A DNA stretch of 64,000 nt from Dermatophagoides farinae (taxonomy: Eukaryota > Arthropoda > Arachnida > Sarcoptiformes > Pyroglyphidae), in assembly GCF_024713945.1 (NCBI RefSeq), contig NC_134679.1, forward strand, positions 1,183,001 to 1,247,000. The letters are read 5' to 3'. Below the pieces are notes generated by a model that did no database searches, had not been told where the DNA came from, and saw only the letters and a program-made list of their open reading frames with translations. How positions within the stretch are numbered: the first letter of the stretch is position 1; each line of letters begins with the position of its first letter. The position numbers and the translations under genes are program-made. Positions 1-64,000 of this stretch are shown here, piece by piece.

Positions 1-1181
1 CACAATGTCATTATCATTATGATAAGATTTTTTTTTATTTTTTTTTTTTTTTTTTTTGAAAAATAACAACATTCCAAAATGAATTGAATGACCAACTAAA
101 TGACCATAGATATCTATAATATGAAACTACTCAAATGTTATTAGTTCGTTCGTTTTTTTTTCTGGTTTTTCCGTTCATTTTTTTTTGCTGTTTTGTTTTG
201 TTTTGAGTTCTGGTCGTCGTTTGGTGATTGTTGCGTTGTTATGGTTATTCTTTGGTTAGGGTTGGGTACAAATAATCATCATCGATCAATCAAAAAAAAA
301 AAAAAAAAAGAAAAAAAAACATTTCATGATGATTCGCATTTCGGTTTTTTCGTTTTTCTGGTAAAAAGATTTCCATTTTATCTTTCGATGTGTTTTTGTT
401 GTTGTTGTTGTTGTTGTTGTGTGTGTATGTACAAATTATATCACATTTTTTTTGTTTTGTTTGATCGTATTTCACTAGCTGGTAGTACAGCATAGTATTT
501 TTTTTTTTTTTTTTTTGTTCATCGATAATTAAATCGATATAGGCAAATAAAGCCTTTTAGTTTAATAGTTTTCTACCAGCCAAAACATCATATTAGCATA
601 TATAAACATGGGACACATCAATCACAATCATCTACAAATGAACATACATACACACACACAGCATGAACATTTAGCTAAACATTCATTTCATGGATTACAC
701 ACAGACACACACACACAAAATGATCAAATTTTTTTTGTTACTATAGATATTAATTTACCCAGAAAAAAAACTTTACGGAAATCCCAAGGATAAACTATGG
801 ATCAAATTGCTGAATAAATAATTATCGTGTGATGTAGAGACAAAAAAAAATGTGAACATTTTATGGTTGAATATTTGTGAAAATTATTATAATTTTCGTT
901 TATTCAAAAATTCATAAATTTTCGAGTGTGTGTGTGTGTGAAAATATTCCAACAACAAACGACAATCCAATGATGCATATCAATCAGAAAAAATATTTAT
1001 TCAGAGAAAATTTCCAGCAAAAAAAAATTATACAGACAGAAAAAAAAGGACCAACCCAAAAAGTTTTTCCTTTTTGGATCGACATTTGGCATTGACATGT
1101 GCAACCAAAAAAAAAAAAAAAAAAACAAAAAACACACTAACACTATGTTGAACCAATCAAACAAAATTTCAATTTTTTTTT

Positions 1182-1212
<31 letters not shown>

Positions 1213-3501
1213 TTCGATTATTCACTTTGTTCACCAATATATTGGTTGATAATACACACACACACACATCCCTAAACATCAAATCAAATCTACTCCACCT
1301 ATCAAATATTTATTTTTTTCATTTTTTTTCACTTTCAATCAATGTTTTTGAATTGAATCTTTCATCGTCGTTGTTGTCGTAATAGTCATTACGAATGAAA
1401 AGAAAAAAAAACACTTTACAAATTCCATAAATTATATGTATGTTTCAACGACAACAACAACAACAACGAATTGATTTTTATTCAATTTTCCAAAAATAAA
1501 AACGGATGTTAAAAAAAAAAAATTTTTGCACCAATTGCCAAAATCAAACGGAAATTGACAGAGCCAATTTCCGGCACTAAATTTTAGAGCAGTAGAAATA
1601 TATATATAAAAAAAAATTCATTTGTTAATAGGAAAAAAAATCTTGAAAAAAAAAATATTATCGACACGAGTCAATTTTCGTTCCAAATTAAAAAAAAAAC
1701 ACTAAATGATTCAACAACAACAACAACAACAACGTCAGTGATTGAACGAAAAAAAAATGACTAACTGACCACAACAACAACACAGAATAAATTCAATAAA
1801 TTTTTATGCGAAAAATTTATATATACACATCATCATCATCATGGTAAATAGATACAAAATTTGAAGAAATAAAAAAAAAGAAAATCTTCTGTTTTGGACG
1901 ATTTTTTTTCATTCATACATGATGAGGATATCGGTTTACACATCTCAATAACAACAACAACAACAACAATGATTCAAAAAAAAAAATCCAATTGGATTGA
2001 TCGACCGCGTGTGCCATAATAATAATAATAATGATAACCGTCGTAATAGAAACCAGATGATGGTGATTGACCATCATTCTGTTTCTGTATATCCAGAAAC
2101 ATAAAAACACAACATATACGAGATAGTAAATAGAAATGAAATTATTCCTAAAGGAAAGGCAATCAATTTTATTTTTTTTTTCTTCGTTCAAATTTTTTTT
2201 TTCATTGTCATCAATAAATGTTTGTGTGTGTGTGTGTGTGTGTGGTATACATTTGAAACTTATTACTCATGGTTTGTATGTTTGTGTGTGTGTATCAAAT
2301 GACATCCATGACATACTATAGTGACCGACCATGTCATCATCATTAAATGAAATGTAATAAAATAATTTAACTTTTACCAACTTTATTTTCTTCATTGAGT
2401 CGTAATAAAGTTGTTGTTGTGTGTGTTACAAACAACAACAATCCAGAATCTCTCTCTACGTTAGTTTGGATTCTGGTGCATTCTTTTTGGTTTTCAAAAA
2501 AAAAAAAAATTGGAAAAAAAGCTTTTTTTATGTGGAAAAATTTTCTTATCAATTTATTAAACATTATTCTAAACATTTATTGTTCATTATTATAATGGCT
2601 CAAGAATCGATTCTGAAACGATTCTGGGGAATGATTTTAAAATTTTTGTGCTAATGGTCATGTAATTAGCTTATTATTGAATTCTTTCTCTTAAATTTCA
2701 TATCGTAATTTTTTTTGTTCATTCATTTGTTCATTTGGACACGTGTCAAATACAAATTCTACAAGGCAAATATTTATAAATTTAAGGATTTTGGACATAA
2801 ATTGTCATAATTTTTTTTTTATTTTATTTCATTTTATGTTTTATGTTTCATGTTTTTTTTTATTTTTATTGAAATGATAATTTAATCATAAAAATGATGC
2901 ATACACAGATCCATGTGTCATCAATATTATTTCGATCCATGAACCAAAGAATTTTATGGATGTGTCATACAAGTACATTTTATTCTGTTTGTAGCATCTA
3001 TATATGGACAATAATAATAATGACCCTTATGGTCATAAAAATGGAATTTTCAAAATTTTTTTTTTTTAAATCGTTGAAATTCTCAACTTAATATTTTTAT
3101 TGATATTGATTGTTTGTATGATAAGCCTCTTATTTCTACAGTTTTTTTTTCAAATTCTAAACGATGAAACTTTGCTGCTGCTGTTGTTGTTGTATATCTC
3201 ATTAAACCATTAAAAATATTGGTCGTTCATAAATGTTTCAATCTAATACATTGCATATAAACAGTGGAAAAAGATTTTTTTTTTCTTTTTCACATCACAT
3301 CACATGACATTATTGAATACGACCCATAAATGATGACAGAGGACCAGAGACAACAACATTTTTTTTTTATCGATATCGATATATAAGTAGCCTCAAGACT
3401 TATCCATTATTATCAACAATCAATCAATGAACCAACAACAACAACAACAACAACAACAACAACTATGGGACAGGCCACAAGACACACCTTTTTATTCTCC
3501 T

Positions 3502-3535
<34 letters not shown>

Positions 3536-4691
3536 TATCCTATGATGTGACTAATTGATTTTTTATGTAAATTATGTTAAATTACGGCATCATTATGATT
3601 GCACACACGGATACGATGGATATATCGGACGAAAATTATTAAAGAATTACCCTGTAATTATATCGAAAATTTTGATGAAATTTTTTTTTTTTTTTTTTTT
3701 TGATTTTACAAAATTCAATTGGTGGCAGCATTGGTGATATGGGCGGAGACAATGTGTATGTTTTATGATTTGTTTTTTGTTTTTTGTTTTGTTTTTATAA
3801 TTATTATTATGGTTTCATGGAAAGATCAAATGAAAAAAAAAATTATTGTTTCTTCTGACGTAATTTGATGATAAAGCTGTAAAGAAAAAAAAAATACTGC
3901 CATTTTCTGGACAATTGCTGTTGCTGTTGCTGTTGTTGTCAGTGGAAATGTTTATGAATATGTCTGTATATGTCACGCCAAAAAACATTAGCTTGATTGA
4001 TTCAATTTAAACTTTGGAGAATATATTTATGTCGAAAAAAAAGTGGTTCGAATATGTCACGTCATTTTGGTTTTTTTGGATGTTGTCTGATGGTGAGGAC
4101 AGACAAGTGATCGATGGAAAACAAAAACCTCAAAGTCAAATCATTGTGTGTGTGTGTGTGTGTTTGTATGTTTGCATGTCAATCAAAATCCAGATTCCAT
4201 TATTATAATTTGGATTGTTCCAAAATAAAAGAAACAATGTTATTATGATAATTGATGATTAGATCATCATCAAGAATTTAAGATCCAATTGATAGAATAT
4301 TCAAATCAGAATCAGATCTGATCAGAATAAAATTTCAATCATCAATCTGCAACAGAAAGGTGCAGGTGTACACGTACGAATTTTTTTTCCAATTTTGAAT
4401 GCCATATATGTATCCAATGATGATGATGATGATGACCAAGGAGGATTCAATATGAATGGAATAAAAAAATTCAGAAATAAGAAATTATTATATAGCCAGC
4501 AAAAAAAAAAAATACCTAGGATCCAATATTCTTCTCTATATGGATGTGTTGGCGCATTGCATGAAGAAACAAACAAACAAACAAACAAACAAAAAAAAAT
4601 TTGAAAATCCTATTCACTTTTAAATAATATAAATGATGATGATAGCAGCATTTGTGAATGATATGATATATATATATGTATTTAACATTAT

Positions 4692-4722
<31 letters not shown>

Positions 4723-6719
4723 TAGTGTTTGCAACACAATCAGGCGTGGTTCAATAAGGTGGGACTTGTGATAAAATGTGTGATAAGCAATATATGGAAA
4801 GAGAAAACGAAAAAGAGAGAGAGAGAGAAAGATATATACATGCCACATCACACATATACACGCATACACTCAAAAAAAAAGTGTAGCGGCAAAGAAAAAG
4901 GTAATGGTGGCTACATTTTTTTTTTTTTTTTTTTGGATACACTTCTATCTAGTATCCAATATTCATTCATTCATTCATAGATATTGAATCGTTCAATGTT
5001 CATTAGCATAGAAAATTATTATGAGCTTTTTTTTTTTTCTTTTTTTTTTGCTGTTGTTGCTAATATTATCACGCACATACACAAAGGCGCGTTGCGCATT
5101 CGTATCTTTTGGATTTTTTTTTTGGTAATTTGTTTTTATTCAGATATATATTATAACCATTATTTTGCATATTCATAATTTGTTTAATCATACTGTGGTA
5201 GTGGATTCAAATTTTTGATTTGAATTTTGTTTTCCCGGGAAGTTTCGAGAAAGAAATTAATTTTAGAACTGGACTATTTGACCATTTTCAATAAGCCACA
5301 CACACACACAAAATTAATTACACTGAATGAATTGTTAATCTTACCGTAGAATCAATCACTGAGTAATAAAATAATGATATTTTTGAGATAAATTAATTGC
5401 CAAAAAAAAAACACACAAAAAACGATCGAAATTAAATCATTCATAAAGGCAAAAACAATAACAACAACAACAACAACAACAAAAAATTGTTCATTTAATC
5501 ATTAAAATCATCAAATATTGAATGGTCACGCGACGCTAGCCATTTTGTTTGTTGGCTAGTGTTAATAGTGTTTTTTTTGTATTGTGATTGGTGATGATGC
5601 GCGCGTGGTATGATCTCATTATATTTGGATCTGTAAGTGTTCCAATTGTTAGAATTGCCTAAAGGGTCTATTTTTTTCCTACTTTGTACACACGATTATG
5701 ATATGAGGATCTTTCTTCTTCTTCTTTATCGATAATATATATTTTTTTTGGGGAAAAAATGAAATGAAGATAAAAAAAAATGTTTCGTGCATTGGAATAA
5801 TCGATATATATATATGAAAAAAAAATCATTCAATGTTCTACCATTAATAGTAGAGAAGCAGAATCCATTTATTCAAACAAACAACAAAAAAAAACATGAT
5901 AATAAAAAATAAAAAAAAAAATATTCTCCAACCAAAATGATGAAGCCATATGTGAGAAATTCTATATCTATATTCTACATATATATATTATTATATTATT
6001 CTGTATAATGGCGATATTATGTAAACAAAAAAAAAAAAAAATAAAATTCTGCAGTGTACTGCGATAGCCCAAAATGATAAAAAAAAACACATTTAAAATG
6101 TTGTTGTTGGTGGCCACAGAAAAAAAAATACATTTTATCTCTATTTACAACAAGAATAATAATAATAATAATAAAGTGAAAAGCAAATATAACTGATAAA
6201 GTTCAATGTACAAACATTGAATAATGAAAATTTTTTTTTCGTTTTTTTTTCGTTTCGTTTCGTTTTGTTTTGTATCGATTCAAATTTTATATTCTATTAG
6301 ATACTGAAGATTTTTTTTTGGAACCAGAAAACACAACCAACGTGTTAACATGTTATAATTGAAGAAATCTTTTTTTTCTGGTGAAGAGAAAAATTTTCTG
6401 AGAAAAACAAAACAAAAAAAAAATTTATTTGTAGCATCTGTGTGCATCACACACCATGATCATTATTAGCTGCTGTTGTTCAATAACGATGACATGATGT
6501 AAGAATGAAAGAATAACAATATACCATTATCACCATCATCATTATATAATGATGATAATGATAATTGGTTCTATTATACTAAAGGTCATCGTTTGTTGTT
6601 GTCACAAAACAACAACAACAACAACAATTTGTATCAAATAATGATCATCATCATCATCATCATTATTATTATTCTCATTTGAATCAATTTTGGATTTTCG
6701 AAACAAAAACACAGCAAAC

Positions 6720-6725
<6 letters not shown>
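1..6725. other. Gene-poor, microsatellite-rich DNA
   Basis: I see no coding gene that I can support. The stretch is dominated by A and T homopolymers, (CAA)n at about 3433-3463, (TC)n followed by (AC)n at about 3501-3535, and scattered (TG)n. Open frames here translate to runs of K, F, N, H or CV, which are decoded microsatellites. Two non-repetitive islands stand out. One is a 9-bp perfect inverted repeat at 1549-1573. The other, at 5520-5640, holds a short hairpin and an ATG-plus-donor arrangement; both are treated as findings. Whether this is intergenic or part of a long intron cannot be decided from the sequence. Confidence 0.6.
1186..1212. repeat. (TC)n microsatellite
   Basis: An uninterrupted TC dinucleotide run follows directly on a poly(T) tract. 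Confidence 0.9.

Positions 6726-6815
<90 letters not shown>
6726..6815. repeat. (AG)n microsatellite, about 45 units
   Basis: A perfect AG dinucleotide array of about 90 bp, the longest pure dinucleotide run in the window. In other frames it reads as alternating RE or SL, which gives spurious ORFs on both strands. A GC-richer segment follows it, including a GGCC-GAAA-GGCC mini-hairpin near 6853. Confidence 0.97.
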
Positions 6816-6818
<3 letters not shown>

Positions 6819-8144
6819 TCATTTCATTTCATTCAAATTATTATCGATGTCACGGCCGAAAGGCCAGGTCAAATCGCCGATAGAACCGTTTTGTTTTCAT
6901 GGACAACAACAACAACAACAACCATCAGCAACAAATTATCCACATTGACCATTGGTGGGTAATGAAGAAGAATTTTTTTTCTTTTGGATTCATTTTCAGG
7001 TCACGTTCCGGTTAATGTTCATGTGTTCATGTGTCTATGATTGTCCAGTGATTAGGATAAAAAAATTGTACAAAACAGCATTTTCCATCCGTCCATCCAT
7101 CCATCCATTGGTGTTAGCTAAACAATTTAGCTAACAATAACGAAAATACATACAAAACACTAAACTGAGAATATTCGATATAAATATCCATTTCACAAAC
7201 AAACACACATGGACACTTATCGCCTGTCCATTTCACACACACACAGACAAGTATAACGCGTTTTCAAAAAAAAAACGAAAAAAAAAATTCCAATGAAACG
7301 TGTGTCTAGGATCATCATCATCATCATTATTATTATTAAAAGTAAAAAAAAAATTCAACAACAAAATCCATGATTAACCAAGGGCAAAGGTGATATATTC
7401 AATTTTATGAATGACACTGGTTATTTGTTAATAATTTTCGATTAATCAAATTGTCAAATTGAATTATTGATTTCAAGTATTTCAAATGGTTTTTTTTATT
7501 AGTAAATGTTAATGCTTCAAACAAAAGATGATTATTATTTTTTAATAATTCAGATTTTCTTTTTTTATTATGCGTGGGTGTATGTACTGGAACCGATTAT
7601 AATGATAGAAACTTTGACATGTATACAAGTGTGTGGAACTTATTGTTTGCCTGTGTGTTGTGTAATCAACTTGTAATTATCATCATAACACACCGAAGAT
7701 GAATATATATGTCACATGTCGATTTTTTTTTCTTTTCTTTGTTGTTGTTGTTGTTGTTCTTGATCAGAAATGTATTTAATTCTCTTCTCATTTTGGGCTA
7801 TATCACCATTCTTTTCTTTTCTTTTTTTTTAGCCGATATTTATTATGATTATTCGGTGACACATTGAAAATTGCTTGTTCACACACACACACACACACAC
7901 ACTCGCTTGCTTGCTTGCTTAATCCGGCCAATGGTCAAGAGTGATTGTTGTTGTTGTTGTCAGTAGTAGTTTTGACCATTGAAAAGTTGTTCATACATAC
8001 ATACATATGCGGTTGATGTATAATAATAATAATAATAATATTTTTTGACAATGAAACACAAGCAAAAAAAAAAATATCAAATCCTGGAAAAAAAACATAC
8101 AAAAAAAGAACGAAAATTGTTACATTTATCCAGTGCGTTAGAAT

Positions 8145-8175
<31 letters not shown>

Positions 8176-8180
8176 AGAGA
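8145..8180. repeat. (CA)n then (GA)n compound microsatellite
   Basis: About 14 CA units pass directly into about four GA units. Confidence 0.9.
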
Positions 8181-11100
8181 ATATAATAACATGGACAACC
8201 GTTTCAATTGAATCAAACAAACGAAAAAAAAAGAAGAAAAAGAAATAGAAAGTGAATGCAAAGAGATTAGATGTCATATACACACAATGTCCACTTATAA
8301 TTGCATGTCCATCAGTATTGCGTGGGTGCCCATTTTTTTCATTATTTCATCATCATGTATTTTGAATTGTAAGTGGGTCTTGTAGTTTATATATCACCAG
8401 AAAAAAACAAAAAAAAAAAAAAAGAAAAAATCCACCTACACCACTATGGTTTCATTTGATTTCATTCAATTCATACGATTTATGAAAATGACCATCACAC
8501 ACACACACACACGACAACAGGAGAACAAAAAAAAATCACGAATTTCATGGCACAACAGCTGACCATCATCACCATTGGCTAGTGGAGAAAAAAAAACAAC
8601 AAAATTGTCATGGCCACATGGATGGATGGATGGATGGATGAAAAAAGATTTTTTTTTTTGTCTCCTCTTCCATATCCTCCTACACTTTTCAAAATGGTAA
8701 TTGCAATGTTTCGAAACATTTATGATAAATTATTGAATCATATTTTTGTTTCCCTTGCCATCACCCTACAGCAATATTGGTGACCGGAATTTTGACAAAA
8801 AAGTGTGTGTGCGTCACTCCATTTTTTGGCCAATGACAAGAGAGAAAAAAAAACAACAACAACAAAACAGCAACATTCATTCTCTTACTATTATTTTACA
8901 TCAACTAAAAAAGAAAAAAAAATAAAAGGTCCACAAGTCATCATCAAACCAAAACTCAAGACTTTATTGAGTGTCACATACACACAAGTATCGATCTAAT
9001 GAGTGACTGAGTAGTTGAATGTGAGAGAGAGAAGAAAAAATCATTAATTTTGATTAGATTGATGTGTTTGCTTGTTTGTTTGTTTGTGTCGTGTTTTTGG
9101 AGGGCGGTGGTAATAAAACACAGGATCAGGTAACAATTTACAATTTAAATTGAACGAAAATGTCGAATGTTAAAATGCAAGAAAAAAAATGACTTTTTTT
9201 TCGGCATAGATTTTCCATGGATAAAGATTTATAAATACCACATTCTGGTTCTACATCTTTTTTTTCGTCCGATGATAAATGGGTGTTTCAAAATGTGTAT
9301 TGTTTGTTTGCTTTTATTTCAAATTTTTCATGTTTGTTATATATTCCAGTGAATAAATGAATGAATGAATGAAAAAACCAATGCTGGTGATGGATTAATT
9401 CAGCATCATGTATGTATGATGATCATCTGTCACAATTTGTGAAAAAAAATGAGTAAAACTTGAGCAAGAAAAAATTGATTTTGTAAAAAAAAAATATAAA
9501 ATTCTCAACAACAACAACAACGATTTTCATAAAACACGTGTGTGGTATATACACATTTATGATCATCATCATGATCATGATGATGATGATGATCTATGTG
9601 TCTATCCATGTTATGTAAAGACATCACATTTATATATATTTAGAAATCATAAAATAAAAAAAAAGTTATGTCACACACACAGAGAGAGAAAAAAAACTGT
9701 GTATGGGATTGTTTTGCAATTTTTTTTGTCTGTGTTGTGTTATGTTGTTTTGGTTTGGTTTGGTTTGTTTGATTTCTTTCAGTTTTTTTTTTTTTTTTGC
9801 AAATACACCAAATGGCCATAAATCATAATTTTCTAATGGTTTTTGGTTGTCGTTATTATTGTGTGTGTGTGTGTAGGCGAAAAAACCACCACCACCACCA
9901 CCACCAACTTTTTCTCTGTTTTTTTTTTTTAGTTTAGAATCAAGGCAATAAAAGAAAAATTGTGATGGAAACTACTATGACAACAACGACGACGACGAAA
10001 AAAAAAGTTGTTTTCTTTATCGAATCATCATTTTCAAATGGTCAATATTGGAAAAGAGAAAAAAGTTTGCAGGATTTTTGCACCACCACAACCACCACCA
10101 ACATAACTCAATTTTCAAAATTTCCATTCAAAATTATGAAAGAAAAATATTTTATGAACCGAATCTAATGAGCAAATATGAAAGAGAAAACAACAAATAA
10201 ATTCAACAAATTTTGAATTTTTTTTTCACTCTGAATATAAATAGAGATTATCAATGTAGTGATTATGGAGAAAATGAAAATTTCAAATGAAAATTTACAT
10301 AAATTTATCATCGACTTGGGGTGGTCGTGTTATCATTCGAGATTAGGCAAATACAGATACAGATGGAAAGAGAGAATGAGTGAGAGAAAGGAACCACAAA
10401 ACATCATAATCTTTGGGTCATACGATACCGATATCGTATTAATAATAAATAAAAAAAAAGCGTTTATGATTTATGTGATGAACATTTTTCATGAAGAGAA
10501 AAAATCAAAATGTCAACTTTGGTCGATCTTTTGGTTAATACTAGCAATAGAAACCACAACTATAGTTCAACAATGATTCATTGAAAAATATTGAATAAAA
10601 AAAAGTTAAAGTTTCATTTTCATGTTCTGAATCAGGATTTGTTCACAGAAATTCAGAACAGAATTCATTCAAGAATGTCTTGGAACTAGACATTTCTGTG
10701 ATTTGAAATAAGAGAAAAATTTGAAACGAAGCAATCGATACACACGTTATTATTAGTGTCTCATAAATCATTTTTTGTTGTTGTTTTTGTTTTGTTTTTC
10801 TATTTCATTTCGGACTGTTGTTGTTGTTGTTGTTGTTTTCTTGTTTTCATCATAATAACATGTTCCACGATCACTGAAAGAATTTTTCAATATTTTTTTT
10901 TCTTTGGAACCAAAATTCAAAACCTCCAAATAATAATAATAATTTAATTGATTGATTCTGCAAATTTTTGTTTTCTTTTCGTGTTTCGAATATAAAAAAT
11001 ATGAAAAATGGTCATATATAGCCATTGGTCATCACGACGCCATTTTTATTCACCACAACAACCACCACCAATGCTGTATCATGAGCAATGAATTTTTTCA

Positions 11101-14100
11101 TTCCAATTTCTTTTTTTATGATGATTTATGTGTAGCAATCTATAATAAATGTTTAGAATTAGATAGCGGTCGATTGTCCATCGTTGTTGTTGTTGGCTTG
11201 GTGCACCTTGTGGAGAATTGTTGCCGTCGTCGTCGTCGTCGTAGTCGCCGTGGTCGTACAACCAACCAAAAAGATAAGATGAACAAAATTGTATTGGCGA
11301 ACAACAACAAAAAAATTTGTCAAAAGTAAAACTGAATTGCTCAAGCTGAATGCATTCAATGGCTGTGGTCGTCAACATCGTTGTAAGCAATTAATTATCA
11401 TTGAAAAACCAACCACCACCACCACCACCACCAACAAAGTTATTGCATTTTCATTCACGATAGCCAAATTCAATCATCATCATAATTTATGGCCTGTGCA
11501 ACGAAAAAAAAAAGATTAAAATTTCAAGTTTTATGAATTTTTTTTTTGATTTAGCAAAAAAAATCACACAGATCTGAATAATCTCAATCAACTGGAATCG
11601 ATGAAACACTTTGAACACCAGGAATTCTTTGATACAGAAACAAATAGAAATGGTAAAATGAAAACCATGAAATTAACATCAAACACAGAAAACGGCAACG
11701 ATCACTTCGAAATTAATAGCTTCATGATGGAATATATACAAACATTATAATGATAATGATGATGATCAATTAAGTCGATGATCAATGTTTTTGATGGCTT
11801 TTTTTCTGTTCTTTATTTTTGCCGCATATATTCTGGTATCATAATCATAATCGTAATAATGATAATAAAATTAATGGCTGATTGCCAAAAATGGGAACAA
11901 AAATCTGTATTAGAAATTTATGTGTTGCTTATAATAATGGCAATGGATGGACAAGAAAATTATGTAAATGAATCTTGCGTGGTATGTCCAATCATAATAA
12001 TAATAATAATAATAAAATAATGATGATGATGATGATGATGATGGCGCCAATTTTGTTCATTTTGATTCTCAACCAAAATTACCCATCATCATTATCATTA
12101 TCATGATTTGAGAACATCTGAGATCAATTTATGCACACCTTCCATCATCATTATCATTATCATTATATAATGATGAAGATGATCATCAACAAAAAAGAAA
12201 AATCCAATTCGTTAATAGTCATTTCTAATGATGACGATAATTCTGCAAAAAGCAATGCCGACATGATCACGAAATTAAAAAAAAGTACGCGCGATGTGTG
12301 TGTGTGTGTGTAGCAAACAACGATTTTTTTTTTCGTTCATCATTCCATATCACAAACTAAGTAAGCTTGAATTGAAAGAATTTATTTTTTTTCCTCCAAG
12401 TTTCTGGCTATTTATGAATTCAACAACAACAACAACAACAACAATTTCAGCCGTATTTGTAACTTTTTCCATACGATTCAATCATCCATAGTGGCTGTAA
12501 ACATGTTTTATTATCAATCGGGTGACAGTTCAGTTCAGTTCAGTTTGGTTTAAAAAATTTAAAATTTTGATTTTTTTTTATATTCTGAATTTTTGACAAA
12601 AATAGAGAGAGAGAGAGAGAGAAAAAAAAAACTTTATATCCATTCAGTCATGCGACACACTTACACACACACACACAAGCAAGCGCCATTCATTGAATAA
12701 GTGAATTCTGTTTTTTTAAAAAAAAATTCTGCGAAACGAATCGATCATCAAAAATGAATTTTTTTTCGTTGTTGAATTGTGCAATGTTTTGCTGTTTGAG
12801 ATAAACAACAATATTTTTTTTTTTTTTTTTTGCATCGACATGTCGAATTCAACGATGTGAATCAACACACACACACACACAATTCATGTCGATGAATTTT
12901 GTAGAGAAAAAAAAATTTATGAAATTTTGAAAATGAAAAATAATTCATTTTGATAAGCAAAATTCAAGTTTGAAAAATTGAAATTTTTTTTTTTGCTTTT
13001 GATAAATGAATTTTTTTCCATTGTCGGTTGCCGTTGCTGTTGCTGTTGCTGCTTGCTATTGTTGTTTGAATGTCCCATTTGAATCGTTTGTATTCATATG
13101 ACGGGTTCCAGAAACTTGACAACCACTAGGAAGCGAAAAAAAAAAACCATTTAGTTGATTGAATTCCATGGATTTTCGATCCAGAGAGAAAAAAAATGAT
13201 AATTAAACACATGATTATGTGGAATGAAAAACTTATATATATATGAAATTTAATTGTCCAACACCATTTTTTTTTCTTCAGCTTAATTTCTCAATTTTCA
13301 ACTCTAAACGATGATGATTCATTGGTTAGGCTCGATTATTTCTCTACATGCTACTTACACAAACAGAAGTTCACACAGATACTCGAAATTTTTAAACATT
13401 TTTTTTTTTGCCTTTTCCTTTTCACTGATGTTTAATTTAAAATATTTAAGCTCGAGCCATTTGTGTGTTTGCTAACGACTAACACATCATTGGGTAATCT
13501 AATGACAAAATCATTAGGGCCAAACAACGGACAGAGAAAAAAAAAGAAAATAAAGGCAGGATCATTTTTGCAAAGTTTCGGGAACAAATTTTTTTTGGTT
13601 TTTAAAATTTAAAAAATTTAAAAAAAAATTTCATCTTTTTCAATTCAAATCGGGCATAGAGAGAGAGAGAGAGATGGAAATCATGTTTTTTTTCAACAAC
13701 AACAACAACAACAACGACGAACAAACTAACTCGAAAAAAAACGACAATCGATGATGATCATTAGTCTCTTGAAAACATACAAAAAGCACACACACATACA
13801 TACATTTGTTTGTGAAAGGCTGGAACTAATTCAACCCAAAATTGATGATCATCAAAATGAGAGAGAAAAAAAATTCAGTGAGATTCATGAACATTCTACA
13901 TTCGTTTTATATGTTGAATAATGGAAAAAAATGTTCTACACACACACACACACACAAACACACAGAATTCTTGAATTCTTTCAACTATACAACGATTCAA
14001 TTCGTGAAAACCATAACGGCTGTGTGTGTGTGTGTGTGCGTTGTTCATTAAAAATTTATTCCGAATAATGATAATGGGAAAAAAACTTGAATTTTAAATT

Positions 14101-17100
14101 TTTTTTGTTCAAATTTTAAAATTCCACTCAAAAGCAAAGGCAGTCGACGCAAAAAACAACAGCAACATTATACACACCACAGATGCACAGCAGCATTGCG
14201 AACAAAAAAAAAAGCCTCACGGGCTAGCTAGCTGAAAAAAAAGTTCGTTTTGTTTTTTACATTTACAACAGAATATTCGGGTTGAACAAAAAAAAACCAG
14301 ATATCAGAACCAGAAAAAAATGATGATGATGATGATGAAAAAAACATCTGGCCATGGTTTATGGTAATCCAAAATGTGTGCATGGCTATTTTCTTTTGCT
14401 TTTGCTTTTGCTTTGCCAACTACAGCATAACAAGGGCTATTAATAATGAAATTATCGTCAGAAATACAAAAAAAAACTATGACAATGTTGATGATGAAGA
14501 AGACGAAGAAAAGATTTTCTCTGAAAATATTTATTCTACGGTTATTTTCGCCAATGATTTAGATGTAATATTTGCTGTGTATTATATAATATGATATCTT
14601 CTGGTATAATAATAATAAATCGGTCGTTATCTTGTCGACCAATGACGCGTGTATCTTTCTATAACGACCAGGAAAGAAAAAAAAATTAATGATTTGAAAA
14701 ACGAAACGCGTTAAAAAGAAGAATAATCCAACCATATACAGACATATACACACACACACACACAGACAGAAAGAGAATCCATAGATGAAATGACCAAAAA
14801 GATAACATCTCTGTGTGTTTTACCGTTTTTTTTTTTTTTGGACAACGTACAAACAAACAAACATCATCAAATGAATGAAATAAGAAAAGGAAAAAAGTCA
14901 CCATCACCATCATCATCATAGTATAACAATTATGGATGCTGCGGGTATATATGTATGGCCAATGACCATCAGTTCTGAATATAGATTCAACAGATAAAAT
15001 TGGTCAAAATTCATTGGATCATTAGGATCATCATCCAAAGATCCATCAATGTTTGTGTGTGGATCTGGTTTTTTTTTATTTTCATTTTTTTTCTTACTAC
15101 CAGAATCACTGGATTCGTTCAATTTACTTTTTTTTCCACATAAAAATTGCCATGGATAATAAAATCACGAATAACAAAAAAAAAAAAAAAAAAAAGACCA
15201 TTATGTTCAGCTTCATAAAATTCACATTTTTACATGCATGCATGTGTATGAGTATTATTCTGAAACTCTGAAAATTCTTTTTTGTTTTCATTCATATGAA
15301 ATGGATTCTAAACGAAAAAAAAATTCATTCTTTTTCAATGTGTGCCATTGTTGTTGGATCCAATTTCCAACAACAACAACAACAACAACAAATACTGGCT
15401 AGCTAGCTAGCTAGTTATTATCAAAAAAAAAAAAAAAAATGATGGCGATGTACATACGAAATATTCTTTTTTTTTCTTCTTCTAAATTCTGTTGATTTAT
15501 GTCACTTATTTATTATTATTACACTTTGTTGAGATGCGAATCCTTCACTTTTTCTTATCATCATCATCATTATTATTATTATTATTAGGCTAGTAAACCT
15601 GCTGCTGTTGCTGCTTATTGGACTATTGTGTGATGGTAAAATAAAATAAAACAAAAAAAAAATAGAAAAAAAAGCAAACAAACTAAATCAACTATATGTG
15701 TGTGTGTGTGTGTGGACCAACACACATTGTACATTAATATTTTGCACACATTGAATGGAATGGAATGGTATTGCATTGAACAAACATTGTCAAGTGGATT
15801 GTGTGTGTGTGTGTGTATGTAGTTTATAAATTCAACATTCACATTTTTCCTTTTTTCAATGACATTCATTCAATTCAATGATGATGTTTGATCATTGATC
15901 AAAAAAAAAAAAAAAATCGACATTTTTTCCCAATACACACACACACACACAGACAGACCATAAAGAAATGAGAGAGAAAAAAAACAAAGAAATTTTATAG
16001 CCAATTTCCTTTTCCTTTCTTTTTACCATCATCAACAATATTATTTCCGATTATTATTATTATTATCATAGACTAAACACATTGATAAAATGATGATAAT
16101 GATGATTTGGATGGTTCAATTAATCTTTTATATATATACGTATATAAAATGTGACCAACATTTTTTTTTTTTTTGCATAACATATTTTTTTTCTGTTTTG
16201 TTTTGTTTTGTTCCAGTTTCAACAATAATAGACTAGAAAGAGAAGTAACCATTTACACAATTACACAGTTCGTCTCATATGGGTCCAGTGTGTGCAAGTG
16301 TGTGTGTGTGTGTGTGTGCGAGTGATTAAGGTCAATATGATCAAATAATATTATATCAATATTAATAACCATCGAATGGAACTTAACTCTAATGTCACTT
16401 AAATTGTTTAGTGAAAGTGAATGTGAATGTGTGTGTGTGTGTTTGGGTTATGCGAACGGGGCAAATACAGCAGTGCAGCAGCAGCGGTAACCCGAAAAAA
16501 AAGAACAATCCAAAAAAACAAACGGGCAATAATGGATAAAAAATACAACAAAAATATATGTATTGCATCTTATTGTATAACATGCGAGGCCAATTTGGTA
16601 TCCATCATCATCATCGTCATCATATAGCAGAATAAAAAGTATTTGTGTAACAAAAAAAAAAATTCATTCGGGTTATATATATGCAAAGACACACACACAC
16701 ACATTTTGTTCCAGTATAAAACATGTCATTATAATAATGAATCGGATATGAAAATGAAATAAACCCGAATAATTGAATGTGAATACGAATTGATCGGACC
16801 GATGCAAAAAAAAACGAACGAAATGAATGAAATGTGAAAGGCCAACAACCAAACGAAACGAAACGAAACGAAAAAAAAAACAAAACGAAAAAAAACAAAC
16901 TGAACGGATGAATCAATCAACTAGACCATCAAACTGGAACACATAGATATCAAGGGTAGAATAATAATAATAAAAAAAAATACTGAATAAATGAAAAACA
17001 AGAGAAACGAATATATTGAACAAACACGCACACACAATGTTCAATTTCAAGTTCTATGGATCATCATCATCATCATGATCTTGGATCGATGGATATTTAT

Positions 17101-17441
17101 TATTATTATTGCACAATATTGTGTGTGTGTGTGTGTGTATGCAATGCGTACATATAAACGAGCTCTTCTACTACAATACACACACTAGACACTACTATAT
17201 ATGCATATATTTTCGGGTAGGTTCCAAAAGTGGTAGTGTTTCTTTTCAATTATTATTATTATTATTTTACTAAGGAAGCCTGGTTAACAGCCTGTCGGGT
17301 TTCGTGTGTGTGTGTGTATGTTTTCCCTATCCCTATCCCTATCATATGGCATGACACACACAAATACTGGGTACTGAAACTTTTTTTCCATTCATTCATT
17401 CATTTTTTAAAAAAAAATTCGCCTTTCACATCTTTTTTGAC

Positions 17442-17445
<4 letters not shown>

Positions 17446-17478
<33 letters not shown>
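17446..17478. repeat. (TC)n microsatellite
   Basis: An uninterrupted TC run of about 33 bp. Confidence 0.9.
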
Positions 17479-17480
<2 letters not shown>

Positions 17481-19832
17481 GTCTCTATTTTGATGTGGTA
17501 GCCCCTTTCTTTTCTTCTTCGTTATGCTTTTTTTTGGCCCGTTCGGTTAGGGTTTTCGGTTTGTGAACGGATGCAAACGACGGATGCCTGTCATGATGAA
17601 ACAAAAAAAAAACAGTGAAAAAAAAATACAAAACACACAGGGTGAAACAAAAAAAAACAATATTTGATGAAACAGAGGGGTCCAATATACACACACACAC
17701 ACACACACACCAAACAACTACTTTTTGATCATTATTATTTGAGCATAATGTAATGTACACACACACACACATGCCATTATGTAATATTGGGCCTTTCTTC
17801 TATCCATTCCATTATGATGAAACTCAAACGTCAAAATGCAAAAAAAAATGAAATTTAAATTTTAAATTTCAAATTTCATTTTTTTCTTTCTTTCTAACTG
17901 ACTTGGAATTGGTTGAAAAAAAAGTTTAGAAATTTTGCATTCAAAACACATACACAACACACACACACACACACCAGAAACCAGAAGCATATCATGTCCT
18001 ATAGAGTCAAATGGAGGGACCGAAGTGAAAAAAAAATTTTTTTTTTTGTATGGATATCACATGTGTGACAGGATCGAGATATTATGATGATGATGATGAG
18101 AAAAAATGACATACGTTCATTTTAGAGAGACCTAGAGAGGTTAAGACATTGTATGTGAACTAGTTTCGGTGCGAGTGTGTGTGTGAAGAAAAACCCCAAA
18201 CTTTTTTTTAATTTTGTTTTGTTCAGGGGAAGGTCATGGACAAAAGATTTTCAAGTTCAAAATTTCTTTGAGAAATTACACCACACTTCAAGGTCTTCAT
18301 ATATCTCATTCATTTATTCATCCTTGAAACCAAGTGAAAATAACCGTGTATCAATCTGATTGTAATAATTTATTCAAAGATGATGATGATGAGAAAAAAT
18401 TTGAACGTTTCTGGTTTCTTTGGATTTATTCAAAAAAACAAACGAAAAAACGAAAAGGAAAAGAAAAAGAAAATTCATTGAAATCAATTGAGCGAACGTC
18501 AAACAGTGCAACAACATCAGTTGAAATCAAGACCAAGTAACAAATTGCAAATTTTATTTCTTCTGGATGTTTTTTATGCAAATGACATTTAGTTTTACCA
18601 CCGTTTGATCAAATCAAATCAAATGTTAATTTATTGTTCAATGAATGTTGAAAAATGATGAGAACCAAGTTGAAAAAAATAAAAATTTTATGATGCAAAA
18701 AATCCAACCAACCAACCAACCGTTGGGACCTTATTGGATTTGATTTTGGCCATTTTCATCTGGTTGAAAAATAAAAAAAAAATTTACCCAATCCAAGGAT
18801 GGATGGATGAATGGATGCGGATTTCATCATTTCACCCGATTTTTATTTTTTATTTTTATTTTCGTGGAAAATGGATGCCCGAAATGAAATGAAATGGAAA
18901 TTTGGGGGGAAAAAGCCTAGTGAAAACGTCATCATCATCATCGGCCTAAGGGAAGACAAACACACACACACACACACAACCATGATTACGATTCAAATTC
19001 ATTTTATTCAAATTCTATACATCTGCATTTGTGCATAATTTTTTTTCCATTCATTCATTCATTCATTCATTTCCAACGAATTCAAATCGACTGCTGATTA
19101 TTTCACAATTGAATTCAAAAAAAAAAATAAAATTTCATTTCGATTCTAAATTTTGATTATCCTGGTGAATAGAAAATTCACATTAACGAATCTAAAAAAA
19201 ACAGGCAATGATGGAAAATTTCGATTCATTAGTAGATGGATGGATTTTTTTTTTTTTTTTTTTCGTTTTGGCTGATAAAATTATGCAAATTCAACCCGGC
19301 ACCGAACACGCGCGTATTGATTTTTTTTCCGTTCCCTTGTTTTTTATGTTGTTTGAAAATTTAAAAAAAAAATTCAAAACCCCAAACTTTTCAATTCTAT
19401 CGCTTTTATATCGGGGGAAAAAAAGGATGTCGTTGTTTTTCCATTGGCCATTCATTCGATATCTATTCAAATCGGGTTTTCATTTCATTTTCATCGCCAT
19501 TCACCATCATCATCTCGTTTTTGAGACTCACCCATTCAGTCAAATTACCGACTGCATCAGTCTGACAGTACTTTTTTTCATTCATTGACAAAACAAAATG
19601 AAAAAAAGGACTAAACACACTGGTTATTATTATCATCATTGAAGCCACACATATATAACGACACAAAACAATATCGATGAAACTCTTCAATGATCAGTTG
19701 GGTTGCAAAAACAAATTTCAAACATAACAAACAAAAATGAACGATGCTGCAATAAAGCGACAGCTTTTGATCAACATTGTAAAATTGTGTGTGTGTTTTT
19801 TCCTGTGTTTGATCGATCCAAGTTGTCCGTGT

Positions 19833-19880
19833 GTCATCATCATCATCATCCATCCATCCATCCATCCATCCATCCATCCA
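19833..19880. repeat. (CAT)n/(CCAT)n compound repeat
   Basis: CAT trinucleotides change into a run of CCAT tetranucleotides. On the minus strand this reads as ATGG repeats, giving a spurious MDGW-type peptide. Confidence 0.85.
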
Positions 19881-22082
19881 AGTTTTTTTTTATCTACGTC
19901 GTAGTTGAATGTTCAACGAAAAAAAAAACATTTAATAATAATGGATGGATTTTCTAAACTAAACTAAAATGAAGATTGAATGAATGGATGAACAGAAAAC
20001 GGGTGATGGTGGGGGAAGGGGCGAGATAGATAGGTGGATGCAACAACAAACTTTATTTTATTTTTAAAAAAAGGATTATTATTATTTGCTATGGTGACAT
20101 GTCAATGTCATGAATTTTTTTTCATTTTCATTGTTGACAATAATGGATAAGGGTATGGAATACACCATACCATACCATGGAAACCTGAATTTGTTTTTAG
20201 TGGAATGTTCCATTTTAATGTTGGAAATGTGGAAAAAAAATTAAAGAAAAAAACAACAACAACAATTGATTGATGCATTGTCGATACCGGATGGTTTTTT
20301 ATTCGGTAATCTAACACAAGTGAATAACAGATTTTTTTCTGTTTTTTTTTTGCTCAAAAACTTTAAATTCAAACACACATCAATTCAAAGTAGTGGAAGC
20401 GGGAAAAATAAATGCAAAACTCGGTTGGGTGCTTTGCTTGTTTTCGTGTGTGTATGTGTAACAAGGGGAGAAAAAAACGCGGAAATGCAAATCGGTTTAT
20501 GGATTGAGATTTTTTTCCGAATTTTATGGCAACGAAAAAAAAACTAAAAACAAAACAAAAAAAACTTGCTGATCATATCGAAATCAGGAAAAAATTCGTA
20601 ATACTTCCATTAGTTGAATTGAAACATCAAAATTCAAATGGAGAGAGTGAAAAAAAAATTACAAATTTCGAATCACAAAATTGGATCGTCAGTGATATAA
20701 ATATCCAGTGAAATTAGCATAAAAATTGTTAATCAGGACATTATTTTACACACTTAAGCTTTACTGGCATTCAATTTTTTTTTTGTTCTCTATAAATGAG
20801 AGAAAAAAAATTTACACTTTTTTTTAATCACTTGCATATATGTCTAAATTGAATTAAAAAATGAAATGATGATTAATTAATATTGTTCGGTGTGTGTGTG
20901 TGTGGGTCATGCGCAATCATTTCAGGTTTGATTTTTACACCAACGCCCCAAGAAAAAAAACGTGTATGTGTGTGGGGTTACGCTTGACATCATATATATT
21001 CTGATTATTATCTTTTTAGTTTAAAATTGAAAATTTTTCAATTTTTTTTAAATTGAAAATCCTCCTTTCAATAACTAACAACAACAAAGTCGTGTGTCGT
21101 GTGTGATGATGATGATGATAACAGAAATGAAATCTAAAAATTAAATTGAAATGAAAGGATCCAATCATTATTAAACATTGAAAAAAAATTGCACGTGCAA
21201 CAACAACAACAACAAAAATTTCTACGAACTTTGGATGAAAAAAGAAAAATCGAATTTGCTAAAAAATTGAAAACAAAAAATAAACAAACAAAATTCAGTG
21301 GAAAAAAAACCAATTTTTTTACAGCGAAAAAAAATCAATGTTTTGATTAACTCATTTTTCCATTGAATGATTGATTGATTGATTGATTGATAGATGAACA
21401 AATGAAACATTCCTATTCTGATCGTGGGAAAGAGTTTGAATTAAATTTTCAGTTTCTCCAGTAAAAAAAAAATTTTATGACTGAGAAGCAAACCAAAAAA
21501 AAACCCAAAAATCTCAACATTCAAGAATTCGGTTCCGTCTTTGAAATTTGATGTAACAAGAAAAAAAAAATTGTCTGTGGAATCCGTGAGAAAAAAAATA
21601 TATAAAAAAAACCCTTTATATGTCCACAAATGGTGTAACCCGATATATATATGATTGATTGGTCGTTTCATCATTTCAACCAAACGAAACCAAAAAAATT
21701 GATTTATCGACAACAACAACAACAACTGTAAAAATAATTAACCAGAAAGAAAAACATTTGGAAATCATCAACGTTAACACAGTGGTAATCATGTTTTTGA
21801 AAACAAAACAAAAAAAATGAAATAAAATTAACCAAATATCCGTTCCCATAGTTTCCGATATCAATTTGGGGAGGTATAATTATTATCCATTCATTGAACG
21901 ATACAATCAATTTGATGTTACATCATTTGGTATTTCAATGCATAAAAAAGAGGGGGTGTTTTTTTTGTCCAGAAAAATCATCAAAAAAATTATAAAATCA
22001 TCATTCATGATTCTCATTTCATTACATTAAATTGCATTGACTTTTTCAAAAAATTATTTAAAAAAAAAACATTCAATTCCAA

Positions 22083-25000
22083 ATGGCGAAAAAGAATCGA
22101 CAAAATATGAATTCATTCGACAAAGTTAATAAAAATAAAAATAAAAATGATGGCAATCAATCTTCTATTGCAGAGCCCTCTACATCATCATCATCGACAA
22201 CACGAAAACGGGTAACCATTGATAATGGATCGATTCCAATTACCAACACCATTGATGAACATCAAGTTCAGAATTCATCATCAACACAACCGCCACCACC
22301 ATCGACAAACATTGAAAACAATCATAACAACGTAAAAAATAAAAATAAAATCACCGATCATTTATTGACCATTGAAGAAGTGATTAAAAAATATAATACA
22401 TCAATCATTGATGGCCTAAATGAACGAGAAGCAATCGAAAGGCTAGAAAGATATGGATCAAATACATTTACACCACCAAAAAGTAAACCATGGTATCTAT
22501 TGTTTATCAAAGAATTGACCAGCGGGTTTGCACTATTATTATGGTTTGCCGGTATCGCTAGTTTTGTTTCTTTTTTTACTGAACATAAAAACGAAGATGT
22601 AAGTTATTTTTTTTTTAATTTTTCTTTCTTAGATAAAAATTTCTCACGTTTGTTGTTGTTTGTATTTCTTATCAATCAATATTCGTGTGCGTAAACACAC
22701 ACACACACACACAGGCATATTTGGGTGGTGCCTTAATATCCACCGTCGTTATGACCGGTTTATTTTCCTATTATCAACAAATGAGCAGTTCAAAAGTGTT
22801 TAAATCATTCAAACAAATGACACCACAGGTTTGTTGGTCAAAATAAAAAAAAAAATATATCAAAAAAAAAACTGAATATTTTTTTATCCCCCTTGTCCAA
22901 CAGAATGCATTCGTTTTACGTAATGGTCGAAAACAAGAAATACTTGTCGAACAATTAGTTATTGGTGATATTGTCTATTGTCAAGCTGGTGATCGTATAC
23001 CTGCCGATATACGTGTTATACATTCGGATAGTATGAAAATTGACAATTCATCCATTACTGGTGAATCAAAACCATTACTACGTACAATAGATCGTTGTGA
23101 TGATCAACAATCATATCTAGAAGCATCAAATTTAGCTTTTTTTTCCACCAATTGTACGGATGGCAGTGGTATTGGCGTTATAATTGCCACCGGTGATAAT
23201 ACGGTTATTGGTGATCTAGCATCAACTGTATCGAATATTGGTGAACAAACAACACCCATTGCGAGGGAGATTTCATTTTTTGTCAATATTATCACCATTA
23301 TTTCATTAATAAGTAGTGCATTATTTTTTGGTTTAACCATTTATTTTGGTGAATCAATATTTGATGCATTCATATTGATGATTGGTATTATGGTTGGCAA
23401 TGTACCTGAAGGATTATTACCTGCATTGACCGTTGTATTGACAGTGGCTGCTAAAAGAATGGCAGCAAAAAAATGTATGGTTAAACATTTGGAAGCCGTG
23501 GAAACACTTGGATCTACATCGGTCATATGTACAGATAAAACCGGTACATTAACACAGAATCGTATGACAGTTGAACATCTTTGGTTTGGTGGTGATAGCT
23601 ACACAAATCGTAATCGAATGTTATGTTCAGATGAAGAAGAAAATGAACAAATTAAACAAAGTTTAGATTGGTTAGCATTGAAACGTTGTGCAATGCTTTG
23701 TTCAAGAGCTGAATTTCTTGATGATAATCCGATTATAAAAGAACGAAAAACACTTGGTGATGCATCAGAAACGGCCATCATGAAATTTTTAGAAGAATCC
23801 ATTGGTCCAGTAGAACAATATCGACAGCTTTATCCTAAATTGGCCGAAAAACCATTCAATTCAACGAACAAATATCAATATTCTATACATAGACAAATTA
23901 ATCCAAATACGGGATTATTTTCCAATCATTTTCTAGTGATGAAAGGTGCACCGGAAAGAATTCTTGAACGATGTAAATGGAGAGTTAATGAGAATGGTAA
24001 AACCGTACCGATTGATGATAGTTTCATAATAATGTTTGAAGATGCATATCGAGAATATGGTTCTCATGGTGAACGTGTACTTGCATTTTGTGATCATGAA
24101 TATACTGCTGAAGAATTTGGTGATAATTATCAATTCGATGGTGTAAATCTAGATGAAATTATTACATTAGAGAATTTACGATTTCTTGGCCTCGTTTCAA
24201 TGATTGATCCACCAAGACCGGATGTTCCAAACGCTGTTAGCATGTGTCGACAAGCCGGTATTCGTGTCGTAATGATTACCGGTGATCATCCAATTACAGC
24301 ACAAGCAATTGCAAAAATGTGTGGAATCATATCACAAGTACATCGTGGTACGAGTATTGCATCATTACGAAGTACAACATCAATAATAGATAATCAACGA
24401 TCAATTGTTGTACCGGGTAATGAATTAGAGGAAATGTCGGATGAAAATCTACGACAAATTCTTGATTATGGTGAAATTGTGTTTGCACGTACATCACCAA
24501 AACAAAAATTCCGTGTTGTTGAACAATTTCAAGCAATGGGTGAAATAGTAGCCGTAACCGGTGATGGTGTTAATGATTCATTGGCATTGAAAAAAGCCGA
24601 TATTGGCATTGCAATGGGTATTACTGGATCAGAAGTTTCAAAACAAGCTGCCGATATGATATTATTGGATGATAATTTTGCTACCATCGTCATCGGTATT
24701 GAAGAAGGACGGCGTATATTTGATAATCTTAAGAAAACAATTTCCTACATATTGGCCGGAAATGTGACGACAATTTATCCATTCGTATTGTATGCTACAC
24801 TCGGTATACCATTAGCCATGTCCACATCGGTAGCATTGTTGATTGCATTAGGCACTGATATAGCACCGGCCATATCATTAGCATATGAAAAATCTGAAGA
24901 TGATATCATGAATATTGGTCCCAGAGATGCTAAAAAAGATCGTATGGTCGATGGACGATTACTACAACGTGCATATCTAACTATTGGAATTATGATTAGT

Positions 25001-25724
25001 TCGGCAGCATTTTTCTGCTATTTCGTAACAATGTGGCGTCATGGTTTTGATCCATTAATGTTGATCCAATCACAACGTCGTTGGAATAATCCAAATGATA
25101 CATTTCCACGATTAGATATGGAACATTATCATCTACATGAAAAACCTTCTATTAATACGGTATGAATTTTGTTTTTTCGAATTTTCAAACATCAAAAAAA
25201 AAATCAAAAAAATTTTTTTCCCCTTTCATTTCCCCATTCACACAGACATACGAAGAACGAATGTCAATTCAAATCGAAGCTCAAAGTGCCTATTTTGCCG
25301 GAATAATCATCATGCAATGGATGGATGTGATTGTTTGTAAAACACGACGTGTATCAATTTTTCGACACGGAATGAGGTGATTTAGTTTGTTTGATCAAAA
25401 TCACATAAAAATTTTTGTTTCTTTTTGATTTCATTTTTTGCTATTTATTTTTTTTTCTCCTCTCCCATCATTTCCTCATCCCGTCAACAACAATACAGTA
25501 ATTGGGTTCTTAACTTTAGTATCGTAATTGAAACAATACTAGCAGCAGCATTTATCTATGTGCCTGCATTGAATCAAGTGATGCAAATAAATACAGTTGA
25601 TTGGCATAGTTTTATATGGGCATTCACATTTATGGTTCTAATGTTTTTATATGAAGAATTTCGTAAATGGATTATTCGTCAATTTCCATCTTCATCATTT
25701 TTTAGTAAAGAATTATTGGCCTAA
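22083..25724 (+). CDS. P2C-type P-type ATPase, divergent Na+/K+-ATPase alpha-subunit paralogue
   Basis: Five exons: 22083-22598, 22715-22828, 22904-25159, 25246-25376 and 25499-25724. They join in frame to 1080 residues plus TAA. The start is supported by an in-frame TAA at 22059-22061. The family moves cations across membranes by ATP-driven autophosphorylation. Residues 1-90 are a polar, Asn/Ser-rich tail, longer than in classical alpha subunits. The rest follows the family order: M1-M2 about 145-195, TGES 262-265, M4 with PEGLL (E379), phosphorylated Asp D421 in DKTGT, KGAPER at about 557, TGDGVND at about 762-768, M5-M10 from about 820. Aligned without gaps from M5 to M6, N830 and D862 match pig N776 and D808. 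However, T833 replaces E779, A858 replaces D804 and G829 replaces S775. L770 replaces the Pro of GDGVNDSP. Site III residues Y825, T861, D989 and the M9 Glu are kept. The SYGQ beta-contact is not recognisable, and the protein ends KELLA instead of KETYY. Family assignment is firm; ion specificity is unknown and it should not be assumed to be the housekeeping Na,K pump. Confidence 0.95.
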
Positions 25725-25854
25725 ACAAAAGAATATTCTGGACAAACAAACAAACAAACAAACGAAATTTTATCATTATCTCTTGGACTTAGGCTAATAA
25801 TATGATGATGATGAAACAAGCTTTGTCAAATTTCATTATTATTATTATTGAACA

Positions 25855-25860
25855 AATAAA
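25855..25860 (+). promoter_or_regulatory. Candidate polyadenylation signal of the ATPase gene
   Basis: AATAAA lies 131 nt after the TAA stop of the ATPase gene, the first such hexamer downstream of it. The position is plausible for 3' end formation. In such AT-rich DNA the hexamer is also common by chance. Confidence 0.5.
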
Positions 25861-27862
25861 CAATTCTTTGAAATCCCCACTACTATACCAAATATATTAT
25901 GAATATATGAAAATTCATTATTTTTTTCTTTCCTAAAGGTCGTTATGTTAATTTGTTAACACCATGATGATTATGATGATTGGATTGATGAAAAAAATTT
26001 GTTCGTTGAGAGAAAGGTGAACGAACGAATCATTTTTTATGGAATGTAATTATGATTGTGTGTGTGTGCGCACATCTAGTATTACTGTTGAAACAATGGC
26101 CAATCGATCGATCGATCGATTCGTTTGCCATCATTTTCGATAATGGATGATGGAATCAGGAATTTCGATTTTTTTTTCTTTGCTTTCATTCTTTTTTCTA
26201 GATCACTCTCATGTGTTTTTTTTTTTTTTTTTTTTTGGTGCGTGGGTGGATAGATGGATGGATGAATGTATAGCTATAAACGGTAAATGTCGAATGTGAT
26301 TAAATATTCTATACTTTAGAATCTACTAGTGTAAAAGATAGAATTTATTTCTATTGAATCTAATCAAATTATACAGATTCAAGTTAGACAACGACAACAA
26401 CAAGTCAACGTGTTTCCTTCTTTGAATGATCGAATCGAAATGAAATAATTCGTAGAACAAAAAAAAAAGCAGGAAAGAAAATTTTTTTCTCATTCCAAAA
26501 AAAAAAATTAATTATTGTAGACAACAGCTCGTTCGTAGCACTGTTGTTGTTGTTGTTGTCGATTGACATTCAAAGTTCTCTATTCGTTTTTGGCAAAATT
26601 CAATGAATTCGTATCGAAAACAAAAAAAAGGACAATTTATTCATTGACAATAGGCAGTCAGTTTTGGAATTTTAATAGTTGGCCCGAGAAACATTGCCAT
26701 TGTATATTGCTTTTATTATTATTATTATCATCATTTGGAACAGAACTGGGACATTCTTCTCCTGGAACACAAACACACATACAGAGGCAGTATTTTGATC
26801 TAATCTAATAAAATGTCTAAATTACACAAATAGTTCTAGATCACCAACAACAACAACAACAACAACAAAAAAGAGTAAAAGAAGTAGTCAAAGAGTTGTA
26901 TTAAAAGACACATACACACACACAGAGAAAGAACTGAGAGAAAATAAAAACCAAATGAAAATGAAAAAAAAAGTTAAGAAGATTTTTGTCGAAATGAACA
27001 ACATACAGAGAGGGAGAGAGAGAGTTAATAATATAATGGAATGGAATAAAATGAAATGAATGAACGAATGTGAGAACCCAAGAGAATGTTCCAACAAACG
27101 AATAAAAATAGTAGTAGAAATAGGAAATTAAATGTGAATATATAATATAAATATAGTCAACCAATTCAGAGTTTTATTTTGTAGATGATGATGGAAAAAA
27201 AATTACTACTCTGATGTGATCAGTGTGTGTGTGTGTGTGTGTGGCAAAACAAGCCCAAACACATATAGACATATTATTAGATTGAAATATCTTGTATGCA
27301 AGTATGAACACTACACTATTTCGATGTATGTTTGTGTATAACTTAATGGAATAAAATTATTATTACTATTTTTTTTTCATCACTATGGAACTTTATTACA
27401 GAATAAACCAAAGAATTCATCAAGAACGCTGTTGCCGTCTACTCTCTTACGAGCCATATTAGTAATAAAACTCAATTAAAATTGAACATTTAGGATGGTG
27501 AAAAAAAAAATTCAGAGATTAATATGCATGGAATAAAATTTAAAATTGAATTTTTATTTTTTTTTGGTTCATTGAAGAATTCAAGAATTAACATGATAGT
27601 CATGATGGTGTGGTTGTGAAATAACTTTCATTCGTTGACATGGCTGAAATTCATTCTATCAGCTGTAAAGTATCAAGATAATTAATAATTAACCAACATA
27701 CAAAGAATTGAGAATCAAATCACATGACATGACATGACATGATTGAATGAAAATACAGAAATAGAGTAAAATTCAAAACAACAACAACAACAACAACAAT
27801 CGACAATCGACAGCTCGAATAAATAAATAAATAAAACTTGATTCTTGCATAAAATATCCGAA

Positions 27863-27896
<34 letters not shown>

Positions 27897-30378
27897 ATAT
27901 ATAATTTTGATAGATGGATTTTCCATATGTTTCATTTAGAGTAGATTCATTCAGAATTGATCCATCCAAGTGGATCCGTACTAAGTTTCGATAATAATAT
28001 TGGAACACGATAACAGCGGCAACAACAAGAAAAAAAAGAAAGTGACAGCCATATATTTGGCCATTCTAAACCTGAAATTTTTGTGCGTAGGAGTCTGATT
28101 TTTTTTGGCTCTGTTGTTTTTTTTCCTTGCAGAAAATTCTGGACATTTTGATATGAACAACAACAAACAGAATTTATATGAATTGTGTGCCATTAAAAAG
28201 TAGGTTTTTTTCGTTTTCATTTATCGCTCAATGTATATTTGATAACAGAAACAACAACAACAACACCACCCAACAAGAATCGAGAAAAAAAAGAAGAAAA
28301 ACATATTGCTAAATAATTCACTATTTATGGAAAGAGAGTAAATTGAGTTAATATCATGCCATTTTTTTTGTCGTTGCCGTTGTTGTTGTTGTTGTTGTTG
28401 ATTCCAATGAGATTGCCCGGGTAGCAAAGATTATTATGAAACAAACAGATAAATGGAACTGGAAAAATATGGAAAACACCGATGAATACACCAACACACA
28501 CAATGATAGGCATAATCAAATGTGCCAAGCCCTTTTTTTCTGTTGTTAGAAACATTGATGGAAATGAATTATTCGCCAATTACACACATACACACACACA
28601 TAGAAAAATACGATCGCCATCATTATTTTTTTCTGATAAAAAACGGAAATTAAAAGATAATTTTTGTCTGTCTGTCCGTCTGTCTGTTTTTTTCTCATTT
28701 AATGAATTTTTTTAATGAATTTCAAGTGAAAAGGAAGGTGCATGGTAGCAATAATGTGACAATAATTAATAATAACCATCATCATCATTCTATATTGCTA
28801 CCAATAATTTTTCAATGATAATCTTAAATGCCATAATCATATCATCATTATCATTAATGATTGATGATGATGATGATAATAATATTCAACAACAGAAAAA
28901 GAGTTGAATCACCAAAAAAAAACAAGTAATACCTATCAACCTATATGGAATAATAATAGTAATACAGTGAGAAAGAATGAAAGAGATTAATGATAATAAA
29001 AAGTAGATTATGATAATGATACGAAATGGTCATCCGCATCATTAATAATTTCATAATTTTTCATAATTCCCTTTCGATAACTCTCTCATTCTCTTTCTGT
29101 GTATATGTTAGATGTGTGTGTGTGTGGTTCATTGAACAAATACCAAATAAAAATTCTCGATTATTCTTGTTGTTTGACAAAAACTTAATGATGGATGATC
29201 GATCGATCAAATATTACGCTGGCTGATTGTGTTTGTGTGTGTGTGTGTGTGTGAATGTGAGTGTTTTTAGCATTAAAAATGTGAGAACCAAATTAAACAT
29301 CACACAAAGATAAAGTAAAATTCCGAGCAAATTGTTTTTTAATTAATTTCAATGAATAGAGAACAAAACGAGCGAAAGAATGATGCTTTTGTTTTGTTTT
29401 GTTTTTCTATGTCATTGAAAGCATCCAGATGATGATGATAATGATAAAAAGATAATTTGATGACATCAGCCATTAAAAAAAAAATTTTCAAAAGGGTTAA
29501 ACAACTCTAGAATTTTTTCAAAGTGCATCCTTTCGTTTTGTTTGCGACATCATAAAACAAAAAATAATCGTTACCATTGTAGTGTTGTGTGATATTTAAT
29601 CTTTTCCATCTGGAAAACAACAACAACAACAACAAAGAGTTAAAATAAACACAATGATGATGAATATGAAGCTCATTTAACCCCGAACGAACGAAGAAAA
29701 AAAAAACAGGGAAAATGGAAAAGCAATTAAGATTGAAATTTTTTTTGTTTTGTTTTGTTTGCACAAGTGAGTATCACCAACCATATGAGAGAAGCATCAA
29801 AAAAAATTTTTTTTTTCCATCGTTAACCTCAGAAATTAATTTTTAAATTGAATAAATTTTCATTTTTGTTTTCATCATTTTTGGAAAAAAAATTGACATT
29901 TCAAAATTACAATCAACACACACAAACTAAATTCAAATCTCTCGTGTGTGTGTGCAGAATTTATCTTTTCAAAAGTGAAAAGAGAAAAAACAAGCCGAAT
30001 AAAATGAAAAAAAAATGGGAAAAAAAACAGATTCACCTAACGCGCCATTAAACACACAAACACAGTGACTGTGTGTAAAAACTCAGTGAATGAATGAATG
30101 AATGAATGAATGACAAAAACCAACCAAAGTCAAAATCGACTTTTTTCCCCCCTCGCAAGCCATCCAGCCAGTCAGCCAACCATCCAAAGCAAAAAAAAAA
30201 AAAAAAACACACACAACACACAAACACAAAAACAGTGACTTTGAGTGAAAGTAAAAAAAAAAACAACGTTGTTTATCGTTAAAAGCAAGTTCATGTATCA
30301 TCATCGTCATCATCAATTTCTTATTCTTTTTTTTTTTTTTTGCTAGCTCATAATGTATGTGATGTGGTTGATGGTAAC

Positions 30379-30410
<32 letters not shown>

Positions 30411-33400
30411 ATTCTGAAGTGTGTCTTAATGTCATCATCATCATCATCATCGTAGCTCATAAGATAAAAACTCATCCAAGTGTTTGTGCAAATTGTTTCA
30501 CCAAAAAAAAAAACACAAACACACACAAACACTAAATGAGTGAAATGATGATGATGATGAAAATGGAAAATTTATTTTCAAATAAATTGAAATGCGATAA
30601 GATTACGTTATTCATTTGGTTTTTTTCTTTATTCATTGACCAATCAACCAAGCAAGCATATCGATTGAATATTGTAAAATCAATAAAATACTGACCATAT
30701 TTATAATCACTATCATCATCATTAATTATATTCACAGCATCGATTATGTTCATGTACAGAGAGATGTTTATTAAATCCTTCGCTTGAATAAATGAATGAA
30801 TGATAATGATATAGCCACCATCACTGGAATATCCATCATTTCTCAATATATCGTTTTATATGGATAAATCGTACAATTCTTTGATAGAATTATTCATTAA
30901 ATGTATAGTGTGTGTGTATTATATACTTAATGGTCAAATACACACAAACACACACACACACACGCAGCAGAACTTAGCTGAACAAACAATGAAAATGAAT
31001 GTGACTTATATATTTATTTACTTCGTTTGTTTGATATAAAAAGCATTCATTTCAAAAACAAAAATGAATGAATGAATTGAACTGTCCATAGTACAGATAC
31101 ATATAACAATTCGACGCTAATTAAAAACACATTGCATACAAAAGTTATTCAGAGAATAATTTTTTTTTCTCTCTGTTATATTATCATGCTTAATTACAAT
31201 GATGATGATGGTGATGATAGTCTATTTTACTTTCTATCGTTCATTATTTAATGTTTTTAATGACGACGAATATAGTATGATGTGTTTGTTTGTGTTTGTT
31301 TATGTGTGTGTGTGTGTGTGTGTGTATAAAGTGGAACAATCGAAACAACAATCATATCATCATGATCATCATTGTAGTCAGTGTTTGTCAAACAGATGAC
31401 GTTTCTCTCTTTTCTTTTTAATGATTAGTGATGATGATAAATAATTAGAGAGAAAGACTATGTATATTATGCAAAAAAAAACGAAACGAAATAAACCAAA
31501 AAATGCAAATGTTATCTATGATAATGATAACGTCATTGTTTTATTTTTTTTTTTGCAAAGGTTGTCACACAGACACACAACAGAAAACAATTAGAGATTC
31601 ACTGAAAAAAAAATGGTGATGATCAAGACATCAACAACAAATGATGATAATGAACAAATGAAAAAACATGTCATGTCATATGTCTGTCTGTCTGTATGTT
31701 TGTGTGTGTGTCGGGTCAGTAAATTCAAATTTTATATGCTGTAGTATTTTCAGACAAACACAAATACACGTATATATATTTCAATTGCTTTAAATGTTAA
31801 TCCCTCTATATATATATAAAAAAAACCATACACATCTGATAAGTTGATTATCAGTCATTCAGGTTTTCGTTTTTGTTAATCATTTGCATATATGCATTCA
31901 CATATGCATTTGCATAAGCCATATGCATATCACAAACTTACACATAAACATGACCATTATGTAGAAAGAGAGAGAGAGAGAGAGATATCAGATTTTTTTT
32001 TAATCTTTTCAAACGTGTTTTTTTTCAATTTCACCACCAACATTCATTCAAATGACAACTTAATCAAACATCATCATCATCATCATAATCATCAGGTTGA
32101 ATCATAGGAAAAAAAATAGAAACAAAATTTCAATTAACGAAAATTCTTACCAATTCTCTCTCTCTTCGAAACAAAACAAAACTTCTCTTGCTTGGTCTGA
32201 TGTTCATCATCATCATCGTCATTATCATTATAAGGACATTGACAGCAAAATCTATGTTTTGTTGACCTTTGTACTTTTATCTCTCTTGCATAAACTTTGC
32301 GAATGTTTTTTTTTTACTTCGTTTTTCGAAATCATGATATCCTGAAGGCAAAACATTTTGATTATCATTATTATTATTATTATTATGGAAAAAATATGAA
32401 TATAAATAATCAAGATAATGAAGAAAGAAAAAAAACAAAACAGAAAGAAAGAAAAAAAAATGAAAATCAACCTGTCAGATTCAAAACAGGAGAGAAAAAA
32501 AATCTGAAAATTAAATCAAAATTCAAAATTATCGCCATCATCATCAATGTTAATCCAGTGAAAATTTTCATTCAGAAAAAAAATCAAAGGAAATTAAATA
32601 GAAATGACCGAAAACCTACGCATACACTCTACTTTTATCACTGGAAGCAAAACCCAACAACAACCATCATTCATTCATTCATTCATTCATTTCGTCGTTG
32701 AATGAATGAATGAATTGGCAAGAAGTGGGAAAAAAAATTTGAATAAATTCAAAATTAATCATTCTTAAATGGAATTGAAAAAGAGCAAAAAAAAAACTTT
32801 TTGATTTTTTTTTTCGAAACGGAAAAAAAATTTTCAATAGGGTGATCATCAATTCGAATAGAGTACTACTGGGATTTTTTTTTTTGGCCATCCATTTAGC
32901 ATCATCATCATCATTGATCATTGATGGTAATGTGTAGAAATGCTGGTCGTCATTCATCGATGGCATCAAGTAGAGTGGCTGCTTTAAAATGAATGAATGA
33001 ATGAATGAATGGGCACCCACTATCACACACATTGCTACTTGTGTTGTGAAAAAAAAGAATTTTTCTTTATTCGACAAGAAAGGAAAATAAAATTCCGGTA
33101 GAATATATTTTCATTTTTCATTTTTCTTTCGAATGAAAAAAAAAATAAATTCAATTGTGGCACACGACCTAACGACGATAAAATACTAATGACTAATGTC
33201 AAATGTTGAATTTGTCATGGCAGAAAAAACGATTCATTCAAATATATATGTTAATTATGGTTAATTAACATTGCTTCAGCATAGTGAATGAAATGAAATG
33301 AATCGAAACCGAATCCAAAAATGAAATGAAAATTTAAACATGTCATGGTTTGATTTTTGTGTTTTTTGCATCATCTAAAAAACAACAACAAACCGGAAAT

Positions 33401-34918
33401 TCATTTTGATTTCATTACTGATGATGATAATTAATGTGTAACGAAGCAAACCAAAAATTCTGCATCCAAGAATTAGAATGATGATGGTGTTATTTTCAGG
33501 ATTTTTTTCTTTTTTTGCTTTTAGATACAAAAATAATTTGACTTTGATTTCCACTTGGATAATTCATTCGTGAATCGTACACAGATGCAAAACGAATGCA
33601 CAAAATGTGTGTGTGTGTGTGTTCGTCATCATCTAGTTTTTTCATCATCATCATCAATGATCCTTTGAGACCTAGTATATGTAGTATCTTTGTATTTGTC
33701 TCTCTATTGAGTGATTAGTTCACCAAAAATAAATATATATTGGATTGAATATCATCCATTCACATATTGAAATTTGAACAAAAGAGGAAAAAAAACCAAG
33801 AAAAAAAGTGTTACATTGCCAAAGAGAATCTCTCTATTTCGCTCATACAACATAATCTTGTTTGAATTCTATTTCATTCAATAATTCAAACAGAATAATG
33901 GGCTACACAACAATACTAATACATCACATAACAATTTATCTTTCTGTTGTCAATATATATTAATTCTGAAATGAAAAAAATGGGATAAACTGGAAAAACA
34001 CACACACACAAAGAGAGAGGTAGAAAAAAAATTGGAACAAAAATAAAAAGAAAAAAGGGGTTAAATGCACCATGAAATGAATGAATCGAGGTTTTTATTT
34101 TTAGCTAAAGAAACAAAACCACTGCTACTAATACTGGATCCAACAAGCAATTCTGACACAACAACAGAATTAAATTCCATAGAGAGATATTTTAGAAAAA
34201 AAAATCTATATATCAGCCAATTTGTCCATCATCGTCATCATCATCATCATCATATATACAGTCGATCCATTCATTTATTCATTCGATTTAGCACAATTTT
34301 TTTTGTTCGTTGTTGTTCTATCATTCCACTATATAATTACGACGATGAACAAAAAAAAAATAAAAGAATATTCTATGCTCATCGATCTTTTTTTTCATTA
34401 TTATACAATCCTACCATACTACTACTGAAATAATATATTGTTTCCAGATAATAATATTACACATACGCACACACACACACACACATTCAAACAGACAATG
34501 AAAAATCCGGAAACCAGAATGAGAATGAGAATGAGAAACCGTTATATGAAAAGTCTGATATAATCCAGACCGATTCATTACATTCCAGTTTCAAGTCTGT
34601 TCATTCATTTGGTTCCATTCATTTTCAATGTGAAATTAATGAAGCAAATAATTTATTAATGTTCATCATCACCACGAAAACATTATGATTATTTTCTGTT
34701 TGTAATAATAATATTACACATTCCATATAAAATGATAATATAGGTAGCAAGTGTTCATCATAATCATCATATAATAATTTTAATGTGTTTTTATCGTTTC
34801 TCGTTTTTGACCCCTGATCTATGACTATGAGCTAGCACTAGATGTAAGGCAAAAAAATGAAATAAAAATTAAAATAAATTTTCCAGAATTGCCATTATTA
34901 TTAATTATAATTATGGTT

Positions 34919-34919
<1 letters not shown>
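25861..34919. other. Gene-poor, microsatellite-rich DNA
   Basis: No gene is supported. Contents include a (GATC)n palindromic run near 26105, a poly(T) run near 26219-26236, (CAA)n and (GAT)n arrays (for example 30380-30408), repeated GAAT/ATTC tetranucleotides, and many short (CA)n/(TG)n tracts. A short GC-richer island at 27400-27480 is open on both strands and is listed as a finding. A 15-bp inverted repeat built of ATTC units lies at 32674-32714. Confidence 0.6.
30380..30408. repeat. (GAT)n microsatellite
   Basis: A pure ATG/GAT trinucleotide run. The same motif encodes the poly-Asp tracts of the POU-domain gene further right. Confidence 0.9.

Positions 34920-34985
<66 letters not shown>
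34920..34985. repeat. (CA)n microsatellite, 33 units
   Basis: A perfect CA dinucleotide array of 66 bp, the longest CA run in the window. It gives Cys-Val and Thr-His spurious frames. Confidence 0.97.
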
Positions 34986-34987
<2 letters not shown>

Positions 34988-37900
34988 GACAGAAAAGAAT
35001 CGGAATAAAAAAAACCAGAAACAGAAACCAGAAAAAAACAACACGAAAAGATGTGATATGTGTGTGTGTGTGAACATTAACATCCACACAGACACAATGG
35101 GAAGGAATATAATGATGATGTTCAAAAAAAAAACAAATTATTTATTATCAATGGCTAACAGCGACAATTCAATTTAATTTTGCCTGTTTTTTCAGTTTTT
35201 TTTTCAGTCTCTCTATAATGATTATGATGATAATAAATAATAATAAATGACAAACCATGTTGTTGTTTTGGTTATTTTTGGTTGTTTGTTTGTTTGTCGG
35301 ATGCCGAAAAACAAGAATAATCATTGTGAAAAAGTAAAAAATTTAAAAATTCTTTCTCGTTTCATCTTTCATTTGAATTTGAATATTATTAAAAAACAGG
35401 GGCAACACACACACACACACACATAGTCAGAGTCAGTGAAACAACAATAATGAACCTCTAGAACTCGTGTCGCTTGCATTTTGCAATTGGTACGACACAC
35501 ACAAAGCACACACAATTTGACTTTTTTTTCGACAATTCTGTAGTGAATAACAAAAAAAATTGCATGAAAATGCAATCTAGTGATGTAATGAAACTATTTT
35601 TTTTCGTATGTCATCGTCGTTGTTTATTATTTGATTCCATATCTGATGGAGTGAGATTGGTGAACAACGACAAAAAATAAAAATCTTTGTATTCAAATTG
35701 TGCATGTGTGTGTGTGTGTGTGTGTTTCATTATTCACGAAATTCACAAAATGGAAAAAAAGCAATGGATTTGTAACTAAAAAAAATCTCACTTTTTTTCT
35801 GGAAATTATTTGTGCTATGTGATAAGATTTGTCTCTGTGTGTACATTATTAATGTTTGTTGAATATACGAGAAAAAACCCAGGAAAAAAAATTCAAAAAA
35901 GCATCGCTGTGTGTTGTTGTAAAAAATGAGAAGAAAAAATAAATAAATTCGATAGCAACAAAAAAAAACGATTCACACTAAAATCGAATTGATTTGAATG
36001 AAATGAAATGAAAAAAAAATTCGGATTTTTATGTTGATCATCATCATCATTATTCAGTCCAATGAAAAATTCTTTTCATGAAAAAAAACCCTATTATTAT
36101 TATAATTGATATCGATTTAGTAGAATTTTTTCCTTTGTGAAAAAAAGGATGATAATAATGATGATCAACAACAACGACGACGACGACGACGAAAGAAAGA
36201 AAAGAATTTCGGTTTGGATTCGATTCCATTTTATTTTTCTAGATCATCATCATCATGGATCGTTTCAGGGTGAAATAGTCACGTGTCATTCATTTGAAAA
36301 AAAGGTGGATATATTGCATTTCCATTTTTTCCTTTGCCTTTTTTCGATGATGATGATGAACAAAAATTAATGTCAAATGACAAGCCTTTCATATATATGA
36401 CACTAAACAACAAAAAGTATTACATGAATCTATGGGTAAAGGAAAAAAAATCGAAATACATCACCATCATCATCATTAAAGCATTAACAAGGATAAAAAT
36501 GAAAATGGAGAGAAAATGGAAATGTCCCAAAATGGCAAAATTTTTTTTTTTTTTTTTTGGTTCGAAGTTTGAAGAATATCAAACTCGATATATAAAGTGC
36601 TCAATGAATCCATTAGTATTTTCAAACAAGAAAATGCAAAAAAGGATTAGGAATTTTTTTTCTGTATGGCTCGATCTTTGAATTGTACATTTTTTTTTAC
36701 TGCCTAATAAATGAGATCTGATTGGGCGTTTTTTCTTCTTTTCATTATGTGGCCGCCATATGCAAAATGTGAACACACAATACTGACTATGATGGTGATG
36801 ATGATATGCAAAATACGCAATTAGTATAATTGAAAAGCGAACAATAGAACAAAGCGAATAGAACGGAAGCAAATAACAAAATCTGCCAACAATCTGTTGG
36901 AAAAGATGAAGCAAAAAAATGGATGAATGGAAAAAACATCAAAAGTTGAGCAAAAGAAAAAAAATTGTTCATCATCATCATCATCATCATTGGTGTCATC
37001 AAGAGCAAAAAAAAATAATAATAATTCCCGAGCCCGTAACAAAAGGCTTATCAGAAATTCTGGTTTTCAAACACACACACATATTGTGTGTGTGGGATGT
37101 AATGTAATGTATAACTATTCAGAAAATGTGAAAAAAAAAGAATTTAATTAAAAACCATAATGATAGCATATGTGTGTGTGTGTGTGTGTATGTTGATGAA
37201 ACATGGTTTCTATTCATTTTATTCAAAGTTTGGAATTTGCTTTTTCGAAACAAAACAAAACCAAACCAAACAAATAAAGTATAATCTGACAATAGGCAAA
37301 AAATTCTTTGAGTTTTATTTTTATCGAAACCATTCAGAATCTCGTGACCATTGGTAGGAATTTTTTTTCGATTTTTCATCATCTTCATCTTTTTTTGTGG
37401 AACAATATTGCATCAATAATAATAATGATGATAAAATGAAATTATCATCATTATCGATTGTTTCAATGCGACAATTTTATATCGTTATACACACGGAATG
37501 GACTGGACATTTTTTTTGTTTGTTGAATTTGATGATAAATGATATTTTCATCCATTCAATGATCACAAGCTAAATGCTATTCGTGTGTGTTTGTATATAA
37601 ATGATCAGCAATGTACTGAGTCGTCGTCGACGTCGGTCGTCGTTGTCGATGGACAGAAAATGTCCCGATAGACCTACAAAATTCATCGAGTCAATAAATG
37701 ATGAAACCAAGATCGATCCAAACGAAAAAAAACGATCCAATTGTTTTTGGGTTATAATTTTATGTCTCGAATGTCAATGTGTGTGCATGTATGTTGCTTC
37801 AATACACGGTATACATACACACAGAAACACAATTAAAATGAAATCCGTAGAGAAGATGAATGAATCATTCATTCTGATAATGAAACTCATTTGATTTAAT

Positions 37901-40900
37901 AGACTAGAATTAAAGCCATAAAGTGAACTGAACACATGACACATACACACACACAATAAAATGAACTGAAAAAAGGGTTAAAAACAATGGAACAACAAAA
38001 AAAAAATCTAGTAAAATTAATAATTATTATACAAAAAAAAACCAACTACCGAATTGGCATTAGTAATTAGTATACACAAGCCTTTCAATGGAAAGAAAAA
38101 ATAATTCTGGATTGTAAAACTACACACCACACAGCAAATACAAAATGACGATAAATGTAAAGACAAATTAAAAGTTATTCTAATGAATATTAATGCTAAT
38201 GATGTTTAAAGAAAGTTGAAGCAGGCAACAAAACCAAAAAAAAACCGAAAAAAATGAAGATGAAATCAAAATGAAAAAAAAGAGAAAAAAAAGTTATTCA
38301 ATAATTGAAATTCTTGAATATTAAAAAAGTTTTCGGGTTCTCTCTCTCTCTCACCCTGTCTCTCTTTTGCTTGTGTGCGTGTTTGGATTCATTAATTGTT
38401 TCAGTCATCATCAAATGCAAGCAAAGAAAAAGAGACAAGAAAAAAAAATGAAATGAAAAACCCAATACCAAAGGCCTAGGGCTTTCCATTTTATTTTTTT
38501 TTGTTCTCTTTGGATTGTTGTCATCCCAATTAGATAATTGAATATCGTACACAATTATCAAATGCAATCATCATCAGCAGCAGAAGCAGCAACTAGAAAC
38601 AATTATCATCATTTTTTTCTGGTTGCTTGTTGTTGTCATTGTCATCATCATCATCATCATCATACTAATCATAAATAATGATCAGAATTGTAATTAGAAA
38701 TTGTTTTCAATTCCAACAATTCAGACATGAATTTTCTGTCGTGGAAAAATCAGACATACAGACACACACACATTGCAGATTTTAATCAATTCTTGGATCA
38801 CGATCTGAACATCATTCATTTATAGTGATCGATCGATCAAATTTAAACTGAAAATGACAATATAAACTTTAAATTAATTAATTAATTGATTTTTTATATA
38901 TATTTGATAATCATCAACATCATTTATCAATGTGTGTAACCCGTTGCAGATTGTTAGGACACTATTAACACGCAATGATGGAATTGACTGATATTTGATA
39001 TAATTGATTAATTATCAGCAAAAACAAACCAAAAAAAAAAAATCAATATTTTCATTCCGAAAACAACAATTCTAGTGTCAATTGGAAAAAAAATAAAAGT
39101 AAAGCTGCTTTTTTCTACTTCAATGTCAAACAAACCGAATGAAAGAGAGCCAGCAAAAAAAAGCCGCAAAATTATCTTTGAAATAAATGAAAAAAATGTT
39201 TTGATGTGGTTCGATAGACATCGACCGATGATGATGATGATGATGAAAGGTAATAATCGTTTTCATCATCATCATCGGAACACACAGTCAACAGAACATT
39301 TCATGCATACAAAAATAAAAACCGGTTTTTCTCTCTATCTGTGTGTGTGTGTATTTTACCTTTCACTGTCCGAAACTCATCAAATCGATCGATCGATTTG
39401 ATTGTATTTTTTTTTTTTTGGTTTCTCGTTTCGGTCGTAATAATAATTTTAACCAAAAAAAAAAAAAAAAAAAAAGACAAACCGACCGCCCGAATAAAAC
39501 AACAACAACAACAACAAAAAAATAATAGTTTAATTTTCTAATTTTACAATTTTCGTTTTGTTTGATCGAATTCATTCATGATGGGGAGGAGTCGTTGTTG
39601 TTGTTGTTGATTGTCAATTTTTGTCGGTCGTTCGGTCGATCGGTTGGTTGGTTGATTTGGGGATGTTTTTTTTAAAAAAAAAACACTATTTTCACACAAA
39701 CAGATGATAACAGAAACAACAGAAAAAAACGAATCCATTTCTTCAATTATTATGGCACGTGTTTTTCATCATCATTGGACAAATAAATATATTTCGGTAA
39801 TTTATATTTCAACGATAAATAATGTCTATCAGTGTGTGTGTGTGTGGTCATATAAAATTTTTTTTGCATCAAAAGAAAATGATGGAAAAAATACGGTAAA
39901 GTGTAATATATGTTCATCATCATCATATAAATGGAAAACCTTGGCCTTGACAAATGGCAAACAGCCAATTTTCGTGGTACACGACAATACGAAAAAAATA
40001 CAACAACGATAATTTCCGATCAAACAAATCATTATTATTGGTTAACACACACACACACACATACACACAGTAGCACACAATTGAATAGGGTAGGGTACAT
40101 GTGACAGGACAGGTATGAGACTTTTTCTTCTTCTTCTTTTTTTTGGCTAGGTAATAATGATGATAATGATAATGATTTACCACACACATATTTGTATTGT
40201 ACAACCATCAACTATACAATGAAAAAAGGAAACACACACTGAATTCAAGAAAAAAACATTAATTTAGTGATAAGAAAATGAAAAAAAATCGCGAACGATA
40301 ATGGTGATATTAACGAATTGTCAAAAAAATGAGAGAAAGAGAGATTGTAATGTACAAAACAAAGATTGTCATGAAAATCAGTACAATCTGAAAGCATTCA
40401 AAGAAAAAAAAAAAAATAGAAAAAGGAAAACAGATCAAACCAATCAATCTCTGTGTGATCAATCAGTCAATCAAAATGCAATTGAATTATTTTTTGATTA
40501 GAAAAATTATTTGGCAATCATCATCATCATTATTATGATGATGATGATCAACAGAAGCAACATGATTAACTCTCAGGTATAAAAATATCAGTCATACATA
40601 CGTTTATTATTATCATATTTATATATAGGACCATATCTGATTTTTGAACAGAATAATGTGGATTTATTCGTTGTGTTGTATGATGAATGAATAGCTTGAT
40701 TATGAAACATTTAAAGCCAAAGCTTTTGTTGTTGTTGTTGGTGGTGGTGGTAGTGAATAAATGATGATGATGATAATAATAATTAGTTATAATGATGGTG
40801 GATGATTATTCCTGATGTTGGTCTTTGTGCTGAGATAATAATTTATAATGATGGCATATATTCTATTCATAAATTCGTGCTGTTTTCATTTTCATTCATT

Positions 40901-43900
40901 CATTCATTAATTTTTTTCGGTAGGATGAATTTTCTCTCGTGTTTTATTTTTGTTTTGTTTTTGTTCCAAAAAAAAAACGACGAACAAATGATTCCTGAAA
41001 ATATACAATAATGAAGAATTATTATCATCATGTTGAATCTGAAACAAAACAAAAAAAAAACACGCAAACCTTTGTGATGGCAAAATGATGATGATCAAAA
41101 ATACACTATGAACTTAAGGTCATCATCATCATCAAATTTATGCACACCTTTTGTTCACATGATGAGGATAATTGTGTCAAATAATAATAATGATTCCGGC
41201 TTTGTTTTCATGTGGTGAAACAAAACAAAATCTAACCACCATCACAATCAATCACAAAGACAGAGAGACAAAAAAACAAAAAAAGATTAACCAACATATT
41301 CAAAGGTTGTTCAAAAGATCATCATCATCATCAACATTGGTGGTGGTGGCGGTGGTGGCTTCTATAGATAATCATTATTATCATCATGATGAAATTTGGT
41401 AAAAAAAAATGTTTTTTTTACTTTGATTTTTATTTTGCATGTTCGTTTGTTCATCCGGTCGATCCTATCTACGCGTACACACACATAGAAACACATAATT
41501 TCCAATGATTATTTCGTTGATGATGATTGAGACATGACAAAATGACGTTTTTTTTTCTCATCATCATCATCATAATCATTATCAGTAGCCAAATATAATA
41601 ATTACGAATAATACATGTATATAAACACATGGTTCATCATCATCATCATCATTCGATTCGATTTGATTCCTATTTTGACCTGATCTGTCTGGTTTTGTGT
41701 ATATGAATTTTGTTCATCATCATTTTTGATTTGATTGTGGCAATTTTTAGTATAGAGTGAATAAAATGTAAACAAACCAGTAGATTTGCAAATTCGTGTT
41801 GATGTCGTTATGATGATGATGATCATCATCATCATGTGGAAAAAAATTCCATTTCCAAATCAAATACCAGATGATGATGATGATGATGATGAATGAAATC
41901 AAATTACCGAACCACAATCAAAAGAAGAAAAAAAAACTGCTGGGTGCCTATTGAGAATCAAAAGAAAAAAAAATATCAATTTCATTTTCGAAATTGTGAA
42001 TTTTTTTTTCTTCTTCTTCTTCTGTTGCTGCTCAACAATCAAACATCGCATCAAAGGTATTATCATCATCATCATCATCGGCCATATAGACAATCAATCG
42101 TCTCCCAAATATCGATTGGATTGATTTTTTTTTCTCTTCATTGTATTTCGATTATTGTTATTACTTTTGCTATTATACACTGCAAATCAATCGATTCATT
42201 TATTCATTGTATTCATGGACTTTTTTTTCATCTATCCATCCATCCAAATATCAGCTTTCAAATCTTCAGCCAATCAGTCTGTGTGAATGCAACATTGTCA
42301 TATTTATAAGAGAGAAATATTAATGTAATTCAATTTATCAATTCGAATTCGACTTCAAAAAATGATTCATTCAATTCAAATGAAGGAAAATGATAAATTT
42401 CATTATCATCATCATCATCATCATCCAACAAGAATGATGAACGAAGAAAAAAATTTTTGTTTTCCTACAAAATCAAACTTGCTTGACTAACGACTTCTAC
42501 GGGCTACGAACGTTGATGATCATCATCATCTCTATAGCAGTGTTTCATCATTTGAAAACAAAAAAGAAAACGAAATCTTGACACACGGTCTTATTCTCTC
42601 ATCCCTCTGGATTGATAATGACGATGATGATAATAATGACGACGACGACGACGACTACAAACAACAACAAAAACATGAAAAAACAACAACAACAACAACA
42701 ACGAGACTAAGGAAGAAAAAAATAATAATAATAATCGATTGGTGCTCGCATAATTACCGGTTGTTGTTGTTGTTGTTCTACGTTCAGTCTACGAATGTTG
42801 ATGATGATGATGGACTTTGAACGTTTTGTTCATTTATATGTGAAAAGAATCTTCATTCAATAATAATGATAATGATGAACCCTGATGTTTTTTTTTTGTT
42901 CATTCTTTTGATGATGATAAAATTAAGACCAAGACAAAAAAAAGACATTTTTACTACCTTCAAAATCGCAAAAAAAAATTTTTGTTTCTTATGATGTTCT
43001 GCTTTTCCTCGTCTTTATCGTATTGGGCGACATAATGATCATGATGATGATGATGATGATGATGATAATTATCATCAAAATGTACAAGAAGGACGGTCTC
43101 ATGAAAAAAAATGGTCAGTATTTTTTTTCTCTCTCTCTCTTTTGATGATTATTTTGTTTTTCTCTCCGTGTGTGTGTGTGCGTTTTTTTTTTGTACAAGT
43201 CAAAAACATAATTTATCTATTTATTTATATAGGGAAAAATGAAAAATATGAAACTCACTCGTAGAATGATGATAATGAGAATTGTATTAGAAATCATAAA
43301 TCTTGTTGTTATGTTATTTTTTTTTGTATCTTTTCCCTGTGTTTTGAAATTATTGTCCATTTTTTTCAATAATTTTTTTTTGTTTTCTTTTTTTCGTCCA
43401 CGTATATATATATATGTGTGTGTAACCAATGGTTACCTGGTTGTAAATTTTATTTTTTTTTTCATATTTTCAACAATGAAAAATTCGTTGCGGTTGATTA
43501 TCATTATCATTCATTTTCATACAGGTAAATATGTGTGAGTGGAATTACTATGGCTAACAATGCAATGATCATTTGCATTTTTTCTTGTGTAAAACACCAC
43601 AACCACCGAATATGAATTCAACACAGTGGTGGTTTTTTTTCTGTCGCATAAATTATTGTGACCTCACCATCATCATTATCATCATCATCATCATGACACA
43701 TAAAAAAAAGTGTCACAGATGAAATTTACCTGTTCATTTTTTTTTACCACTGATTTCGTTTTCTAACCGAATAAAAAAAACGAATTGATCAAGCATTTGA
43801 ATCAGTAATAATTATTATGATGGTGTGCATGTGTGTGTGTGTGTGTGTGTGCATATTTTATTTTACGACAAAAAAAGGGCTTGGCTTGCATGAAAAAAAA

Positions 43901-46900
43901 ATCCGAATTGTAAAATTAATGATGATGACCAGCTTTGATGCTATAATCAATGATTATAAATTTTTCTAATTATATGATTCTTTCATTTTTTTTCCTGATT
44001 CTGTTTCTGTTTGATGCGCAGAATCAAACAAAAAATTATTATTAGATCGATATTCTGTAATGCTAAAATTATCGAATAATCGTGATGATGATTGTTATCA
44101 TCATCGATTGTTTATTATTCGAGTCGACTCCCAATATTTCTAATGTAGTACAAATGGAATTTTTTTTTATCATTGATCATTGATCATCACACTCATACTC
44201 AGACACACATGCAGCAATAATATCCGTGTGATTATCATTATCATCACCATCACCATCATCATCATCATCATAATCATAAACTAAACTAAAAAAAAAAAAA
44301 ATAAATAAATAAAAAAAATGTAAAAAAAAACGTCACACCTCCGAACGCCTCCGTCGACAATTATGTATATATGGATTTTAAGAGGATGGACATTCCAACG
44401 CAAGCAACTAACTAAACTACTAACAGAATGGAAAAATGGTAAAAATGAGAAAAAAAAATCAGCCTAAACATTGGTGAGAGACATAGCATTAAAACAAACG
44501 AATACTACAAATACTACTACTACAACAAAAATTGTTGGATTCATTTTTCTGGTTGAACTGTAATCATCATCATCATCAACATCATCATCAGCAACAAAAA
44601 TTTGAAAATGTGAATGAACCGAACCACACACACACACACACACACAACCGGAATGATTCGGAACGCCAACCAACCAACCAACCAATCAACCCAAATACTA
44701 AATAATGAATTTGAATTGAGAAAAAAAAAATTTTTTTGGAGGCAAATTACGTTGCCTGTTTTTATAATGATGATAAGCAAGTAAGCAAGCAAAGAAATCA
44801 GAAAAAATTTCTGGGCGCCATGTTCTATCCACCAGTCAGTGTTTATTATTATATAGATCAATAGAACGAATGAAAAAAAAAATAATAAATAGTAGTGGCA
44901 ACAACAGCGGCGGGAGAATGTTCCAACATCGGGAATACATTTGGATCCAGCAAAAAAAAAAAAATTGTTTCAGGTTTATTCTTACACACTGGACATAATA
45001 TGATTCATTTTGATATATAAATTTTTCATAACTAAAAAATGAAATTTCGTTGAAATTCTCATAATGTAATTATTTTTGTTTTTGTTTTTGTTTTTTTTAT
45101 CTTCATAATTTCAATTCCAATTCTGTATCGGAATGTTTGAAAACAAAAATCCACCAATACCTCATATAGACGAAACTGAACCGAATGTTTTTCGGTCAAC
45201 GAACACACACACACGCATTTGATATATAATAATTCTCTTTCTCTGTGTGTGTGTGTGTGTGTGTAATGATGAAAACAAAATTCTGGTTTTTCAAAGTTTT
45301 TTTTTTGGTTCAAACATATACACATTGTTCATGGTTACTATTTTGTACAGGCTTAGCTTTGATGTTGATGGCATGAATTTTCTTTTCTTTTCTCTCTCAT
45401 TTTCCCGTAGTTATATATTGTCGAATCCACATTATATTCCTGTTTTCTTTACTATCCATCCATCCATCCATCCATTCAGGCACACACACGCACAATCTTT
45501 ATACAATATTTGAAATTGAATGAGTTATGTATTGTTGTTGTTGTTGTTAGTAGTTGGTATTTTTCGTCTCTTCTTGTTCTTCTTCTTCTTCTGATAAATA
45601 ATAACACATTTTCGTGCAGCCATAGAATCATTGGCTTTCGAATGTGTAATAATAATAATAATGTTATATAATTTCTAATTTTCTTTTGGCAATGGATGAT
45701 GGTTTTTTCTCTTTTTGCACTATTGTTGTTGGGAGGATGCAGTGTTTGTTATGGTGTGGTGTGTGTAGTGTGTGTATTATATATAAGAAAAATTCTAATG
45801 ATGGTTGTGTTTTATATGTTTTCTCGATTCACTTATGAATTGAATTGAATTGGATGGCTGAATGGATGATAATGGAGCTGATTTGACTTGAATTTGCTAG
45901 CTAGCTGGCTGGCTGGCTGGCTGGTTTGTTTGCTTGCTTGTTGGTTGATTTTTTTTTCAAATTTTGGGTTAGGTTTCGGATTTTACCACTACCATATGAT
46001 AAGTGAAAAAATGCCAAAAAAAAAAATTTTTCCGTTCTTTCAATGTGGAGAAAAAAAAAGATCCAGAGAAATCGTGGTAGACGACGACGACAACGACGAG
46101 GATCCCACTCTCATCATCATCATCGTTGATATTTTATATGCACTAAAACAGCACATGAAAAAAAAACAGCTGCATATAATTTTATACACACGAAACAAAC
46201 TAGAATCAGTCGCGATCTTGCATTCATTCAGTGTGGTCATGTGTTTAATGTTTTTTGTTTTGTGTGTCATAAACATTTTTTTTTTTTTTTTTGAAAACAA
46301 AATTCAGCGCGTATTCCAGTTCGGTTGTTTCCCATTAATTTATATATTCCTTGTGTCAAGTATATTTTTTTTTGGGTGCAATTTGTTGATCCATTTCGAA
46401 CCATTTTGATTTTGGCCATCACAGGAAATTATTTTCAAGAAACGTAGAAAAAAAATGATTTGATTTCACTTCTATCGATTCATTATCAAGGTAAATTTTT
46501 GTTTTGTTTTGTTTTCATTCTTATCCATTATTAGTGTGTTGTGTTTTGTGAATTGTCATCGTGAATGGTCAAAAAAAATTTTTTTTTTTTGTTGTTGTTA
46601 TTGTTGCTGGACATTTTGCCAATAAAAAAAAGGCATGAATCAGACAAATTAGTATTGAATTTGTCATTCTAATTACTAATTTGTTGCTATATGTATGTAA
46701 GTGATTCATAAATCAGTCAGAATCAAACATCGTGAATTTTTTTCTCATCGTTTTTATTTGTGTGAAAATTTTTTTTTCCATCATTTTTGTCCTCGAATTT
46801 CTGTGATGTTTTGTTCATTCAGAAAACTACGAGAATTTCATCATTGTCACCATCATCATCGTCGTTTGTGTAGCTGGTTCTGGTGTTTTTCTTTTTGCTT

Positions 46901-47474
46901 TCTGGATCTTATTTCTGATTGATCTTCGCGTGTGTGTGTGTGTGTGTGTGTGTTCATCTTATCTTGATGATTTATTTTTTCAATTATTGATAAAATTCAA
47001 ATCGTTATTCCAGTGATTGGTGAATTTTTTTTTTTTTTTCTAGTTGTCACCCAAAGTAATGTTGAAATATGACCCTCGATTTTTGACCTTAATGGTGATG
47101 ATTTTGACATTTTTCTGAGAACCAAGAAAAGAAAAAACTTACCATAAAATAACAAACAACGAAACGTCTTTGACTAAAACAAATCTTCATTCAGAAAAAT
47201 TATCAACCACGATGATGATGATGATGACCATTTTTTTTGTTGTTGTTTTTCAACATCCACAATTATCACTTGATTATTAATGAAATTTTTTCTTTCATTT
47301 CTTTTTTCTTCTTTTTTTTATCAAAATTAAATTATTATAGTTTCCACCGTCAATATGTGTTTTGTGTGTGTCACTTGATTTGAGTTCTTTTTTTCTTTGC
47401 ACGCCTAATCACACTTGGGACATACGAATATATTTGTTTTTTTTTTGTCGACAACGACTGTCGATATAAAGCTT
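34986..47474. other. Gene-poor DNA upstream of the POU-domain gene
   Basis: About 12.5 kb without a supported gene. It contains many (GAT)n/(ATC)n arrays (for example near 43040-43073), (CAA)n, (TG)n and homopolymers. A frame at 37601-37894 preceded by a TATA-like element has some non-repetitive sequence but no recognisable domain. A developmental transcription-factor gene follows, so this stretch could hold its regulatory elements. No specific binding-site cluster was identified by eye. Confidence 0.55.
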
Positions 47475-47498
47475 TGAAGTATCATCATCATCATCATC

Positions 47499-50400
47499 AT
47501 GAATCAATTAACTGTAATGTTGAATGGTAATAATGCAGCATCAGCAGCGGCAGCAGCAGTAGCAAATAATCAACAACAACAACAACATCATGCTGCATCA
47601 TTGGCAAACACTACGATCAATCAACCACAATATTTTACATTTCAAACTACCAATAATCAACAACAACATTCTGGTTCTATTAATCAACAAACAGCTACCG
47701 GTTTGGCTACCAATGCTGCTGCTGCTGCTGCTGCTGCTTCTTCAATTGAACAACAACAATTGTTCACAATACAACCGGCAACAACATTTTCACCAAATAT
47801 TATGTTAACCACCAATGGACAACAAATAGCATCGACAACAACACAAGGATTTTTACCGGCAACAAATATGAATAATCATCCAGCAACAATTCAATATATA
47901 ATCACACCACAACAACAGCAACAACAACAACAACAGCAATCTAATCAGCAAATATCACAGCCATTTGGTGGTAAGTGAAAAAAAAGCCACATTTATTCAT
48001 TGAGAATCTTGAGAGATTTTCATTTTTTTTTTGTTGGTTTTTTTTTGGTTTACTACCAAATTATTGATGATGACGATGATTCGTTTTTTTTTGTTCGTCT
48101 GTTTCCATTAACCACTTAGGTTTAATGTCCAATTTGATTACGCCATCTACGCCTGCTCATCAAATAAATATGATTCCAATCAATCATCAAACATTACAGG
48201 GAACAACGACGGCGACAATATTGCAACCACAATTAATAGCAACTAATGGATGTTCCACGACATCAGCATTACAGCCAACAACATTTATTCAACAACAACA
48301 ACAACCAACACAAACGGGTACGTTTCATATACAAACGACTGCAAACGCTGCTTCTTCTGCGACCAACAATGTTAATACTACTGCAACGCAATTGTTCCAT
48401 CAACAACAACCGCAACAACAATTTCAAGTGATAACAACACCATCTACATTAGCAACGCAACCAACATTGACAAATGGTGCAATAACATTTCAAACAAATC
48501 AATTGATTGGTTGTATACCATCAACAACGAATCAGCTAGTTCAACCGCAACAGCAACAATTTTTTCTGAATCCAACAACAATAACGCCCACACTTCAACA
48601 ACAGCAACAACAACAACAGCAGCAGCAACAATTGTATCAATTAGTTTTACCTGTAAATGGTCATCAAATATTACAATCAACAATGTTACAGCCAACAAAT
48701 ATGATAACAACAACATCGGGACATCAATTAATAACAACCGGAACTCAACATCAACAACAACCGACTGCAATAACGGTGCCTATACAACAACAACAACAGC
48801 AACATGGAACATTATTAACAACCACCGGTGGCAATCTCCAATTTCCAATTGGTCAACAGCAACAAAATACGGCAACATTCTTAACACAACAGCAACAAAC
48901 TTCAACATTACCAATAAATTCTGCCATTATTCATCAACAATCACCACAACAACAACAGCAACAATCATCAAATGTATTCACAACAAATCAATTAACAATA
49001 CAGCCATGTTTATCTACCGGTACTGGAAATACGAATAATAATTACCTCAATACTCAACAAAATTCAAATACGATAACATTGATAGCTACAGCATCACCAA
49101 CGACAAATATTACGAATCTTTCATCATCGCAACAACAAACGAATAACACGACATCATCTATAAATAGTGTTGTTGGTCATCATCATAATCATCAACCATC
49201 ATCTTCGATGGTCAATATTACGAATAACAACAACAACAACAACAATACGCAATTACATCATTTACCCGTACAGAATGCTGTTAATAATATTCATACAAGC
49301 AACAACAACAATAACATCAATTCACCATCGACATCAACTACGGCAATGATGGTTTTTACATCTTCTGCTGCCGCACCATCATCAGCCACAAATATTACAT
49401 GTGATACCGGCATTGTACAACAACAACAACAATCGCCAATGTTGATGTTTGACAATCTCATCAAGCCAACATCGATCAAGTCAATCAACAAAAAAAGTTA
49501 TTTAGAATGTCCAACATCAACAACAGCAACGAATGGATGCCAATCATCATCAACGAATTCAACAATAACTACAGGTCAAACTGGATTCGAATTATCAAAG
49601 GCATGTAGTACTAGAGAAAATTTCAATCTCATTATGAATTCGACGGCGGCGGCGGCAACCACAACAACAACAACAACCACGACGACGGCAACGATGACGA
49701 CGATAATTACGCCCAAATTATCGTCTACAAATGCCGAACATAACAACATGAAAAGAGGTTCAATAGTCAATGATGATCATGATCAAAATACGCCATCTTC
49801 CGAAGAAAATAGTCAAAATAGTTTTACGGTGAATGACCAGAAAATTATTATCGAAAAAGATGATAATGAAATTGGTGATATTGTTAATAATGGTGGTGAT
49901 GAAAATTTGAATGGATTAACATCATCGTCTACCACAACAACTACATCATTATCATTATCACCACCTACACCATCGATAGAAACATCGTTAGCAACATCAC
50001 CGAGTCAAACATCATCAACCATTATTCAAAGACCATCATCGGCTGCTTCATCATCATGTGGTTCATTGAAAATAGCCGATAATGATGATGATGATGATGA
50101 TGATGATGTGGATGATGGTGACGATGATGAAGATGATGGGGAGGATGAAGAAGAATATGATGCCGGTAATGATGAAAATTGTTATAATAAAACACGGAAC
50201 ATGAATGAGAAAAAAGATGATGTGAAAATAAACCGAAAACGAGCTAGATCAATGGATAGTTTAATAAATGATGATGACGATGACGATGATGATGATAATG
50301 ATGATAATAGTACAGATGAAACGGAAGAAATGGATCTGGATAGTGCTACGACTGAAATCGATAGTGATTGTTGTAGTCATAAAACTAATAATAATAATAA

Positions 50401-52600
50401 CCGGCAAGAATCGGATACTACTACAATAATACTGCCAACAACGACAACATTACCGATAACAATATCTACGATGAAGACGACTAATACTATGTCCACCAAC
50501 ACTACTGCCACCATCAACGGAATACGATCAGAATCATTGATAATAAACAATAATAATAATAATCCCATTAAAAATATGAATGATGATAAAGATGGATATC
50601 AAAGTGGTGGTTCATTGCCATGTCATTTTACCGATACCGAAGATGAAGAAGATGATGATGATGATGATGTCATGAATACGAATGTTGATGGTAAATTGAT
50701 CGATATGAATGATGGTGATGTTGTTGGTGGTGGTGAAATTAAACTGATACGACGTAATGGTCTTACACAAGCTGCATATAATCTGATTAATAATCGTATA
50801 TTAATGAGTAGTAATAATGATGATGATGATAATTTTACTATAGCATCGATTGAATCATCAATAACGAATGATGAAATATCCAACATAAACATCCAGAATA
50901 TTGGTAATACAAAACAATTATCATCAAACAATCATGATGATAATGTTAATAATCGGATATCCATGCAAACACAAACATCATTAACGACAACGACAACAAC
51001 ACCATCATCACCATGTTCTATTCATTCAAATAATAGTAGCCTGATTGATACGACTACAGAATCTTTTTTATCGACAACACCATCATCATCGACGAATCCA
51101 CCGTTGATATCATCAAAAGGTAAAATTATAAATGTTTTTTTGAAAAATTAAATTTAAATTTAAATTCAACTTTAAAAAAAACAGAAAGAGCCATTTGGAC
51201 CCCAGAAGAACAACAATTGGCCAATGAAATACAGGAATTTGCTAAAACATTTAAACTTTGTCGTCTATCATTGGGCCTAACACAATCACAAGTTGGACAA
51301 GAATTGAGTGCATTAGGTCCATGTTATAGTCAAAGTGCAATATGCAGGTATTGCGAAAATGAATTTAATTTTTTTTTTGCTCACGTGTAATTCAAATTCA
51401 ATTTTTTTTTTAAATTCAATTCTCAGATTTGAAAAATTGGACATCACATTAAAAAGTGCTAAAAAAATAAAACCAGTATTGGAAAATTGGATGCGTGAAG
51501 CGGAAGAAAAATATCGTCATAATAAAATTGTTGGAAATGTAAAACCAGAAGCATTGGTTAATGTATTGAATAATAATAAAGATAATAAAGATCCAAATGC
51601 ATCGTCAACAACAACATCGACATTATCATCATCATCGTTTAAGATTAGTTCAGCATTAGAATTGGTGAATAATGGTGGTAATTATGGGAAAAATTTTCAA
51701 CTTCACCAACAATATAATAATATCAACAACAGCAACAACAACAACAATCAAAATGTTGTTAATCATCATGATCAAAGAGTTGGTGGTGGTATGATGGTTA
51801 ATAATAACAGTGAACCATCACAATCACCATCACCATCATCATCATCGGCAATGATATCATCAAATGTAAATATTTATAAAGCATTTATGGAAACAAATAA
51901 AAAACGTAAACGTCGTACATCGTTTACGCCAACCGCCATTGATGCATTGAATAAATTTTTTGAACAAAATAATCATCCAAATGGTGAAGAAATGACTAGA
52001 ATATCGGAAATATTAAATTATGATCGTGATGTTGTGCGAGTATGGTTCTGTAATAAACGACAGTCAACAAAAGCACGATGTAAAAATGATATGACTTGGA
52101 ATTCTAATCAATTACAGCAGCAGCCACAACAGTCGATTGAATCGATACCAGCAGCATCACTGAATAATGATCAAAAATCATCAACAACATTGAACAACAA
52201 TGCCTTTGCAACAACAGTGAATAATAAATCAACTAAAACATTATCGAATGATATACAACCATCATCATCATCCTTATCATTATCATCATTGAAAATGGCA
52301 ACTTCGATATCATCATTATCACCCATAAAGCCATCACCCTCATCACTGCCACCCACATCATCGATTGGTCATCAACATCATCATCATCATCATCAATTTT
52401 TTCGTCCAATACATCCATCACATGGACAAGCATTACGAAGTCCTTTACCAGCGGCCATAAAAATGAACACAATGAATGGTGGTGGTCGTGATACCATAAT
52501 TCCATCGGTAGCAAATATTGCACCATTTGGTTTAGGACGATCAACAACAACAACGACAAATTCGACAACGATGAAGACCAATAATGAAAATTCAAAATGA
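47499..52600 (+). CDS. pdm3: Class VI POU-homeodomain transcription factor (POU6F/pdm3 type)
   Basis: Four exons: 47499-47970, 48120-51119, 51185-51347 and 51427-52600. They join in frame to 1602 residues plus TGA. An in-frame TGA at 47475-47477 supports the start, though an upstream 5' UTR exon cannot be excluded. The product should be a nuclear, sequence-specific DNA-binding regulator, typically neural in animals. Residues 1-1157 are low complexity: poly-Q (about 317-329), N, T, S and A tracts, acidic D/E blocks (about 812-840 and later), and a basic RKRAR at 863-867 that could be a nuclear localisation signal. The POU-specific domain is about 1165-1241 (RLSLGLTQSQVG, YSQSAICRFEKLDIT). The homeodomain is about 1370-1430, with RKRRTSF at its N-terminal arm and WFCNKRQ at 1418-1424 in recognition helix 3. 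SLGLTQ, the Y-S-Q-S-A-I-C-R-F-E stretch and the SFTP/NYDR homeodomain features point to class VI and not to Oct or Brn classes. The linker of about 130 residues between the two domains is very long for the family. The C-terminal tail is Ser/His-rich. The symbol is by family resemblance. Confidence 0.95.
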
Positions 52601-52623
52601 AAATAATCATTGTAAAAATTTAT

Positions 52624-52629
52624 AATAAA
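52624..52629 (+). promoter_or_regulatory. Candidate polyadenylation signal of the POU-domain gene
   Basis: AATAAA starts 24 nt after the TGA stop. A second copy is at 52702-52707. Either could set the 3' end. Confidence 0.45.
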
Positions 52630-53799
52630 TTTCTCATTGAAAAACTTCTTTTGTATAAAATTTTTGTTCATGTAAATGTATATAAAATTATGAAAAAAAT
52701 GAATAAAATTCACAACATCAAATTCAATGGAATATTCCATTTCGAAAATAATCATTATTTATTCAATTCAATTCAATTCAATCAATTAATAATTTTTATT
52801 GGGGAAAAAAAAACAAAACATTTCACTATCGATTTCAGGTAATATTTTTTTTGCCATTTGTTTGTTACTGTTGTGGTAAGACACATTTATAGTCACAACC
52901 ATTAAATTGTTATATATTGAAATGACGACGACGACGACGACGATGATGATGATGATGATGATGAAAAATGCATTTGCAATCTAATTCGATGGTGTAAATG
53001 TAATAATTGATTTTATACTTGTATATAAAAATGCTAATGAAATCCTACACATTTAGTGAGAGAAAAAAAAACAACCAATTTGTCTTTGAAATGAAACTTT
53101 GAATTAATAATAATAATAATTATAATTAAGCTATACACACACAAACAAAAAAAAAATTCTTCTATAGTCAAAATCAATATTTTAGGTCACGTGTTTTTGT
53201 TTTTTTTTGTTAGTGCACGATTACAACATGGAATAAATTAAAAAAATTTTTTTTTCGTGTTTATGTTTTACGTGTGTGTTGTCCATGTTTATCAAGATCT
53301 ATGGATAGGATAAATTATTTGGAAAAATTCGGCCATTAAAATAATCAGTTCAGATCATCATCATCATGATATTTGAGAATAAATTAACACATACAAATAA
53401 ATTGGACAATCATCAAAAAAGAAAAGAAAAGAAAATTCAATCAATTAATTAATTAATAACAAAAATAATAATGATAAAAAAACACTAAAATTGATTAGCC
53501 AGAATAATAAAGTGAATGAGAGTGAAGATTTTTTTTTTAATTTTAAAATTTCTTTTTTTTCAAAAACACGACCCGTCGATTACTAATTTTTTGTTGTTGT
53601 TGTTGTTGTGATGTAATGATGAAAGTGGTTGAAACAATGTGGTTTTGGAAAATATACGTTTATAATGTTGAAAAGATAGAAAGAAACACACATACACACA
53701 CAAAAAAACACAAATGATGATGAATTTGACTAATCGAATTCAGGTCAATGATTAATGAATGAATCGGATAATATCATTGTGAAATATGTTGAGGAATAA
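52630..53799. other. Intergenic spacer between convergent genes
   Basis: About 1.2 kb separates the stops of the POU-domain gene (+) and ATP-citrate synthase (-). It holds a compound (GAC)n(GAT)n repeat, AATAAA hexamers and A/T-rich sequence, and no ORF of note. The 3' UTRs of both genes probably occupy its ends. Confidence 0.7.
52923..52964. repeat. (GAC)n(GAT)n compound trinucleotide repeat
   Basis: About seven GAC/ACG units pass directly into about seven GAT/ATG units, a one-base transition of the repeat unit. Confidence 0.9.
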
Positions 53800-53805
53800 T
53801 TTATT
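53800..53805 (-). promoter_or_regulatory. Candidate polyadenylation signal of ATP-citrate synthase
   Basis: TTTATT on + reads AATAAA on the minus strand, 10 nt beyond the TGA stop. If used, the 3' UTR would be very short. Confidence 0.5.
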
Positions 53806-53815
53806 TGTTTGTTTA

Positions 53816-56800
53816 TCATTGAATTGAACTGCTACTACTACTTTGTTCGGGCAAAATATACGAAATATCATCCCATGGATGACGATATAATCCTTGTTTC
53901 AATCGTTTTTGATCCAAATAATGTCCTAAAATTTTGATTGAAAAAGAAAATGAAATCAATAAAAAAAATGAACAAATCAATCAAACAAAATACCGATAAA
54001 TCCAATGGTTCGTCCAAGAACAAATAGTCCATTCAATACACCAATATCAAGATATTCTTGTGCTTCTTCACGTGTAAAGCATCCACTGTTACGGAGAAGA
54101 TCAACAACCGATACAGCAACAATACCATCAACATTTAGAATTAGGTTAGGTTTCTGTTATATCAAATGTAAATTTTAAAGTAAACTAATTTAATTATCAT
54201 AGTTAAAATTCAAGACATACCTTTGATGTAGTCACTTTTTCCACTTCAAGTGCATAATCTAACACCGGTGTAGATGGAAATGTTTGTTTAACATAATCTT
54301 TCATTAATTTTACTCTCATATCAGGATTATTAATTGATTTGACTCGATGACCAATGCCCATAATGAGTTCACCTTTTTTACGCATTTGATTTACAAATTC
54401 CATTGGAATCGTACCGGAATCATATGCTTGACTAAATTGTCGTGCAGCACCATCCAATGCACCACCAAATCTTTCACCAATAGTTAATAAACCAGAAACC
54501 AGTGATGAAACCAAATCTTTACCAGCACGAGCACAAACAATTGTATTATGTGCACCAGAAACGGCTGGTCCATGATCAGCTGTTACCATAAGGACCATTT
54601 CAAAGAATTTCGTTGCATAAGTAGGCAAACGACGTTGAAACCATAACAATGATAATGTACCGCCAATACCTAATTCTTCTTTGATTACACGTGTAATCGG
54701 TATACCAGCATATGTTAATTCATTACCACGTTCATCACAAATGGTTGTCATAAATGAAGCCGGTTTACGAATGATACCTAATTCACGTGCCCAATCATAA
54801 TCCATTGGTACTGTTGGCGGTGCAACTTCTTCCTTAGGAATGATAATCTGTGCTTCAACCAGCTGTTGATAAACCTGATTAATAACATTACCAAGTTCAT
54901 CGAATGTATTCGGTACATGTGCACCATGTTCACGTAATGCTTTATTCTTAGCCAACGCTGTTTCACGATCCGAATTAGCACAGGCACCGGCATGTCCAAA
55001 TTGTACTTCGGAATTAAACATACTAGCACAGGTTCCAATACACCATGCAATTAATGGTTTTGAAATTCTACGATCTTTCATTGCATCACAAACATCATAT
55101 TCTTCGACACCACCAACTTCACCAAGTAATACCATCATTTTGACTTCTGGATCAGCTTCATAACGTAATAGATGATCCAAAAATGTTGTACCAGGATAAC
55201 GATCACCACCAATGGCAACACCTTCATAAACACCATTCGTTGATCGTGAAATAATGTTATTCAATTCATTTGACATTCCACCCGATCTTGAAACATAGGC
55301 AACTGAACCGGGTCTATGGAGTTTTGAGCTCAATAAATTATCCATCATACCACCGGTGTTTCCAATCTTAAAACAACCTGGTTTAATACCGCCAACAGTG
55401 GCCGGTCCAATCACCGTAACACCTTTTGATCGAGCCAGTTTAATCATTTTACGTGTAAGATTTTCGGGTATTCCTTCAGCAATAATAGCTATGGTACGAA
55501 TTTGTGGATATTCCAATGTTTCCAATGTTGAATCATATGCTGAACGTAATGATGCAAAACTAATCAATACATCCGCCTGTGGATGTTTATTCATGGCATC
55601 GGACATATTTTTATAGACTGGAATAAGAATTTCTTTATGGCCCCAATAGAATTTCTGTCTATGATCACCGGAAAATGGATAAATCATTGCTACTACTGAC
55701 CATTCTTTACGTGAACAGGCAAAATCAAAATCAAGCATCGATTGTACGGCACGGCTTTGCATTCCCCAAACAATTGCACGTGTTCGAGATGTAAATAATG
55801 GACGAGTAAATTTTGCCGCTTGTGATGTTATTGATGGTGAGAAAGCAGGTGAAAAATTACTATTATTAATTGGTGGTGATGTCATACCACCATTGAAACC
55901 GGGTGAAAAAGCATCGGCACCCATATGGCTTGGTAGCAGAAAATTTGCTGTTGTCAATTTAGTTTCAGGCAGTTTTGGAATTTCTTTTCGTTTCAATGCC
56001 ATTGCTACAATGGCTGTCATATGTGTTTCTGGACCGAAAACATGGACTGGGACACCCAATGTGTTACCGGTTTCACGCATCACACGTAAACCTTCTTGAT
56101 AATTGGGGCCAGCACGACGTACAAAGATCGATACATTATGTTCGATTAATTTTGTTTGAAATTCTCTCAATGCTTTCACAATTCCTTTGAATGTGGCAGC
56201 AACATTTGTAAAATTTGCAATACCACCACCAATAAGCAATATTTTGCCTTCTGGATGTCGTTCTTTGGTCATCAATGATAGAATTGTCTTTGCATATTCA
56301 TATGTTTGTTGTTCGGATGGTGCGCCCGAATATTCACCATAATTGGCCAATTCTGATGCACCACCAATTTCACAAATAGTATCGGCATAAATGACGGAAG
56401 CACCACCACCGGCAACCATCGTCCAAATACGACCTTTTTTATTCAATATAGTCAATTTTAAACTGGCACCGGATTTAGAATCAAGATCAGCAATATAAGC
56501 TTCTTCAGGAAATGCATCACGTCCAAATGGTGGTGGAAAACTAATTTCACCCCATTTTTGTTTACAAAGATATTCAGCCGTTGCATCAACTTTGGCCGCT
56601 AAATCAAGTATATAAATGGAATCCTTAGTGATCACTGGAATATTGAGAAAAAAAATTTCAAATTAAAATCAACATCCAAAAACACAAAATAAATAAACAG
56701 ACAAACCTAATGGATTAATTTCCAAATAAGTAAAATATAATTGAACATATACACGATATAGATCAACAATAAATTTTGTAACCAATTCTCGTTTTTCCAA

Positions 56801-57454
56801 TGGTAAATTTATCAATAATTTATCATAAACTTCTTTTTCATCGATCGATGCATCAATTGGAATTTCATATTTCAATGCTTTAGCATCCACATCACCGATA
56901 TCGACACCACCAAGATGATAGAAAAGAATAACATCAGCCGTACGATGTGAATAGATACAAACATATGCTTCTTCTTCTGGTGTATGCGGTACGAATGGTT
57001 CGATGATGAAATTTCGTAGTTTCCCAACTGATGATCCAATCTAATCAAATTTTCATTTTAAAAAAATAATTTTAAAACTTTTGACAAAAAAATAAACATA
57101 CATCAACAAACCTGAATATCTTTACACATATGTTTATTTAGGAATTCTTTACAACCATTTAGATCGGTGCCTACTTTAACCAGGCCAAGTTTACCACGAC
57201 GTTTTATTAATTGATCAGGTTTGATCACTAATTTCTATGATCAAAATAACAAAACAAAAAAAAAATTATTTCAAGCATCGAACAATAATGATAATGAAAT
57301 TTACCTCCGTTTTAAGCCAAGCATTTTGTACAGCCAAATCAGTTAGATTAGCATTGTCATCAACCGAAACAAAACGAGATGTAATAGCCGTTGAATTTAA
57401 AAAACGATTAAGCAAATCTTTTCCGGTCACTTCACGTATAGCTTTTGCTGACAT
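53816..57454 (-). CDS. ACLY: ATP-citrate synthase (ATP-citrate lyase)
   Basis: Six exons on the minus strand: 57454-57305, 57234-57112, 57040-56707, 56634-54221, 54153-53994 and 53925-53816. They join in frame to 1096 residues plus TGA; human ACLY is 1101. An in-frame TAA at 57470-57472 supports the start [12 protein letters not shown]. The enzyme converts citrate, CoA and ATP in the cytosol to acetyl-CoA and oxaloacetate, supplying fatty-acid and sterol precursors and acetylation. The N-terminal half is the ATP-grasp/succinyl-CoA-synthetase-like module, with [10 protein letters not shown] and the citrate-binding region VAGGGAS and [13 protein letters not shown]. The phosphohistidine is H750 in FGHAGACA (human H760). 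The C-terminal citrate-synthase-like module contains [14 protein letters not shown] and [11 protein letters not shown] with H965 (human H975). The linker near residues 420-470 differs from vertebrates: it is Ser/Pro-rich and lacks the RTASFSES phosphosite and the Lys-rich patch, so regulation by Akt/PKA at that site is not expected. It is convergent with the POU-domain gene. All key residues seen are intact, so it is probably functional. Confidence 0.97.
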
Positions 57455-57472
57455 TTTTATTTTTTTGATTTA

Positions 57473-60400
57473 ATGATGAATTGAATTGAAGTGAATTGAA
57501 TTTTCAAAAAAAAAATTTATGTTTTTTCGTTTTCGTTTCGTTTTCAGTCTTCAACACGATGATGATTTATGGTCAATGAAAAAAAATTTTTCTATTATAA
57601 AAATGAAAATGAGAAAAAAAATGATAAAAAAGGATTGACTTTAAGTAATCATGGCCATCATCATCATCATCGACATGTAACTTTATTATCGAGAAAATGT
57701 AAGAAAATGAAATGAAATCATCATCATCAACATTGGTTATATTGACAACTGTATTTTTTTTCTGACTTTGCAATTTGCAAATAACAGTGTTGTTGAGAGG
57801 AAGAAAAGAGAGAGAGAGAGAGGGTGGGAAACAGAACAAAATGTTGTCATAATAATAAAGCGTTTATATTATTATTCAATTTCCAATGACAACGACAAAG
57901 GCGGATTGTGGCCATTGATTTTGTTTTCAGATATAAAATCAGACCATTTTTTTTATTATTAATATTTCACCAAATCAATCATTATCGATTCACCAGTAAT
58001 AATATAATGAAAGTGTTTATAATGATTATGTTGTCAGAGATGGAAAAGAAAAATCATACGATTCCAAGTATATGTACGGCAGTAGACAAAAGAATAGAAT
58101 AGAGAATTTATCATTATCGACAAATGGAAATGGGGAAATTTTTGCACATATATAAAAAAAAACAATCAATAAATGCACCAATAGAAAAAGATGTATAATT
58201 ATAATTCAATGGAAACATTTTTCTGGTTTTAAATTATTTTTTCTTGTAAACAACAAATGAATAAATGAGAAAAAACATATCAATTTCAATACATCATCAT
58301 CATCATAACATAACACGTCATTTCATTTCATGATATTTAATATTTCTATTTTTTTTTTTTTTTTTTTTTGATACCATAAAACAGCACGTGCACAGCAGAT
58401 TAGGAAATTTTCTGTTGCTTACGGCCCCCAAACACACGCATACACACAGAGAGAGAGAGAGAGAGAGTTATCAAATCACTTATTTGTTCATCATCATCAA
58501 CATAATAAAAACATTCATTTTTTTGAGAATTGATGCAACTCTATATTCTCTGCAGCCATTTTGGAGATGTTTTTTTTAGAATGGCGTCATCATCATCATC
58601 ATCAACATCAACATCAACATCAGGATATAGGATTCATTTATCCCTCTCACTCACTAACAGAAATTTTTTTTTTTATTATCATCAAAAAAAAGTCAATCAA
58701 ACTGTTTTCATTTAAATCATTAATAATAATGATGATGATCAGACCACACACAATGAGAGAAATTATGACTAGCAAAAATTTAAAAGTACAAAATGCAAAC
58801 ATAATAATAAATTAATTTAAATAATTAAAAAAAAAATACACACCTTTACACAATACAACTACATGCAAACAAGCAAGAAAAAAATCAATATTTAATTCGC
58901 GTTTATGTAAATTTAATTAGCAAATCAGATGATGAAACATTGAAAACAAAACAAAAAAAATTGTTTTTTTAACAATTTTGAGCAACATGTGCACTGGAAC
59001 ATACATAAATAAAGTGATGATAATGGAAGTGGTACCAATATATATTATTAACAATTATAATTATATATTCATTTTCATTACGAAACGGATGACGATGATG
59101 ATGAGAAACAGAAATTATTTTATTTGGCCAATACACACACACACACACATACATTGTTGTAACGAGAAATCAATTTCAAGTACAAAATTGAATTGTCAGA
59201 CAACAACAACAAAAAAAATTCAACCAAACGATTGCCAATAAAATAAGGGAAAAAAATAAATTGACATTTTTTTTCATCATTATTGTCTTTGTATACCAAT
59301 CATCGTCATCATCATAAGCATTGCGTTCAAATATTTAAACATGAAAATAGAATGGAAAATATGTTGACGACAGTTGTGATTTTGACGTCCATCAAGAAGG
59401 AATTTTGGGTTTTTTCTTATAAATCAAAAAAAATTAGAAAAAATGAAAGAGAATAATTGCCAAAATTAAATTTACGAAAAATTTTTCTTTCTGTCATCAT
59501 CTAATTTCCAAATGGAAATAATTCAGAGCAAAAAAAGTAAACAGGTGTGTGTGTAACCCCACGTGTGTGTAATATTTTTTGTTTGTTTTTGTTTCAAATT
59601 AAGAACAACAACAACAACAACTCAACAATATTCGCGCCAAATGTGATTAAGCCATATACTAAAGTGATGAAAAAAGAAGAAGAAAAAAAATTTGATAATT
59701 TTCCACATGTAAACATCACACACACACCGTACACGTAAACACAAGATAAAAATAGCATTTTACACATGACAAACAAATCAATCATCATTGTAGCAAGAAA
59801 AAAAATGGTCATAACTGAACTGAAATGAATTTATTAACGAGATGAAAATTCAAAAAAAAACAACAAATTACGACATTGAAAATTTATTTTTGAAAAAAAA
59901 ATGAAAGAAAACCCGTTATAAAATTGTGCTAATCATCATCATTCAGGTACAGAATGATTAGATAAAATAAATTTGTTAATAATCAATAGTGTCTACGTAA
60001 TAATCCGCGTATAACGATAAATCGTTATTGTTGAGGATACACGGCTGTTCAGAGAGATTAACAATGTAAAGGATCAGTAAATTTTGACATTTTTTTTTTG
60101 TTTTTTTGATTGGAAAAATATTGATCCAAAATGAAAAAATTGTTTTGTTGTGATGATGATAAAGCAGAAAAAGAAAACATCATTTATTAACTTACAAATT
60201 AAAATTTGTAGAAAAAAATAGACAATGGATAAAAAAAAATCAATGTCATCGATGTCAATCAATCAATTATAGACGAATTGGAAAAACAGAAACAAAAAAA
60301 AAACTTTATCATTCAATCAGTGGCCATGCTGTTGTTGAACATCATACACCGGATTACAACTAAAAAAAAAAATAACTGAATGAAATGAAAAACAACAACA

Positions 60401-63088
60401 TCGAAAAGAAATCCAATCAGATTAGATGAATGAGTGAATGGTCAGCGGAAAAAAAATATCAAATGATGATGATGATGATGATGGAAATGTGCGAGTGGAT
60501 GAACATGTGTCACAGGTATTTTCTACAAAAATGTTAAATGTGTACAAGTATATCTCAACAACCTGTTGAGATTTTTCATTCCTTTTTGACTACTACTACT
60601 ACTACTTCTTTTTTTTCGCCAAATGATGATGATGGCGATGATAATAATAATGTTTCAGTAATGGACTTTGAATTACTTGTTCAAATATTAGCTTTCTCTC
60701 TCTCTCTATCTATTTTAATCATAAGAAATTTCCTTTTAATTTTTCTGAAATCAGCAAAAAAAATGTATGCAATTCACAATTTGATTCAATCTCTCTCTCT
60801 CAATTACACACACAACATTCTTCTTCCTTCTTCTCTTTGATAATCATCAAAAGAGGAAAAGTCAAAGAAAACTTTGAATCTAATGATGATGATGAAGAGA
60901 AATTGCCGAGCAAAAAAAAAAAAAAAACAAGTTGCCTTTTTCCTTGCTGACGACAGCGTTTCTGGTGAACACACACACATTTCATTCACTGTTTTTTTTA
61001 TTACGATTGAATTACATTCGATATGAATAATGATGATGATGATGATCTGAATTATTATTAATTACGAATCGATAATTATTATCTAATTGTAGTTTGAATT
61101 TGAGCACAAATACAAAGAACAAACAAATTACCTGGAATTTTTCCTCGTGTTTAATTACCTACATGGCGGATGTAAATTCATGATATTAAAATTGATGATG
61201 ATGAAATTACATGCAATATCCCCATCACATATGGATGAAAAATGTCAATGAGGAATTCATCAGTAATTAAGTCACATTTTTAAATATTTAATTTTCGACT
61301 TACCTATTTTTTTTTACTTTGACGTCTATTCATTCAGCGAGATGAAGAAATAAAATGTTGTCGATAAAGGATATTTGATCAATTATCGATTGATTAAATC
61401 AACAACGACGAAAAAAATGGCCCAAAACACGTCAAAACAAGCACATGGACTCAGTATATATCAAACACACACACACACCACAATAAATCACACGGCCACC
61501 ATGGACAATATTTTCAGGTTTTTTTTGCTAGTTTCGGCTTCGTTTTGATTTATAATTGTTGTATATTTGAATTTTGGAAAAAAAATTTCACACAAAATAT
61601 GGATAAATAACGATTTCAATTTTCAAATGTGACAAATCAAAACTTGATGTGAATGATGATGAATTATGTGACGAAAAATTATTATTACTGTCGTTTTTGA
61701 TTTCAACTCTATTCCAGTGGTGAACAATAAAAGACAATAACTAAAAAAGGGAAAAGAAAAAAGAGTAAAAGGAAATTTTTTTCAAATAAAATAAGAAAAA
61801 AAAATTACCAATAATCGACTGAAGACAATTGACGATGAATTGAATTTTCAAGTGGGGATTTTTATATTCAAAAATTCAACGAATAAAGAATGAAAAAACA
61901 ACAAAAAATTAAGAAGAAAAATTTAACCATTAATTTTTCACATTACAAACAAACAAAAAAAAAAAATATCGATCAAAAATTGCTCAATTCGAATTCACAC
62001 ATACACACACACATCACACACACGTTCGACACCTGTCTTTTGTTGTTAACGTTTTTCGTCAATCACATATATATATCGATGAGGGTTTTCTCTCGTTGTC
62101 GTTCACAATCAGATGCAAATAATAAATCAATTATTTAAGAAAAGAAAAAAAAATTATGCTAATTCGTTTCACATAAAACACGTACAGCAAAAAAAAATGT
62201 AAATGAAAAATATAAACGAAGAAAAAAGAGAGCGAAACACCAAAACACCACACACACGCACACATAGACAAGTGTATTTTACTCATTTTTACACACACAC
62301 ACACACAAACACTCACATTTTTTTTTTTTGACGTGCCAACACGCCTGAAATCCATGAGGCCCACACGTATATATCCACAGATACACACTGTTTGTAGCTT
62401 TTATTATTATGATGATTTTTTTTTGCTATTTTGTCTCTTTCAGAGCATTATGAGTCACAATAGAGTAAAAAAAAAAAAATTTCAGTTTTTCTGCGCATGC
62501 TAACTATGTCATTTTTTTTGTTTTGGCTATCTAAACTAAATGATTGATTTTCAATCAATAAATGATCGATGTGATGAATTAAGTGTGGTGGAAAATGAAA
62601 ACAAAACAAAACAAAAAAAAAATTTCCACCACTTTTTTTTCTAAGTGCACCAAGAATTTGTTTGAAATCAACTTTTTTCCATTCAAGTTGGTAAAGATTT
62701 TTTTTTTTAAATTATTTTATTCGAATTGCACAATTTTTAGTTTAGCGTAAAAAATAAATTGACGCTAATTTATCAATTTAACGTGGATTTTGTCAATTCG
62801 ATTTTTTTTTGTTTATTATGGGAAATTTTATTTTATTTTTTTTTTCAATGAAAATACTGATTGATACTAATTGATACAATGTATTCGATTTCACAGTTTT
62901 AAATCATCACCAACAGATAATAATAATAATAATAATGGTTTTATTTGGAAAGACCTCTAGAACTAGAAAAATACACTAGAGGTACGTAAATGAAGAAAGA
63001 TGATCACCAACAGATGGAGCAAGCGAAAAACAAAAATAAATATTCGAAATTTTTTTTTCCAATCAAGAATACGATACGATAACACCAC
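57473..63088. other. Gene-poor DNA between ATP-citrate synthase and the small membrane-protein gene
   Basis: No supported gene in 5.6 kb. Contents are poly(A)/poly(T), (AG)n near 58448-58467, (CA)n, (CAA)n and ATC/GAT trinucleotides. Two non-repetitive spots are noted as findings: a nested inverted repeat at 60005-60044, and a strong Kozak-context ATG followed by a splice-donor-like site at 61491-61519. The ATP-citrate synthase promoter must lie at the left end of this stretch, but no core element was recognised. Confidence 0.6.
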
Positions 63089-63094
63089 TTTATT
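63089..63094 (-). promoter_or_regulatory. Candidate polyadenylation signal overlapping a stop codon
   Basis: On the minus strand AATAAA includes the TAA stop of the small membrane-protein frame (63092-63090). If this is the functional signal, the 3' UTR would be only the few bases up to cleavage. Confidence 0.4.
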
Positions 63095-63344
63095 GATAAA
63101 AACGCATAGGTGATTGTTGTGGTTGTGGTTGTCCAAGTGGTTGATTTTGATTCTTAAGCATCAAATTCAATCGTTCATCTTCATCAGTACCAGGCCGAAA
63201 TAGACAATAAAGAATGGTGGCCAATACAATGATAAAAAATAATATGGTGAATATAAGCATGAATATAAATATTATATTTGGAAGTATAACCGGATATATT
63301 GTTTCATCTGGATCATCAACAAAATCGTAATCAGAATCAGCCAT
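63090..63344 (-). CDS. Probable small single-pass membrane protein, 84 residues, function unknown
   Basis: I do not recognise the family. The frame is open from 63473, but its upstream part (four Met in a row after a Met/Leu-rich stretch) looks like decoded repeat. I chose the last ATG of the cluster, at 63344-63342, because it is followed by G (ATGG) and begins a clean acidic N-terminus, MADSDYDFVDDPDE. From this start the product has an acidic N-terminal segment (about 1-15), one strongly hydrophobic helix (about 18-50, LPNIIFIFMLIFTILFFIIV and onward), then RPGTDEDERLNLML and a Gln/Pro-rich tail ending FYQ. Topology resembles small regulatory membrane peptides, but no specific motif was found. 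The sequence is less repetitive than surrounding frames, which supports a real gene. Upstream exons to the right are possible, and the start could be further upstream. Confidence 0.55.
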   Translation of the reverse strand: MADSDYDFVDDPDETIYPVILPNIIFIFMLIFTILFFIIVLATILYCLFRPGTDEDERLNLMLKNQNQPLGQPQPQQSPMRFYQ

Positions 63345-63473
63345 CATCATCATCTTCACCAACATCAGCATCATCGTGATGAATGTCCGAAAAAAACCAT
63401 CAATCATCGAAAAACACGTTTCATTTATTTCATTTTTTTTTTTGTTTCTAAATTCAATTAACCAATTAACCAT

Positions 63474-64000
63474 TCGAATATTGTAAATTTTTGTTTTTTT
63501 TTCAGTTTAAAATTTATTGAGTAAAGTTTTTTTTTCATATATGAAAATAATAATAATAATAATAATAATGAATTAATAAGTATTATATAAAGAAAAAATG
63601 GACAGAAAAAAAATGACCAATACAAAAGAAAAAAAAAATTCTATCTAAATAATGAAAAGGACGAAAAAAAAATTCATTGTTTCTTTTTCGTATATATAAA
63701 AAAAAACTAAATCATCAATCAATTTAATGTAAGTGTGTGTGGGTGTATGTTCCGTTTCCCAAAAAAAGAATTTGGACCAGGTCAATTTTGTTTGTTTGTT
63801 TGTTTGTCACAATCACCGTTGTCATGATCACAAAAATATAGTGTATCTGTGTGTAAGTGTGTGTGGGTGTGATTACGTAGATTCCTTAGCCCAAAAAAAA
63901 AATTGATTTTATTTTCTTCTGGTGATAAATTTGATTTACAATTTGAAAATTATTGCTGTATATAGTTGAAATGAACATTGTGTGTATAGAAGAAGAAGAG
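63474..64000. other. A/T-rich flank, no gene seen
   Basis: Contains (AAT)n near 63547-63569, poly(A) tracts and short (TG)n. If the minus-strand gene at 63090 has a 5' UTR or further exons they would lie here or beyond the window edge. None was recognised. Confidence 0.5.

Follow-up and report, generated by a model that had tools for sequence, protein, structure and literature searches.

The cation sites of the Na,K-ATPase, the pump whose alpha chains are the best solved relatives of the gene described here, are listed in Table 1 of PMC5026471, and we pooled the ligands over the crystal and simulation columns of that table. In the E2 state, K+ site I is formed by T772 (O), S775, N776 and D804, and K+ site II by V322 (O), A323 (O), V325 (O), E779 and D804, in the numbering of pig alpha-1 that is used throughout. 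The Na+ side chains given are T772, N776, E779, D804, D808, E327, Q923 and D926, and in this table T774 contributes to Na+ site III through its backbone only.

Mutants of Ser777 in rat alpha-1 are described in passages of PMC10812997, where this residue is a ligand common to Na+ sites I and III; as the numbering is shifted by two, it should correspond to pig S775. Ser777Gly alone lowers the apparent K+ affinity 11-fold at a turnover like that of the wild type, and phosphorylation also shows a reduced apparent affinity for Na+ (K0.5 from 0.50 to 3.03 mM). The large replacements (Q, V, L and Y) do not respond to 50 mM K+ but are phosphorylated by ATP in a Na+-dependent manner; they do not support cell growth. 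In the same passages, the bending of M5 in E2 is attributed to a proline three residues past Ser777, Asp806 (pig D804), intact in the Ser777 mutants, is suggested as the ligand of the one Na+ that remains, and P2 pumps with one ion site are said to exist. At the D804 position itself, PMC13267776 reports in the part cited here that worms homozygous for D801N in the orthologue eat-6 are severely affected, where alpha-3 D801 would be pig D804 by a three-residue chain offset.

Altered P2C pockets are also found in natural pumps. The gastric H,K-ATPase alpha (PDB 2xzb) has Lys at 775 and Glu at 804, so that position 804 is still a carboxylate, and it retains E779. Brine-shrimp alpha2KK (PDB 8k1l), a natural arthropod paralogue, adds Lys in M4 and M5, and the passage of PMC10812997 on the brine-shrimp pump with these residues gives a stoichiometry of 2 Na+ for each K+. 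The original prediction had pointed to altered-site P2C paralogues in invertebrates, for example those of brine shrimp with Lys substitutions.

Divergent invertebrate P2C paralogues without the SYGQ motif of beta assembly are already published, and the gene described here adds another variant. The cited part of PMC9609216 places six nematode alphas that lack SYGQ (Ce2C3-5 of C. elegans and Tc1-3 of Toxocara; group II) outside the main invertebrate group. In the section of PMC3793950 used here, barnacle Nak2 falls outside the metazoan Nak1 clade, Nak2s evolve faster, and Drosophila CG3701 and C. elegans catp-4 are drawn as divergent branches. All K+-site residues are described there as conserved in "the B. 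improvisus protein", one of two, which the passage does not specify further.

A P2C gene and its paralogues in the mite genome

The window, i.e., the whole stretch of 64,000 nucleotides of Dermatophagoides farinae DNA that was analysed, contains a five-exon gene of the P2C (Na,K-ATPase alpha) type at 22083-25724 on the forward strand, referred to below as the target. It was modelled twice, by hand and by a spliced-alignment script, and encodes 1080 amino acids in an intact frame with zero internal stops; all four introns are GT-AG. Exon 1 (22083..22598, +; donor GT at 22599) contains the start ATG, a low-complexity N-terminal tail and M1. The tail (22083-22313, residues 1-77) is rich in Asn, Ser, Lys and Thr and cannot be aligned to pig alpha-1. 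Exon 2 (22715..22828, +), with AG/GT borders, encodes M2 and the start of the A domain, while exon 3 (22904..25159, +) encodes the A domain, M3-M4, the P and N domains, M5-M6, M7 and most of L7/8, and matches four P-type ATPase domains in Pfam (PF00122, PF13246, PF00702 and PF00689), all above cut-off. The end of L7/8 and M8 are in exon 4 (25246..25376, +), which retains Q986 and D989 (pig Q923 and D926, Na+ site III). Exon 5 (25499..25721, +; TAA at 25722-25724) encodes M9-M10 and the C-terminus SKELLA and retains E1017 (pig E954).

Among solved structures, the best relative of the target is the Na,K-ATPase alpha, with pig alpha-1 (3wgu) at 949.7 bits and an E-value of 1.5e-284 in phmmer. The Na,K-ATPase alpha chains are followed by the H,K-ATPases, and Ca2+ pumps score at most 370 bits. 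Identity to pig alpha-1 is 48% over the aligned part, and identity to the paralogues in the same genome is 44-48%. The best reading, judged by sequence, is that it represents a full-length, functional-looking but strongly diverged P2C paralogue.

A Der p 2/Der f 2-like ML protein (E 1.6e-30 to a Der p 2 chain) is in keeping with an astigmatid mite as the source. The assembly (62.4 Mb, 22 contigs) was searched in six frames and with the spliced-alignment script, and the best candidates were scored. At least five further P2C genes are present, at 3109-3112 kb and 2893-2897 kb (locus L017) of contig C7, 7397-7401 kb of C2, 1991-1995 kb of C4 and 8500-8504 kb of C1. All five paralogues have Glu at 779 and Asp at both 804 and 808. 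Four of them, the canonical ones, are 72-77% identical to pig alpha-1, and L017 is 54% identical. The target is thus not the sole alpha gene, and its residues are not those of the related canonical pumps; at least five other genes carry E779 and D804, so the canonical alpha that the original prediction had considered exists in the same genome. Two beta-subunit loci were found, at 3822 kb of C6 and 1732 kb of C1. A separate locus, L009 (C17:187000-194000, on a 320-kb contig), contains an intronless P2 ATPase frame of 1046 codons that is SERCA-like by eye. An associated organism is a possible source; P2C genes elsewhere in the assembly have introns.

Three splice positions, 123/0, 900/0 and 943/2 in pig numbering, are each common to the target and four of the five paralogues; the first, at pig residue 123 in phase 0, is the intron that precedes exon 2. 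Position 161/0 is private to the target, and the 977/2 intron of all five paralogues is absent from it. The shared positions favour an intron-bearing member of the family over a retrocopy.

A second divergent P2C gene in the genome is L017 (C7:2890000-2899000, exons 3751-7028), which has T772V, T774A and P778S, with SYGQ replaced by IYNQ and a C-terminus ETCQ. Like the target, it is altered at T772 and P778, and the two have the same residue in 31 of 101 jointly changed columns, T774A and A925M included. However, L017 keeps S775, E779 and D804, and it is only 44% identical to the target.

In two trees, in which pig alpha-1 and the H,K-ATPase are the sole non-mite animal rows and the published divergent invertebrate sequences are not included, the target is not part of the clade that unites pig, H,K and canonical mite pumps (support of this clade 100 SH-aLRT in the first tree and 98/99 in the second). 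In the second tree it is set off, together with the animal P2Cs, from seven prokaryotic rows (100/100), and the fork between the target and L017 is open. A recent origin by duplication from a canonical mite pump, with the target joined to the four canonical mite genes, was rejected (AU p 0.004), as was a single clade of all six mite genes (AU p 0.006), both subject to caution over long branches. A sister relationship to L017 was mildly rejected (AU p 0.033), despite the residues that the two share. The terminal branch of the target is about 1.0 change per site, compared with 0.05-0.20 in the four canonical mite copies, and long-branch attraction is possible. The placement agrees with the trees that put arthropod Nak2-type sequences outside Nak1, and with the SYGQ-less nematode alphas: like group II as presented in the cited part of PMC9609216, the target is without SYGQ and does not belong to the main Na,K clade of animals. 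One scan of viral contigs gave no match.

Other genes were observed in the window. A POU-homeodomain open frame lies at 51317-52597 on the forward strand (Pfam Homeodomain E 2.3e-16, Pou E 8.3e-8). Just upstream, a 1023-codon open frame at 48080-51148 overlaps a strong GC skew (48001-50000); it matches nothing in Pfam at E 0.001 and may be the N-terminal part of the POU-homeodomain gene. An ATP-citrate lyase-like gene, a single open stretch of 819 codons, is at 54206-56662 on the reverse strand.

The cation pocket and its ligands

The phmmer alignment to 3wgu is free of gaps through M5-M6, as the original prediction had claimed. The constant offset of 54 that it gave for 716, 776, 804 and 808 also holds, but P716, one of these anchors, is itself a changed position: residue 770 (24581..24583, +), at the Pro of the GDGVNDSPALKKAD motif, is Leu in the target, while the 87 other sequences compared have Pro in 86 cases and Met in one.

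In M4, the ligand loop G375-N-V-P-E379 (23396..23410, +; pig A323-E327) has Gly for A323 and keeps E327. The M5 pocket, I826-L-A828-G829-N830-V-T832-T833-I-Y835 (24749..24778, +), covers pig T772, T774, S775, N776, P778, E779 and T781. The M6 pocket, A858-L-G-T861-D862 (24845..24859, +), covers pig D804, T807 and D808, with Ala for D804 and the other two retained. Relative to pig, the changes are therefore A323G, T772I, T774A, S775G, P778T, E779T, T781Y and D804A, whereas N776, T807, D808, E327, Q923, D926, E954 and Y771 are kept.

The codons, read directly, are ATA for I826 (24749-24751), GGA for G829 (24758-24760), AAT for N830 (24761-24763) and ACA for T833 (24770-24772) in M5, GCA for A858 (24845-24847) and GAT for D862 (24857-24859) in M6, and GAA for E379 (23408-23410) in M4. 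They confirm the equivalences already proposed for S775 (Gly829), E779 (Thr833) and D804 (Ala858) and, together with the alignment, the retention of N776, D808 and E327 (E379). The changes T772 to Ile, T774 to Ala, P778 to Thr, A323 to Gly and P716 to Leu had been omitted from that account, as had the losses of SYGQ and of the C-terminal Tyr-Tyr. By its residues, the site appears as a rebuilt pocket (T772, T774, S775, P778, E779, D804, A323), which is more than a two-residue swap. An assembly or gene-model error, for which no evidence was found in the one assembly read, is very improbable, as the ACA and GCA codons are at least two bases from any Glu or Asp codon, respectively, neighbouring pocket positions differ as well, the protein is divergent over its whole length and the M5-M6 alignment has no gap.

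Of the four K+ side-chain ligands pooled from the table in PMC5026471 (S775, N776, E779 and D804), the target retains N776 alone. Pig and each of the five paralogues have 4/4, and the gastric H,K-ATPase has 2/4. By the same table, the target keeps 5/8 of the Na+ side chains, the five paralogues 7-8/8 and the gastric H,K-ATPase 7/8. At Na+ site III, Q923, D926 and Y771 are retained in the target, T774 has become Ala and S775 is lost. The losses thus appear to fall more on K+ ligands than on Na+ ligands. However, this contrast depends on the ligand list chosen: if S775 is also counted as a Na+ ligand, as the passage in PMC10812997 would have it, the Na+ tally becomes 5/9 and the Na+ sites are damaged too. 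Further, the H,K-ATPase counter-transports K+ with only half of the K+ side chains, so that counting ligands is a weak predictor.

An excess of changes in M5-M6 by number was not found in either of two column sets. In the first, 12/27 columns are changed in M5 and 5/19 in M6, compared with 200/583 overall, and in the stricter set the counts are 3/17, 3/16 and 101/415. The case therefore rests on which residues have changed, not on how many.

The prokaryotic comparison used the best 80 of at least 591 confirmed stretches, of which 79 are readable at both 779 and 804. Position 779 is Glu in 68 of these, Gln in five, Gly in four and Ala in two, and position 804 is Asn in 56 and Asp in 23, so Thr at 779 and Ala at 804 are both absent from these 79 of the best 80. 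This sample was picked by similarity to an alignment that contains the target, and it addresses prokaryotes only and not the frequency of the residues in other animals. In the mostly non-subscription literature, we found no description of the pair Thr 779 and Ala 804, a search that alignments present only in figures would escape.

Unlike the target, pig alpha-1 and the four canonical paralogues have E779, D804, S775, P778, T772, T774 and A323 intact, as well as SYGQ and the C-terminal Tyr-Tyr; they share with it the P2C architecture, the catalytic columns and E327, N776, D808, Q923, D926 and E954. The gastric H,K-ATPase resembles the target in its altered P2C pocket, but the target has neither E779 nor a carboxylate at 804. 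Likewise, alpha2KK is an arthropod paralogue with an altered pocket, but its Lys residues in M4 and M5 have no counterpart in the target, which instead drops acidic residues. No Lys or Arg is built into the M4-M6 pocket of the target sequence as a substitute for K+, and no other new charged residue is seen there.

Catalytic core, beta face and C-terminus

The core was compared with 87 other sequences, i.e., the best 80 of at least 591 prokaryotic relatives, pig, the H,K-ATPase (from M4 on) and the five paralogues. Columns were used if at least 60 sequences have a letter there. The target matches all 52 columns that are invariant among the others, and it deviates at one of 75 columns of at least 97% conservation (P716L) and at six of 122 of at least 90%. 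The claim that the ATPase core is intact, with the phosphorylated Asp (D421), is thereby supported. Neutral decay over a branch of about 1.0 change per site would not be expected to spare 52/52 sites, and it is very likely that ATP binding and phosphorylation of D421 are still under selection.

The SYGQ beta-assembly motif of L7/8 is absent. In one alignment K-P-S-I stands at pig 894-897, and by neither alignment, the second of which is gapped there, does the L7/8 of the target contain a SYGQ-like word. Over M7, L7/8 and M10, the target differs at 28 of 46 columns that are invariant in pig and the four canonical mite sequences, compared with 14/45 for L017; leaving out each of the canonical five in turn as a control gives 0-11 of 46-57. 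An altered beta face is the best reading of these differences. The C-terminus is ETYY in four of the five paralogues and ETCQ in the fifth, and the SKELLA of the target is without Tyr-Tyr.

With region borders that are approximate, the target differs at 88/196 canonical-invariant columns in the membrane helices and at 58/253 in the P and N domains (Fisher p 9.9e-7), while L017 shows no contrast (50/196 vs 74/254, p 0.46). However, a canonical paralogue, C7a, is also more changed in the membrane (21/217) than in the core (7/262), so this pattern is not unique to the target.

Possible function and rival explanations

We suggest, with a probability of roughly 0.4, that the target is a catalytically live P2C paralogue in which the K+ sites have been dismantled and the beta face altered, acting as a K+-insensitive ATPase or in a regulatory cycle. 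Cytoplasmic Na+ (or H+) would still trigger phosphorylation of D421 by ATP, via E379, N830, D862, Q986 and D989. Extracellular K+ would be neither bound nor occluded any more, and dephosphorylation would consequently be independent of K+. The result could be a slow, K+-insensitive ATPase cycle in which fewer cations are exported per ATP, or in which coupling is loose. Probably the usual beta subunit would be dispensed with, or the contact to it altered. The role could then be a K+-independent extrusion of Na+ or H+ in a specialised cell, or the conformational cycle could be used in signalling or as a scaffold; a residual transport role is slightly favoured. A pump of altered stoichiometry or selectivity, or a protein with a non-transport role, had been put forward in the original prediction. 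Both are live alternatives, but "altered stoichiometry" is better stated as loss of K+ coordination, given that 1/4 of the K+ ligands and 5/8 of the Na+ ligands are kept in the lists of PMC5026471.

The rat mutants described in PMC10812997 offer a partial model for such a cycle. The target has Gly at the equivalent of Ser777 and Thr832 at the proline of the M5 bend (P778). However, the equivalent of Asp806 is Ala, so the analogy with the Ser777 mutants, as far as the passages describe them, is incomplete, and this is a weak point. In a narrower form the suggestion is doubtful: that the target is a K+-independent and beta-independent Na+ (or H+) ATPase, which would have come from the Na,K-pump lineage by removal of K+ ligands with no tethered Lys or Arg.

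The main rival is a regulator that needs no transport. It would keep the ATP-driven cycle or the fold alone and act by protein contacts, for which CATP-1 of C. elegans is a debated precedent, and we regard it as possible. As a single D to N change at the D804 equivalent is severe in homozygous worms, a complete loss of transport in the target is plausible, and residues of the D804 type are critical in working pumps according to the same part of PMC13267776. The K+ pocket is mostly gone, and with S775 a residue is lost that the passage of PMC10812997 also lists for Na+. For CATP-1, the passage in PMC11631496 cites Ruaud and Bessereau 2007 for pump-independent functions and gives D409E as the weakest DMPP suppressor tested, and SYGQ-less nematode alphas are on record in the part of PMC9609216 cited above. 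However, the same passage of PMC11631496 has a pump-impairing catp-1 allele as the strongest suppressor of nekl defects. Moreover, the target retains Q923 and D926 as well as all 52 invariant columns and the phosphorylated Asp, which pure scaffolds need not do.

A pump with another substrate or counter-ion, in which the pocket has been rebuilt for H+ or for a divalent or organic cation and has a counter-transport of its own, is unlikely. Several changes around one pocket (T772I, T774A, S775G, P778T, E779T, T781Y, A323G and D804A) would fit such a rebuilding, and P2 pumps with one site exist according to the passage in PMC10812997, but the M4-M6 pocket has gained no charged residue, and the residue set matches none of the best 80 of at least 591 prokaryotic relatives (79 readable).

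It is improbable that the pocket substitutions are drift in a dispensable duplicate, under relaxed selection or in early decay. The long branch, the missing SYGQ motif and C-terminal Tyr-Tyr, P716L and the lack of a numerical concentration of changes in M5-M6 are in line with decay. Set against this are the open frame of 1080 amino acids with its four GT-AG introns, the retained splice positions 123/0, 900/0 and 943/2 and, despite the length of the branch, not one loss among the 52 invariant columns.

If the target is indeed a live ATPase with dismantled K+ sites, it would differ from the two natural pumps with altered pockets considered here, the H,K-ATPase and alpha2KK. These add a tethered cation, while the target instead removes acidic K+ ligands with the ATPase core conserved. 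It would then be a natural experiment on whether K+ must bind for a P2C pump to turn over, and it would put to the test the disputed view that certain alpha paralogues of animals act without pumping ions.
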